DNA of 48,138 nucleotides from IMG/VR virus record IMGVR_UViG_3300021403_000018, positions 1-48,138 of that record. The stretch is one strand, 5' to 3'. The DNA comes from a virus. The position numbers were made by a program, and so were the translations under genes. The notes under the pieces are model-generated. The model was not told where the DNA came from. It saw only the letters and a list, made by a program, of their open reading frames with translations, and did not search any database. Below are positions 1 through 48,138 of the stretch, one piece after another. Position 1 is the stretch's first letter, and each line of letters opens with the position of its first letter.

Positions 1-129
1 ATCAAACCAGTTTCAACTCCTATTACCCCTCCTAAAGCAGTTATGCCTGGGTTGAATAACCTGTTCCAGACATTGTATGGTGGGACTAATGGAGCAGGTG
101 CAGCAGGTATAACAACTCTAGAACAGACA
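1..129. repeat. terminal redundancy, left copy
   Basis: Bases 4-129 are identical to 48013-48138. Just outside, the left copy has three A residues where the right copy has four (4-6 versus 48012-48015). This is the usual overlap left when a circular or circularly permuted genome is assembled as one linear contig. The right copy keeps the reading frame of the gene that crosses the junction, so the missing A here is probably an error. Confidence 0.9.
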
Positions 130-543
130 GCTCAGGGGAAGGGAGCGGGAGCTTCTACAGTCACCCCAGATATGATTGCTGCGATCCGACAGGGTGCAGC
201 AGCAAATCAAAAGTCGGGGTTTGGCCAAATTCAAGATAAGTTTGCCGCCTCTGGAATGTCGATGTCCTCCGATCTAATGAAGTCGTTGGGGGATTATAAT
301 ACTAACTACGGAGCTCAGACTGATGCGACTGTGGCCAACCTCCAATTCCAAGGAGCTGAATCAGCAGCTAACCGGCAATTGGGGGCTGCAGGGATATTGG
401 AAAACACTTTCTCCAACGCAGCTCTAACCTTCGCCCCAACAGAAGCAATAGGTGTGCAAGGTGGGTCTAACCTCGGTGGAGCAGCTGCTGGTGCAGGTAG
501 TTCAATCATCTCCGCCATGATAATGGCTGGAATGTTCGCTTAA
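1..543 (+). CDS. small internal virion protein (gp14-like position), 5' end cut by the contig start
   Basis: The frame is open from base 1, and the true start is at 47992 across the circular junction, giving 186 residues. The protein is rich in Ala, Gly and Ser and ends in a hydrophobic tail (SIISAMIMAGMFA). It is followed by a 493-residue helical protein and a 1742-residue protein with a muralytic N-terminus. That is the size order of T7 gp14, gp15 and gp16, the internal core proteins ejected into the host envelope. The internal ATG at 43 is not the real start. Function is inferred from position and composition, not from a recognised domain. Confidence 0.7.
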   Translation: MKPVSTPITPPKAVMPGLNNLFQTLYGGTNGAGAAGITTLEQTAQGKGAGASTVTPDMIAAIRQGAAANQKSGFGQIQDKFAASGMSMSSDLMKSLGDYNTNYGAQTDATVANLQFQGAESAANRQLGAAGILENTFSNAALTFAPTEAIGVQGGSNLGGAAAGAGSSIISAMIMAGMFA

Positions 544-552
544 GGAGTTTAT

Positions 553-2034
553 ATGGCAGGAGCAAGTTCTATTTCAGGCGTTGGTGCAAACCTCGGCTTT
601 ATGCCCGGTCCAGATTACTCCCCGATTGAGAAGGGGATAGCTTCCATCGTAGCAGCCCATGATAAGAAAAAGGAGATGGGAGCTCAAGAGTTTGATCGGT
701 TGATGAAAGCTGTGGATATGGGACTGCCTGTTGATCCCAAACAGATTGAGGGGTCATTGAAAAAGTCCGGGATTAAATTGATGAAACCGGATGAGATGAA
801 AGCCCATCTACAGGCAAAGAATGATGGCACGATTGATAAACTTCTGGGCGGGGGAGACACTAATACCACCACTTCAGACAAAGGTGTTATCAATCAAGAT
901 CTGCCGGGGGCTCCCCAAACTGTTAAGGGTGGGGCTTCCTCAGGTGGACCTGTGGGGGCTGTAGCTGGGGCTAAACAAACCCAACAGCAGGCAAAGGATA
1001 GTGTGTTGAAGGGGTTTGTCGACCACGCAATGGCGGTTGCGAAGTTAAAAGGGGAGACACAGGAAAATCAGTTGAAGCTGCAGAATAAACTGTCTGACCT
1101 CCACATGAAGGCAGCTAATGGTGATGCTGAATCTTTAGGTCAATTGATGGCGATTAACGAAGTACCTTTCAACCTGCAAGCGCAAGCGTGGCAGAAGGGA
1201 ACCCCAGAACAAAAGCAAAAGATGATGGATGTAGCGAGGGGGGCTGAAACCGACGCTCAGGTGGCTGCACGTAAGGATGCTATATATGGTCAGTTGATGT
1301 CCGATGGTAGGTTTAAAGACCCATCTATGGGGATGAAGGCTGCTGAGGTTATCGCAAAAGGTGGAGAATTACCGAGTGACATCCGTAATGCGATGGTTCC
1401 CAACACTATGTCCGATCTGGTTAAGGAAACACAGTTAGCTAACCAGTTGGTAGAGATGGGAGTACCCCCTGATCAGATTGGGACGATAGCGGCGAACGCT
1501 CAAAAGGTTGGCTTGGCGAATGCCTTACCCACCGGGATGAAACCATTGGCAACTCGTCAGGTACAGGCGCAAGAAACCCGTACAGCTGTTGAGGTAGCGA
1601 GGTTTAAGGCAGAAGAGGCTCACTACCAAGCTATGGCAGCTGGGATGGATGCCAAGTTGAAGGAGGAGTCCTCTCGAGCAGATCTGGAGATGTTTAAATC
1701 TCTCGTGGAAGTTAAAAAGCTATCCCCCTCAGCGGTCACCGACGATATGATCTCCGCCGCTCAAACGAAAGCGATGCGGGCGATGGGATGGACACAAGAG
1801 GAGACCAAAGGATTCTGGAACCACATCACGGGTGGGTTAATCCCCACCACAAACAAATCCTTCCGGCCTCAAATGACCCCTTCAGGTCAGAGTAAGATTG
1901 ATGCTTCAATCGGGGGAGGGAGTACTTCTTCCCAGTCTGCCCAATCTACTGTAGGTGCAATCGGTAACTCAATCAAGAAGAACAAATCCCTCGACCCAAC
2001 TATGTCTGACGATAATGAGAAGGGACCCTACTAA
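553..2034 (+). CDS. predicted internal virion/ejection protein, 493 aa
   Basis: A ribosome binding site (TAAGGAG) overlaps the stop of the previous gene and sits well before ATG 553. The protein looks mostly alpha-helical, rich in Ala, Gln, Lys and Met, with a low-complexity Gly/Ser/Thr segment near residues 95-145 and again at the C-terminus. No signal peptide or enzyme motif is visible. It lies between a short Ala/Gly-rich protein and a giant protein with a lytic N-terminus, the place of T7 gp15 in the internal core. The stop overlaps the next start (TAATG), so translation is probably coupled. I do not recognise the family from sequence alone. Confidence 0.75.
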   Translation: MAGASSISGVGANLGFMPGPDYSPIEKGIASIVAAHDKKKEMGAQEFDRLMKAVDMGLPVDPKQIEGSLKKSGIKLMKPDEMKAHLQAKNDGTIDKLLGGGDTNTTTSDKGVINQDLPGAPQTVKGGASSGGPVGAVAGAKQTQQQAKDSVLKGFVDHAMAVAKLKGETQENQLKLQNKLSDLHMKAANGDAESLGQLMAINEVPFNLQAQAWQKGTPEQKQKMMDVARGAETDAQVAARKDAIYGQLMSDGRFKDPSMGMKAAEVIAKGGELPSDIRNAMVPNTMSDLVKETQLANQLVEMGVPPDQIGTIAANAQKVGLANALPTGMKPLATRQVQAQETRTAVEVARFKAEEAHYQAMAAGMDAKLKEESSRADLEMFKSLVEVKKLSPSAVTDDMISAAQTKAMRAMGWTQEETKGFWNHITGGLIPTTNKSFRPQMTPSGQSKIDASIGGGSTSSQSAQSTVGAIGNSIKKNKSLDPTMSDDNEKGPY

Positions 2035-5000
2035 TGCCACAGGACACTCAATCTCAAGCTCCTCCGTTGGATGTGGATAAATGGGCGGAAGGGATTGTTT
2101 CTTATGAGTCGGGAGGCAACCCCAACGCTAGGAATTTTCGCAACAACAACCCAGGGAATTTAAAATACGCCAAACAGTATGGCGCCAAGGGGTATGACAA
2201 AGACGGGTTTGCGGTGTTTGAAACACCTGAGTTAGGGATGAAGGCGTTGAAGGCACAGTTGTCGTTAAATTTACAACGCAATCCGAATTTTACTTTGGTT
2301 CAACATATGCACCACTACCTAGGGGGTACCGGGGAACCCAAGGTAACTGCAGAAGGAGACCCATTTAAATACGCTCAAGCCTTATCTAAACACATGGGGG
2401 TGGACGCTGGATCTCCTTTAGGTGGTAAAGTTCCTACCATGAGTGGAGCTAAACCTTGGGCAGATATAGCTGCACAGTTTGACCCTATGATGCCTGAGGA
2501 GACGTACCAACAGATGAAGCGGTTGTATTTTGATAACTTCATCGCTCCACAGTTGAGTAAGGATGATGATCTTTTAACCTCGTTTAAGTACTTCGATGAG
2601 AAGACCAAACGTCCGAGGTTGTTGTCTGATGACGCTCTAGCTAAACTGAAACCCGTTCAGGGTGTAGCATCAATGATGCATGGGTTTTATGCTCCCATCG
2701 ACCCTGAACAGGCGAAGAAGTTTAAGGATATCCAAGACCACGTTTCTGTGTTACAACAGAGGGAAGGGCAGAATCCTGCCTTCGAACAAATACCTGGGGA
2801 GATGTTGGGGTCTACCCCTCCGTTAATTTTAGCTTCTGAAGGAGCTGAACCTGTTGCTGGTGCTGTGGTTGAAGATCTATTCGCGTTGACGAAAGGCACG
2901 GAAATCGCGCACCGAGCCTTACGTGGGGGAATGGCGTTCGCAGCTTATGAAGCGGGAGCTGCTGAGGGGAAGGATAAAGGGGTTGCTGCCCTAAAAGGGT
3001 TTGTGTCGGGGGCTTTACTTGATGGGGGTTTATCCTTAGGTGGCAAACTCGTCTCTAAAGGGGTTGAGGGTTCTGCAGATAAGTTGTTGAGGGATGCTTT
3101 AAACCCTGAACAAGGGGTGGATTTAGATGCTGACCGTGTGTTGAGTGATAGCATCATCCAAGACCAACATCTGGCTAAACAAGAAGGGCGTTCTTCCTTC
3201 CTCCGCGAAACTCATGATGTGAGAGGAGGGCAGGTTCAGATTAAACTCCCTGATGGGAGAATGATCCAAGAATCCATAATGGCGAATGATGTAGCTTCCA
3301 CCCACGCTAAGGTAAACTTCTGGGTGCAACAAGGAGCTGAAGTGCAAGGTATTGACTTTCAACCCGGATGGCAAGGGAAGGTACAGGAGTTTTTAGCACT
3401 ACAGAATAAATCCCAAGAGTCGGGGTATACCTCACGTGTGGTTAATACTGAACCGGGGGTTGCAGAAGACACCGCAGAACAATTGAGACGTCAGGGTCAT
3501 CCGGCAGAAGCGGTTGGGGATTCAAAAATACAGGTGGCCCAGCCTAAACAGAAGGTGCCCTCCCGAGATGAGTTGAGAGAAGTCGTCGACCAATGGGGAG
3601 GGGATGATAATTTTAAGCAGAATACCGTTAACCAGTTAAGGCAGATTTGGGAGCCCAAGGTACCCACTAAATCCAAGCGGTTAATGGTGGATAAGTTAGC
3701 AGATACCGTTGGCGCAGAAAAAGCCAATTCCCTTCTCCCAGATGAGTGGAAGATTCAACCTAAGGTGTCTGGGATATACTCCTCCGAGTTCGAACAGTGG
3801 TTGTATTCTTTGGGGGCGATGAAACCTGCTGATATATCAATGGCACATGGGTCTTGGAATTCTATGATGTCATCCGCCTCTTCCGGTAACGCCTTCCAGG
3901 GGTTGGAGGAGTATGTATCGGATATAGAAAAGAGACTGCCGAGAGGGGTTAAAGTGCCTGAGAGGTTTTTGCCTAAGGAGTTGGTGGCCAAGCCTATTGG
4001 GGAGATTGAAGTAGAGAAAGCGTTGGGTAATCACGTCTCCTCTACCCAAGAAACCATCCCCACTTTGGATGTAGAGGAATCCCGCACCTCCAAAATGCGA
4101 AGGCTTTATAACATCATGACTGGGGTAGGGTATGGGAAGGGTGGGACTGTAGATCAGTCTGCCGAAAGGTTGTTGCAGGACCTCGGCCATGATCCTTATA
4201 GTATTGATACCGAGGAACTGTCCTTCGCTCCCAACTTTGAAGCCTTCCAGTCGGAGTTGAAGGGGTATGAGATCATTAACTCGGCGAGAGAGGAGATCGA
4301 GTCGAAGGTAGCACAAACGGGAACCTCAGTTGAGGAAGCCTCCGCGTTTGAAGAATCAGTTAGAAAAGGGGAAGTTGAACCTTCCCCGATTGAAAAAAGA
4401 ATCCCGACTTCCGAACGTGGTGAAATCACCCAGACTGAGGACGGACCGAAGTGGAGAAGTATCCACGAGAATGAAGCCAGGGTTAGGATTGGGGTACACC
4501 CTGATACTCTAGAAGACCTCCATCCGGGGGCAGCTGGGTTGATGGTACCCCCTGAAGCGTTAAAGTTCCGCGAGACGTTGGTGAAACAATTAGGGGTGGA
4601 TTTAGATCCAAGAGACCCACGCCCTTGGCATGTGGCTACAACTCCAAACCGGGATTATGTGTGGCATGAAAACATGCATGTGAATTTGTACAATATTACT
4701 AAGGTGCCTTTTGGGATTGCAGATAGCTGGGTTGAGGGGCACAGCTTAAATACCGCTAAGGAGATAGGTGCGCAGTTAATGCAGCACGCCGCGTATTCAA
4801 AGTCCCTCCAACCTCAAATGATTGAGGAGGCTTTTGTACATGCCGCCACCGCCTTAAGAACGGGGGATGTAAACTACCTAGCTCACCTGGCTTATTGGGA
4901 TACCTCGATTGGAAGCGTGTTAGGGATGGTGGAAGATTTTGGAGAGAGGGCGTTAAATAGGGCAGCCTTGGAAGCCGACACGGTCCCCATAAGGATGGCC

Positions 5001-7262
5001 AAACGTTCGTTGGAGGATATTGTGTCGAGGGCAACCTCCGACCGAACTGCTGAGTTAGTTCGACTGGGCCGCAACACCGATGGTATGGTATTCTACGACG
5101 CGATGGAACAGTCGTGGAAGTATATTGATCAAGACGGGAAGTTTAGAACCAGTCAGAATTATAATGGGGTGATTGATCATCTAACCGAGTTGGCTAAAGG
5201 GGATGATTTTGCTCCCTCTGCCTCACTGTGGGCTGAGATGAGGGGGCTACGTGGAGAGATAGGACCTAGAGGGTTGAATCCAACTCAAAACATGCCGATG
5301 CCTGATCACTCGTTAGGTCAGGATCAGAAATGGATGGGGTGGAAGTCAGTTGAGGGAGCGTTGAGGCCGATGTTGCCTTGGGTAGCAGATTTGGATACCA
5401 AGATGAACGACGCGTTTTCTCGTTCGGGTGAAAGACTCCCTATCTACGAGAAAGTTAAAGCGGTTGACGACGCCTTAAAAGCGGGCGATGATTGGTTGAC
5501 AAACCAGAAAGAGTTGGCTGCCGACTTCCTTAAGGGCAATCCGAAAAAGCTGTATTCCTATATGGACGCTCTAACAGTCGAATCTAAACACTGGCCTGGG
5601 ATGATGGATAAACTGCAGTTAACCCCGGAAGACCTAGTAAACCTAAACCGGGCCGAGTCTTGGATAAGGGATTTTCAAAATGACACTCACATCCCCGCTT
5701 TCAATTACCTTAGAGATCAACTCCCTCGACTGCGAGGTTTCAATTTTAATCCCGATTTCGTGTACGGTAGAGGAGCTAAACTCCCTTCAGACATGTCATT
5801 CTTCCATCGAGCTATTACGGAGGGGTCTCTTGATCCTAAAGACGCACATCTTGGACGGTTCTTTAACTTCCTTATCCGAGAGGGATTTGAGAAAAAATTC
5901 ACCGGGGATGCTATAAACGAGTTGAAGAAGGTTGTCGACCTTAAGGATGGGGATGGGAAATACATCCTTGGGGTAAACCGTTGGCCGTTGAACAACTATG
6001 TGAATTATGTGAGAGGTATCCCTGACATGACCCAACAGATGATCACGAGGACTTCTGCAGACTTCGGTCGGATGATGGGGGATCAGTTTAAGAAGATCAA
6101 CCCCTATCTGCCTGATGGGTTTAAACTACCTGAGGAAGTTAACTACCCCGGGACGCTGTTCAACAAACTGATGACCATGTCGTATGTCGGGGCTTTAGGT
6201 GCCCGTCCAGCCATCTTCGTCAGGGATGTGTTTCAGGCAGCCACGACTACACTCCCTGTTCTGGGGATTAAAAACTTCCTCAAAGGAGCCGCCCGAGGTT
6301 TAACCTCTGAAGGGTTTGAAAGGGCGGAAGCTGCGGGTGCTCTACTCAATAAGAAAAACATAGGAGAGATGTATGGAGATGTGTTCAACGAACTCCCCGC
6401 CGGTGGAAACAAATTTGATCAAGCACTCAAGCTTAGCTCAAAGTTACTGGCTCCTTCGCGTTGGGGTCATAACGTTGCGCGTGCAATTGCCTATAACGGT
6501 GAGTTTGACTCGACGCTTGAAGCCGTGGGAAAATATCGAGATGGCATCATCGATGCCGATAAACTTATGCGGGATACCTCCATATGGTTTTACGATAAGC
6601 CCGAAATCACGAAGATACTCCAGATGGCAACGGATAAAGGCGTGGATCCTGAGTTGGTAGCACATAGATCAGCCTTACAGTTGGTAGATCTAACTCTCTG
6701 GCCATATAGACGTGGAGCCCAACCTACACTACTGAGAACAGGTGCGGGACGTATCTTCGGACAATTTGGTATGTGGCCGTTGAACTATATGGATTTTCTC
6801 CGTCGGATGGCGACTAAAGTATCGGACTTCCACGGACCGGCCTTACGCACTATCGGTACCTGGATGGGCGCGAACTTCGCCGCTGCAGCCACTATGGAGA
6901 GTATCTTCCACGCAGATGTGGGTAAATGGTTTTGGCTTTCCCCAGCAGGGTTTGGAGGCTCCCCTCATTTAGAACTCGCCCAAAACCTGATGAAGATGGC
7001 GGAAGAAACCCAAGAGGGGAGGGAAGCTAGACGTAAAGTAATGGAATACCCTATGGATTTCTTCCCAGCCTCCAACGAGATAAAAACCATTATGAAGTCT
7101 ATGGATGAAGGGGGCCCAGCCTTCGTCGATGGTCACCTCTCCGACAACTTCACGCGTATCTTGGGCTTCAAACCGTTGTCGGACACCCACGAACAAAAAC
7201 TTTCTGATTTGGCCCCGGTAGATAGGTTAAGGTATGAGTTCGGATATAAAAAGGAGCAGTAG
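2034..7262 (+). CDS. giant internal virion protein with muralytic domain and HExxH motif, 1742 aa
   Basis: Residues about 13-125 resemble lysozyme or transglycosylase-type domains of structural proteins (NNNPGNLKY at about 38-46), suggesting local peptidoglycan cleavage during DNA entry, as for T7 gp16. A central stretch holds HENMH at residues 878-882, the HExxH zinc-metallopeptidase signature, followed by a helical segment with EAFVH. The C-terminal third is rich in hydrophobic and amphipathic helices (around 1370-1420 and 1560-1640) and recalls the large polyvalent-protein-associated domains of phage ejection proteins. It is the largest gene here and the last of three probable ejection proteins. 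The muralytic call is fairly secure. The peptidase activity is an inference from the motif. Confidence 0.8.
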   Translation: MPQDTQSQAPPLDVDKWAEGIVSYESGGNPNARNFRNNNPGNLKYAKQYGAKGYDKDGFAVFETPELGMKALKAQLSLNLQRNPNFTLVQHMHHYLGGTGEPKVTAEGDPFKYAQALSKHMGVDAGSPLGGKVPTMSGAKPWADIAAQFDPMMPEETYQQMKRLYFDNFIAPQLSKDDDLLTSFKYFDEKTKRPRLLSDDALAKLKPVQGVASMMHGFYAPIDPEQAKKFKDIQDHVSVLQQREGQNPAFEQIPGEMLGSTPPLILASEGAEPVAGAVVEDLFALTKGTEIAHRALRGGMAFAAYEAGAAEGKDKGVAALKGFVSGALLDGGLSLGGKLVSKGVEGSADKLLRDALNPEQGVDLDADRVLSDSIIQDQHLAKQEGRSSFLRETHDVRGGQVQIKLPDGRMIQESIMANDVASTHAKVNFWVQQGAEVQGIDFQPGWQGKVQEFLALQNKSQESGYTSRVVNTEPGVAEDTAEQLRRQGHPAEAVGDSKIQVAQPKQKVPSRDELREVVDQWGGDDNFKQNTVNQLRQIWEPKVPTKSKRLMVDKLADTVGAEKANSLLPDEWKIQPKVSGIYSSEFEQWLYSLGAMKPADISMAHGSWNSMMSSASSGNAFQGLEEYVSDIEKRLPRGVKVPERFLPKELVAKPIGEIEVEKALGNHVSSTQETIPTLDVEESRTSKMRRLYNIMTGVGYGKGGTVDQSAERLLQDLGHDPYSIDTEELSFAPNFEAFQSELKGYEIINSAREEIESKVAQTGTSVEEASAFEESVRKGEVEPSPIEKRIPTSERGEITQTEDGPKWRSIHENEARVRIGVHPDTLEDLHPGAAGLMVPPEALKFRETLVKQLGVDLDPRDPRPWHVATTPNRDYVWHENMHVNLYNITKVPFGIADSWVEGHSLNTAKEIGAQLMQHAAYSKSLQPQMIEEAFVHAATALRTGDVNYLAHLAYWDTSIGSVLGMVEDFGERALNRAALEADTVPIRMAKRSLEDIVSRATSDRTAELVRLGRNTDGMVFYDAMEQSWKYIDQDGKFRTSQNYNGVIDHLTELAKGDDFAPSASLWAEMRGLRGEIGPRGLNPTQNMPMPDHSLGQDQKWMGWKSVEGALRPMLPWVADLDTKMNDAFSRSGERLPIYEKVKAVDDALKAGDDWLTNQKELAADFLKGNPKKLYSYMDALTVESKHWPGMMDKLQLTPEDLVNLNRAESWIRDFQNDTHIPAFNYLRDQLPRLRGFNFNPDFVYGRGAKLPSDMSFFHRAITEGSLDPKDAHLGRFFNFLIREGFEKKFTGDAINELKKVVDLKDGDGKYILGVNRWPLNNYVNYVRGIPDMTQQMITRTSADFGRMMGDQFKKINPYLPDGFKLPEEVNYPGTLFNKLMTMSYVGALGARPAIFVRDVFQAATTTLPVLGIKNFLKGAARGLTSEGFERAEAAGALLNKKNIGEMYGDVFNELPAGGNKFDQALKLSSKLLAPSRWGHNVARAIAYNGEFDSTLEAVGKYRDGIIDADKLMRDTSIWFYDKPEITKILQMATDKGVDPELVAHRSALQLVDLTLWPYRRGAQPTLLRTGAGRIFGQFGMWPLNYMDFLRRMATKVSDFHGPALRTIGTWMGANFAAAATMESIFHADVGKWFWLSPAGFGGSPHLELAQNLMKMAEETQEGREARRKVMEYPMDFFPASNEIKTIMKSMDEGGPAFVDGHLSDNFTRILGFKPLSDTHEQKLSDLAPVDRLRYEFGYKKEQ

Positions 7263-7652
7263 ATGAACATCGTAGTGAACGTCATACCTCATCAACAACA
7301 ACGTTATGACACATGTGGGGATTGGAGGATAGATTCCAACACCGACACATTGGTTATCAACATCTCCTTTTTAGGAGATTGGAAAATGGAAGCATGTTTA
7401 ACCCTCCATGAGTATGTGGAAGCGATAAGGTGTATGGCGGATCGGATTGACCAAAACGTGGTGGACCAATGGGATTTCAACTTCACGGGAAAAGGAGAAC
7501 CTGGAGATGATCCTAAATGTCCCTACCACCGCCAACACTTGGAGGCAACAAAGGCAGAACATTCCCTAGCACGCCAGTTAGGCGTCGACTGGGCGTTGTA
7601 CGATAAAAAAATAGAGGAGTTGGTATATGTCAATGAAACCAAGGCTGGATGA
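7263..7652 (+). CDS. unknown 129-aa protein
   Basis: The gene starts directly after the stop of the giant virion protein, with AAGGAG just upstream inside that gene. The product is mixed beta/alpha, acidic, with no membrane segment or known motif. The N-terminal part looks like a small beta sheet (INIVVNVIP-like strands), followed by helices. The end overlaps the start of the next small gene. It lies in the late operon, so a virion or lysis role is possible. I do not recognise the family. Confidence 0.7.
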   Translation: MNIVVNVIPHQQQRYDTCGDWRIDSNTDTLVINISFLGDWKMEACLTLHEYVEAIRCMADRIDQNVVDQWDFNFTGKGEPGDDPKCPYHRQHLEATKAEHSLARQLGVDWALYDKKIEELVYVNETKAG

Positions 7653-7803
7653 TAAACCACACCCGATCCCCGGTACTGTGAACGAAACCCACGAGGTAAC
7701 TGAGGTGGGTGGGACTGTCATGTCAAACACCGTTACTCAACCCAAGGTAGAGGAAGATTGTCCTATTCCTGGGGTTGTATCCCAAGGTCATTACAAGGAG
7801 TAA
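7627..7803 (+). CDS. unknown 58-aa protein
   Basis: GAGGAG lies 7 nt before ATG 7627, and the frame runs to TAA 7801-7803, overlapping the previous gene by 26 bp. The product is hydrophilic, begins MSMKPRLDDKPHP, and contains the repeated motif PIPGTV/PIPGVV at about residues 14-19 and 47-52. The next gene's ribosome binding site overlaps its end. Good spacing at both ends supports a real small late gene. Function unknown. Confidence 0.6.
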   Translation: MSMKPRLDDKPHPIPGTVNETHEVTEVGGTVMSNTVTQPKVEEDCPIPGVVSQGHYKE

Positions 7804-7809
7804 CCCAAC

Positions 7810-9114
7810 GTGAAATTTCTCTTGATGTCGCGTAGTGGCGATGGGCTGGCCTTAGCCCGACGTTTATCAGAATCCGGCCATGATGTGGCTGCGTGGATTA
7901 AGGATCGACGAGCGAAGAAAAACTTTGATGGGTTGGTGAAAAAGGTCGATAAGTGGTCCGATTTTCTAGATAAAAAGACCGTGGTTATTTTTGACTCCAA
8001 TGGGGGTGGGAAGACCGGTGATATGATGAGATCACAGGGACATCATGTCATCGGTGGTTCCATATTCCACGACCAGTTAGAGATGGATAGGGGGTTGGCG
8101 TTTCAGTTGATGGAGGAGGTTGGGATTAAGGTACCTACGACAGTCTCTTTTACCGACTGGGAGGCAGGTAAACACTATGCGAAAAAGTTTGAAGGAAGGT
8201 TGGTGTTTAAACCCTCAGGCGAGTTAGCAAAACAAGGTTCGGACTTGGGAATCGACTCCTACGTCTCCTACGATTCTGAAGACATGATTGCGATGTTGGA
8301 TTACTTCGAAACCTTGGCGGGTTCCACCCCTATCGACTTCGAACTCCAAAAATTCATCGAGGGAGGTGTAGCCATCTCCACGGAAGGATGGTTTAATGGG
8401 AAAGACTTCATGCAACCGTTTAACCACACAGTGGAACGGAAACAACTTATGGATCAGAATCTTGGTCCTTCTGGTGGTTGTTCTGGAAATTCTGTTTGGT
8501 CTTGCACTTTTAACAACCACATCATCGACGATGGGATTGCTCGTATGGCTCCTACTCTTAGGAGTTTTAACTACATCGGTCCTATTGATCTTAACTCTAT
8601 CGTTAATGAACAAGGGGTTTGGGCGTTAGAGTTTACTCCCCGGTTTGGCTATGATGCTCTCCCGGCGTTTTTGGAGTTGTATCAAGGGGATGTGGGGGAG
8701 TTGTTGGGGTCTCTGGCGATGTTAACCTACCCCAAAGAGATGGTGTTGAAGGGTGGGTTTGGGTCCGCTTTAAGGTTGTCCATTCCCCCCTACCCCTCTG
8801 AAGAATACCGGCCAAAGGGTGGGGTTCCAATCCGGGGTTTTGAACGGAAAGACCGTGACCATTTGTTCTTCTACGAAGTCCGTCTAAACGACCGGGATCA
8901 ACTAGTAACCTCCGATTCTGGGGGTGCGGTCGTCACAATCACCGGGTATGGAGAGTCCATCCCTGGTTCACTCTGGGGGCCTTATGAACTGGCAAAATCA
9001 GCTCGTATCCCAGACAAACAATACCGTACCGATATGATCGAAAAACTCTCAGAGGATTATGGTAGATGGGAGACTTTAGTTCAACTCGGGAAAACCTTAA
9101 GCAAAGGAGCTTAG
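7810..9114 (+). CDS. PurD-like ATP-grasp ligase, 434 aa
   Basis: The GTG start at 7810 is 9 nt after AAGGAG. An N-terminal Rossmann-like part (residues 1-90, with FDSNGGG at 61-67 and GGS at 82-84) precedes an ATP-grasp fold: LVFKPSG at 131-137, ELQKFIEGG at 178-186, and GPID...WALEFTPRFGYDA at 257-283 for metal and ATP binding. The layout resembles GAR synthetase (PurD) and related carboxylate-amine ligases that pass through an acyl phosphate. It sits in the late operon, away from nucleotide genes, so simple purine synthesis seems unlikely. It may modify a virion protein, the cell envelope or the phage DNA. The enzyme class is well supported. The substrate is unknown. Confidence 0.8.
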   Translation: MKFLLMSRSGDGLALARRLSESGHDVAAWIKDRRAKKNFDGLVKKVDKWSDFLDKKTVVIFDSNGGGKTGDMMRSQGHHVIGGSIFHDQLEMDRGLAFQLMEEVGIKVPTTVSFTDWEAGKHYAKKFEGRLVFKPSGELAKQGSDLGIDSYVSYDSEDMIAMLDYFETLAGSTPIDFELQKFIEGGVAISTEGWFNGKDFMQPFNHTVERKQLMDQNLGPSGGCSGNSVWSCTFNNHIIDDGIARMAPTLRSFNYIGPIDLNSIVNEQGVWALEFTPRFGYDALPAFLELYQGDVGELLGSLAMLTYPKEMVLKGGFGSALRLSIPPYPSEEYRPKGGVPIRGFERKDRDHLFFYEVRLNDRDQLVTSDSGGAVVTITGYGESIPGSLWGPYELAKSARIPDKQYRTDMIEKLSEDYGRWETLVQLGKTLSKGA

Positions 9115-9116
9115 AA

Positions 9117-9305
9117 ATGGGTACTTCAGCACCACCCCCGGTAACACCAGTCGCTCTCCCTTGGTGGGTGAGTTTTTCTATCAACTCAGGGATCGCTGCC
9201 TTACACCTAGCGTTGAGAAACCCTCAATACGCAGCCACGTTGCAAGAAACAATGGTGGAGTTGCGGGCGGCAATCGATGCAACCTACGGTCCAGAACAGC
9301 CGTAG
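9117..9305 (+). CDS. unknown 62-aa protein
   Basis: AAAGGAG at 9103-9109 fixes the start at ATG 9117, two bases after the ATP-grasp stop. A Pro-rich N-terminus (APPPVTPVALPWW) is followed by a short amphipathic helix and an acidic helical tail. The WWVSFSINSGIAALHLAL stretch could touch a membrane but is short. A small late protein of unknown role. Confidence 0.6.
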   Translation: MGTSAPPPVTPVALPWWVSFSINSGIAALHLALRNPQYAATLQETMVELRAAIDATYGPEQP

Positions 9306-9311
9306 ATAAAA

Positions 9312-9349
9312 ACTCCCCTGGTGTAAGGAGAAGATACACTCAAGGGAGT
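9312..9349 (-). terminator. intrinsic terminator of the leftward operon
   Basis: Outer arms 9312-9317 (ACTCCC) and 9344-9349 (GGGAGT) plus inner arms 9321-9325 (GTGTA) and 9335-9339 (TACAC) form a hairpin. Read leftward it is followed by TTTTTATC, as expected for Rho-independent termination of the leftward transcript, whose last gene ends at 9424. Read rightward there is no T tract, but the GGGAG ribosome binding site of the gene at 9355 lies in the stem. Confidence 0.65.
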
Positions 9350-9354
9350 CTAAC

Positions 9355-9516
9355 ATGGAATTGTTGAAATGGATCAACACCTACTATCCCGCTTTAATAG
9401 CAATAGGTGGGTTCGGGGTGAATTTAGCCACCCTGGTGATTTGGGGGTACCAACACCGTCTTATGTGGAGGGATTATCGCCATCGTCACAAGATCAACGG
9501 CTCTCACCCACATTAG
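9355..9516 (+). CDS. small single-TM protein, 53 aa
   Basis: ATG 9355 is 6 nt after GGGAG, which is buried in the stem of the preceding hairpin. The product has one hydrophobic segment (about residues 12-30) and a basic, His/Arg-rich tail (WRDYRHRHK), typical of a small inner-membrane protein with a cytoplasmic tail. A lysis-related role is possible for a late membrane protein. The 3' half overlaps the end of a convergent leftward gene. Confidence 0.5.
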   Translation: MELLKWINTYYPALIAIGGFGVNLATLVIWGYQHRLMWRDYRHRHKINGSHPH

Positions 9517-9951
9517 GGATTTAGGGAATTTACTGCAGGTGTAGGTTAACCCGAAGATGGGCAACACCCAAAGGATGATGTTTATTCTATTCAACAGCGG
9601 TGACGGAGGAAGATATTGGTTCAGTTTCATCACGCAGAGTTGGAGGAAGATGGTTCCGTTAAACACCATAAGGATGGGAAGGTATCCGGCCTTCTTATCT
9701 ACCACCTGAAACACCAGTTGGATGAAGATGAACATAAACATCAACGTTCCAATTAGATCCACCACGTAGGAGAGGGTTTTAAATCTCTCCGGGAAGTGGT
9801 CCAAAACAATCATTTCTAACAAACTGGTGGAGAAGGTGTAGGAGGCTAGAATCCAGATTACCTTCACACGCCGAGTGAGAGTGGTGTACAGCAACACCAG
9901 TTCTGCCAAACATTTAAACACCCATAAACCAAATGTCCAGTTAGATATCAT
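9424..9951 (-). CDS. five-helix membrane protein, 175 aa
   Basis: Five hydrophobic segments of about 18-24 residues are visible (near residues 8-25, 33-52, 62-85, 92-110 and 122-140), with short polar loops. CGGAG lies 7 nt before the ATG. The layout (LLYTTLTRR followed by a Tyr/Ser helix and an FMFIFIQLVFQVV helix) resembles uncharacterised membrane proteins I associate with Acidobacteriota, so it may be host-derived. It is the last gene of the leftward operon, just before a terminator. No enzyme motif is visible. It could act in superinfection exclusion or membrane remodelling, which is only a guess. Confidence 0.7.
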   Translation of the reverse strand: MISNWTFGLWVFKCLAELVLLYTTLTRRVKVIWILASYTFSTSLLEMIVLDHFPERFKTLSYVVDLIGTLMFMFIFIQLVFQVVDKKAGYLPILMVFNGTIFLQLCVMKLNQYLPPSPLLNRINIILWVLPIFGLTYTCSKFPKSLMWVRAVDLVTMAIIPPHKTVLVPPNHQGG

Positions 9952-9963
9952 AAGGAGACTCCG

Positions 9964-10089
9964 ATGAGGTTGATTATTAAAACTGTGTTGTTTGTCGTTT
10001 TGGCAACAGGGGCGATAGTGGAGGGGGTTAAACTTTGTTGTGGCAACCCCCCTTGTATGCCCCCGAGATTGTGTGAGGTACCGCGTTAA
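9964..10089 (+). CDS. small Cys-rich protein with N-terminal hydrophobic helix, 41 aa
   Basis: AAGGAG (9952-9957) precedes ATG 9964 by 6 nt. The product starts MRLIIKTVLFVVLATGAIV, a signal-anchor-like helix, then has CCGNPPC and a final Cys. The gene exactly fills the only gap between two leftward genes in an otherwise packed operon. Its TAA shares bases with the opposing stop at 10086-10088. It would need the late rightward transcript to be expressed. It could be a spanin-like or lysis peptide, but evidence is thin. Confidence 0.4.
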   Translation: MRLIIKTVLFVVLATGAIVEGVKLCCGNPPCMPPRLCEVPR

Positions 10090-10484
10090 ACCTCCCGATC
10101 TGGTCGTTCACCCCGGAGAAAGGATCTTACTTGGTCTTTGTAATCCTCCGGGGTTTCGTTTTCCTCAATAGTGGAGAGGATGTCGGAGAAGTCCAAAGAG
10201 CGAAAGGTGTTGCCGAGAAAGGTGATGTTGGTGCCCATTAATGGAGCGAAATAAACCAACATCCCCACTTTAAAGTTTTCCTCGATTAGGGGGTCGATTG
10301 AGGTTTTAACTATAATCCCGCAAGAGTTGCGTGGTTGTTCCTTTTGGGCGGATACTCCGATCAACCCCGCCTTTTTGTATTGTTCTTCAATTGTTAAAGA
10401 GGTGGTGATGGTACAGATGATAATCCTCCCACCTATCGGTTTCGGGATTTTGATTATGGGTTCGATTCCTAAAACGGTTTCCAT
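10086..10484 (-). CDS. GroES-like co-chaperonin, 132 aa
   Basis: The middle of the protein follows the GroES (Cpn10) pattern. It has a beta strand GGRIIIC (18-24) and a probable mobile loop with AGLIGVS (39-45). KEQPRNSCGIIV (48-59) fits the roof region, then GMLVYFAP (74-81) and GTNITFLGNTFRSLDFSDIL (84-103) match the family's GT-I-DG-Y-L-ESDIL end. A 25-residue charged tail is extra. Phage co-chaperonins such as T4 gp31 replace GroES on host GroEL so that the capsid protein folds. The gene overlaps its neighbour at 10469. The fold is well supported. The role in capsid folding is inferred from known phage examples. Confidence 0.75.
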   Translation of the reverse strand: METVLGIEPIIKIPKPIGGRIIICTITTSLTIEEQYKKAGLIGVSAQKEQPRNSCGIIVKTSIDPLIEENFKVGMLVYFAPLMGTNITFLGNTFRSLDFSDILSTIEENETPEDYKDQVRSFLRGERPDREV

Positions 10485-10717
10485 ACCTTAGGGTCCAATC
10501 CTTTCACGTGGTCTGTGTTTTGAAACGGGTGTTTTGTCTGGGAGAAGGTGAGGAAGATTATCTTCCCGGTTTCCGACAACACCTGAGCATATTGTTCTTC
10601 TAGGATGTAGGTTTCTTTAGCATCTTGGAATAAAGTCCAGGAGTGGACGATCCTCTGTACATCACACTTCATCCCGTCGTGGAGGATTTTGCTACCGATT
10701 TGGGCTGATGTCGACAC
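10469..10717 (-). CDS. unknown 82-aa protein
   Basis: A GTG start at 10717 lies 7 nt after GAGG and overlaps the end of the dpdA-like gene, and the stop overlaps the GroES-like gene, so translation is probably coupled. The predicted structure is beta-rich (CDVQRIVHSWTLF, TYILEEQYAQVLS). No motif is recognised. Position between a DNA transglycosylase and a co-chaperonin gives no clear role. Confidence 0.6.
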   Translation of the reverse strand: MSTSAQIGSKILHDGMKCDVQRIVHSWTLFQDAKETYILEEQYAQVLSETGKIIFLTFSQTKHPFQNTDHVKGLDPKVWKPF

Positions 10718-11498
10718 CGCACACCTCTAAGTTAGAAAGGATTTGGTTGTGAGTATACATATGTTCAGAATTTTCCAAAGGCAGCATAGCATTGAAATCA
10801 CACTCAGTTCCGATCTCATCCCATACTCTTTGGTGATCTGCATGGGTTAGAGATAACCCCTTCGTCCAGGCTCTCCAGACGGGAGCGGATGAGTCGATCG
10901 AATCGCAATTTGCATCCCTCAACATATTCAACTCATCCACGTTTCCCTTCACCATGCCAAACGCGTGGATGTAGAGTTGGTCGCCAGAATAACGCCGTTT
11001 GAGATATTCACACATTCTTACCCGTGTTAAAGGATCGATGTAATAATGGGTGACTAGAGCCCGGGGAAGACCAATCCCGTCTAAAGGCAGTTCTTCCACC
11101 ATTCTGAATACTCCCTCCATCCATCCAATAATGTTACCTTTGGTCGTTTGGGGCACCCCGATGAACTTACACCCTAAAGCTTTAAACTCGTCGAAGTAGT
11201 GGTCGAGGAAGTGTTTCGTTGCGGAGTAAGTACGTTCCCAGTCTTGGTATAACTCATCAGGGCAGACGATGTATTGTGGTTTGTAAAACCTCGCAGCTTG
11301 GGCTAACGCCGTGTTGTTGACAGACCCACCTCGTTCGTAAGCACCATTGTCAAGGATGATAGTGTCACCTTTCTCCCTCCTTTGTTTGTAGAAACTTCTG
11401 TACTTCTCATCCTTAATCTGGGCTAACACCAAGTGTGTCTTGGATAGTGTTGCATACCTCTCCAGTCCAGCGGTTGGGGTAATGATGCAGAAATTCAT
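10692..11498 (-). CDS. dpdA: TGT-like DNA transglycosylase (DpdA family), 268 aa
   Basis: This family swaps guanine in DNA for preQ0 or a related 7-deazaguanine base. Key stretches fit phage DpdA and tRNA-guanine transglycosylase barrels. They are LDNGAYE (49-55, probable substrate-binding Asp), CPDE (79-82), GVPQ (114-117), GIGLPR (141-146), IHAFGM (177-182) and CDSIDSSAPVW (198-208, probable catalytic Asp). I chose ATG 11498, preceded by GGGAG at proper spacing, over the ATG at 11513. FolE, QueD, QueE and QueC, which make preQ0, are in the same operon, which strongly supports DNA rather than tRNA modification. The catalytic residue assignment is tentative. Confidence 0.8.
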   Translation of the reverse strand: MNFCIITPTAGLERYATLSKTHLVLAQIKDEKYRSFYKQRREKGDTIILDNGAYERGGSVNNTALAQAARFYKPQYIVCPDELYQDWERTYSATKHFLDHYFDEFKALGCKFIGVPQTTKGNIIGWMEGVFRMVEELPLDGIGLPRALVTHYYIDPLTRVRMCEYLKRRYSGDQLYIHAFGMVKGNVDELNMLRDANCDSIDSSAPVWRAWTKGLSLTHADHQRVWDEIGTECDFNAMLPLENSEHMYTHNQILSNLEVCGVDISPNR

Positions 11499-11832
11499 CG
11501 AATTCTCCCTCATGGTAGTTTTTGTATTTAGAGATTAAAGCGGTGGAGATGTTGGTGTGGTTAGATAGTTCTTTGATCGTTAGAAACCAGACGACTCTCT
11601 GGTCGAGGTGAAATAGCTTACCTCTTTGGTTAGGAGAGAAACGAGCTCCCCCGGTTGAACGACGGTTTATCCCGTGATGGTCCAGACGGCGGATGATTGT
11701 GTGGGTTCCGTAGTCCAGCCGTTTATGTATCTCGTCAATAGACAAACTTTGAGTTAGATACAAATCCACCCACATGGATTTTTCATCCAGGTAGGATAGA
11801 TTACGTGCGACTTTTTCCCAGTTTTCAGCCAT
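11413..11832 (-). CDS. HTH-containing protein, 139 aa
   Basis: Residues about 28-52 (LSIDEIHKRLDYGTHTIIRR) read as a helix-turn-helix of the homeodomain/resolvase type, and a second possible HTH lies at about 82-105 (LTIKELSNHTNISTALISKY). The C-terminus contains HHYPNRWTG. It could be a regulator or a sequence-recognition partner of the modification gene it overlaps (dpdA start at 11498). It begins next to the stop of the helicase gene. Confidence 0.6.
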   Translation of the reverse strand: MAENWEKVARNLSYLDEKSMWVDLYLTQSLSIDEIHKRLDYGTHTIIRRLDHHGINRRSTGGARFSPNQRGKLFHLDQRVVWFLTIKELSNHTNISTALISKYKNYHEGEFDEFLHHYPNRWTGEVCNTIQDTLGVSPD

Positions 11833-11834
11833 GG

Positions 11835-13292
11835 TTATTCAAGGATGTAAAGATGCCCTAACACCCCATTCTCCTCCCGAAGTTGGTTTGATTCTTTCAG
11901 TGAGGATATAATACTCCTCACCTGTGTCGCCGCAAACTTATACTGCATCTTCCTAATAAGGTTCGAATGTCCGATCGTTCCCCCGGCTGCCCGAATAGCA
12001 CGTAGGATGAGTTCAGCATCTTGTCCAGCTTGGGATTTAAAAAGCTGTCGGAATAGGTTAGGCAGAAACTTCTCATTCCAATCGAGGATTTTAACCGCCC
12101 TCTCAAAGCACTCCTCGCAGATCGTATGGATGTCATATTCATAGTGGGTACCTATATGGAGACACATTGCCAAACGAACAACATGCCCCTGTTTACGTTG
12201 GTAGTAAGTCCCTAACAACTCATGTTCGGGGTGTTGGGAGTCGATTGTGTGTTTACGGTACCAAAGGCAGAATTTGCATCTACAACCTTGGATACCGGTG
12301 TGTCCCCCGATCTTACACGCACCCATAAACGTGTGGAACCAGGAGAGCTGCATCATCAATCTTTCTTTGATAGTCGGGTCGCCAGGTCTTGGAATGGGTT
12401 CACATCTGGAGGAAGATTCTTGGACCACGAGGAGATTACGAGCAACAAATCCACCACCGAAGGTATCCTCGGGAATATTAGTGACAAACCAATCCGGCGT
12501 TGAACACATAAGTACGGAAATGGCGATGTTTCGCAAAGGGGTTTTACCACGCATAATGGTACCAGAAGCCCACTCGTCCGGGCAGTCCATAAAACGAGTG
12601 ATGAGTTGTACCAACCCTTCGTTGTACTTCTGCTTATTGAGAAAAACGGCCATTTCCGGTGCATAAATAAGTCCAGTTGCATTTTCCCCTTTCATGGAAT
12701 CGATTAAAGCCTCCGGTGTTAACTTCTCCGAGTATATAGGCGTAATTTGTAATTCCTGTAACATTTTAACGATAATGTCAGCCGCCGACGTTTTTCTAAG
12801 ACCAGATGGTCCGAGAATAATAACCCCGGTCGCCGGGTAGAAGTTAAAATAACCCATCTCCACCCAAATCCTACGGTTACACACAGCTGCGACGCCAACC
12901 ACTGATGAGAAGAAATGGTATGCAAGTGGTGCTTCCGCGCGAGAGGTATATTCAACATAATCTCGAAAGAAACCCGTAGGGGGGATGAGTGAGTCCAACT
13001 CACGCTCAACCACTTCTGGATCATAACCCGACCGTTTGAAGTTAACGCCCGTTTGATCTCCGTTGTTCGACTGTATCCCATACACCTCCTCGATGAGTTC
13101 ATCTGGGGTTAAACCGAAGGTAGTACACACTATCGTTTTGAGGTTTTCTCGTTCTTCCATCGGGACAGCCCCAGAGTGTAAAGACTTCAAAAACCCCGTT
13201 ACGCCAAGGAAGAGGGTGGAGTCTTTATCAAACCTCTTCCCCTCCATCGCTTGCCTAAACTGTGCTAGTTGTTCTAGTACAGTTCTGCTCAT
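11835..13292 (-). CDS. replicative helicase-like ATPase (DUF3987-type), 485 aa
   Basis: A P-loop GPSGLRKTS (161-169) and a Walker B-like GLIYAPEMA (207-215) sit in a RecA-like core. That core follows a helical region with PPTGFFRDYVEYTSRAEAP (104-122), as in DUF3987 helicase/primase-associated proteins. A small Cys cluster, CRCKFC (337-342), and a C-terminal winged-helix-like segment (EEN...YILE end) follow. No primase (TOPRIM or AEP) motif is visible. The gene overlaps the polymerase gene by 38 bp, so it is probably the phage replicative helicase. Primase activity must come from a domain I do not recognise or from the host. Confidence 0.75.
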   Translation of the reverse strand: MSRTVLEQLAQFRQAMEGKRFDKDSTLFLGVTGFLKSLHSGAVPMEERENLKTIVCTTFGLTPDELIEEVYGIQSNNGDQTGVNFKRSGYDPEVVERELDSLIPPTGFFRDYVEYTSRAEAPLAYHFFSSVVGVAAVCNRRIWVEMGYFNFYPATGVIILGPSGLRKTSAADIIVKMLQELQITPIYSEKLTPEALIDSMKGENATGLIYAPEMAVFLNKQKYNEGLVQLITRFMDCPDEWASGTIMRGKTPLRNIAISVLMCSTPDWFVTNIPEDTFGGGFVARNLLVVQESSSRCEPIPRPGDPTIKERLMMQLSWFHTFMGACKIGGHTGIQGCRCKFCLWYRKHTIDSQHPEHELLGTYYQRKQGHVVRLAMCLHIGTHYEYDIHTICEECFERAVKILDWNEKFLPNLFRQLFKSQAGQDAELILRAIRAAGGTIGHSNLIRKMQYKFAATQVRSIISSLKESNQLREENGVLGHLYILE

Positions 13293-15657
13293 ACCAACGC
13301 TCCTTGGTGAAGGTGTCGTTCCAATTAGGACCTATCTTTGTTTCTGCGCGTAGAAAAAACCCGTTCATTTCGGGGATTGGTGAGGACAGGGTAGCGTCGA
13401 CGTGCTCACAGGCTTCTGTTGCCGTTTTAACGTCTCGAGCAGCCCCTTGAATATTACAGATAACTGAGTCGTGCACCGTAAAAAGGACTCTTGATCTTTC
13501 CCCAAAAAGTCTTGGCAGTGTTCTTTCAAGTGGGAGAATAGCATTTCCTGTAAGCACATCAGGCAGTGTGGACTGGCCTGGGAATGCAAGTATTTGGTTG
13601 TGTTGTCCTCTCGGGTTAGGAAAACGTCGCATCCGTCCAAAGACAGTTTGGAGATAACCGTCTCGTGTGGCTTGGAAGATAAGCTCACTGTGAAAGGGAG
13701 CAACTCGGCTAAATTTTTTATGGTACCAATCCAAGAGCCATTTATATTTAGACTCCACTTGTCTTCTCCCGTACGTAAAACCAAGAGGGTAGGACTTAGT
13801 AACCAAGAGCTTCCAAGGTTCGATGTCTTTGCGGGCGAATTTTTTCTGCCGCGGTTTGCCTGGTTGGAAGTAATCCTCCTTCCAGATTTCTTCGTGGAAG
13901 AACCCATAACAATAATCTCCTGATTGATGTATCGCTAACAACTCTGGGTCTTGGGTGTACCAGGCATAGAGGAAGAACTCAGCCTGGCTGAAATCACTGA
14001 CGAGGATGAGATCATCCGGATGATCCGGGATGACGAGAGAACGTGGAAAGGTACCTCCAAGCTTTTCTGGGATGGTTTGTAGTGATTTATCAACAAGTTG
14101 AATTCTTCCTCCAGCTTGTCCGTGTAGTTTAGCTCGAGTTCTAACTCTCCCATCTTTGTCCGCAAGGTCAACAAAATCTGACGCTTTTCGGAGGGTACGC
14201 ATTTCTTGAACAAGTCCTGCAAGTTGTACTCCTTTTTTCTTCAACCCCTCGAGAGTGTCGTCATCCATACATGGGGTGGAGGTTCCGTTTGGCCGTTTTT
14301 TCAACGGGATTTTGTGTCCCATCGCTGTAAAAAGCGTGATCAACTGTTTTGGGGATCCCCAATCAATAGTTGGGATTTTTTCTTGCCACCAGGTTTCGTT
14401 CGCTTGGAGGGTTTTAGAAAGGGTGATTAACATCTTCATACTTGATTGAGTGTCGTAGTTACAGCCTTTTGTTCTCCAAGCCTCAACCGCTTTTATCACC
14501 GGCATGAGGGACCAGAAGAGCTTCTCCATATTGGTCTTCTTGCGGCGCATCTCTTTCAGGCACTCTTGACCGATCTGCAACGCACCATAGGTGTCACGAC
14601 AGTTCCCGATGGTGTTGTACCTCATTGGGTCCAACTTTCTCCAGTTCTTGTAATACCCAAAATTGCAGTAGTAAGACGCGGCGGTTGCAAAATCAAACGA
14701 CATGATATCCGACCAGAGGAGGTAGAATGCAATCATGGCGTCTGCGGGTTTAATATGGTTAAGGCTCCATCTTTTCCCGAGATGGAGAAAGTCAAAGCCA
14801 CCGTTGTACGCCCATAGTACGACTTCATTCGGTACTCCATCGCCGAACAATGGATCAAGCAGATGGAATTGATCAGGATGAACTCCGATACTTTCTCCAA
14901 CTGCAGCTGAGAGGCCGATAAGGCTAATAGGAGTCTGGATAACTGCGTCCAACTCATCTTCATCAGCAGAGGCTTCTGGAGTCTCAATATCAACTGCGCC
15001 TTCGCGTTGTAGGATAATCCGGTTGACGTATTCAATAACTTCCCTGTCAGATGCGTGTTCAATAAAATTATCTGGTGGGATGACTCGAGAACCTTCTGCA
15101 AACTCTCCAGCACGCTGGACATCATGCTCGAATGAAGGTGCATTGAGAAATCCTGATCGCATGACAAAACTTGGATGCACCGTACCGATAACAATCCGTC
15201 CGTCTGCCAAACGGAGGGGACAACCTCGAAGCCACGCGAAGGGATTTGATTCGGCTGATTTTCTGTTGTGGACAAATTTAATATCCTTTCCGGTTAGGGT
15301 GTCGAAAGCCTCCTTACCAACTGTGAGTATTGTTTTGCAGTTAGAAAGAATCTCCAGTTCTTTCTGGAGGAGTGGCTTGCACTTCTTAACCGCGGCGGGC
15401 TCCACCTTCTCCCCTGCGGGTACGAAACACTTAACTGCATTAGACACGTAGTTTTGCGCCCGGGATATACCGGCTTTTCGAAGTGCAGTGTTAAGCACCT
15501 CACCTGAGGAGCCGGAAAAAGGCTTGCCCGTCTGTCTTTCCGTATCTCCGGGACTTTGTCCGAGGATGAAGAGGGAGGCGTTAGGGTGACCTTCTCCGCG
15601 TACCATAGGTCGATCGAAGTAGGGACAACCGGTACAGGAATCTGGTTTGCCATTCAT
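13255..15657 (-). CDS. UDG-exonuclease-DNA polymerase A fusion, 800 aa
   Basis: Residues 1-185 are a family 4/5-type uracil-DNA glycosylase domain: Cys 8, 11, 77 and 93 for a 4Fe-4S cluster, GQSPG (33-37) and HPS (161-163). Residues about 220-370 are a DnaQ-like 3'-5' exonuclease: DIET (223-226), NGGFDF (285-290) and YNTIGNCRD (347-355). Residues about 390-800 are a family A polymerase: motif A DFSQAE (555-560), motif B ending FTYG (627-630) after Lys 621, and motif C VHDS (728-731), where the usual HDE has Ser for Glu. SPO1 polymerase is a known UDG-domain fusion. Intact glycosylase motifs suggest uracil surveillance during replication. It is the main replicase. Confidence 0.9.
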   Translation of the reverse strand: MNGKPDSCTGCPYFDRPMVRGEGHPNASLFILGQSPGDTERQTGKPFSGSSGEVLNTALRKAGISRAQNYVSNAVKCFVPAGEKVEPAAVKKCKPLLQKELEILSNCKTILTVGKEAFDTLTGKDIKFVHNRKSAESNPFAWLRGCPLRLADGRIVIGTVHPSFVMRSGFLNAPSFEHDVQRAGEFAEGSRVIPPDNFIEHASDREVIEYVNRIILQREGAVDIETPEASADEDELDAVIQTPISLIGLSAAVGESIGVHPDQFHLLDPLFGDGVPNEVVLWAYNGGFDFLHLGKRWSLNHIKPADAMIAFYLLWSDIMSFDFATAASYYCNFGYYKNWRKLDPMRYNTIGNCRDTYGALQIGQECLKEMRRKKTNMEKLFWSLMPVIKAVEAWRTKGCNYDTQSSMKMLITLSKTLQANETWWQEKIPTIDWGSPKQLITLFTAMGHKIPLKKRPNGTSTPCMDDDTLEGLKKKGVQLAGLVQEMRTLRKASDFVDLADKDGRVRTRAKLHGQAGGRIQLVDKSLQTIPEKLGGTFPRSLVIPDHPDDLILVSDFSQAEFFLYAWYTQDPELLAIHQSGDYCYGFFHEEIWKEDYFQPGKPRQKKFARKDIEPWKLLVTKSYPLGFTYGRRQVESKYKWLLDWYHKKFSRVAPFHSELIFQATRDGYLQTVFGRMRRFPNPRGQHNQILAFPGQSTLPDVLTGNAILPLERTLPRLFGERSRVLFTVHDSVICNIQGAARDVKTATEACEHVDATLSSPIPEMNGFFLRAETKIGPNWNDTFTKERWYEQNCTRTTSTV

Positions 15658-16209
15658 CTATTTCCCGTTTCCATTTCTCGCCAGTTCGAGGAAGCGGCGT
15701 TCTTGGTCTGGGTCGGATTGAAACTCCCCTTTGATGGAGTAAGTGCGGAAGTCTCCCTTGGTGTGGACCCCTCGGATTTTGGCGCAACCATGTTTGCCGG
15801 TAACCACACACGCGGCCCCTTTGCAATCAGGAAGAACTTCGTAGATTTTCTCAATCACGTCATTGGTAAATTTTTCTTGCAAGATCGGACCGCGGTTAAT
15901 ATCATGAAGTAACCGGCAGAGTTTGGATAACCCCAACACCTTCCCGTTGGGGATGTAGGCGACGTCCACTGACATCTCTACAGGTAATAAATGGTGAGGA
16001 CACATTCCCCATATTTCATGCCCGCGGAGAAGGATGAAGTTGTTGTAGCGTTCTTCAAATGTTGGGTAATCGACTTCCTTATAGTTAAACATCTCGTCAT
16101 AAAGTCTCGCGACTCTGTCTGGGGTGTCGAAGAAGTTCTGATCACGCATATCACATCCCAACCCCTGTAGGATCAACTTCACACCTTTTTCGATTTTACC
16201 GTGGTCCAA
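15658..16209 (-). CDS. folE: GTP cyclohydrolase I, 183 aa
   Basis: FolE converts GTP to dihydroneopterin triphosphate, the first step of folate and 7-deazaguanine synthesis. Zinc ligands are visible at Cys 70 in GMCPHH (Cys 70, His 73) and Cys 142 in KHGC. The core motifs GLSKLCRLLHD (93-103) and IRGVHTKG (145-152) are present. The start is TTG 16209, 6 nt after GGAGG. With QueD, QueE, QueC and DpdA in the same operon its role is to feed preQ0 synthesis. Full length for the family. Confidence 0.93.
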   Translation of the reverse strand: MDHGKIEKGVKLILQGLGCDMRDQNFFDTPDRVARLYDEMFNYKEVDYPTFEERYNNFILLRGHEIWGMCPHHLLPVEMSVDVAYIPNGKVLGLSKLCRLLHDINRGPILQEKFTNDVIEKIYEVLPDCKGAACVVTGKHGCAKIRGVHTKGDFRTYSIKGEFQSDPDQERRFLELARNGNGK

Positions 16210-16537
16210 TTGTCGCCTCCAGGTTTTGGATCGTGCGTTGTAGATACCAAGCAGCCTTTTTAAGGTCTTCGATACGTTTTACAGCCGATTCACTATACCC
16301 CATTTTATACATAGGGAGAAGGGTTTTACTCTCTCGACAGATATACTTCACCACATTGCCGAGGTGAAACCCCAATCGTTGATCTTCAATAAAGTCGATT
16401 ACCTCGATCTTCCCCCTATTATAATGAGCGGGGTGGTTGACGTTATCACTATGAGATGATGTTTGGCTTTGGGTTGGTGTAACCCTTTCTTTTGGCGTTC
16501 TGTCCGAGATAGTTTTGGAGCTCGATTTCCCAGTCAT
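16196..16537 (-). CDS. DUF3310 protein, 113 aa
   Basis: The segment VNHPAHY (33-39), KIEVIDFIED (43-52), LGNVVKYICR (59-68) and EDLKKAAWYLQRTI (90-103) is the DUF3310 signature, a nucleotide kinase-associated family common in phages. A Ser/Thr-rich 30-residue N-terminal extension precedes it. It overlaps folE at its end and the gene upstream at its start. The function of DUF3310 is not established. A link to nucleotide metabolism is commonly assumed. Confidence 0.85.
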   Translation of the reverse strand: MTGKSSSKTISDRTPKERVTPTQSQTSSHSDNVNHPAHYNRGKIEVIDFIEDQRLGFHLGNVVKYICRESKTLLPMYKMGYSESAVKRIEDLKKAAWYLQRTIQNLEATIGPR

Positions 16538-16814
16538 GTTTTTCCTCCGTTTCAGGTGCTTTGGTCATGCCTTCGAAGAACTTCTGCCAGAAGATGAGGG
16601 CTTCCGCTTTTGGGTCGTTGGAACCAAAAAACGTGTTGTAGTGTCTAGCTCTATCTTCTGATGTTACAGTATTTATAGCCCCCACAATCCAGCACTCCTT
16701 CCCCGCCTCGTGATAGTGTCGTCCGAGATAGAGATAGTATTTGTTGGACCAGGACATAGTTGATTGTTCGATGATGCATTTGGGTTTCCGGAAGGAAATA
16801 TGAGGATCAGCCAT
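16449..16814 (-). CDS. unknown 121-aa protein
   Basis: I chose ATG 16814 (MADPHISFRKP), which has GGGAG 5-6 nt upstream and overlaps the previous stop, rather than a longer frame from 16898. The product has aromatic-rich segments (SWSNKYYLYLG) and a helical, acidic end. The last 90 bp overlap the DUF3310 gene. No known domain recognised. Confidence 0.6.
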   Translation of the reverse strand: MADPHISFRKPKCIIEQSTMSWSNKYYLYLGRHYHEAGKECWIVGAINTVTSEDRARHYNTFFGSNDPKAEALIFWQKFFEGMTKAPETEEKHDWEIELQNYLGQNAKRKGYTNPKPNIIS

Positions 16815-17190
16815 GTCTACTCCCATCACACCAAGCTTGAAGATGGCCACATCTTTCACATATCGGCCAGTCTTCGATTGAAACACTAACATCCCCAATC
16901 CAGGCTATGATACCTGCAGCTTCAGCTGCTCGAGCCTCGAGTGTGATTAAAGCAGAGCGAAGAGCACGAATTATGGTATCATTATGGGGAAAGTGGATTT
17001 GTTGGTCGACATACTTTTGTCTCGCAATCAAGGCACGGATAACCTCTTGTGAGGTCGTACCTGGGAAGCTGTTTTTATTCCCCGGGTATTTTTCTCCCTG
17101 CCGTTTTACAAAGTGTAGGAGAAAGGATTTGTTTGGGGGAGCATCAAGTATGTGTAAATCAAATATATGCCCAGGATCGAGTATTTTCAC
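16807..17190 (-). CDS. conserved-looking phage protein with C-terminal Cys knuckle, 127 aa
   Basis: It begins MKILDPGHIFDLHILD and has a KRQGEKYPGNKNSFPGT segment followed by an amphipathic helix (SQEVIRALIARQKYVDQQIHF) and LRSALITLEARAAEAAG. The C-terminus has CERCGHLQAWC, a possible zinc knuckle. The pattern (EVIRALI-R--Y---QI, then LR-A---LE-RAA) recurs in phage proteins of unknown function that I have seen, but I cannot name a family. It overlaps its downstream neighbour by 8 bp and follows queE after 3 bp. Confidence 0.7.
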   Translation of the reverse strand: MKILDPGHIFDLHILDAPPNKSFLLHFVKRQGEKYPGNKNSFPGTTSQEVIRALIARQKYVDQQIHFPHNDTIIRALRSALITLEARAAEAAGIIAWIGDVSVSIEDWPICERCGHLQAWCDGSRHG

Positions 17191-17193
17191 ATC

Positions 17194-17922
17194 TCACCTC
17201 AACCCTAAAAACTTATGCAGTTGAACCGATAACTTCCAATCGGGGTGGGTTTTTAATATCTCCATACATCTATCCACATTCTTCTGGTTGACGGTTTTCT
17301 CTTCGTTTATCGGGCAGATGTAAATCTCCTGGGAAAGGCTTTCAGGTATCCATTGGAGTATCTCGGAGACTTTAGCGGTTGAGAAGTTTTCATCTATCAA
17401 CAGTTTTATCTCATCCGCGCACATGATCATTTCTTCGAGATAGTTCCATTTGGGAGCGACGGTAACCCATATCCGGAAGTCGTCTTTCAGTCTGGGGTCT
17501 AGCATAACGGTACCAGAGGTTTCGATGTGGATGTCGATTTTTCTGGCAAACGCTTGTTGAAAGAAACCGGCCTCCAGTAAGGCCTTCTGGTGGATTAGGG
17601 GTTCACCGCCGGTCAGACAGATGTGGTTTTCGTGGGTTTCCCCTATTAGTTCATCGACCGTTTTGTAGGTATGGCAGGAGAAATCGGTGTCACAGGTAAA
17701 TCTTCTACCATCCCAAGTTTTGCATAGAGAACCACGTTGTCCAGATTGCAACACAGGAATTACTTCATGGTCTCCTGGAGATAAGGCAGTTACAGCTTCT
17801 TCGGTAGCCTTAAATCCCACAGGACACCCCGCCAACCGAACAAAATGCATAGGGGTGCCGATGTAGGTGCCCTCACCCTGTATACTATGAAACGTCTCAG
17901 CTACCGGTAGTCGGTTTATCAT
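17194..17922 (-). CDS. queE: 7-carboxy-7-deazaguanine synthase, 242 aa
   Basis: This radical SAM enzyme contracts 6-carboxytetrahydropterin to 7-carboxy-7-deazaguanine. The N-terminus ETFHSIQGEGTYIGTP (9-24) and FVRLAGC (27-33) are diagnostic, as is LTGGEPL (103-109) for SAM binding. The cluster cysteines are spread out (Cys 33, then 67 and 77, the last in CDTD) by an insertion of about 30 residues in place of the compact CxxxCxxC. Such an insertion is known in some bacterial QueE groups. AGDEIKLL-like residues (MCADEIKLL, 167-175) fit the guanine-site strand. It acts between QueD and QueC. Confidence 0.9.
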   Translation of the reverse strand: MINRLPVAETFHSIQGEGTYIGTPMHFVRLAGCPVGFKATEEAVTALSPGDHEVIPVLQSGQRGSLCKTWDGRRFTCDTDFSCHTYKTVDELIGETHENHICLTGGEPLIHQKALLEAGFFQQAFARKIDIHIETSGTVMLDPRLKDDFRIWVTVAPKWNYLEEMIMCADEIKLLIDENFSTAKVSEILQWIPESLSQEIYICPINEEKTVNQKNVDRCMEILKTHPDWKLSVQLHKFLGLR

Positions 17923-18172
17923 CTTTCACCTCCTGGTGGAGTTTAACTATATCCATAAGAACCGGGTTAGATGGGTCGAAGTGGGAAGAGACCTTCAACT
18001 CAACACACACCTCCCCAGCCATCATCCCGTGACGGTCTTTCCCTAAAGGCATTATGGCACCACCCGGTTTGATCGCCGTGATCTTCCCAACTTCCCATGC
18101 AGGTGGGTTGCCGATAGACACGTGTACCAAATCCCCCACCTTCAACTGATTCCCAATCACATCCTTAACCAT
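17897..18172 (-). CDS. small beta-barrel-like protein, 91 aa
   Basis: Strand pattern QLKVGDLVHVSIG...WEVGKITAIKPGG suggests an SH3/KOW-like barrel. GAGGTGAG is well placed before ATG 18172. The end overlaps queE by 26 bp. No enzyme motif. Possibly nucleic-acid binding (inference from the fold impression only). Confidence 0.6.
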   Translation of the reverse strand: MVKDVIGNQLKVGDLVHVSIGNPPAWEVGKITAIKPGGAIMPLGKDRHGMMAGEVCVELKVSSHFDPSNPVLMDIVKLHQEVKDDKPTTGS

Positions 18173-18175
18173 TTC

Positions 18176-18454
18176 TCACCTCGATTTGTAAGCGTGATGG
18201 AGGGTGGTGTCGTGCAGGTATACATCCTCCATTTTAAGTTTAACTTGGGGGGAGCAGATACAACATATCACATACGGCCCCATGTGTTTTTGAATCTCAG
18301 CTTGGATGTTGGAGGCTGCAGCCCTCATTTGAGGTAACAACATCAACATTTTAGCAGGGTCTTCCTGCTGGAGGTAGATTAAAAGCGTCACAATCCGTGT
18401 GATTAGTTCGTTAGGGATTGTTGGATCTAGGGTTAAACCTACTCCCGCGCTCAT
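18176..18454 (-). CDS. unknown 92-aa protein
   Basis: An alpha-helical N-terminal half (NELITRIVTLLIYLQQED, LPQMRAAASNIQAEI) is followed by a CCIC motif and a short charged tail. Three bases separate it from the next gene, and its start overlaps the HNH gene stop (ATGA type). Not recognised. Confidence 0.6.
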   Translation of the reverse strand: MSAGVGLTLDPTIPNELITRIVTLLIYLQQEDPAKMLMLLPQMRAAASNIQAEIQKHMGPYVICCICSPQVKLKMEDVYLHDTTLHHAYKSR

Positions 18455-18858
18455 TTTAGTAGGCTCCCGGGCGGTTGGATTTCTTCGGTTTGGGCGATTT
18501 TTTCTGCTTCGGGGTTTTCTTTGTTTTGGGTTTCTTGTCCTTCATAACGGTTAATTATCTCCTTTCGTAGAGCGGCACGTTTTTTGTTGTGGTAGGATTT
18601 ATGGCAGGAGGAGTGACAATCCGCAATATTCCCCGGAGTATTATTCTCCCGATTCTCATCAATATGGTGTTGGGTAACTTCCTGCGGGAACTGTGTGTGT
18701 CTTCTATGACCTAAAGTTGGTTGATCTACGATAGGCGGGCCTAACTCTCCAGGAGCGTTGACTAACCAACATTGGCAGAAATAACATGTTTTGTAGTAGA
18801 GATATTTCCATGCTAATTCTCTTCCGAATTGGAGTTCGGCTTTAACGTCCGATCGCAT
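18451..18858 (-). CDS. HNH nuclease-like protein, 135 aa
   Basis: A CYFCQC knuckle (25-30) precedes an HNH core: TQHHIDENRENNTPGN (63-78) and CHSSCHKSYH (81-90). The His-His, Asn and His pattern with zinc-binding Cys pairs fits HNH endonucleases. The charged tail has no motif. It overlaps queD by 17 bp. It may be a homing enzyme or a recombination nuclease. Confidence 0.75.
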   Translation of the reverse strand: MRSDVKAELQFGRELAWKYLYYKTCYFCQCWLVNAPGELGPPIVDQPTLGHRRHTQFPQEVTQHHIDENRENNTPGNIADCHSSCHKSYHNKKRAALRKEIINRYEGQETQNKENPEAEKIAQTEEIQPPGSLLK

Positions 18859-19294
18859 TGAACTCCTCCCAGGTTAAACTGCAGGAGGTGGTACAGGTTT
18901 CGTTGAGGGTAAGGGAGGAGAACGGACATCCGGTTTTAACGAGTTGTTTCGCTATTTCTACCAACAGGTTTTCTGAGGTGGGGTTGTACATATTAAACAG
19001 CCATTCAACTTCTTTAGTACCCCAAGGTAAAGTTTGAGTATCACTTCCACGGTGAGTGATTAAAACTCTGTCGGTAGACCAAGCCCCTAAATGCGCATGG
19101 TCGAGGTCGTTGATAATTGGGTTAACCGCCTTCGCCAAATCTCCATAGTCTGCAACCATCCCGGTGTTTGGGTCGATGTCTCCCTTTATCGAGACGGTCA
19201 ACACCCAGGAGTGCCCGTGTAAATTACTGCACTTCCCTGGATGGTTGGGTAATACATGTGAAGCTTCAAACTTGAAGGTTTTACTGATCTCCAT
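18842..19294 (-). CDS. queD: 6-carboxytetrahydropterin synthase, 150 aa
   Basis: QueD turns dihydroneopterin triphosphate into 6-carboxytetrahydropterin. Zinc ligands His 13, His 26 and His 28 (FEASHVL and NLHGH), catalytic Cys 22, DLDHAHL (63-69), PTSENL (105-110) and LNET (130-133) all match the family. There is an insertion of about 15 residues (RGSDTQTLPWGTKEVEW) before PTSENL. It lies in the same operon as folE, queE and queC. Confidence 0.92.
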   Translation of the reverse strand: MEISKTFKFEASHVLPNHPGKCSNLHGHSWVLTVSIKGDIDPNTGMVADYGDLAKAVNPIINDLDHAHLGAWSTDRVLITHRGSDTQTLPWGTKEVEWLFNMYNPTSENLLVEIAKQLVKTGCPFSSLTLNETCTTSCSLTWEEFNAIGR

Positions 19295-19507
19295 TTAGAA
19301 CTCCGGTTCTTCGGGTTTTTCTTCCTTGATAGGGTAGAGAGTGATCTTCGTTTCCGGGTTGATGGTGAAGTTAGCAGGAAACTCTATCTTCAAACTTATC
19401 AACCCGTTATCATTAGCCCATGCAACCCCTATTTTGGTCCATTTATACTTCTTCGGTGCGTATTCTTCCCCTCTTAGGGATACATCATAATCAGGCATGT
19501 TTGCCAT
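19295..19507 (-). CDS. small beta-sheet protein, 70 aa
   Basis: ATG 19507 is chosen over an upstream TTG. The segment YKWTKIGVAWANDNGLISLKIEF looks like the strand pairs of small DUF736-like or OB-related phage and mobile-element proteins (W-KIGVAW-N--G-I-L). An acidic tail (KEEKPEEPEF) resembles SSB-type tails. Location next to recombination genes fits single-strand binding, but this is inference. It directly precedes queD with overlapping stop and start. Confidence 0.55.
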   Translation of the reverse strand: MANMPDYDVSLRGEEYAPKKYKWTKIGVAWANDNGLISLKIEFPANFTINPETKITLYPIKEEKPEEPEF

Positions 19508-19577
19508 TTTAATCAACCTTTTCGAAAATCGGGGAGGAGGTACAGGCAAATCCCCCTCCCCATCTGGCCGGGTCGTT

Positions 19578-19685
19578 CTATTTCAACCCTAGACGTCTTC
19601 TGCGTCTTTCGTTGAAACGCCGTTCGTATCTATCTTCATACCAGAAGGTAAATACAATCCATCCGATGATGAGTAAAAGGGGCAC
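19578..19685 (-). CDS. possible 35-aa membrane peptide
   Basis: A GTG start at 19685 overlaps the stop of the SSB-like gene (TAGTG) with GAAGGG upstream. The product is one hydrophobic helix (PLLLIIGWIVFTFWY) followed by a strongly basic tail (RYERRFNERRRRR). Such a layout is plausible for a small membrane-anchored peptide, but the length makes chance possible. Confidence 0.35.
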   Translation of the reverse strand: MPLLLIIGWIVFTFWYEDRYERRFNERRRRRLGLK

Positions 19686-20086
19686 TACTTACCCTTCGGT
19701 GCGGAACCCTTACCCTGTTGCATTGACCGGATGGACCAGGGGGCCACGTTCGCATACTTCTTATCCCCGTTAGTGTTGTGGACAACATACACATAAAACT
19801 CGGTGTCCAACAGTTTCTCCGGGTCGTGACCCTCCTGTCCTGGGTTGTAACCAATAGCGGTGTAGTAAGACTTCACCTTGGCTGCACCCATCGGTACATC
19901 AGCTTGAGGGTTGTCAAAGATAATCCTTCCGACAAACCCCTCATCTTGGATGGCTAACTGGAGGTTCACCCTGTTTTGTTCTGCGGGGATGTGTTCAACG
20001 TTCTTAACCCGCACTGCATACCAACCTTCGGGCACTAAGTCACCAGCTGCGGCAACTTTTGTCATGTCTTGAGCGATCATTGTCAT
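19685..20086 (-). CDS. SSB-like / DUF669-type protein, 133 aa
   Basis: The pattern PEGWYAVRVKNVEH (19-32), LQLAIQDEGFVGRIIFDN (43-60) and YYTAIGY (74-80) matches small phage proteins of the DUF669 and single-strand-binding type that accompany Sak4-like recombinases. It lies two genes downstream of a RecA/Sak4-like ATPase. A basic GKGSAPKGK tail ends it. A role in DNA recombination or replication is inferred from family and neighbours. Confidence 0.65.
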   Translation of the reverse strand: MTMIAQDMTKVAAAGDLVPEGWYAVRVKNVEHIPAEQNRVNLQLAIQDEGFVGRIIFDNPQADVPMGAAKVKSYYTAIGYNPGQEGHDPEKLLDTEFYVYVVHNTNGDKKYANVAPWSIRSMQQGKGSAPKGK

Positions 20087-20087
20087 T

Positions 20088-20297
20088 TTATTCTTGTCCT
20101 CGTTTTTGGGATTTAACTACACTTTCAATGATGGGACGGAGAACGTTGTGTATCTCGTTCTCGAAGGAGGTGTACGCTAGGTCATAGCGCTCCTTCTTCT
20201 CCCTCATAATAGATTGACCGAATTCGTCATGGGCAGAAATAACCATTTGTAGCTTCGGCCATGAGTTGGTGTTGATGGTGATGTCAATTTTAGCCAT
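20088..20297 (-). CDS. unknown 69-aa protein
   Basis: The start overlaps the stop of the Sak4-like gene (TAATG). A short strand (MAKIDITIN) is followed by long amphipathic helices (EKKERYDLAYTSFENEIHNVLRPII). Position between the ATPase and the SSB-like gene suggests a recombination accessory, with no motif to confirm it. Confidence 0.6.
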   Translation of the reverse strand: MAKIDITINTNSWPKLQMVISAHDEFGQSIMREKKERYDLAYTSFENEIHNVLRPIIESVVKSQKRGQE

Positions 20298-20584
20298 TAG
20301 AACGTGGCCTCCAGTTCTGATACAAACTTTTCGTAATGGGAGGTTTCTTCTACGTCAATGTCAGTAACAATATCAATTACTTCACCGGCTTTACGTAGTG
20401 CCTCCACCTCACGTTTGATTACAACGGTACCATGGTCAAGGTCGAAGATCTTTATTGGGCGAGGGAATTTCAGTAGGCTGCGTGTCTTCTCCATCCCGAT
20501 AGTGCCGTAAAGAATCCAGATATAGGCTGGGTCAAGTTCAATCCCTGCCTTCTTCGCTGCCTCGAATAGTTCGTTGTAACCCAC
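20297..20584 (-). CDS. Sak4/RecA-like ATPase, Walker A half (second in order)
   Basis: The half carries YIWILYGTIGMEKTRSLLKFP, a P-loop GTIGMEKT (28-35), and then PIKIFDLDHG (43-52), typical of AAA_24/Sak4-like RecA-fold proteins. The frame continues upstream for 31 more codons (including GGGGDYWEAKARF) back to an in-frame TGA at 20678-20680, so a readthrough product from 21082 would be 261 residues. The GTG at 20584 has no good ribosome binding site. In normal family members this half comes first, whereas here it follows the Walker B half. See the matching entry at 20678-21082. Confidence 0.7.
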   Translation of the reverse strand: MGYNELFEAAKKAGIELDPAYIWILYGTIGMEKTRSLLKFPRPIKIFDLDHGTVVIKREVEALRKAGEVIDIVTDIDVEETSHYEKFVSELEATF

Positions 20585-20677
20585 TGGTAGAAACCCGTTG
20601 TTGATCTTTTTACAGTCAAACCGAGCTTTCGCCTCCCAGTAATCTCCTCCTCCACCTACTGGCTGACGAATGGACCG

Positions 20678-21082
20678 TCAGATAATTTGGCTGTTAAGGG
20701 CGCGCACACGGAAGACATTGTCTGCAGCCCGACATACCTCTTCAGGGGTTTGTTTGCCGGGCATATCAGGAAGGCCTTTGATAGCAATTGGTTCTTGTGG
20801 AGCTTGACCTTTAACTGTAATCATCCCGCCTTTAGCGTACACCTTTTCGATTTGTTCGTGAGCGATAAATACGACATTCACCCCTTGGTGATCTCCACCT
20901 TGGTCTCGGAGGTTTTTACAGCGACGGATCAACATGTTTAACCGTTCTGTAACTCCGTTGTAGTTGTTTACTCCTCGGATCGAGTCCATGTCGTCGGCAG
21001 ATTTCTTCATATCGTAGGAGAAGTACAGTCGGGCCAGTTCCCCTATAGAGTCGAACGCAACAGTTTTGTATTTAGGTGGCAT
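20678..21082 (-). CDS. Sak4/RecA-like ATPase, Walker B half (first in order)
   Basis: It begins MPPKYKTVAFDSIGELARLY, where TVAFDS (7-12) is the Walker B strand. It continues with NYNGVTERLNMLIRRCKNL (39-57), NVVFIAHEQ (67-75, sensor strand) and a GLPDMPGK segment (102-109), the order seen in the C-terminal part of Sak4-like single-strand annealing ATPases. It ends at a TGA in the same frame as the Walker A half. The start overlaps the queC stop (TAATG), and the Walker A half ends in TAATG with the next gene, so the borders look like normal operon joints. This is a circularly permuted gene, perhaps read through or acting as two chains. Confidence 0.7.
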   Translation of the reverse strand: MPPKYKTVAFDSIGELARLYFSYDMKKSADDMDSIRGVNNYNGVTERLNMLIRRCKNLRDQGGDHQGVNVVFIAHEQIEKVYAKGGMITVKGQAPQEPIAIKGLPDMPGKQTPEEVCRAADNVFRVRALNSQII

Positions 21083-21732
21083 TATACCTCATACTCCGTT
21101 GGGTCGTCGATCTCAGCTAAGATGAAGGCTTCCTTCCGCTCGACACAGGTACCACACTTCCCACAGTGGAGGATTCCTCCCTTATAACACGACCAGGTTT
21201 GGTCCAAAGGGGCGTTCAATTGGTGGCCGAGTTGCACTATCTCCTTCTTGGTTTTATGAATGAAAGGTGCGGTTAGGGCTATAGGTGTCCACTCATTACC
21301 CACAAACAAAGCTTGGATCATTGCGTCGAGGAATTCAGGCCGGCAATCCGGGTAGATTGCATGGTCTCCAGCGTGGGCTGCCCAGGATATAGTTCTTGAA
21401 CCTGTTGCGATCGCCCATCCTGCCGCGATGGATATCATAATCATGTTGCGGTTGGGGACAACTGTTGCTTTCATCGATTCTTCTGCGTAGTGGCCTTCAG
21501 GGACAGGGTCAGAACCTGTCTGGGATCCGGAGGAGATTAGATGTTTAATCATACCGAGATGTGCCACTTCATATTCAATTCCAGCAGTTGTACATATTGT
21601 AACTGCGTGAAGAATTTCACCAACATGACGTTGTCCGTAATTGAATATTATAGCTTTAACATTAGGTCTTAACGACCAAAGTAAAACTGTGCTGTCCAAC
21701 CCTCCCGAAAATAACACGATGGGTTTGCTCAT
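21082..21732 (-). CDS. queC: 7-cyano-7-deazaguanine synthase, 216 aa
   Basis: QueC makes preQ0 from 7-carboxy-7-deazaguanine using ATP and ammonia. The PP-loop SGGLDST (9-15), FNYGQRH (30-36), VVPNRNM (91-97) and four zinc cysteines (182, 190, 193, 196 in CYKGGILHCGKCGTC) are all present. Length is normal. No glutaminase (Gat) domain is fused. It overlaps the upstream nuclease gene by 4 bp. Confidence 0.95.
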   Translation of the reverse strand: MSKPIVLFSGGLDSTVLLWSLRPNVKAIIFNYGQRHVGEILHAVTICTTAGIEYEVAHLGMIKHLISSGSQTGSDPVPEGHYAEESMKATVVPNRNMIMISIAAGWAIATGSRTISWAAHAGDHAIYPDCRPEFLDAMIQALFVGNEWTPIALTAPFIHKTKKEIVQLGHQLNAPLDQTWSCYKGGILHCGKCGTCVERKEAFILAEIDDPTEYEV

Positions 21733-22757
21733 ATCTCCGTTACCTCCTCAGGTGGTGCGAGTTGTAAGGTTGATGGGGGTTCGATACTGAGTATTTTGTA
21801 ATACTCTAGGTCGACGTAATCTGCTGCCTTCGGTTTGAACTGCTCGGGGATCACCCGACCGAAGTTTTTACATACGTCCCAGAAGTAACATCTCCGGTTC
21901 CAGGAAGTGCAAGAATCGGGATTCATCCAGATGATGTTGTCGGTTACTGCTCGTTCATACTCCTGGGCTTGGAGGATAAACTGGGATTCAAATCGGGATA
22001 TATCCTCATCCGATCGTAGATAAGGTTCACGCTCGAAAGATACCGACAATTGGTCTTTCGCGTTCTTGTTAGGTTTTTTAAGCACGTTGAGCAAAAATCC
22101 ATGAGGTCGTGTTCCGAGAGCTTTTCCAATTCCATATAAATATCCGGTGGTTTGAAAGTCGAGCATAAACTTGTCGTAGAAGATATTCCCCGTCATCGCT
22201 GTCGTTTTGTGCTCCAACAACCATATCTTCCCCTTCCACGAAATCACCGCATCAGTCTTGCCACGGAAGTAGTGGGGTTGCCAACAATGACCAACTTGAC
22301 GTGGTTCACTATTAAAAGTTTTACTACGCATTTTACATTCGTGGAAAGGGATATCGGGATGGAGGAGTTTATGGAAGAAATAACAATGGTGTTCGGTGTT
22401 TGGGAGTGGGATGCAGAATTCCACTTCAGGGGAGATAACTACCATTTCGGTATCGTTGAAGTGGGTGGCGAAGACATCTACCATTCGTTTCGCTAGTTCA
22501 ACCTGTTGTTCGATCGACCGCCGTTCTTCCGGAAGGATCATCTGTCCTTCCAGCTTTTTACGGTAACTGGTTTCAGATTCCTGAACGGCCGATTTAACAT
22601 CTTTGGTGGCAAGGTATTTGGCAGCCCCTTCGTGGAAAGCTCCACCGGTCATTAGGGGTATCGCTATTGAGTTTTCCTCCAACTCATCTACGTGGTGGTA
22701 TTTCATCTTCTGCCGGCATTGATTGAATTCTTTAACACGGGATATATTGAGGATCAT
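21729..22757 (-). CDS. PD-(D/E)XK nuclease, RecB/Cas4-like with Fe-S cysteines, 342 aa
   Basis: The nuclease core shows GKTDAV (166-171) and LLEHKTT (180-186), the D and ExK of the PDDEXK_1 fold, then a Gln-Tyr helix (FQTTGYLYG, 201-209). Cys 14 near the N-terminus and Cys 283, 290 and 296 near the C-terminus are placed as in AddB/Cas4-type 4Fe-4S nucleases. It would process DNA ends for recombination with the Sak4-like ATPase and SSB-like protein downstream. It is the second gene after a leftward promoter at about 23,000. Confidence 0.85.
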   Translation of the reverse strand: MILNISRVKEFNQCRQKMKYHHVDELEENSIAIPLMTGGAFHEGAAKYLATKDVKSAVQESETSYRKKLEGQMILPEERRSIEQQVELAKRMVDVFATHFNDTEMVVISPEVEFCIPLPNTEHHCYFFHKLLHPDIPFHECKMRSKTFNSEPRQVGHCWQPHYFRGKTDAVISWKGKIWLLEHKTTAMTGNIFYDKFMLDFQTTGYLYGIGKALGTRPHGFLLNVLKKPNKNAKDQLSVSFEREPYLRSDEDISRFESQFILQAQEYERAVTDNIIWMNPDSCTSWNRRCYFWDVCKNFGRVIPEQFKPKAADYVDLEYYKILSIEPPSTLQLAPPEEVTEI

Positions 22758-22963
22758 TTCTCCTCCGCATTAGAGACGTGTTTAACGGCAGAGATTATAT
22801 CCTCTCCATTTAGCACTAACGGGTCTCCCGACTTTGGGTTGAGTGTGAAGAGGTGAGGTTTCCCAGGTATCATGGATATCTCAACATCTTCAACCTCTCT
22901 CACGGTAGAGTCCTCATTTAACTTAAACCGTGAGATAGTTACACACATCTGTTTGACAGACAT
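22754..22963 (-). CDS. unknown 69-aa protein, first gene of the metabolic operon
   Basis: GAGGAAAT precedes ATG 22963, and promoter P1 lies just upstream. The product is beta-rich (MCVTISRFKLNED, VEDVEISMIPGKPHLFTL) with no known motif. Being first after a strong promoter suggests early and high expression. Confidence 0.65.
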   Translation of the reverse strand: MSVKQMCVTISRFKLNEDSTVREVEDVEISMIPGKPHLFTLNPKSGDPLVLNGEDIISAVKHVSNAEEK

Positions 22964-22982
22964 ATTTCCTCACTCCAATTCT

Positions 22983-22995
22983 GATGCTTAGCATC
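22983..22995. promoter_or_regulatory. palindrome over the P1 start site, probable operator
   Basis: GATGCTTAGCATC is a perfect 13-bp dyad placed directly downstream of the -10 box of P1, over the expected transcription start. A related TGCTAAGCA core occurs at 30206-30220 in another leader. This position fits a repressor site or a 5'-end hairpin. Confidence 0.5.
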
Positions 22996-22996
22996 G

Positions 22997-23036
22997 ATTA
23001 TAAATGCCTTTCAAAATCCTTTCAAGAGCCAGTGGG
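22997..23036 (-). promoter_or_regulatory. promoter P1 (CCCACTGG family)
   Basis: On the minus strand there is CCCACTGG (23029-23036), 3 nt, TTGAAA (23020-23025), 17 nt, and TATAAT (22997-23002). This is a near-ideal sigma70 promoter for the DNA-metabolism operon. The box is also the right arm of a GCCAGT-CTCCC-ACTGGC hairpin that follows the stop at 23044. Confidence 0.8.
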
Positions 23037-23043
23037 AGACTGG

Positions 23044-23202
23044 CTAAAAAGTATCTGCTCCGACAAATAGCACTAGAGCTGCCCATGCATATCTTTCTAT
23101 CACAATTCGGTTGGTTGTTTCAATCCCGTTTTCTGTGGTAAGTACAATATGATCAGCTTCCTTTGTTACGTAAACTCCGTCTCCAAGGAATTGTTTTTCC
23201 AT
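23044..23202 (-). CDS. small phage protein, 52 aa
   Basis: AGGAG lies 8 nt before ATG 23202, and the previous stop ends just before it. The sequence FLGDGVYVTKEADHIVLTTE followed by NGIETTNRIVIE and WAAL is a pattern I know from many short phage proteins of unknown function (LGDGVY--FD---I-LTTENG--TNRI-LEP). Function not established. Confidence 0.7.
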   Translation of the reverse strand: MEKQFLGDGVYVTKEADHIVLTTENGIETTNRIVIERYAWAALVLFVGADTF

Positions 23203-23203
23203 A

Positions 23204-23416
23204 TCACCACTCCTGCCAGGGGGCTGGCTTGTCCAACACTAGGTATTGTCTTTCATCAATATGAGCATACCAGAAAGATTTCAACGGGAAGTTTTTAGTG
23301 ATTGCATCCACACTAGATTGGTTTATAACAGACCTATCCTTGTTATATATCAGTATCTGACGTTTCTCTCCCGTTGTCGTGATGGAGTTTTGAACTTTTA
23401 CGATGAAGGTTTTCAT
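23204..23416 (-). CDS. unknown 70-aa protein
   Basis: GGAG is 9 nt before ATG 23416. The product is beta-rich (TFIVKVQNSITTTGEKRQILIYN), which could suit a small binding protein. The tail is PAPWQEW. It is directly followed by the 52-aa gene. Not recognised. Confidence 0.6.
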   Translation of the reverse strand: MKTFIVKVQNSITTTGEKRQILIYNKDRSVINQSSVDAITKNFPLKSFWYAHIDERQYLVLDKPAPWQEW

Positions 23417-23432
23417 AAATGTTTACTCCATA

Positions 23433-23597
23433 TTAAAAATCATCACATGGTTGATCACACTTATCACAGAAATACTCCCGACTACAAGCTCCAGGGGCAC
23501 TACCTAAACTGTACCCCCAAGAATCCATTCTAGCCTGGCATTTAGAACACCAGCGACAGTTTATTATACTCCAGATTTTGACAATCCAAAACCACAT
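23433..23597 (-). CDS. small zinc-ribbon-like protein, 54 aa
   Basis: ATG 23597 (MWFWIVKIWSIINC) follows AAAGGA. The longer frame from 23657 is less likely. Cys pairs CRWCSKC (14-20) and CDKCDQPC (44-51) suggest one zinc ribbon. The N-terminus is hydrophobic and Trp-rich. Confidence 0.55.
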   Translation of the reverse strand: MWFWIVKIWSIINCRWCSKCQARMDSWGYSLGSAPGACSREYFCDKCDQPCDDF

Positions 23598-23634
23598 TAG
23601 GTTGTCCTTTCCTTTCTCCTCCAAACACAGCAAT

Positions 23635-23697
23635 AGGATAGAGGGCGTGGAGATCAACCGACCCTCTATCCTGGGTGTGAAGGGATATTAAACACCC
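23635..23697. other. two adjacent hairpins in the intergenic region
   Basis: AGGATAGAGGG (23635-23645) pairs with CCCTCTATCCT (23662-23672), and GGGTGT (23673-23678) pairs with ACACCC (23692-23697). Neither is followed by a T run on the minus strand, so processing or stability elements are more likely than terminators. Confidence 0.5.
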
Positions 23698-23736
23698 TTG
23701 CTGTCGGCGCGGAGTGTTACTGGCGCCAGATGGTGG

Positions 23737-24066
23737 TTAGGCTGCTTCGGTTTCGGAGTCTTCCGACTCTTCAGCCTGTTTCGCCAGGAAAGCCTCGTGG
23801 TTTTTGGCTGCCTGCTCGTCCGCAGCCGCATCCAGCTCGTCCGCTTTACCGGCGGCAGCGATTTTTTCGCGGATCAACTTCTCAATCAGCTTCTTCTTCT
23901 GCTGGTACGCCTTCATCGCGCCCGAACCCTGCTGTTTCTTCTGCTGGGTTTTCTGACGGGTGCGGAGTTTCAAATACTCCGCCTCCAACTGTCCGGATTG
24001 CGCGAGTTTTTCAACCTCAGCATTGATTGCTGCCATGTCGATCTGTACATTCGGTGTGTCTGACAT
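23737..24066 (-). CDS. charged helical protein, 109 aa
   Basis: A Gln/Lys-rich coiled region (LRTRQKTQQKKQQ) and a C-terminal module KLIREKIAAAGKADELDAAA, then an acidic tail. The same module appears as KLIRAKLQAAGKIETLNRVA in the protein at 29133-29429. G+C is visibly higher than in neighbours. Promoter P2 lies about 70 bp upstream. Probably a DNA- or RNA-associated protein. Not identified. Confidence 0.65.
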   Translation of the reverse strand: MSDTPNVQIDMAAINAEVEKLAQSGQLEAEYLKLRTRQKTQQKKQQGSGAMKAYQQKKKLIEKLIREKIAAAGKADELDAAADEQAAKNHEAFLAKQAEESEDSETEAA

Positions 24067-24115
24067 TTGTGTTGCTCCTTTTATAAGGGTTAGATTTAAC
24101 CCGATTTATACTACT

Positions 24116-24154
24116 ATTTTACATCAAAAATTTTTAAAAACAATAGCCAGTGGG
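24116..24154 (-). promoter_or_regulatory. promoter P2 (CCCACTGG family)
   Basis: Minus strand: CCCACTGG (24147-24154), 3 nt, TTGTTT (24138-24143), 16 nt, TAAAAT (24116-24121). It lies after the stop at 24164 and before ATG 24066. Confidence 0.7.
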
Positions 24155-24163
24155 AAGGTTTCC

Positions 24164-24745
24164 CTATTTTGCGCTTTGTGGCTCCTCCGGCTGCCCCTGC
24201 TCAGGTGGTGTAGGGAGGAAGAATTGGGCGAAGTCAGATTCGTTACCGCAAGAGTTGCAATGCACAATTACCTTTGCAGAAATTCCCCGCTTACCGCTCG
24301 AGCTTGCAAAAGCCTCTAAGTCCGATTTGCCGCACTTCGGGCATTTTGGCTGCGGCTGAGTCGCGCTCGGCTCTTGCGGCACAGTCACGGCCAGATGGTA
24401 CAAATACTCCTGCACGTGATCGTCGCCCCAATGATTATCGTCAAAGCCGCGAAACTCACGGTATTGCTTTGGCGTCATTCGGGGCGGCATCTCCGGGCGT
24501 GGAGTATCGGCTTCGCGGTTCTCAGGGCGGCGTAAATATTGAGGCATCTCTTTGAGTTTTTGGGCAGCTTTATCCAAAATGCTCTCAAGTGAAGTCTTCC
24601 CCGGCTCCTGTGAAGCTGGCACTGATGAGGGCTCTGGTTCGTGTAGTTGGTTAGTTCCCTGGCAGTGGCTGTACTGCGTAAAAGGGGCTAAATATACCCC
24701 ATTTATCGCTTTGTATATTTTTACGCCGCAATGTTTACAGATCAT
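24164..24745 (-). CDS. zinc-finger protein, 193 aa
   Basis: An N-terminal CKHC...HC knuckle (MICKHCGVKIYK) and a C-terminal ribbon CPKCGK...CNSCGN (about 137-170) flank a Pro/Glu/Arg-rich linker. The linker contains MTPKQYREFRGFDDNHWGDD. GC-rich codon use differs from the AT-richer small genes nearby, suggesting transfer. The start overlaps the stop of the 42-aa gene (ATGA). Function unknown. Confidence 0.65.
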   Translation of the reverse strand: MICKHCGVKIYKAINGVYLAPFTQYSHCQGTNQLHEPEPSSVPASQEPGKTSLESILDKAAQKLKEMPQYLRRPENREADTPRPEMPPRMTPKQYREFRGFDDNHWGDDHVQEYLYHLAVTVPQEPSATQPQPKCPKCGKSDLEAFASSSGKRGISAKVIVHCNSCGNESDFAQFFLPTPPEQGQPEEPQSAK

Positions 24746-24870
24746 TCATCCCTCCCTGCGCCCTCAAATTTGTGCCCACCTTTTATGCCCAAAATAGCCA
24801 GCAAATGAATCCAGGCATGTTCGGATTTTCCGCACACCTTATTTTTACGATTACTGTGTTTGCAGTTCAT
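24742..24870 (-). CDS. unknown 42-aa protein
   Basis: ATG 24870 follows GGAGTAAGGGAA, and the frame ends in ATGA overlap with the zinc-finger gene. It begins MNCKHSNRKNKVC and has a short hydrophobic stretch (AWIHLLAILGI). It is translationally coupled to the next gene. Confidence 0.5.
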   Translation of the reverse strand: MNCKHSNRKNKVCGKSEHAWIHLLAILGIKGGHKFEGAGRDE

Positions 24871-24875
24871 TTCCC

Positions 24876-25187
24876 TTACTCCATTCTCTGTAGGTCACGA
24901 ATCACTTTTTGAACCGAACATGTACAAAAATCTCCATCTGGATTTGAATCCCCAAATGGGCAGCCGGCAGCGTGGTCAATATACGGAAGAAGTTTTTGTA
25001 AATCCTGCTTCCGCGTCTCTTGCTGGATTAGGGCGGCGAAGTCGGCCCATGAATTGATTTCCCCTTGCGCGTCATCACACAATTTTTCAATGTCGGCAAC
25101 GCTAAAGTTATGGCCGGAATCGCGTAAAATCTGCCGCATATTTTCCCGCGCCCGTTCTCTCAATCCCTCAATCTCTGTTGGTGGCAT
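24876..25187 (-). CDS. unknown 103-aa protein
   Basis: Helical N-terminal half (EGLRERARENMRQILRDSG, VADIEKLCDDAQGEI) and a C-terminal HAAGCPFGDSNPDGDFCTC that could bind metal. The start overlaps the upstream stop by 20 bp. GC-rich like its downstream neighbours. Confidence 0.6.
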   Translation of the reverse strand: MPPTEIEGLRERARENMRQILRDSGHNFSVADIEKLCDDAQGEINSWADFAALIQQETRKQDLQKLLPYIDHAAGCPFGDSNPDGDFCTCSVQKVIRDLQRME

Positions 25188-25587
25188 TTCTCTCTCCTTC
25201 TTGCTGAGTTAGATCTATCACCTCAGTTCGAGGATCGTTCTCCTCTTGTACAATCGAATCTAAATGTTGATTCCTTCGGTTATGGATAAATTCTATCGCC
25301 TTTTTAGCCTCTGCCACAACCTGTTCCTTCGTCATCCCATCCCATTGATGGAGGTAGTTTTGGAGGAGGGAGTCACGGTAGGAGTTGGGTACGATAGACT
25401 TCGGCTCTTTTAAATACACCCCACCGAAAGGGTTGGGAGTTTGGGATTCTGCCCCAGCCAATTCGTATATATACGACACCCAGGGTTGGGAGAGCAACGC
25501 GGGGATGAGTTCATCATCCCCTTTATTGGTGAAGTACAACCGAGGTTTAACCTCACCCGACGTCATTACTAACAGTCGTGTTGGCAT
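25168..25587 (-). CDS. unknown 139-aa protein
   Basis: An N-terminal beta segment (TRLLVMTSGEVKPRLYF), then a helical, charged C-terminal half (TKEQVVAEAKKAIEFIHNRR). Overlaps both neighbours. No motif recognised. Confidence 0.6.
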   Translation of the reverse strand: MPTRLLVMTSGEVKPRLYFTNKGDDELIPALLSQPWVSYIYELAGAESQTPNPFGGVYLKEPKSIVPNSYRDSLLQNYLHQWDGMTKEQVVAEAKKAIEFIHNRRNQHLDSIVQEENDPRTEVIDLTQQEGERNATNRD

Positions 25588-25909
25588 CCCCTACCTCCTG
25601 TCTCGATTGTATCCTCTCCCAGATGTCTTGACGAATCACCATCACACCTAAAGGAGTTTTTCTCTCGCCGATGATGGTAGGGCAATACCCCAAAAGCTTC
25701 AACTGTTTGGAGAAAACAACAATCCTCGCGAGGTTTTCTGGGGTGGATTCCCTAACATAGTTGGTGAGACTTTCCTGCAGTTTGTCTGACAGCTGGGTGA
25801 TTAGGGATTCTAAATCGGCCTGTTGACGGGGCTTCGCCCAAGGTGGGTTGAAGTTCTTCTGCAACCTCGACTCTATGACTTTTGTGTAAACCTCCGAAAG
25901 GTTAGCCAT
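25553..25909 (-). CDS. unknown 118-aa protein
   Basis: Mostly helical (LESLITQLSDKLQESLTNYV, ENLARIVVFSKQLKLLG), then strands GYCPTIIGERKTPLGVMVIRQ. The GVMVIRQ end pattern (T-LGVMV--Q) recurs in the 63-aa protein at 27053-27244 (TPLGMMVVQQ), so the two may share a small domain. Confidence 0.6.
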   Translation of the reverse strand: MANLSEVYTKVIESRLQKNFNPPWAKPRQQADLESLITQLSDKLQESLTNYVRESTPENLARIVVFSKQLKLLGYCPTIIGERKTPLGVMVIRQDIWERIQSRQEVGDANTTVSNDVG

Positions 25910-26255
25910 TATTGATCATCCTTTCGGCTTGTTTTTTGATCGCGTCAATCTCATCCTGGGAGAGAGTTTTTCTCGCCAGCTCCATGAATATCTTCGACTC
26001 AGCCTGACGTTTCTGGTGGTAGGATTTACGATTGGATAACATCGTGTGGAGCCAGTCGAGGGCTTCAACAATTTCTTGGAGAGTTTCATTACGTTGTGTA
26101 ATAGCCACCTCTTCATGAGGCATTAACGAAGGACTCTCTAAATCTGTGTCAGACCCACGTTGTGTATTTTTTTGGTGAGTAAGAAAATCCATCAGTTCTT
26201 CCAACCTATCTGTTGATGGGCATTTCGGCCCGTTGTTACCATTCTTCCCTGCCAT
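25902..26255 (-). CDS. unknown 117-aa protein
   Basis: I chose ATG 26255 (MAGKNGNNG), preceded by GGAG 6 nt upstream in a recurring leader ATGGAGATCAACATG. Hydrophilic, with a coiled helical part (EEVAITQRNETLQEIVEALDWL). Promoter P3 lies about 70 bp upstream. Not recognised. Confidence 0.6.
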   Translation of the reverse strand: MAGKNGNNGPKCPSTDRLEELMDFLTHQKNTQRGSDTDLESPSLMPHEEVAITQRNETLQEIVEALDWLHTMLSNRKSYHQKRQAESKIFMELARKTLSQDEIDAIKKQAERMINNG

Positions 26256-26326
26256 GTTGATCTCCATGTTGGTGCGGATTTTTAATACTAGGTCCCCTTG
26301 TGTTTTTATCACAACATCTATTCTAC

Positions 26327-26366
26327 AGTCTACTACGTTTTGTTAAATTTGTCACTATCCAGTGGG
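26327..26366 (-). promoter_or_regulatory. promoter P3 (CCCACTGG family)
   Basis: Minus strand: CCCACTGG (26359-26366), 3 nt, GTGACA (26350-26355), 17 nt, TAGACT (26327-26332). The -10 is weak, and TAGAAT at 26320-26325 is an alternative. CACTA/TAGTG arms flank the box. It starts one base after the upstream stop codon. Confidence 0.6.
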
Positions 26367-26684
26367 TTAGTGTTTAAACCCTTTCTCAGTTTTTAGTTTC
26401 AACGGTTTGTGACAGATACAACATTCATCATCCCCTACAATAAAAGGTAGACAAACATGACTGTCTAGGTGAGTTTTGTTGGTTTTGTCGGGTTTTTCTG
26501 TTACCTCAGAGGAGGGTTTCACCCTGGGTTTGAACGTAGCACAATAATGGGTAGATAACGCTTCGTTTTTAACCACGGTTCGAATCAAACCAACAATCGG
26601 TTGACCGTAGCAGAATCGTCCTGATTGGGCGATATTCTGCGTTCCTAGGTGGACACAATCTCGACAACACTTCACACTCATCAC
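26367..26684 (-). CDS. Cys-rich small protein, 105 aa
   Basis: Cysteines lie in CCRDC, FCYG and HYCATF in the first half and ECCICHK near the end, spaced as for zinc binding. The N-terminal half (CVHLGTQNIAQSGRFCYGQP) resembles short zinc-finger phage proteins. The start overlaps the upstream stop (ATGA type). Confidence 0.6.
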   Translation of the reverse strand: MMSVKCCRDCVHLGTQNIAQSGRFCYGQPIVGLIRTVVKNEALSTHYCATFKPRVKPSSEVTEKPDKTNKTHLDSHVCLPFIVGDDECCICHKPLKLKTEKGFKH

Positions 26685-26935
26685 TGCCCTCCTGCTTGGT
26701 CGGAGTATTGTGGGACAGAACGTCCCGCTTGGGAAGTAACCTCACGGAGTTTCCTCCCATCATCCAATGGAGGCCGATAACTCTCCATTATAATCTCCCT
26801 CCATTCCTTCAAAAACCGGTTAAGGGCTTCCTGAGAGGAAGCAATAACCACCGTGTTGTTTATCTTCACTTCTTGGAGCGGCGTGAACCGTTTCGGTTGA
26901 GGTTCGTTTTCTTCCTTCATCTTCGCAGCTATCAC
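26681..26935 (-). CDS. unknown 84-aa protein
   Basis: A GTG start at 26935 overlaps the TGA of the 44-aa gene and follows AAGGAGGAGAA; an ATG 15 nt on (MKEENEP) is an alternative. Charged N-terminus, then VKINNTVVIASSQEALNRFLKEW. Not recognised. Confidence 0.55.
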   Translation of the reverse strand: MIAAKMKEENEPQPKRFTPLQEVKINNTVVIASSQEALNRFLKEWREIIMESYRPPLDDGRKLREVTSQAGRSVPQYSDQAGGQ

Positions 26936-27066
26936 TTCTCCTCCTTAAGTAAGTCTGGGCGAACTATTTTTATAGTCACTCTATGTAGATTGGCTAGTTG
27001 TTTGCCCCTCACTATCTCTAAAGCTTTAAGTAATTCTACCACAGGATTTATCTTAAGTACTTCCAT
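26932..27066 (-). CDS. unknown 44-aa protein
   Basis: GGAGG lies 5 nt before ATG 27066. Helix-strand layout (VVELLKALEIVRGKQLAN, HRVTIKIVRPDLL), ending LLKEEK. The coding end contains the ribosome binding site of the next gene. Overlaps the previous gene by 14 bp. Confidence 0.55.
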   Translation of the reverse strand: MEVLKINPVVELLKALEIVRGKQLANLHRVTIKIVRPDLLKEEK

Positions 27067-27244
27067 ACATCCCTCCATGTGCTTCATCAGCGTAGAACTG
27101 CTGTACCACCATCATCCCCAACGGTGTTTCGACCACAAACGGATCGTCGGCGAAATGGTTCCCGAAGAGATACCTCTCAGCATACTGCCTCATAATCTCC
27201 CTCTGCATCTCAAGCAGCGTTGGTGGGGTTTGAATATTACTCAT
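27053..27244 (-). CDS. unknown 63-aa protein
   Basis: Contains LEMQREIMRQYAERYLFGNH and TPLGMMVVQQF. The latter resembles TPLGVMVIRQ in the protein at 25553-25909. Overlaps both neighbours by a few bases. Confidence 0.6.
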   Translation of the reverse strand: MSNIQTPPTLLEMQREIMRQYAERYLFGNHFADDPFVVETPLGMMVVQQFYADEAHGGMYGST

Positions 27245-27432
27245 TCAGGTTTAGGCATTTCTGCCTTCTCCCGGTATATAGCAGAGAGATCGTCAAACAT
27301 CTCTGCCACAATCTGGTTTAGTTGAACTTCATTCAGTTCTACATTAGCGAAAGCTGTTGCATACAGCCTTATCCTCACACCCGGGAAGGAAGGATGAGTA
27401 AAATGGTGGTCGTGTATTTTAAGCTGCTTCAT
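27241..27432 (-). CDS. unknown 63-aa protein
   Basis: Begins MKQLKIHDHHFTHPSFPGVR. A beta N-terminal half and a helical C-terminal half (NQIVAEMFDDLSAIYREKAE). Overlaps the previous gene by 14 bp and the next by 4 bp (ATGA type). Confidence 0.6.
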   Translation of the reverse strand: MKQLKIHDHHFTHPSFPGVRIRLYATAFANVELNEVQLNQIVAEMFDDLSAIYREKAEMPKPE

Positions 27433-27784
27433 CCTTTACCTCCACACCTAGTTTCTGCAACACCCCTTTAAACCTCTCGACCATTAACGGTTCCCCAAGA
27501 AATATCGCCTGTTGATAGGCTTTTTTATACATCTCCACCTCAGCTGAATCGGCTTGAGGGATAACTTCATTTGTTGTGGTGGTCTTTACCACCTCTCGTG
27601 CTAAAACGGGGGAAGTAACCTTCTCCTTTGGTATTTCCCTCCCACCGTTAAGGATCTTCGCCTCAATCCGGGTCAACTGTTTCTCCCAATATGCAAAATC
27701 TCCCGTTCCAGCAGTCTCCCTCATCATTCGTTTATACTTCCTCCAGTGGGAGCAATAGGAAACATATGTGTTATCTGCGAGCAT
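27419..27784 (-). CDS. unknown 121-aa protein
   Basis: First gene after promoter P4, with GGAGGT before ATG 27784. It has YWEKQLTRIEAKIL, a Thr-rich linker (KTTTTNEV) and a helical C-terminus (YKKAYQQAIFLGEPLMVERF). No motif recognised. Its strong promoter suggests high early expression. Confidence 0.65.
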   Translation of the reverse strand: MLADNTYVSYCSHWRKYKRMMRETAGTGDFAYWEKQLTRIEAKILNGGREIPKEKVTSPVLAREVVKTTTTNEVIPQADSAEVEMYKKAYQQAIFLGEPLMVERFKGVLQKLGVEVKDEAA

Positions 27785-27804
27785 TTTGGACCTCCGATGT
27801 TATC

Positions 27805-27844
27805 ATTATACCTCTTAACTTTTGCTTTTGCAAGAGCCAGTGGG
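27805..27844 (-). promoter_or_regulatory. promoter P4 (CCCACTGG family)
   Basis: Minus strand: CCCACTGG (27837-27844), 3 nt, TTGCAA (27828-27833), 17 nt, TATAAT (27805-27810), followed by a GGAGGT site and ATG 27784. One of the two best copies of the family. Confidence 0.8.
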
Positions 27845-27863
27845 AAGCTGTGACAAAGTAATA

Positions 27864-28084
27864 AAAACAACAGAAGCTTGTATGGTTCTGCCGACGTAAA
27901 GTAGACCATTTGTTACTTCTGTTGTTTTCTCTTGGTTAATACTTCTGTTTTTTAGATTGTTTTTTTTGCTTTTTTTATTTTTATTAAAAAACATGAACCT
28001 CAACACGGAGGAAGAAATAAAAATCACAACTACCCCTTTCTAACGTCGGCAGAACCATCATGACTTTTGTTATTTCTTCCTCCG
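27864..28084. other. paired stem-loops with complementary loops around an AT-rich tract; candidate origin or structured RNA
   Basis: This fills the 319-bp gap between genes at 27784 and 28104. Hairpin A has 13-bp arms (27864-27876 and 27916-27928) and a 39-nt loop. Hairpin B has 15-bp arms (28006-28020 and 28070-28084) and a 49-nt loop. Loop A holds ATGGTTCTGCCGACGT (27882-27897) and loop B holds its exact reverse complement (28043-28058). The roughly 75 bp between them are very AT-rich with runs of T and A (27943-27991). No credible gene lies here. It could be a replication origin with a DNA-unwinding tract or a kissing-loop RNA. Confidence 0.65.
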
Positions 28085-28103
28085 ACGTCCAGAGGTTGAA
28101 GGT

Positions 28104-28319
28104 TTATTCCTCCCTCACCTCAAACGTTAGGGTTTTAGGGGGTGTGGTTGTCGGTAACGACTGGTTGTGGAAGAGGCTGAACTTCGGGATTTGTATTGTC
28201 TGCCCCCGAACTCTTCCTGCCCAGTGGAGGAGGTAGATGTGGTGTTGTTCGGTTTGTCTTACCCACGTGAGCTCGCCCGTGATATGGAACTTCGGTTTCG
28301 GGTTTGTTTTATCTCCCAT
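28104..28319 (-). CDS. unknown 71-aa protein
   Basis: GGAGG precedes ATG 28319 by about 9 nt. Beta-rich with a His cluster (EQHHIYLLHWAG) and a Thr/Pro-rich end. Overlaps the upstream gene by 11 bp. Confidence 0.6.
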   Translation of the reverse strand: MGDKTNPKPKFHITGELTWVRQTEQHHIYLLHWAGRVRGQTIQIPKFSLFHNQSLPTTTPPKTLTFEVREE

Positions 28320-28701
28320 CTTTAAACGCCTCCTTCACCGCATTGGTAATCTGTTCTTCCGTCGCATTCACCCAGGAGGTTGTGGGATAGAGTCTTTTGA
28401 ACGCCTCCTTCACTGGTTTCTCCTGGTCTCGGAGTTTCTGAGACCGAACGCGGTGGGACTCCCTACTATACTCCATCTGATACAACGCTCTATTCACCAG
28501 CGCCACGACCTGTTCAGGAGTAAACACATCCAGCACCGCGGTTGTGTTCATGTTGGTTCCTCCCTCCTCCAGCCCTTTTCTATCTAAAGGGTCAATTCGT
28601 AAAAACTGGAATGCGGGATCCCCGTCTTTACTTCTGGGAATCCTCCCCTCCAACTCCTTCAGCGGTACCTCGACCTTCCTCGTGATATCTTTCCCCCTCA
28701 T
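28309..28701 (-). CDS. unknown 130-aa protein, start uncertain
   Basis: The long form starts at ATG 28701, overlapping the upstream stop as ATGA. A strong GGAGGGAGGAACC site points instead to ATG 28551 (MNTTAVLDVFTPEQ), giving 80 residues. Both could be made. The C-terminal part is helical (EQVVALVNRALYQMEYSRES). Not recognised. Confidence 0.55.
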   Translation of the reverse strand: MRGKDITRKVEVPLKELEGRIPRSKDGDPAFQFLRIDPLDRKGLEEGGTNMNTTAVLDVFTPEQVVALVNRALYQMEYSRESHRVRSQKLRDQEKPVKEAFKRLYPTTSWVNATEEQITNAVKEAFKDGR

Positions 28702-28934
28702 TTCAACCCCGCTTCTGCCTTCTGTAAATCCTTCCAGGCTCGTTGTAAATCAACTGATTTCACCGAAGGGGTTCTGTGTCTTTCACATAAATGATCAACC
28801 CTGTTTGGGTTACAATCCCTCAACCATCTCTCCAACCGTTTATACAACAACTCCGCAGTCACCTTAGTGGTCTCATTTGGGTGACGCCGAGCTTCCGCGG
28901 CAGCATTCACAAACTTACAACAATAACACTTCAT
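28698..28934 (-). CDS. unknown 78-aa protein
   Basis: CYCC near the N-terminus and CNPNRVDHLC later may bind zinc. The rest is helical and basic. GGAGG lies about 10 nt before ATG 28934. Coupled to the next gene by an ATGA overlap. Confidence 0.6.
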   Translation of the reverse strand: MKCYCCKFVNAAAEARRHPNETTKVTAELLYKRLERWLRDCNPNRVDHLCERHRTPSVKSVDLQRAWKDLQKAEAGLK

Positions 28935-29003
28935 CGTGGTTTTACCTCCGTGGTTCGTTACTTCCCCACTTCGTTCTTAGGTAGATCCCCGTCTACCTTC
29001 GGT

Positions 29004-29132
29004 CTATTGGTTCATCGTCTCAACTTCAAACAACAACGCGTCCAAATCCTCTACAGTCTTCCCTTGTTCGTTGTAGAGATCTGCTACATACTTCCCAATC
29101 AACACCAATAACTCTTTCTGTTTCTGCGTCAC
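29004..29132 (-). CDS. unknown 42-aa protein
   Basis: A GTG start (29132) immediately after the upstream stop, frame to TAG 29004. One amphipathic helix (KELLVLIGKYVADLYNEQ) and an acidic end (VEDLDALLFEVET). Weak ribosome binding site, so probably coupled. Confidence 0.5.
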   Translation of the reverse strand: MTQKQKELLVLIGKYVADLYNEQGKTVEDLDALLFEVETMNQ

Positions 29133-29429
29133 CTACTTCACCATCCCTTCAGCAACCCGGTTGAGGGTTTCGATCTTCCCAGCAGCCTGCAGTTTGGCCC
29201 GGATCAACTTCTGCGTGGCAGCCTTCTCGGCGTTCCGGATCTTGCGCGCCGCGATCACTTCCGGACGGAGATTATAGGCACGGCGATATACGATCTTCCC
29301 CAGGTAGGACTGGACGTCCGACTCAGGTAGGCCCAACTCTTTCGCGAGCTCCCGGATCATCCTTGTGGGTTCTGCTGCCTTGGTTGTGATCTCATGGGCG
29401 AGGTTCTTTGCGTTATCGAGGTTGGACAT
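29133..29429 (-). CDS. helical protein with KLIRxK module, 98 aa
   Basis: AAGGA lies 8 nt before ATG 29429. Residues about 22-50 (RMIRELAKELGLPESDVQSY) look like a helix-turn-helix, then a basic helix and a C-terminal KLIRAKLQAAGKIETLNRVA shared with the protein at 23737-24066. GC-rich codon use. Possibly DNA binding. Confidence 0.6.
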   Translation of the reverse strand: MSNLDNAKNLAHEITTKAAEPTRMIRELAKELGLPESDVQSYLGKIVYRRAYNLRPEVIAARKIRNAEKAATQKLIRAKLQAAGKIETLNRVAEGMVK

Positions 29430-29521
29430 GTTGTTATCCTTCGTACTTCAGCGTTGGTCGCCACCCAGTTTGTTACTATAATACAGTATATAATAAACCA
29501 GATCCGTTCGGCAACAAAATA

Positions 29522-29561
29522 ATTCTAAAGTTTTTCTTAGAGAGCGGCACTCTCCAGTGGG
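29522..29561 (-). promoter_or_regulatory. promoter P5 (CCCACTGG family)
   Basis: Minus strand: CCCACTGG (29554-29561), 3 nt, GTGCCG (29545-29550), 17 nt, TAGAAT (29522-29527). The box lies inside a large inverted repeat (GAGAGCGGC 29540-29548 with GCCGCTCTC 29573-29581). A second AT-rich -10-like stretch is near 29480. Confidence 0.6.
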
Positions 29562-29753
29562 TTAGTGCTCTCGCCGCTCTCGGGGTTCTCTGCTACGTCC
29601 AGCGCGGACCCCTCCAGCGAGGGTTTCGGCTCCGGAGCAGGTTTGAGGTTTCCCTCACGGCATCCTGTGGTAGTTCGCCGTTATGACGTATGAAGTTGTT
29701 GTAGTTCGGTTACTACGGTGGTGCTCGTATTGTGTTCATTATGTTACCTGCTA
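29562..29753. other. GC-rich intergenic stretch without a confident gene
   Basis: Together with P5 and the leader downstream, this forms a gap of 324 bp between ATG 29429 and the stop at 29754. A short minus-strand frame (ATG 29739) meets tandem TAG-TAA stops after 8 codons. A second frame is open for about 47 codons with coding-like composition but lacks a start. It may be a decayed gene. Confidence 0.4.
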
Positions 29754-29933
29754 TCACACAGACTCCGCATTGATGATAAGTTGTATCTCCTCATCAGTTA
29801 ATGTGAAGTACCAACTTCCATTGCCTGTGTATACAGTTGTGAGGCCTGACGAGTCTCTCTCACAGTTAACTATCTTACCCGTTTCGAATTCGTCTGTTGA
29901 TTCATCGTACTTATTGAACTTCATTAACTTCAT
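29754..29933 (-). CDS. unknown 59-aa protein
   Basis: TAGGAG is 7 nt before ATG 29933, and P6 lies just upstream. Begins MKLMKFNKYDE. Strands (ETGKIVNCERD, GSWYFTLTDEEI) suggest a small beta protein. Not recognised. Confidence 0.55.
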   Translation of the reverse strand: MKLMKFNKYDESTDEFETGKIVNCERDSSGLTTVYTGNGSWYFTLTDEEIQLIINAESV

Positions 29934-29955
29934 GTTAATCTCCTATTTGTTTAAT

Positions 29956-29994
29956 TATCCACCCTGCCTTGATTGGCCTTTCACTATCCAGTGG
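29956..29994 (-). promoter_or_regulatory. promoter P6 (CCACTGG family, variant)
   Basis: Minus strand: ACCACTGG (29988-29995, first base A instead of C), 3 nt, GTGAAA (29979-29984), 17 nt, TGGATA (29956-29961); GATAAT at 29954-29959 is an alternative -10. Follows the stop at 29998 by 3 bp. Confidence 0.55.
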
Positions 29995-29997
29995 TTG

Positions 29998-30189
29998 TTA
30001 GCTCTTCAAACTCTGCTTCCAAGCTTTGATCTGTTGCCACTGTTCCTTGTTCCGTTTCGTTCTATACGTCAGATCATACAACCCTCTATCGATGATCTGT
30101 GTGAGTAGTTCAGCGTCTGTCTTGTCTGGTCGAGTTGCTTTCAACTCCTTCATCTTCAACTGCTGTTCCTTACTCAGTTCGATGTTCAT
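29998..30189 (-). CDS. unknown 63-aa basic helical protein
   Basis: I chose ATG 30189 (MNIELSKEQQ) after GGAG in the leader ATGGAGATCAATATG. Lys/Arg-rich helices (KMKELKATRPDKTDAELLTQ) and QWQQIKAWKQSLKS suggest nucleic-acid binding. A TGCTTAGCA dyad lies in its leader at 30206-30220. Confidence 0.55.
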   Translation of the reverse strand: MNIELSKEQQLKMKELKATRPDKTDAELLTQIIDRGLYDLTYRTKRNKEQWQQIKAWKQSLKS

Positions 30190-30229
30190 ATTGATCTCCA
30201 TATTTGAATTAGGTATGCTAAGCACACCA

Positions 30230-30254
30230 TAGAGTGGTCTGTCACACCACTCTA
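30230..30254. other. 9-bp hairpin in the leader
   Basis: TAGAGTGGT (30230-30238) pairs with ACCACTCTA (30246-30254) around a 7-nt loop. No T run follows on either strand. Shares the GTGGT/ACCAC arm pattern with two dyads at 30636-30717. Confidence 0.55.
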
Positions 30255-30261
30255 GCTATAC

Positions 30262-30429
30262 TTAGTTCTTCTTCACTCTCCCTTCTTCCTCTAACTTAAT
30301 AGTAAGGAATGATAGTTCTTCTTCAAGTTCACTAGCTGGACATCCATTTACATCTTCATCTCCAAGCGCCGCTAGCTCTGAGTTCTTCTCTTGTAACCAT
30401 TGATACAATGCTTTACTTATTTGCCACAT
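30262..30429 (-). CDS. acidic 55-aa protein
   Basis: GGAG in the recurring leader ATGGAGATCAATATG precedes ATG 30429. The product is acidic and helical (CPASELEEELSFLTIKLEEE) with a basic tip (RVKKN). Size and charge would suit a small inhibitor or DNA mimic, but that is only a guess. Confidence 0.55.
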   Translation of the reverse strand: MWQISKALYQWLQEKNSELAALGDEDVNGCPASELEEELSFLTIKLEEEGRVKKN

Positions 30430-30472
30430 ATTGATCTCCATTTCCGATGTAGGTCATCACCCTGATTTGTGT

Positions 30473-30622
30473 CTACAGTTCTTCCATCTTTGCTAGTATT
30501 GTCGCCCACTTAATCATCTCTGACTCTGTAACTTGATATTCATTACAGAACCATATATCAGTAAGTCGTGTAATCTTAACGCCCTTAGATTCAAGGATGT
30601 TAATTGCTCTTACAAGGTTCAT
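30473..30622 (-). CDS. unknown 49-aa protein, first leftward gene
   Basis: AAAGGAGG lies 4 nt before ATG 30622. The longer frame from 30757 lacks such a site. Sequence MNLVRAINILESKGVKITRL and an IKWATILAKMEEL helix. A GTGGT-CTTC-ACCAC hairpin sits just upstream of the ribosome binding site. Confidence 0.6.
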   Translation of the reverse strand: MNLVRAINILESKGVKITRLTDIWFCNEYQVTESEMIKWATILAKMEEL

Positions 30623-30635
30623 AGTCCTCCTTTCT

Positions 30636-30717
30636 GTGGTCTTCACCACCCGGGTCCCCAGAAATTTTCGTTTTTGGATACCCTGTATTAGGTCAACCCA
30701 ATAACCACGGGTGGTTA
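30636..30717. promoter_or_regulatory. two GTGGT/ACCAC dyads, possible operators
   Basis: Dyad 1 at 30636-30649 (GTGGT-CTTC-ACCAC) and dyad 2 at 30702-30717 (TAACCAC-GG-GTGGTTA) lie between the divergent early and late arms. With the hairpin at 30230-30254 they form a set of related inverted repeats near the control region. Confidence 0.4.
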
Positions 30718-30776
30718 AAACTAATGGGCTTTTGAAAGGGCTGTTCCCGTTCTTCACATGCTGCCCAAAAAGGATG

Positions 30777-30805
30777 TTGCTTCTGCCTTCCAGCCAGCCT
30801 ATAAT
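30777..30805 (+). promoter_or_regulatory. late-operon promoter, sigma70-type
   Basis: TTGCTT (30777-30782), 17 nt, TATAAT (30800-30805), followed by an A+G-rich leader with AAAGGGG before ATG 30829. It has no CCCACTGG box, so it is probably regulated differently from P1-P6. Confidence 0.75.
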
Positions 30806-30828
30806 GGAGGGTTAAAGGGGCTGTTGGT

Positions 30829-31356
30829 ATGACGAATCCCGGATATTTTTCTGAAGAGCTGAGAGTTAGACCAGGTCAGACTGGGGCCATCCCTTGTGAT
30901 AATAAGGCTGCGAGGATGGCACAGCAGGAGATTGTGCTGAGGTTGTTAGCGTCGGGTTTACCTATTTATGAGGTGGCGAAGCAGACAAAGACTTCGGGGG
31001 TTACGATCGCCAAGTGGTTTAGGGATCCTGTGATGATGGAAAGGTTGAAGGAGTTGAATGCGATCGTTTGGCAGGATATGGATTCTCAGTTGAAGGTTAA
31101 GGCCACCCAGACATTCGAGAGGATTCAGGAAGCTTCGGATGAGGCGTTGGATAAGGTTTTGGAGTTGATGCATAAGGCCGATTCGCAGGCTATACAGGCC
31201 AAATGTGCGTTTGATATTTTGGATAGGGATCCTAGCACGTCCAAAACGAAAAAGATTGAGAAGACCTCCCGGAGTGTGTCGATTTCTGCCGAGTTTTTAC
31301 ATCTGGTTGAGTCGGCTGAGAAGGAAGCTGGGACGGGGACCACCATAAATGGATGA
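30829..31356 (+). CDS. terS: terminase small subunit, 175 aa
   Basis: A helix-turn-helix region (LPIYEVAKQTKTSGVTIAKW, about 45-64) and a helical oligomerisation part (QLKVKATQTFERIQEASDEA) fit small terminase subunits that recognise the packaging start on phage DNA. It lies directly before the large subunit and overlaps it by 8 bp. A basic C-terminal region (SKTKKIEKTSRS) could contact DNA or the large subunit. Confidence 0.8.
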   Translation: MTNPGYFSEELRVRPGQTGAIPCDNKAARMAQQEIVLRLLASGLPIYEVAKQTKTSGVTIAKWFRDPVMMERLKELNAIVWQDMDSQLKVKATQTFERIQEASDEALDKVLELMHKADSQAIQAKCAFDILDRDPSTSKTKKIEKTSRSVSISAEFLHLVESAEKEAGTGTTING

Positions 31357-33070
31357 GTTGTTACATACCGCGACCAGTGCGCAGGCTGATAGGTTGAGAT
31401 CAACCTTAAGGAGAAAGGTACTGGGACCTCAGTTGGGGTCGTTCTACGTCTTTTGTAAGACGATAATGGGGTATAAAGACCTCACCCCTTCTTTCCATCT
31501 CCCGTTATGTAATGATATACAGTCAACGTTGGGGGATTTGAAACGAGGTTACCTCGAGCCCCGCGGTTCGTTCAAGTCGACTATTGTGGGTAAATCCTAC
31601 CCAGCTTGGAGGTTGTTGGGAGGGGGGTCCCCTTGGATTGAAGACATCCTGAAGTGTGAAGTCAACGATCAGCTGTTGGAGTATTATGATAAGGATCATG
31701 ATGTGGATCCGAGGAACCATCGGATTTTAATCCTCTCGGAAGCCCAGGATATCGCCAATAAGGATCTGAAGGATATCAAGTTTAAGATTGAGAACGACCA
31801 ACAGTTCCAATGGTTGTTCCCCGAGATTATCCCCGAGTCCGTCACTAAAACGGTGTGGAATGCTGGGGAGATTTTACTGCCAAGGTCTCAGTCGTTTGAT
31901 GAGTCCACGTTAACGGCGTTGGGTGCCGATTCTGCAGGAACTGGGTTCCATTATACCATCATTGTGTATGAAGATTTGGCCGGTGAAAAGGCGGCCAAAT
32001 CGGAACCGTTAATGCAGACCGCCAAGGACAGGATTAAGGCATCCCCTGGGTTGTTGGTGAATCCTCGCACATCGGAAGAATTATTCATCGCCACCCGTTG
32101 GAAACACGGTACGGCTGACGTGCCTGGATGGATGATGCAGGAGCTGCCTCATGGGACCACCGAATCAGGCCGCCCCACGGGTTTCAAATGGCATATCCGT
32201 TCCGCTGAAGAGGAAGGCCCGGATGGGGAGAGAATCCCCACCTTCCCTGAAAAGTACCCGATAGAGGTGCTCGACGATATCAAACAGCGCGAGGGGGAGT
32301 ACCTCTACAACTGTAACTATATGAATCGTCCCTCCTCCCCGGAAGGGTCCGATTTCAACCCGAAGTTGTATAAACAATTCTCCATTGGTGAATCTTCCCC
32401 CGGAGTGTTAGACATGATCATCCCAGATGACGGTACGCCCCCCGTTAGGCTCCGCCATCTGTATCGGTTGGGGTTCTACGACCCCTCCTCCGGCGGGAAA
32501 ACAGCCAAGTGCGAAGGCGCGATCGCAATTGTGGCTATGGCAGCTGACCGCCGGGTGTTTGCACTCCGGGTGTGGGGGAAGAACAGTGGGTATGATGAAG
32601 CCCTAGAAAAATTCTCCGTTTTGAACGACCAGTATGTTCTCCACCGCCGGATGTATGAGGCGATCGGGGCTCAAAAGGAAGTTGAAAATATTGTCAAGAT
32701 GAGACGTCAAATCCAGGAGTTGAACGGGAAGTGTTTGAAATGTGAAGCCAAACATCGCAATTTTACCATCGACCCTTTCAACCCCGGCACGCAGAACAAG
32801 GAAGAAAGAATCCGGGCGTTCCTAGGCCCCGCCTACGAACAAGGCAGGTTCTACGTCCGTAAAGGGGAGACCGAGTTTAAAATGCAGATGCAGGACTTCC
32901 CCCACGGTGCCTTGATCGACCGATTGGACGCCACGGCTTCGGGCGTAAAACACCTCCGTGCTCCATTATCAGCCGACGAGATTGAGTCATTACAACTAGA
33001 GACCGAAGCAGTCCATATGCCGAGAGAGTCCCGCACTTTCACCACCCAGAACTACGGAGGGTATGTGTGA
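31349..33070 (+). CDS. terL: terminase large subunit, 573 aa
   Basis: The packaging motor ATPase has a Walker A variant PRGSFKST (71-78) and a Walker B strand TIIVYED (203-209). A coupling SEAQD lies near residue 131. The nuclease domain begins at LGFYDPSSGG (375-383, Asp 378), and a final acidic region lies near LIDRLDATASG. Length is normal. Translation is coupled to the small subunit, and the stop overlaps the GTG of the inserted endonuclease gene. Confidence 0.92.
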   Translation: MDELLHTATSAQADRLRSTLRRKVLGPQLGSFYVFCKTIMGYKDLTPSFHLPLCNDIQSTLGDLKRGYLEPRGSFKSTIVGKSYPAWRLLGGGSPWIEDILKCEVNDQLLEYYDKDHDVDPRNHRILILSEAQDIANKDLKDIKFKIENDQQFQWLFPEIIPESVTKTVWNAGEILLPRSQSFDESTLTALGADSAGTGFHYTIIVYEDLAGEKAAKSEPLMQTAKDRIKASPGLLVNPRTSEELFIATRWKHGTADVPGWMMQELPHGTTESGRPTGFKWHIRSAEEEGPDGERIPTFPEKYPIEVLDDIKQREGEYLYNCNYMNRPSSPEGSDFNPKLYKQFSIGESSPGVLDMIIPDDGTPPVRLRHLYRLGFYDPSSGGKTAKCEGAIAIVAMAADRRVFALRVWGKNSGYDEALEKFSVLNDQYVLHRRMYEAIGAQKEVENIVKMRRQIQELNGKCLKCEAKHRNFTIDPFNPGTQNKEERIRAFLGPAYEQGRFYVRKGETEFKMQMQDFPHGALIDRLDATASGVKHLRAPLSADEIESLQLETEAVHMPRESRTFTTQNYGGYV

Positions 33071-33342
33071 CCTGTGAAATTTGTTCTACTTCTGAAGGTC
33101 GTTTAGTAAGAGACCATAATCATTCAACTGGGATGATTCGTGGCATGTTATGTAATCATTGTAATTGTTGGCTTGGAGTTTACGAAGCCAATTTAAATCG
33201 AGAAAGACAACGTGGTAAAAGTAAGTACAAAGTTTGGGTTATTAAATATGAGAGTATTATTAAATCATATTTAGCACAAGATAAAGGTATTATTTTTCGT
33301 TCTTATCGTCAATTATATCATGGGGTAGATAATGCCCACTAA
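33067..33342 (+). CDS. endonuclease VII-like HNH protein, 91 aa
   Basis: Zinc cysteines 3, 6, 29 and 32 frame RDHNHSTGMIRGMLCNHC, the recombination endonuclease VII / HNH pattern. The GTG start overlaps the terL stop and the TAA overlaps the portal start. The gene is visibly AT-rich (many AAT, TTA, ATT codons) compared with terL and portal on either side, a sign of recent insertion. It is probably a free-standing homing endonuclease, though a resolvase role is possible. Confidence 0.8.
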   Translation: MTCEICSTSEGRLVRDHNHSTGMIRGMLCNHCNCWLGVYEANLNRERQRGKSKYKVWVIKYESIIKSYLAQDKGIIFRSYRQLYHGVDNAH

Positions 33343-35272
33343 ACAACTGGTGATGTTGCAGATCCCGAAGGAGTCCCAGCAGAATATCTTCGGGAAGTTG
33401 TCTGCGTTTCTAAACCAGAAGTTGCAGAAAACGATCGAGGCGAGGTCGTCTCAGATCGAACAAAAGATGACCCAGTGGGAGAGTAATTATCAGGGCATTC
33501 CCAGAACTCAAGGCACTCGTACTACCCCGTTTGTGGGAGCAGCGAACTTCGTCCCGGGTCTAATCCGCATGCATGTAGACATCATGCATGCACGCATCCA
33601 AGGGTTACTCTGGGGGGTAAAACCTTTCTGGAAACCCACATGGTACAGCAGTTCAATCAAACACGAGTGGTTGGATCAACTTTCTGAATGGATGGATTAC
33701 AAATGGTACAACGAGATCGAAGCGTTCGATTCGGTAGACGCCTCCCTCCATGATGTAGCCAAACTAGGTGTGTCGATATTGAAACCAACCTGGGTAGAAC
33801 GTCAGAAGTTCTTCGCCACCCAGCCCGGTCGAATCGAAAATAAAACGTTTAAGAAAACCGAAATCTTCCCAATTGGGTTTAACGACTTTCTCCCATACCC
33901 CATAACGGCCCGAACGTTAAAACAATGTACTATTAAGTTCCACCGATTGAGATACACCCAAGAGGAAGTCCAGTTTAAAATAAACACCAGCGAGTGGGAT
34001 CAATCCGCAGGTCAACTGGTGCTCCGCTCCCCCATCACCTCCGAAGGCACAGCCGCAGAAAAATCGTCAAACTTCTCTGGTATCTTCCTCTCTCCAGACG
34101 TTACTCGCCCCTACCAAGTAGTTGAGGCCTGGTTGGATTATGAGTTATCCCCAGGCCAAATGCATTCAATCGTGGTGGTATTTAACCCTCAGATGAATTC
34201 ACATCAATCGATCATCAGGGCTTACTACCACCCGATTGGGTTGGATCAGGAAGCGTTTGTTGACTTCCGGTTGTTTATAAAGAATAACTCATTCTACCCC
34301 GATTCTATCCCTCAGATGTTGGAGGATTCTCAAGAAGAAAAAGCCCAGATCCACAACACACGACGTGACGCCTCAACGGTCACAAACATCCCTTCCTGGG
34401 CGAAAAAACGTTACTCCGACGTCGGCTCTCCCAAAGACGAATGGTTCCCAGGCAAAGTCTGGGAGTTGGAAAACATGGATGATCTGAAAATGCTCACCAT
34501 GACTGGTAATTACAACCACATGATTGAGGAAGAAAGGTATGTCGATCAAGATGCTGAAAAGCTCGTTGGTAATCCGCCTCCTAGTCAGGGGTTTGCTTCT
34601 GGTTCTATGGGTAAGCGTGGTGTGTATAACACTCAAGGTACACTGGCACTCATGGCTGCTGGAAATGATCGCCTTGACAATATTATGCGTCGGATGCGTT
34701 TGCCTTTCCATCGTATTGGACGGGCGATTTACAATAACTACCGAGACTTTGGGGATGAGGGACAAGCTCAAGCGGGGGAACCCGATCTTCAAGCTGCTTT
34801 CAATCTTAAACCTCCACAGGGCTACGAAGGCACCTTCTTCGGTCTTGGATGTTCCGACGCTGGTTCCAACCGAGAAACAGAACGCACCTCCCTCCTCCTT
34901 ATGGGGAACACTATGGCGAGCTACTACAGCCAGATTATGGGGTTACTCCCCCAAGTGGTTCAAGCCCAAGGACCTGTCCAAGAACTTATGTTTGAAGTGC
35001 TTGACGGAGCACGCGATCTCGCCTCAAGACTACTTACGGCATTCAACATCCCAGACAGAAAAAAACTGGTCCCCGACCTGCGAGCAATGCTATCTGGAAA
35101 AAGCCCTAACGACGGGCCTACCCCCCCTAACCGTGCGGGAGTGCCTGGACCTGAAGCGCCTGTTCAACAGTCCGACTTACAAGACCTATCCTCAACAGTT
35201 GCTGCGATTGCGGGTGCAAATCGTACGGGAGCTGGCTCGGGTGGGGGCGCCAATGGACGACCTCCGGTTTAA
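33332..35272 (+). CDS. portal protein, 646 aa
   Basis: The protein is of the size of podovirus (P22-like) portals. RTTPFVGAANFVPGLIRMHV (about 62-81) followed by DIMHARIQGLLWG matches the conserved portal start region with NTVPP-type residues. The long helical clip and stem are in the middle, and a Gly/Pro/Ala-rich tail (about 590-646) is flexible. It forms the 12-subunit ring through which DNA enters and leaves. The last 140 bp overlap another frame. Confidence 0.85.
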   Translation: MPTKQLVMLQIPKESQQNIFGKLSAFLNQKLQKTIEARSSQIEQKMTQWESNYQGIPRTQGTRTTPFVGAANFVPGLIRMHVDIMHARIQGLLWGVKPFWKPTWYSSSIKHEWLDQLSEWMDYKWYNEIEAFDSVDASLHDVAKLGVSILKPTWVERQKFFATQPGRIENKTFKKTEIFPIGFNDFLPYPITARTLKQCTIKFHRLRYTQEEVQFKINTSEWDQSAGQLVLRSPITSEGTAAEKSSNFSGIFLSPDVTRPYQVVEAWLDYELSPGQMHSIVVVFNPQMNSHQSIIRAYYHPIGLDQEAFVDFRLFIKNNSFYPDSIPQMLEDSQEEKAQIHNTRRDASTVTNIPSWAKKRYSDVGSPKDEWFPGKVWELENMDDLKMLTMTGNYNHMIEEERYVDQDAEKLVGNPPPSQGFASGSMGKRGVYNTQGTLALMAAGNDRLDNIMRRMRLPFHRIGRAIYNNYRDFGDEGQAQAGEPDLQAAFNLKPPQGYEGTFFGLGCSDAGSNRETERTSLLLMGNTMASYYSQIMGLLPQVVQAQGPVQELMFEVLDGARDLASRLLTAFNIPDRKKLVPDLRAMLSGKSPNDGPTPPNRAGVPGPEAPVQQSDLQDLSSTVAAIAGANRTGAGSGGGANGRPPV

Positions 35273-35411
35273 CCAAGGAAGGTTGTCGGTGTTAAAGGCG
35301 TTAGAAAACATGCCGGTGGAAATCGAAAACGAACTCGAGAGATTCGAGGAAGAAGATAATAAAGGAAAACAAGAGAGGAAGAAGGCAAATGGCAGACCCA
35401 GTGTTTGGTAG
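35133..35411 (+). CDS. overlapping small protein, 92 aa
   Basis: A second frame overlaps the portal end (35133-35272) and the start of the next gene (35389-35411). The product, MRECLDLKRLFNSPTY onward, is amphipathic and ends in an acidic helix (ENELERFEEED) and a basic tip. The unoverlapped 116 bp would otherwise be empty. The GTG start is tentative because no ribosome binding site is visible, so coupling is likely. Possibly a head-assembly accessory. Confidence 0.55.
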   Translation: MRECLDLKRLFNSPTYKTYPQQLLRLRVQIVRELARVGAPMDDLRFNQGRLSVLKALENMPVEIENELERFEEEDNKGKQERKKANGRPSVW

Positions 35412-36135
35412 TGAGGATAGAGTAAATGAAGGAGCTTTCCCTGCTGATCTAATGGCTCAGTTGGAGGGGAAGGATATTAAAGATCACGCGAGGATTATTT
35501 CAAAGTATTATAAGGATAGGGAGAATTCCTTACTGACGGAAGCACGGAAGAGGATTAACCAAGCAAGGGAAACCGCTCCTAACGATCCTCCGAGACGTCA
35601 GAGTTTGGAATCCCCAACCCTGACTAAAGAGCAGGTGTGGAATGATCCTGTTAAGGTGTTGAACGACCTGAAAACCGGGTTGATCACTAAGGAAGAGTTT
35701 ACCCAGCAGACTGCGTCCGCTCAAAAGACCATCATCCGGATGGCTGAACAATTGTCTCGTCAAGACAAAGATGCGGAAGGTCAGCGGTTGTGGATGAAGT
35801 ACCGGAGTGAAATCAACGGTATTATGAACAACCTTCCCCCTGATCAACAGGCGGATCCGGCGTTCTGGGATACAGCTTTTAACGCTGTGATGGGAAATCA
35901 CCTTTCAGAAATCCGTACCGAGGCTGTTAAAACAGCTACCACGATAGCTGAACCCGGTCAGCCTGAATCTGAAGAGGCTGCTGTTCCCGAGGACCTCTCA
36001 ACCCTGCGGGCCGGCGATAAAACCGCTTTAGACGTCTGTGCAGGTTTGGGTATTACCGGTGATCGTTACCGGAAAGCAAAAAAAGAGATGTACACCGGCA
36101 CCCTCGGTATGACACTCACAAATGTAGGGAGATAA
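35389..36135 (+). CDS. probable scaffolding protein, 248 aa
   Basis: Hydrophilic, helical and charged (KDIKDHARIISKYYKDREN, KEEFTQQTASAQKTIIRMAE), between portal and capsid genes, the usual place of a scaffold. The C-terminus (GDRYRKAKKEMYTGTLGMTL) is basic, as in P22-type scaffolds that bind the coat. AAGG precedes ATG 35389. No conserved domain is recognised, so the call rests on position and composition. Confidence 0.65.
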   Translation: MADPVFGSEDRVNEGAFPADLMAQLEGKDIKDHARIISKYYKDRENSLLTEARKRINQARETAPNDPPRRQSLESPTLTKEQVWNDPVKVLNDLKTGLITKEEFTQQTASAQKTIIRMAEQLSRQDKDAEGQRLWMKYRSEINGIMNNLPPDQQADPAFWDTAFNAVMGNHLSEIRTEAVKTATTIAEPGQPESEEAAVPEDLSTLRAGDKTALDVCAGLGITGDRYRKAKKEMYTGTLGMTLTNVGR

Positions 36136-36139
36136 TATA

Positions 36140-36640
36140 TTGTCGACACCAACAGTTCCACCCGTTGTTGAAGCAAAACCCGTTCTAACTCCTGAGCAGG
36201 AGAAGGCAGCACGTAAGGCTCGCTATGCAGCCTACCGCAAAATTCAAGGACAGCCGAAATTGGCTGTGCAGGCAGTTTCTCTCAAAGGCAAACACTTCTT
36301 CTGGGCGCCAAACCCTGGTACATGGAAAGGCGATGACTCTGAAATGGTCCGCCTTGACATGTTGGGTTATGCCCTGGTGAAAGAACCGAAGGCGAAAGAA
36401 ATCCTCTCCGGTCAAGACGTGAAAGATCGTTTGGTGATAGCAGGTGGTTTACGCCAAGACGGTACCTACGTTATCGGAGACGTCATCCTAACCTTCTGTG
36501 ATCAAGAGGTTTACGAATTCCACCTGCTAGATGTGGAGGAGAGGTCCGATCAGCTCATCACCGGAGCACAAGAAGACTTCAAAACCGAAGCACAACGAGC
36601 AGGTATTCCGACGTTCGAAACATCCGGTCGGAAGAAGTAA
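36140..36640 (+). CDS. unknown head-region protein, 166 aa
   Basis: TTG start at 36140 is 8 nt after GGGAG. A basic helical start (EQEKAARKARYAAYRK) is followed by a beta-rich middle (LDMLGYALVKEPKAKEILSG, YVIGDVILTFCDQEVYEF). Possibly a capsid-assembly or head-completion protein by position. Not recognised. Confidence 0.65.
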   Translation: MSTPTVPPVVEAKPVLTPEQEKAARKARYAAYRKIQGQPKLAVQAVSLKGKHFFWAPNPGTWKGDDSEMVRLDMLGYALVKEPKAKEILSGQDVKDRLVIAGGLRQDGTYVIGDVILTFCDQEVYEFHLLDVEERSDQLITGAQEDFKTEAQRAGIPTFETSGRKK

Positions 36641-36655
36641 CAATAAGGAGAGAAT

Positions 36656-37264
36656 ATGGCGGCGAGCAGTAACGTAGCAACGACCATCCTCCACAAACGC
36701 ACGCGTTTGGACACCTCAGCTATCGCCAACATGAAACGTATGTTGGAGAAGTCGGGGAACACGTTCAACAACGCAGTGCCGGTTCAAGTGGAGGCCGCAT
36801 CAGGGTTCATCATCGAATGCGCGACTATTGTGTCGGTGGCAACCGCAATTATCGCGGGGTTTGCCACCGAGCCTGGAAATAACCTAACCACGTCGGGGGT
36901 TGCTAAAACTCTCAACACTGGGTTTAAAGTAAACAACCAACCTTCTGCTGTGGTGATTCCCATTGGAGCACCCCCGAACGACGGAACCATCGGAATGGTG
37001 TTAGCAACCGAATCGATGGAGTTTATCGGCACCTACGGTGACTCCGCAACCGCTGCGAACGCAGTGTTGGCTCAAACCCAAGTCGGTGCCATCCGCGGCC
37101 TAACCAAAGATGCCGGAAACGCCTTCTGGTACGTCGACAACAACATCACCACCCTCGCAGGCGGTGCATGCGTTGAAATTGTCGAACTGGTTGACCCTGT
37201 TGGTACTCTCAACGGTAAGGTTATCTTCAAAGTCATCAAAGCAGCGCAACAACTGAGCACATAA
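36656..37264 (+). CDS. probable head decoration protein, 202 aa
   Basis: Good AAGGAG site. Small-residue-rich beta protein (AAGFATEPGNNLTTSG, IGAPPNDGTIGMVLA) located just before the major capsid gene. Composition and place fit a capsid decoration or stabilising protein. No family assigned. Confidence 0.65.
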   Translation: MAASSNVATTILHKRTRLDTSAIANMKRMLEKSGNTFNNAVPVQVEAASGFIIECATIVSVATAIIAGFATEPGNNLTTSGVAKTLNTGFKVNNQPSAVVIPIGAPPNDGTIGMVLATESMEFIGTYGDSATAANAVLAQTQVGAIRGLTKDAGNAFWYVDNNITTLAGGACVEIVELVDPVGTLNGKVIFKVIKAAQQLST

Positions 37265-37276
37265 CAAGGAGACAGT

Positions 37277-38167
37277 ATGCCGGCAACACGTGGTGCATTT
37301 TCACAACTATTGGCTCCCGGATTGTACTCGGTTATTTACGAAGACCTCGAGATGCATCCGGAGGAATACACACAGTTTTTCAACGTTTACAGTTCAACAA
37401 AGTCGTATGAGGAAGATCAACTCTACGCAGGCTTGGCGGCAGTTCCGTCGAAGCCTGAAGGGGAACCGCTGAAGTTCGACGAACCCATGCAGGGTGGTTC
37501 GGTAAGATACCAACATGCAGGGTTTGGTTTGGGCTTCCAGGTTACCCGAGAGATGTGGGATGATGATCAGTACGGGATCATGAAGAAGGTTTCGACCGAC
37601 TTTGGTGGTTCTATTCGCCAGACGGTTGAGTCGGGAGCTGCTGCGGTTATGAACGGCTCCTTCACCTCGATTAAAACGATCGACGGTGGAACCTTCATCG
37701 GTTCTCACAACCTCATGGGGGGTGGATCTTACTCCAACGCTTCAGCAACCAATGTCGCGTTTGGCGTAACTGGCCTTCAAGAACTCATCCTGATCTTCGA
37801 AAAGATGGTGAACGAGCGCGGACTGATCAAACGAATGGTACCGGAGAGTATTCTCATCCCTGTGGACTTGCAGTTCAAGGCACAGGAGGTACTACACTCT
37901 TCATACAAACCCTATACGGGGACGAACGAAGTCAACTCCGTCCAAGGTCGTGTCGCTCCAATGACGGACCACTATCTTACTTCTACCACCGCATGGTGGA
38001 TGTTGGCGAGAAAGGCCGGTCACACTCTCAAAGCCTTCTGGAGAACTCAACCAGAGTTCGACAGCCAAGACGACTTTGCAACCAAATCAGCAGCCTTCTC
38101 AGTCTGGTTCCGAGAGACCTTCGGAGTCACCTACTGGCATGGTGTTGCTGGTTCCCCAGGTCAATAA
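37277..38167 (+). CDS. major capsid protein, 296 aa
   Basis: AAGGAG precedes ATG 37277. The sequence has features of an HK97-fold coat of the gpT-like type: N-terminal LLAPGLYSVIYEDLEMHPEE, GFGLGFQVTREMWDDDQYG (E-loop/spine region), a long helix after SGAAAVMNGSF, and PESILIPVDLQFKAQEVL then a beta end with TDHYLTSTTAWWML. No long N-terminal scaffold arm is present. The most abundant virion protein is expected here by position. Confidence 0.85.
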   Translation: MPATRGAFSQLLAPGLYSVIYEDLEMHPEEYTQFFNVYSSTKSYEEDQLYAGLAAVPSKPEGEPLKFDEPMQGGSVRYQHAGFGLGFQVTREMWDDDQYGIMKKVSTDFGGSIRQTVESGAAAVMNGSFTSIKTIDGGTFIGSHNLMGGGSYSNASATNVAFGVTGLQELILIFEKMVNERGLIKRMVPESILIPVDLQFKAQEVLHSSYKPYTGTNEVNSVQGRVAPMTDHYLTSTTAWWMLARKAGHTLKAFWRTQPEFDSQDDFATKSAAFSVWFRETFGVTYWHGVAGSPGQ

Positions 38168-38179
38168 CAAGGAGGATTT

Positions 38180-38833
38180 ATGGCGGTTATCTCAATCGCA
38201 GATACGATTTTCGACAATCCTACCTTTAACGATCTAAACCCTACAGGGTTGATCCCTCAAGGCGGGAGGCTTATGTCTTCCGCCCCTCACACTGACGCGT
38301 TGATGGTCGTGGGGGCCGAGGGGTTGGGAAAGGATTCTGCAAACCTAGTTCTCACCCGTAACGGTAAAGGTGATTGGTCTTTAAACCGGACAGCTGCGGG
38401 TGCGGAAACCTACAACGTTCGGTTATATTTAGACCAAGTACTACGCACGGGTGAGAAGTATTTCTTCGACCTTTTCAACCAGGACAACAAAGTGGCGGCG
38501 CCGGATAAAGGAATTGCTATCACGGATTTCTTTATCATCTACAAATCAGGAGTGGTTGCTTTAACCACCGCGACTCTACGTCTTGGCAAAACCGTTTACT
38601 CTGCAGTGGGAGGTGGTGCTGCCCCGGTCCAAACGGATCTTGTGGCGGCAACTGGTATCTCAACTGCAAACACTGCTCAATATCAATTCCAAAAATTAGC
38701 TGGACCTTCCCCTGTGGTCTTCCATAAAGACGACCTAGGGCTGATTGAAGTGGAAGCTGTCATCGTTATGGCGAACACCGGTACGCTGCAAATCGCAGCA
38801 ATTGGGTGTCATGCGAACTTCAACTTTAACTAA
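38180..38833 (+). CDS. unknown structural protein, 217 aa
   Basis: CAAGGAGG precedes ATG 38180. Beta-rich with GVVALTTATLRLGKTVYS and a C-terminal VIVMANTGTLQIAAIGCHANF. Follows the coat protein. Likely decoration, fibre base or head-completion. Not recognised. Confidence 0.7.
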   Translation: MAVISIADTIFDNPTFNDLNPTGLIPQGGRLMSSAPHTDALMVVGAEGLGKDSANLVLTRNGKGDWSLNRTAAGAETYNVRLYLDQVLRTGEKYFFDLFNQDNKVAAPDKGIAITDFFIIYKSGVVALTTATLRLGKTVYSAVGGGAAPVQTDLVAATGISTANTAQYQFQKLAGPSPVVFHKDDLGLIEVEAVIVMANTGTLQIAAIGCHANFNFN

Positions 38834-38845
38834 ACGGAGACGAAT

Positions 38846-39115
38846 GTGTCGAATTTACTGCAACCAAACAATGTGTGGTTAATTGATACTCCTGGGGCAG
38901 GGATCATCAACTCCCAGAAGATAAAAGTTAGTTCTGTATATTGGAATGGTCCTGCAGCTAACGCCACATTCGTTATCCAGAATCAATTCGGGAAGATTTT
39001 GATCGAAGCAACCTTCACAGCGGGCCAACAGCCCACTTGGTTCCCTAATGATTGGTGGGATGGATTGATAGTTCCCACTCTCTCCTCGGGGGTATTGGTA
39101 ATTACACTGGAGTAG
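38846..39115 (+). CDS. small structural protein, copy 1 of a pair, 89 aa
   Basis: GTG start at 38846 after CGGAG. Contains WLIDTPGAGI and ends GLIVPTLSSGVLVITLE. The following gene has the same plan, so the two are tandem duplicates. Probably a fibre or capsid-surface protein. Confidence 0.65.
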   Translation: MSNLLQPNNVWLIDTPGAGIINSQKIKVSSVYWNGPAANATFVIQNQFGKILIEATFTAGQQPTWFPNDWWDGLIVPTLSSGVLVITLE

Positions 39116-39117
39116 AT

Positions 39118-39390
39118 ATGTCTAACATCATAACTCAAAACCCGGCGATTATTGATACCCCTGGAGCAACCGTTTTCTTCCCGAAAGGGTGTAAGTTAAA
39201 ACACATGGAGTGGTCGGGGTATTTGGCGGGAGCCACTTGTGTGGTGAATAACGGGTTGGGCAATCTTGTATGGAATCCCGATCCAGCTTCCGATCTGGAA
39301 GAGGTGAGGACCGCAGCAATCGGATGGGTTGATACGGGGTTAATCGTTCCAACCCTAACTTCTGGCAAGTTGTTAGTCTTCTTTGAGTGA
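39118..39390 (+). CDS. small structural protein, copy 2 of a pair, 90 aa
   Basis: ATG 39118 is chosen over an upstream frame because the first 22 residues then align with copy 1 (IIDTPGA) and the end is GLIVPTLTSGKLLVFFE. Spacing of 2 bp from copy 1 suggests a duplication. Same presumed role as copy 1. Confidence 0.65.
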   Translation: MSNIITQNPAIIDTPGATVFFPKGCKLKHMEWSGYLAGATCVVNNGLGNLVWNPDPASDLEEVRTAAIGWVDTGLIVPTLTSGKLLVFFE

Positions 39391-39398
39391 GGAGAGGT

Positions 39399-41753
39399 AT
39401 GAAGAAATATCTATTATTGTTATTCCTATCAACGTGTCTTTCCTTTGCTCAGGTGCCTGTTACCATCACAGGGGTGGTGCAGGACACCACAGGGGCTGCA
39501 GCAACCTCAGGTACGGTTACTTTTTCCCTTCAACCGCAGAACAGTGGGATTATTTATTTCGTTACGGGGACTGGGATTATCGCTCCCCAATCGGGTTCTT
39601 GCGGGATTGATGGGTTGGGGAATATTAAAAATCTAGCACTCTCTGGAGCTTGCACTGTCTGGGGGACGGATGTTTTACAGCCGGGGAATTTAACCTACCA
39701 GATTCAGTTTTTTCCAAATGGGAATCAAGGGAACACAGTTTCAAACCAGTGCATAACGGGCACGTTGTATAATCTGTCAAACCCCGTGTTTTGTCCGGTG
39801 ATTAAACCTACCCCCCAGGGTTCGACAGTGATTACTTCACCGATACAGAATAATCTTATCCCGGCAACCAATGGGTTCTTCAACATCGGTTCGGCTTCGT
39901 TGAGGTATGCGAACGGGTTTTTTCTGAACATAAATACAGTTACTTGTACTGGGTGCACCTCTCCAATCGGCTATCAAACGATCCAAAACGCAACGGTGGG
40001 TATATTACAACGGACGAAGTTGAATTTTCTGTCTCCCCTAACCTGTGTAGATAACCCCGGGAATACCTCCTCTGATTGTGGGTTGTCTGGAACCGCTACT
40101 TACCCCTCCTCAGGAGTGATTGAAACTGGGGTTGGAACAACCAACGTGGTCCCGAAGTTCACTAATGGTGCAACCGGAGTTCAGGGTAATTCTAGTATTA
40201 CTGACAACGGTACGACGGTCTCTACCACAGAGAATTTTTCTGCAACGGGAACGGTTACTGGGTCTAACATCCCAGCAGGCACCATCAACACTGGCACAGG
40301 CACAACCAATACGATATCGAAGTTTACCACGGGCGCTTCGGGTGTGCAAGGCAATTCTGGATTGACTGACGATGGCACAACCATCACCGCCACTGAAAAG
40401 TTAAACGCAACTGGGAATAGTGCTGGGGGTAATGTCGGGTTGAAAAACTTCTCATTCGATCAAACCCAGTATGTATCCACCTCCGGGAGTGATTCCAACG
40501 ATGGTTTATCCCCTGGTACTGCCAAGTTGACCCCACAAGCGGCTATGAATACTGCTACTGCAACCGGCACCCAACAAGGCCAGGTGTTTATTTATCAGGG
40601 TACCTACCCCTGCCCCACAACCTGGTACAGTGGGTTGGCTATAACCGGGATGACCGATATTTTTACCTCCCTATGGCCTGCCACTGCAGGTATCGCGATA
40701 GGGAATCTTTCAGGGGTGAAATTCGACTGTCACGCAGCAAATGTGGTAATGACTGCAATCGCAAACTCATCTTTTACCAACATTGAGTTTAGTTTCGCGA
40801 ATAGTGGCAACAACGTACAGTTAAAGAACGCAAGTATTCTGCACTTCAAAAAGGTTGCTGTAACACAAGCTGGTACTACGGCAGTACCTGTGCTGTTGAT
40901 CACTACAACCACCACTGTTCAAAACCCAGCAAACAACAGTGCGTTCAACACTTTTGAGGATACGGTGTTGGATGGACCTACCTCAGGTACCGCAGATGCG
41001 TGTTTAAAGCTAGCCGGTTTAGGCGCTGTCAACGCAGGAAGTTTCGTCACTGATAATTCTTTCGTGAATTTATACTGTTCAGGAAATTTAAAAAACGGGT
41101 TGGATTTTGAACTTAACTCAGACACCAACTATTTCTCAGGACGGAATTTTATCAACAACACGGCTGGGTCTGCAACCGGTGATGCGATGGTGTTTAACTC
41201 TGCAACCCCAGCATCTGATCAAGATGCGAATAATGAGATTGTTACAGGGTTTATATCCTCTGGTAACTTCAGCCATCAAACATCTATGGGGCAGTCTTCC
41301 GGTCATATAATCCAATCAGGTGCAGGGTTGGTTAACGTTTTAGGTGGTACCCCTACGTACATGATTCTAGGCTCGGCTTTATCTGGGTTTGCACCAACGT
41401 TTCAGATCAACGGAGATCTGTTAGTTAAAACCTTACTGTGTTCTAGTACTACTCCTACATTAACAGGGTTTGGGACTGGTGCTTCTATAACTTCCAACAA
41501 CGGGAGCTGTTCATTTTCAATTAATGTGGGAACTGGAGGGGTTGCATCAAGTGGCACTATTACCATGAACAAAACGGCGGCTCACACTTGGAGTGGGCAG
41601 TGCACAGACAATACAACATTTTCAGCTTCACAGTTCCTACAATACGTACAAGGCAACACAACAGTTATAACGATTGCTAATAAAACAGACACTGCCACTT
41701 CAGCAGCTTGGGTTGCGAGTGATGTTTTAAACTGTACAGCGACGGCAAACTAA
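39399..41753 (+). CDS. tail fibre / receptor-binding protein with signal peptide, 784 aa
   Basis: ATG 39399 follows GAGGAG. The N-terminus MKKYLLLLFLSTCLSFAQ is a Sec-type signal peptide, unusual for a virion protein. Next comes a beta-rich region (PVTITGVVQDTTGAAATSG, PQNSGIIYF). Two 45-residue repeats follow at about 241-283 and 297-340, of the TGVGTTN...VQGNS type. From about 357 to 620 a YVSTSGSDSNDGLSPGTAKL start leads into a probable right-handed beta helix (DUF1565/pectate-lyase style). It was probably taken from a host adhesin. It is likely the host-recognition fibre or spike. Confidence 0.75.
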   Translation: MKKYLLLLFLSTCLSFAQVPVTITGVVQDTTGAAATSGTVTFSLQPQNSGIIYFVTGTGIIAPQSGSCGIDGLGNIKNLALSGACTVWGTDVLQPGNLTYQIQFFPNGNQGNTVSNQCITGTLYNLSNPVFCPVIKPTPQGSTVITSPIQNNLIPATNGFFNIGSASLRYANGFFLNINTVTCTGCTSPIGYQTIQNATVGILQRTKLNFLSPLTCVDNPGNTSSDCGLSGTATYPSSGVIETGVGTTNVVPKFTNGATGVQGNSSITDNGTTVSTTENFSATGTVTGSNIPAGTINTGTGTTNTISKFTTGASGVQGNSGLTDDGTTITATEKLNATGNSAGGNVGLKNFSFDQTQYVSTSGSDSNDGLSPGTAKLTPQAAMNTATATGTQQGQVFIYQGTYPCPTTWYSGLAITGMTDIFTSLWPATAGIAIGNLSGVKFDCHAANVVMTAIANSSFTNIEFSFANSGNNVQLKNASILHFKKVAVTQAGTTAVPVLLITTTTTVQNPANNSAFNTFEDTVLDGPTSGTADACLKLAGLGAVNAGSFVTDNSFVNLYCSGNLKNGLDFELNSDTNYFSGRNFINNTAGSATGDAMVFNSATPASDQDANNEIVTGFISSGNFSHQTSMGQSSGHIIQSGAGLVNVLGGTPTYMILGSALSGFAPTFQINGDLLVKTLLCSSTTPTLTGFGTGASITSNNGSCSFSINVGTGGVASSGTITMNKTAAHTWSGQCTDNTTFSASQFLQYVQGNTTVITIANKTDTATSAAWVASDVLNCTATAN

Positions 41754-41754
41754 C

Positions 41755-42000
41755 ATGGCTATAGGTAAAGCAATATTTCAAGAGGTGGATAGATGTGGGA
41801 GATGCTGGAGGTTGTTTCCTATCTCCCAACTTCAAAAACAGGATGGGCATTTAAGATGTGTTATCTCCTGTACTGATGACCTATCCACCACGACAGAAAA
41901 ACGCCAGAGGTTAATCTCAGATGTTTTATCCTCCGGTCAAGAGGGAGTTTCGGATAAACCCGAACTCTTCTCCGATCCGGGAGAATTGAGCTTTGAATGA
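41755..42000 (+). CDS. small zinc-ribbon-like protein, 81 aa
   Basis: Cys pairs CGRCW (14-18) and CVISC (35-39) suggest a zinc ribbon followed by a Ser/Thr/Glu-rich tail. It starts one base after the fibre gene stop with no clear ribosome binding site, so coupling is likely. Might act as a fibre assembly factor. Not recognised. Confidence 0.6.
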   Translation: MAIGKAIFQEVDRCGRCWRLFPISQLQKQDGHLRCVISCTDDLSTTTEKRQRLISDVLSSGQEGVSDKPELFSDPGELSFE

Positions 42001-42704
42001 GTATTTTTCACAGTGATGATGTAAAGATGTTCAACGATATCCTAACTGGATATAGAGAACTAAAAAAGGAGATACAACACGTGGCAACTCTATTGGAACA
42101 ACTCACCGCAGGTGTAGCAGATGAGAATACTGCTATTGGTTCACTCATCCAGCTGTTCGATAATTTCGTGGCGACAGCCAACCAGAATATAAACGATCCT
42201 GTTGCAATGCAGGCGTTGATTAATACGGTGGCAAATGAAAAGGCTGCCATCATCGCAGATATTGTGAAGAATACCCCACAGACTCCAACTATCACTTCTC
42301 TCCTACCAACTTCTGGTCCGGTGGGTTCGACGGTGGTGATCAACGGATCAGGGTTTGGTCTTACCCAGTCTGCGTCCAAAGTCACCTTCAATGGGGTTGA
42401 TGCAGGGCTGGCGACTAACTGGACAGACACCCAGATTACGGTCACAGTTCCTCCTGGCGCCACAACAGGGGATATTTTGGTGGTAACCACTGTCGGTGGG
42501 TCTTCCGCGAGAGGAAGTTCCTTCTCAGTGGATGGATCTACCCCAGCCGTTCAAGCGCAAGATAAAAAACTCCCGTTGGATGGAGTGAATGCACCTGGAT
42601 CAGGAGTAGCTTCCCCTGCTGTAGGGACTCAGGTTCCGAATCCTAACAACCCTGCATCAACGGCAATTCAACCCGATCCAAACCCCAACACACCGAAGTC
42701 CTAA
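41997..42704 (+). CDS. coiled-coil and IPT/TIG-domain protein, 235 aa
   Basis: Residues 1-90 form helices and a probable coiled coil (ELKKEIQHVATLLEQLTAG). Residues about 95-175 form an IPT/TIG Ig-like domain (TSLLPTSGPVGSTVVINGSG, then FNGVDA and ITVTVPPGATTGDI). The tail is Pro/Gly/Asn-rich. Such a protein could be a virion surface or fibre-associated Ig-like decoration that binds cell-surface sugars. Overlaps the previous stop (ATGA). Confidence 0.7.
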   Translation: MSIFHSDDVKMFNDILTGYRELKKEIQHVATLLEQLTAGVADENTAIGSLIQLFDNFVATANQNINDPVAMQALINTVANEKAAIIADIVKNTPQTPTITSLLPTSGPVGSTVVINGSGFGLTQSASKVTFNGVDAGLATNWTDTQITVTVPPGATTGDILVVTTVGGSSARGSSFSVDGSTPAVQAQDKKLPLDGVNAPGSGVASPAVGTQVPNPNNPASTAIQPDPNPNTPKS

Positions 42705-42712
42705 CCCAACTA

Positions 42713-42743
42713 GGGGAGAGGGCAAAACCTTCTCCCCATTTTT
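42713..42743 (+). terminator. intrinsic terminator after the fibre module
   Basis: GGGGAGAGGG (42713-42722) pairs with CCTTCTCCCC (42728-42737, with a G-T pair) around CAAAA, followed by ATTTTTC. A good Rho-independent terminator that should lower expression of the genes after 42756. Confidence 0.8.
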
Positions 42744-42755
42744 CAAGGAGGTTTT

Positions 42756-42914
42756 ATGACAGCTCATGAAGTTCTAATTGGTATTGCATGTCTATGTTGG
42801 TTAGCAGGAGCGGGATTTGGTTTCAGACCTAACCCTTCCTACCCAACTGGTTCGGTGGCGGCAGTTTCCGCTGGTCTGTTGTTTTTTGGTATTTCACTTT
42901 TAATTAAGGGGTAG
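42756..42914 (+). CDS. two-helix membrane protein, holin-like, 52 aa
   Basis: AAGGAGG precedes ATG 42756. Two hydrophobic segments (EVLIGIACLCWLAGAGFGF and VAAVSAGLLFFGISLLI) with a short polar turn, and a Lys-Gly end. Size and topology fit a small class II holin. It follows a terminator, as lysis genes with late or limited expression often do. No holin family is recognised by sequence. Confidence 0.5.
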   Translation: MTAHEVLIGIACLCWLAGAGFGFRPNPSYPTGSVAAVSAGLLFFGISLLIKG

Positions 42915-42916
42915 TT

Positions 42917-43654
42917 ATGGCAACAATCTTATCTCCGGGAGATTATACTGTACCTCCTCCACCGCCTCCTGTGTTAATCACCAAGGTGGTTATAGCTGGG
43001 TTGCAAATGGGAAGTTTTACTCCTATCTGGGGAGTAGGGAGATCAACTCCTGTAGCTAACCCTCCAGTACACGGATCGATTTCCCAAGTGCCTGGTAGTC
43101 CTGCCCAGTATGATTTCAAACCTGCGCTGGTGAAGGATCCATCAACCGGGAAGTTTGTTAGTGATAATATTTACATGTTGAGACAGTTGTTAAACCAGGT
43201 GGATAATAATTTACTCGCAGCTGCCAAACAATTCTCAAACTCCTTTTGGTTGAAGATTGACAATCTCAACTTCTGCCAGGCGGTTGAGGTGGACTTCCCC
43301 ACACCGATGACTGCCGGTACTATGGGGTTGCAGTTCCTCCCCGGTCCTACCTTCTGGCAGGTGAGAGCGTTCGATTTTAACAAGTCTACTTGGGTAGCCC
43401 TCCCTGGGGTTTTAATCCCAGCTAGTCAACTACTTACGGGGGTGAACCTTGGTGGTACCTACACCTGTGATGGCAAGACAGTCACTCACACAAGTGTGTC
43501 GGTAGCTGGAGTCACCATTCCAGTCAACTACTCCCAAGCCTGTGGCCCCAAACGAGTTCAACCGTTGTTAAACGCTGCCTTCCAGTTGGATGCAACAACC
43601 GATGCGAAGGAATACAAACCCTCAATCGACAACTTTTCTATCTCATTCCAGTAG
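42917..43654 (+). CDS. unknown late protein, 245 aa
   Basis: It starts 2 bp after the holin-like gene. An N-terminal Pro-rich segment (YTVPPPPPPVLITKV) precedes beta-rich parts (AVEVDFPTPMTAGTMGLQF, KSTWVALPGVLIPASQLL) with five Cys. It may be a virion or envelope-acting protein. Not recognised. Confidence 0.65.
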   Translation: MATILSPGDYTVPPPPPPVLITKVVIAGLQMGSFTPIWGVGRSTPVANPPVHGSISQVPGSPAQYDFKPALVKDPSTGKFVSDNIYMLRQLLNQVDNNLLAAAKQFSNSFWLKIDNLNFCQAVEVDFPTPMTAGTMGLQFLPGPTFWQVRAFDFNKSTWVALPGVLIPASQLLTGVNLGGTYTCDGKTVTHTSVSVAGVTIPVNYSQACGPKRVQPLLNAAFQLDATTDAKEYKPSIDNFSISFQ

Positions 43655-43659
43655 GTGAT

Positions 43660-43944
43660 ATGACAGACCTTAACCAAATCTCGCAGTTGTGTGTGTCGGT
43701 AGCAACTCTCGTTACAGCAATAGGTGGAGTTATCCTCGCCATAAAGCACAACCAACATAGCGAGGAGAGGAAGGAGGAGATTAAAACCGAGGTGATAAAA
43801 ACTGTCAAGGATGAGTCGTGTAAGGTGCAGGAAGCGACAAACGGGGTGGTAGATAAACTAGTTCAAACCACCGCCGTGGCTGCGAAACAAGAAGGGGTGT
43901 TGGAGGAGAAAGCAAGAACAGATCGGAGAAAGAGTGGGGTATGA
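43660..43944 (+). CDS. single-TM protein with coiled-coil tail, 94 aa
   Basis: A membrane helix (residues 9-30, CVSVATLVTAIGGVILAI) is followed by a charged helical tail. The end KLVQTTAVAAKQEGVLEEKA matches the next gene's KLLKTTAVSSHAEGVLHE. Holin- or spanin-like by position and shape. Confidence 0.6.
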   Translation: MTDLNQISQLCVSVATLVTAIGGVILAIKHNQHSEERKEEIKTEVIKTVKDESCKVQEATNGVVDKLVQTTAVAAKQEGVLEEKARTDRRKSGV

Positions 43945-44147
43945 CAGACGTCGTCAAAGTCGCACTGATTGTTGCGATACCTCCTTTTCTACTGGGAGTA
44001 CTGAATTTGGTAGTTATAGTAATGTTGCGCAAAACAGTCAACGGACAGATGTCTAAGTTATTAAAAACAACTGCGGTATCTTCTCATGCTGAGGGGGTAC
44101 TGCATGAGGTAGATAGGCTTAAGGACGAGAGAGGGGAATCTCACTAA
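43941..44147 (+). CDS. single-TM paralogue of the preceding gene, 68 aa
   Basis: A membrane helix (residues 5-30, VALIVAIPPFLLGVLNLVVIV) then KLLKTTAVSSHAEGVLHEVD, sharing the C-terminal module of the preceding protein. Its start overlaps the previous stop (ATGA). Together they may form a lysis pair such as a holin and antiholin. Confidence 0.6.
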   Translation: MTDVVKVALIVAIPPFLLGVLNLVVIVMLRKTVNGQMSKLLKTTAVSSHAEGVLHEVDRLKDERGESH

Positions 44148-44854
44148 TGACAACCATTGCGCAGCGAATTGGGGATGTGGCTTTGGAGTTAGGTAACAGA
44201 GCGGATATTACTTCTGGCGCTCCTTCTAGAGTAGCTGTTTGGTATAAAAACTCCTATATTTCAATCGCAATGGGGTTTAACTTCGAGCAGTTGGAGGATT
44301 CGGTTGTTAACCAAATGTCGAGCACGTTTGAGTTTACTTTCCCCGCGACCGCCCGTGCGATAAACTCTCTGGTGTACTACGATCAAAACGGAGGGGTGAA
44401 TAAACCCAAGTTCACCGATATTGAGTCGATAAGAAAGTCAGGAGATTTTGCTGGGGTTAGTTCCAACCCTTTAGCCCCAGGTCGACCTGGGATGTATACG
44501 TTGTATGATGGGCAGTTGCTGTTTTCCCCACCATTTGACTCAGGCCCGTATAACCTGGTTTTAGACACCTGGGACAAACCTGTTATATCAGCAGATGTAG
44601 TTTCGACGGTGTTAAACGTTCCTGATGATTGGTTAGAGGCTTTGGATTATGGGGCGATCATGAGGGGGCATGCTATGCTCGGTGAACCTGATAAGGCTTT
44701 AACGGTACAGCGTTTGCTGTATGGGTACACCGACCCAACCTCTGGGAAGTACATCCCGGGGTTACTATCCAACCTCCAAACGAGAAAACAAGCGAACGCT
44801 CCCGCGAGAGATTATGGGTTACAACCGAAGGTTTCCAGAACGAGGTATACATGA
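44147..44854 (+). CDS. head-tail adaptor / tail tubular A-like protein, 235 aa
   Basis: The N-terminal helix-rich part (IAQRIGDVALELGNRADITS, VAVWYKNSYISIAM) and central beta part (STFEFTFPATARAINSLVY) resemble the adaptor (gp4 or gp11-type) proteins that join portal and tail in podoviruses. It starts at the TAATG joint of the upstream gene. Position before a beta-propeller-like tail protein supports the call. Confidence 0.65.
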   Translation: MTTIAQRIGDVALELGNRADITSGAPSRVAVWYKNSYISIAMGFNFEQLEDSVVNQMSSTFEFTFPATARAINSLVYYDQNGGVNKPKFTDIESIRKSGDFAGVSSNPLAPGRPGMYTLYDGQLLFSPPFDSGPYNLVLDTWDKPVISADVVSTVLNVPDDWLEALDYGAIMRGHAMLGEPDKALTVQRLLYGYTDPTSGKYIPGLLSNLQTRKQANAPARDYGLQPKVSRTRYT

Positions 44855-44991
44855 TAAACGAACCCCTCATTAACGCGTTGAATTGTGCCATCCAAGTACT
44901 TGAAGGAAATGGAGGAGGATTTTCTTCTCAGGAACAATACAACGCCAAACTTGAACTGATGAAACTTCTCGCTCAAGAGGAATCTAAGTGA
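44851..44991 (+). CDS. unknown 46-aa protein
   Basis: ATG 44851 overlaps the adaptor stop (ATGA) and the TGA overlaps the next GTG (GTGA). Sequence MINEPLINALNCAIQVLEGN, then a helical end (NAKLELMKLLAQEESK). Coupled on both sides. Function unknown. Confidence 0.6.
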   Translation: MINEPLINALNCAIQVLEGNGGGFSSQEQYNAKLELMKLLAQEESK

Positions 44992-46061
44992 CCTACGACC
45001 GCTCAAGAATAATCGTGCCTCCTTGGGGAGGATGGAATGATTCCCTTCCCTCATTGTGGTCCCCCCACAACTCTTTTAGGCAGATTACTGGGTGGTTGTT
45101 TAACAAAAATAGGATTCAGAGCTTCCCCGCCTTCAACGCTTTTTCCAACCCTCCTAACGGGGAGGTGATTGCTGGAGGGATAACGTTTGAGGATCAGCTA
45201 GCGAATTTTCACACCGGGATATTAACTAAGGATAATGCTTACTACCTCAACTTTGCTGGGTATTTGAATCAGGGTGCTATCACTCCCACCTCCAGCCAAC
45301 CTTTCTCGGTGGAGGTGTTTCTTAACCGGATGTTTTTTGTTAACGGTGCACCCGGTTCTACCTTAGCTTGGCTGGATGGTTCTCAAGGGATTTTAAACAA
45401 CTCGGATATCCCCGGCACCGGGTTTTTCCTTTCAAAGTTGAATGGATCGTTGTTCGTGTTGAACCTTTTTGAGAGTAATCAGAGGTTTCCCATCTCAGGT
45501 AGGTTTTCTGCCATCAACAACCATTTAGAGTGGAATTTAGCGGTTGATCCCACCGCTGGAAGTTTCCTCATCCCTGAAGTGGAAGATGAGATTACGGGTG
45601 TAGCAATCATCCGAGACAACATGGCTATTTATAGGAACCGGGGGATTTCGATTTTATCCCCAACCGGGAGTTCACCGAGGTTCAGCATCACCAACTTTAA
45701 CTCCGGCCCGTCTGGGGTGGGAGTGTTTTACGAATACACTCTAGCCAATTATGGGGATGTGTCTATCTTCGCATCGGAGGATGATATATATCTCTTCTCC
45801 CTCTCCACACCGGATAAAATCGGTGGGAATGCGAAAAAGGCGATTTATAAAGACCTCAACTCTGCCTCTTCCCGTCCTTGGGCGTGCCAGATAGGACAGT
45901 TGGGTCCGGGGGTAGATTATCGCAGTTACTGGTTATCTATCCCACAAGCCGGCAATACTTCAACCTCCGTCTGGGTGTTCCACTTCGACGATAAAACCTG
46001 GATTAACGAACAACTCCCCTTCGGTGCTTTAAACTGGATGGGGAATGTGGCGGTGAGTTAA
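44988..46061 (+). CDS. tail tube / stabilisation protein (beta-propeller-like), 357 aa
   Basis: GTG start at 44988. Regular beta repeats with FNRMFFVNGA, LSKLNGSLFVLNLFE, VAIIRDNMAIYRNRGISIL, SIFASEDDIYLFSLS and TSVWVFHFDDKTW fit the tail tubular B / gp10-type nozzle or stabilisation protein of podoviruses. Follows the adaptor, as in P22 and T7 gene orders. Family assignment is by pattern only. Confidence 0.7.
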   Translation: MTYDRSRIIVPPWGGWNDSLPSLWSPHNSFRQITGWLFNKNRIQSFPAFNAFSNPPNGEVIAGGITFEDQLANFHTGILTKDNAYYLNFAGYLNQGAITPTSSQPFSVEVFLNRMFFVNGAPGSTLAWLDGSQGILNNSDIPGTGFFLSKLNGSLFVLNLFESNQRFPISGRFSAINNHLEWNLAVDPTAGSFLIPEVEDEITGVAIIRDNMAIYRNRGISILSPTGSSPRFSITNFNSGPSGVGVFYEYTLANYGDVSIFASEDDIYLFSLSTPDKIGGNAKKAIYKDLNSASSRPWACQIGQLGPGVDYRSYWLSIPQAGNTSTSVWVFHFDDKTWINEQLPFGALNWMGNVAVS

Positions 46062-47185
46062 TGCCTACCCCAGCACATCTAAACATACAACCCGCTGGGC
46101 CTTACAACTTTGGTTTGGTGCCTATAGGTTCGTCTGCAGACATCCCTATCACGTTAAAAAACACTGGACAGACCGATTCAAATTTGAATAGTGTAGTTTT
46201 GGGAATCGGAGCTCCTTATTCCATAATCGCAAATCCAGCTCCAGGTGTTATCACAGCAGGAACGTCTTTATCCCCGTTTACATTAAGGTTTTCTCCGGTT
46301 GCTGCTGGCACTTTTAATGATAGCATCACTTTTACTTGTGATGTGTTTACTGATGGTTCCCCTAGAACCATTAACATAACAGGTAGTTCTGCTGCACCTG
46401 GGGTTGGGAGTTTAAGCGTAACTCCAGCGTTAGTCAACTTTCCGGATACTACTTCGGGGAGGACTGCAACACCTATCGCGGTGGTGGTTAAAAATACCGG
46501 GACGATAAATGTTGTTATAAACGCGATAGCGTTGGGGGTTGGGTTACCTTTCGCCTTAACAGGGTTGCCTGGGTTGCCTTTAACTCTAACCCCAGGAAGT
46601 ACCACAACCTTCAACGCAGGGTTTTCTCCTTTGTTAGTGGGATCGTTTTCGGATTCTATAAACATTACCACCGCAGGGATAGGGGTAGTATCGGCAATGA
46701 TTCAAGGGAATGGGGTGGCGATAGTCCCTGTAGGGGTGATATCAGAAGATGTGAGGAGGTTGTTATGGTCTTTCACAACCGGATTGCCTACGGTAACTAC
46801 CCAGTACTTAGACCCGACGAATTTAAACGGACAGCAAGCTGGGTTGATGATTTTCAACGGTACGATATGGGATAACCCAGGGTTTGAGAAGAAGTTGAGA
46901 AGGATACGGTTCTGGTATGAGAATTATGGGGTGGCGGTATTAACCGTTACGGTTTCGGTTTGGCGCCCGTCTATCTCCCCAGATGATTTTGATGTTAAGA
47001 CTGCGGTAGCGTCTTTTGGTACAGTGGCTGCTGATCTCTCTGAACGTTCGGGGTTCTTCGACATCCAAGCCGCGGGCGAGATTATGGTGATGCAGATATC
47101 ACGAGCTGCTGGTGGGGGACAAGTTTCCCTATTAGGCTTCCTCCCAGAGTTTGAAGATGCAGGAGAAAAAGTTGAGGGTCAATAG
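46061..47185 (+). CDS. two-domain Hydin/ASPM-like Ig protein, 374 aa
   Basis: Two choice-of-anchor D/ASPM-SPD-2-Hydin domains at about 8-108 and 116-222 (YNFGLVPIGSSADIPITLKN; VNFPDTTSGRTATPIAVVVK) precede a unique C-terminal 140 residues (about 230-374). Such Ig-like domains are common in soil bacterial surface proteins and appear on phage virions as surface adhesins. It probably forms or decorates the tail. Confidence 0.75.
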   Translation: MPTPAHLNIQPAGPYNFGLVPIGSSADIPITLKNTGQTDSNLNSVVLGIGAPYSIIANPAPGVITAGTSLSPFTLRFSPVAAGTFNDSITFTCDVFTDGSPRTINITGSSAAPGVGSLSVTPALVNFPDTTSGRTATPIAVVVKNTGTINVVINAIALGVGLPFALTGLPGLPLTLTPGSTTTFNAGFSPLLVGSFSDSINITTAGIGVVSAMIQGNGVAIVPVGVISEDVRRLLWSFTTGLPTVTTQYLDPTNLNGQQAGLMIFNGTIWDNPGFEKKLRRIRFWYENYGVAVLTVTVSVWRPSISPDDFDVKTAVASFGTVAADLSERSGFFDIQAAGEIMVMQISRAAGGGQVSLLGFLPEFEDAGEKVEGQ

Positions 47186-47510
47186 TTTAATTCGAGAGGG
47201 GATGTCGAGTAGAGAGTTGGTTGACCTCCTCTCCAAAATCATCAAAGCCCTTAATGGTGGGATTGAGTTTGGTACCTTCAACACAGGTGCTGTAAACATT
47301 AACGGAGCTTGGGTGACTGGTATAACCCCAGGTGTCATCAACACAGATTTCTCCCTCACCCATAATTTGGGTAGGATTCCTACGGGGTGGTTACTCGTAT
47401 GGAAAGATGGTTATGTCGACTTCAAAATTGGAGGTGGTGCATGGACGTCGAAACAAATATTCCTACAAGCGAGCGTAGCGGCGGTGAACTACCGCGTTTT
47501 CGTTTTCTAA
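47157..47510 (+). CDS. small virion-like protein, 117 aa
   Basis: ATG 47157 overlaps the previous gene by 29 bp; a TTG at 47151 is an alternative. A helical start (LIREGMSSRELVDLLSKIIK) leads to beta strands with a KDGYVDFKIGGGAWTSKQIF segment, typical of fibre tips. Not recognised. Confidence 0.6.
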   Translation: MQEKKLRVNSLIREGMSSRELVDLLSKIIKALNGGIEFGTFNTGAVNINGAWVTGITPGVINTDFSLTHNLGRIPTGWLLVWKDGYVDFKIGGGAWTSKQIFLQASVAAVNYRVFVF

Positions 47511-47992
47511 CCCCTTTGACTAAGGATAGCGATGAGAAGGTGATTATTGACACCTGGGAGAAGATACGAACCCAAGATTACGCCTTTGATGATTTCTCAC
47601 GCAACAACCCTCAGCTGTTCTTGGGAGGGTTGGTTCAGGAAACCTCGTTTTATTTTCTAGTGGATGATGCCGCCTTGGCGATGGTTCAGAACTGCTGGAA
47701 GTTCTCCACTTCAGTGTCCGTACACTTCTGTGTGTGGGATAGAACCTATCCGGTTCAGAAGATCACACAGGCTGCTAAGGAGTGTTTAGCGTGGATCTTC
47801 AACGAGTTTGATTGTCATCGGGTGAATGCCTTAATCCCCGAATACAACACTTTCGCCCAGAGGTTGGCCACAACCTTAAGGTTCCGTTATGAAGGGTCGA
47901 TGAAAGAAGCCATCCTATACAAAGGTAAATGGTGTGACGAGAGAATGTATGGGTTGTTGCAATCCCATTTTATAAAACCTGAGGTGCAATAA
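47441..47992 (+). CDS. GNAT-family acetyltransferase, 183 aa
   Basis: ATG 47441 follows GGAGG by 6 nt. The C-terminal half KITQAAKECLAWIFNEFDCH (about 103-122) and RVNALIPEYNTFAQRLATTL with FRYEGSMKEA (123-152) match GNAT folds (N---A-RL--TLGF--EG, acetyl-CoA loop). Similar proteins occur next to internal virion genes in podoviruses. The acceptor substrate is unknown; a virion or host protein is possible. Ends in a TAATG overlap with the internal virion gene at the junction. Confidence 0.75.
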   Translation: MDVETNIPTSERSGGELPRFRFLTPLTKDSDEKVIIDTWEKIRTQDYAFDDFSRNNPQLFLGGLVQETSFYFLVDDAALAMVQNCWKFSTSVSVHFCVWDRTYPVQKITQAAKECLAWIFNEFDCHRVNALIPEYNTFAQRLATTLRFRYEGSMKEAILYKGKWCDERMYGLLQSHFIKPEVQ

Positions 47993-48138
47993 TGCCAGGA
48001 TTTGGCGGATCAAAACCAGTTTCAACTCCTATTACCCCTCCTAAAGCAGTTATGCCTGGGTTGAATAACCTGTTCCAGACATTGTATGGTGGGACTAATG
48101 GAGCAGGTGCAGCAGGTATAACAACTCTAGAACAGACA
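47992..48138 (+). CDS. small internal virion protein (gp14-like position), 3' end cut by the contig end
   Basis: ATG 47992 overlaps the acetyltransferase stop. The frame begins MPGFGGSKPVSTPITPP and runs into the contig end. It continues at bases 1-543 of the window (in frame via 48012-48015 A4), making 186 residues in all. See the first CDS entry. Confidence 0.75.
   Translation, partial: MPGFGGSKPVSTPITPPKAVMPGLNNLFQTLYGGTNGAGAAGITTLEQT
48010..48138. repeat. terminal redundancy, right copy
   Basis: Identical to 4-129 from base 48013 on. Contains the A4 run that keeps the reading frame, and is therefore the better copy. Confidence 0.9.

Follow-up and report, generated by a model that had tools for sequence, protein, structure and literature searches.

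A single large imperfect palindrome built around an AT-rich centre is conserved in the genomes of five uncultured tailed phages: that of the window (the whole 48,138-bp stretch of viral DNA analysed here, IMG/VR record IMGVR_UViG_3300021403_000018) and those of four related contigs. As its sequence varies among the phages while its arms stay matched, we regard it as a real working signal; the palindrome is a real and conserved element, and its function is unproven. The reading that we favour, with a probability of about 0.4, is that this DNA-level palindrome would act as a phage replication origin, in which inverted core boxes flank an unwinding tract. Conservation applies to the shape of the element and not to its sequence, and this phage group has no DNA-level relative in the reference phage collection, so that homology-based annotation misses the element.

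Genomic setting and related phages

The window represents a tailed phage, with genes for the large terminase subunit (31349), the portal (33332) and a head protein and protease (37277). A leftward early cluster encodes a primase/helicase-like protein (11835-13292), together with SSB-like and Sak4-like proteins. A PolA-type DNA polymerase (13255-15657, minus strand) carries a fused uracil-DNA-glycosylase domain at its N-terminus. The cluster also encodes homologues of FolE, QueE, QueD and QueC at 15658-16209, 17194-17922, 18842-19294 and 21082-21732, respectively (all minus strand); this set represents a 7-deazaguanine pathway, the purpose of which is possibly DNA base modification.

By our open reading frame calls, no gap in the leftward cluster is longer than the one that the element occupies (27785-28103, 319 nt). 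In all five genomes it begins just past the stop codon of the upstream gene, which bounds it (in the window, 28104-28319, minus strand, 71 aa), and stops at the next promoter. That promoter is of sigma-70 type (27805-27833, minus strand; TTGCAA-N17-TATAAT), is a candidate driver of the downstream gene (27419-27784, minus strand, 121 aa) and has a counterpart in this position in the relatives. The element ends in the box CTTCCCACTGG (27837-27847, minus strand), which is invariant in the five genomes and is repeated at 24147-24157, upstream of a second promoter, where there is no palindrome. At these two positions the box CTTCCCACTGGCT (minus strand) lies directly upstream of leftward promoter-like sequences and may be a shared activator site or an extended promoter of this phage group. 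The first-pass annotation had described the interval as free of genes, and the 61-aa and 70-aa frames that run across it indeed have no evident counterpart in the relatives; a coding role for such short frames was rejected when the frame comparable to the ATG of arm B (see below) was found to stop after six codons in one relative (L101).

Protein searches yielded the four further contigs, which carry the same genes on both sides of the element: L100 (= L002), L101, L102 (= L003) and L113. Their large terminases are ~81% identical to that of the window, and the genes adjoining the element mostly ~50-65%. In 4/4 relatives the element lies at the same place and ends at the same box, CTTCCCACTGGNNCTTGC. 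The protein encoded by the downstream gene is 53-60% identical in three relatives; its homologue in L113 (L113:12034-12411) is unusually diverged (40% identity), while the neighbouring genes there are not. The L113 palindrome is the most diverged of the set, and this joint divergence suggests that the downstream protein and the element may belong together.

Two pattern searches were tried and set aside: TACTTTACGTCGNCA occurred in 95 stretches and, among the loci searched, led to homologues of the window's genes on already known contigs only, and CTTCCCACTGGNNCTTGC occurred in 37, the real ones being the four known relatives only. Homologues of the terminase or of the downstream gene were absent from reference bacterial and archaeal genomes, and reference phages gave neither a DNA match to 25-31 kb nor a match to the downstream protein.

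One palindrome with matched arms

The first-pass annotation had described two hairpins, each exposing a 16-mer that is the exact reverse complement of the other, and had judged three nested perfect inverted repeats to be beyond chance. Both stems were recovered: that of hairpin A (27864-27928, unstranded) is a perfect 13-bp stem (27864-27876/27916-27928) around a 39-nt loop, within what we term arm A, and that of hairpin B (28006-28084, unstranded) is a perfect 15-bp stem (28006-28020/28070-28084), or 18 bp if one mismatch is allowed. The 16-mers at 27882-27897 and 28043-28058 are exact reverse complements, as claimed. Across the 48,138-bp window there are no other perfect inverted repeats of at least 13 bp within 220 bp; 100 dinucleotide shuffles of the window contained a mean of 0.13 such repeats (maximum 2), with a longest perfect repeat of 14 bp, and 16 bp was never reached. 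The three perfect repeats and their improbability stand, and only their nesting was inexact: the stems of the two hairpins are neighbours, and the third repeat links one loop to the other. When searched against viral contigs, the exact 16-mer loop sequence gave one unrelated match, inside an apparent coding region.

All three perfect repeats lie inside one larger imperfect inverted repeat (~27865-27954 versus 27985-28075), in which local alignment of arm B (27985-28075, minus strand) with the reverse complement of the promoter-proximal arm A (27865-27954, minus strand) gave a score of 31, against a shuffle maximum of 21. This is the strongest palindrome in the window (background mean 9.8, SD 2.0, next best 19). 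Across the five genomes, arm-to-arm scores ranged from 31 to 37 and shuffle maxima from 17 to 21 (0/1000 shuffles in each case), and the palindrome was the top outlier of each genome's locus, with one per genome (5/5). Alignable arms measure ~75-135 nt (~90 nt in the window) and the whole palindrome 210-330 bp.

Folding with RNA and DNA energies, a check that the first-pass annotation had proposed, gave different answers for the palindrome and for the hairpins. Arm-arm pairing energies were significant in 5/5 genomes, on both strands and with both sets of parameters (z -6 to -15). By contrast, the local arm A hairpin was beyond shuffles only in the window among the five genomes compared, and the local arm B hairpin was clear in the window, L101 and L113 (3/5), absent in L100 and built from other sequence in L102. 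With hairpin A significant in the window only and hairpin B patchy, the two-hairpin form, with its complementary loops, is a variant of the general palindrome that is specific to the window. The proposal of a kissing-loop RNA made by two separate hairpins is correct in that its repeats are real, and is not supported as a description of the conserved form, which in 5/5 genomes is the one large imperfect palindrome.

Comparison of the arms between phages bore out the covariation that had been anticipated: the arms drift in sequence, each still matching its own partner, and the unpaired drift in relatives that would have told against the element was looked for and did not occur. When each arm B was compared with each arm A (a 5 x 5 table), the arm from the same genome was the best partner in every row and column, and the true arm pairing alone among 120 permutations reached the observed total (1/120), although five related sequences are few and this test does not tell selection apart from arm-to-arm correction. 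RNAalifold yielded no structure from a MAFFT alignment, since the arms have diverged too far to be aligned by sequence.

Arm-to-arm correction deserves mention in its own right, as inverted repeats are known to mutate by template switching (PMC10710837), which, by correcting one arm to the other within a hairpin, would yield matched arms with no function needed. We give very little credence to mutational upkeep of this kind, which leaves unexplained the same placement in five phages with no more than ~55-80% identity between their neighbouring proteins, the single element per genome, the shared core and the shared melting centre.

Compensatory divergence of the arms would likewise be expected of an RNA helix, and it is possible, if somewhat unlikely, that RNA reading through from the upstream early genes forms one long, imperfect hairpin (or two, in the case of the window). 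Such a structure could be a site of RNase III-type processing or could stabilise a 3′ end, dividing the leftward operon into two parts. The location between the upstream stop codon and the next promoter in 5/5 genomes agrees with such a role, and the gene-sense strand folds better against shuffles in 5/5 (z -5.6/-3.3, -9.2/-7.1, -6.7/-4.8, -8.7/-5.7 and -5.8/-5.6); these somewhat stronger sense-strand values count against an origin and hint at RNA. However, the sense strand shows no enrichment of G-U-type mismatches between the arms (25 for gene-sense RNA versus 19 for antisense RNA, with no clear strand bias), as expected of DNA. Moreover, generic double-stranded RNA needs neither a conserved core box nor a conserved A-rich centre, and the element belongs to no Rfam family (Rfam 15, gathering score). 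Taken together, the G-U counts and fold z-scores do not decide between DNA and RNA.

A place between stop codon and promoter, with CATGTTTTTT following hairpin B on the gene strand, would also suit a transcription terminator or insulator separating two early units. This seems quite improbable to us: a scan for a G+C-rich stem with a T run gave no intrinsic terminator within 27785-28103, and a palindrome of 210-330 bp with a conserved core far exceeds a terminator's needs.

Core boxes, AT-rich centre and a candidate origin

Alignment of the ten arms revealed a core, TGMCGNCGT followed by an AT-rich stretch ending in TAG (TGMCGNCGT..TAG), which is present in both arms of 5/5 genomes in inverted orientation. 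In the window, the core box of arm A is ATGGTTCTGCCGACGTAAAGTA (27882-27903, plus strand), 16 nt of which exactly match the reverse complement of the box in arm B, ATGGTTCTGCCGACGT (28043-28058, minus strand). A profile search for the core, built from these same ten arms, rose above background at just the two arms in each genome and gave no further copies outside them. Two other identities were rejected: a single-subunit RNA polymerase promoter, which the core (..CGACGTAAAGTATAG) resembles, given that there is no such polymerase among the proteins scanned and no further core copies, and a protelomerase-type telomere site, given that there is no perfect central palindrome.

Two inverted sites might instead form an operator, at which a phage regulator would loop the DNA and control the promoter at 27805-27833. 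The element abuts the invariant promoter box, the promoter-side arm A is more conserved between phages than arm B, and the element and downstream gene of L113 are both unusually diverged when its other neighbours are not. Yet the palindrome is missing from the other promoter that carries this box, at 24.1 kb, arms of 90-130 nt far exceed the need of two operators and the core is without copies elsewhere, and we consider an operator clearly unlikely.

The middle of the palindrome is an AT-rich, easily melted centre of 80 bp (27913-27992, unstranded). In 4/4 relatives, no other 80-bp stretch of the locus is less stable; in the window the centre ranks second, after a stretch in an HNH-type (Endonuclease_7) gene at 33.2 kb. 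That gene (33067-33342, plus strand), very AT-rich and situated between the large terminase and portal, looks recently inserted. The centre's sequence is nearly common to the window, L101 and L100—it contains AATAAAAAAAGCAAAAAAAACAATCTAA (minus strand), which L101 matches exactly and L100 almost exactly—and is partly kept in L102. In L113 the sequence is lost and the AT-richness is even stronger, as would be expected of an unwinding tract. One 10-mer of the L113 centre (L113:11780-11830), TTAGATTGTT, occurs on the opposite strand in the centres of the window and L101, which may reflect an inversion of the centre; an invertible segment was nevertheless rejected, as the test was not significant overall.

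Several observations argue for a replication origin. The palindrome is the only one of its kind in each genome, its inverted arms are significant in 5/5 and cognate arms are best partners; the core occurs in the two inverted arms only, and the centre is the melting minimum in 4/4 relatives' loci; and the whole occupies the longest gap of a cluster with PolA, primase/helicase and SSB-like genes. In the mechanism that we envisage, an initiator from the phage or the host would bind both of the inverted core boxes (TGMCGNCGT..TAG), and the arms would fold back, as a cruciform or single-strand hairpin, or would bring two bound complexes together. The AT-rich centre would melt, leading to the loading of replication proteins from the same leftward cluster—primase/helicase-like, PolA-type polymerase and SSB-like—and transcription started at the adjacent promoter could assist this melting. 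An origin with an unwinding tract between inverted repeats had been among the first-pass suggestions; with its AT-rich centre and paired, conserved arms the element is compatible with that suggestion, which is our preferred reading and is unproven.

Several negative results speak against an origin. An initiator was sought among the neighbouring small proteins, which gave no family match and, for two models, no significant fold match. GC skew does not change across the element, the cumulative skew minimum lying near 31 kb and tracking gene direction, and direct iterons within 27785-28103 amount to weak two-copy matches only.

If the element is an origin, the combination of outlier palindrome and melting minimum would provide a sequence-only way to locate origins in uncultured phages and would point to an initiator still to be found; if it is RNA, it would be a new conserved phage RNA structure. 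It may also exemplify a class of tailed-phage origins in which one long, rapidly evolving imperfect palindrome replaces direct iterons and a putative initiator co-evolves with the arms, a generalisation that we offer tentatively and regard as doubtful.

Comparison with known systems

RNase III processing hairpins of phage early mRNAs, such as those of T7, are long imperfect hairpins between early genes. The element resembles them in being a long imperfect hairpin in an early-gene gap, but differs in its conserved sequence core and AT-rich centre and in showing no sense-strand excess of G-U mismatches.

Among phage origins, oriR and oriL of SPP1 contain direct repeats, bound by gp38, beside an AT-rich unwinding element, and few intergenic regions of that phage are longer than the one with oriR (PMC6316719). 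Our element shares with oriR an AT-rich unwinding element and a long intergenic region of a tailed phage; unlike oriR and oriL, it has inverted arms only, with no iterons of the SPP1 kind. The several direct repeats that characterise iteron origins (SPP1, lambda) were not found within 27785-28103, and no homologue of SPP1 gp38 or gp39 was identified here.

In pT181-type rolling-circle origins, the RepC initiator recognises a cruciform-forming inverted repeat (PMC9180970). An inverted repeat able to form a cruciform is common to both, but the palindrome described here is much longer and has an AT-rich centre, and there was no rolling-circle Rep among the early proteins scanned.

The oriS of herpes simplex virus has an AT-rich spacer between inverted boxes, with an arm that folds into a hairpin on unwinding (PMC12543377). 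The likeness extends to two opposite-facing boxes, an AT-rich spacer, palindromic arms and a box within a local hairpin of the unwound strand. The features expected of an inverted-box origin—two inverted boxes around an AT-rich spacer and low stability of that spacer—were both found here. The core sequences differ, however, and the arms here are much longer; herpes simplex virus is a eukaryotic virus, and no homology is claimed. No UL9-type initiator/helicase family was recognised among the early proteins scanned, which covered part of the open reading frames and were mostly without any match. The class of palindrome-based origins that we offer tentatively above, and regard as doubtful, would have inverted core boxes on either side of an AT-rich centre that melts, and would be like the herpesvirus oriS in plan, not in ancestry.
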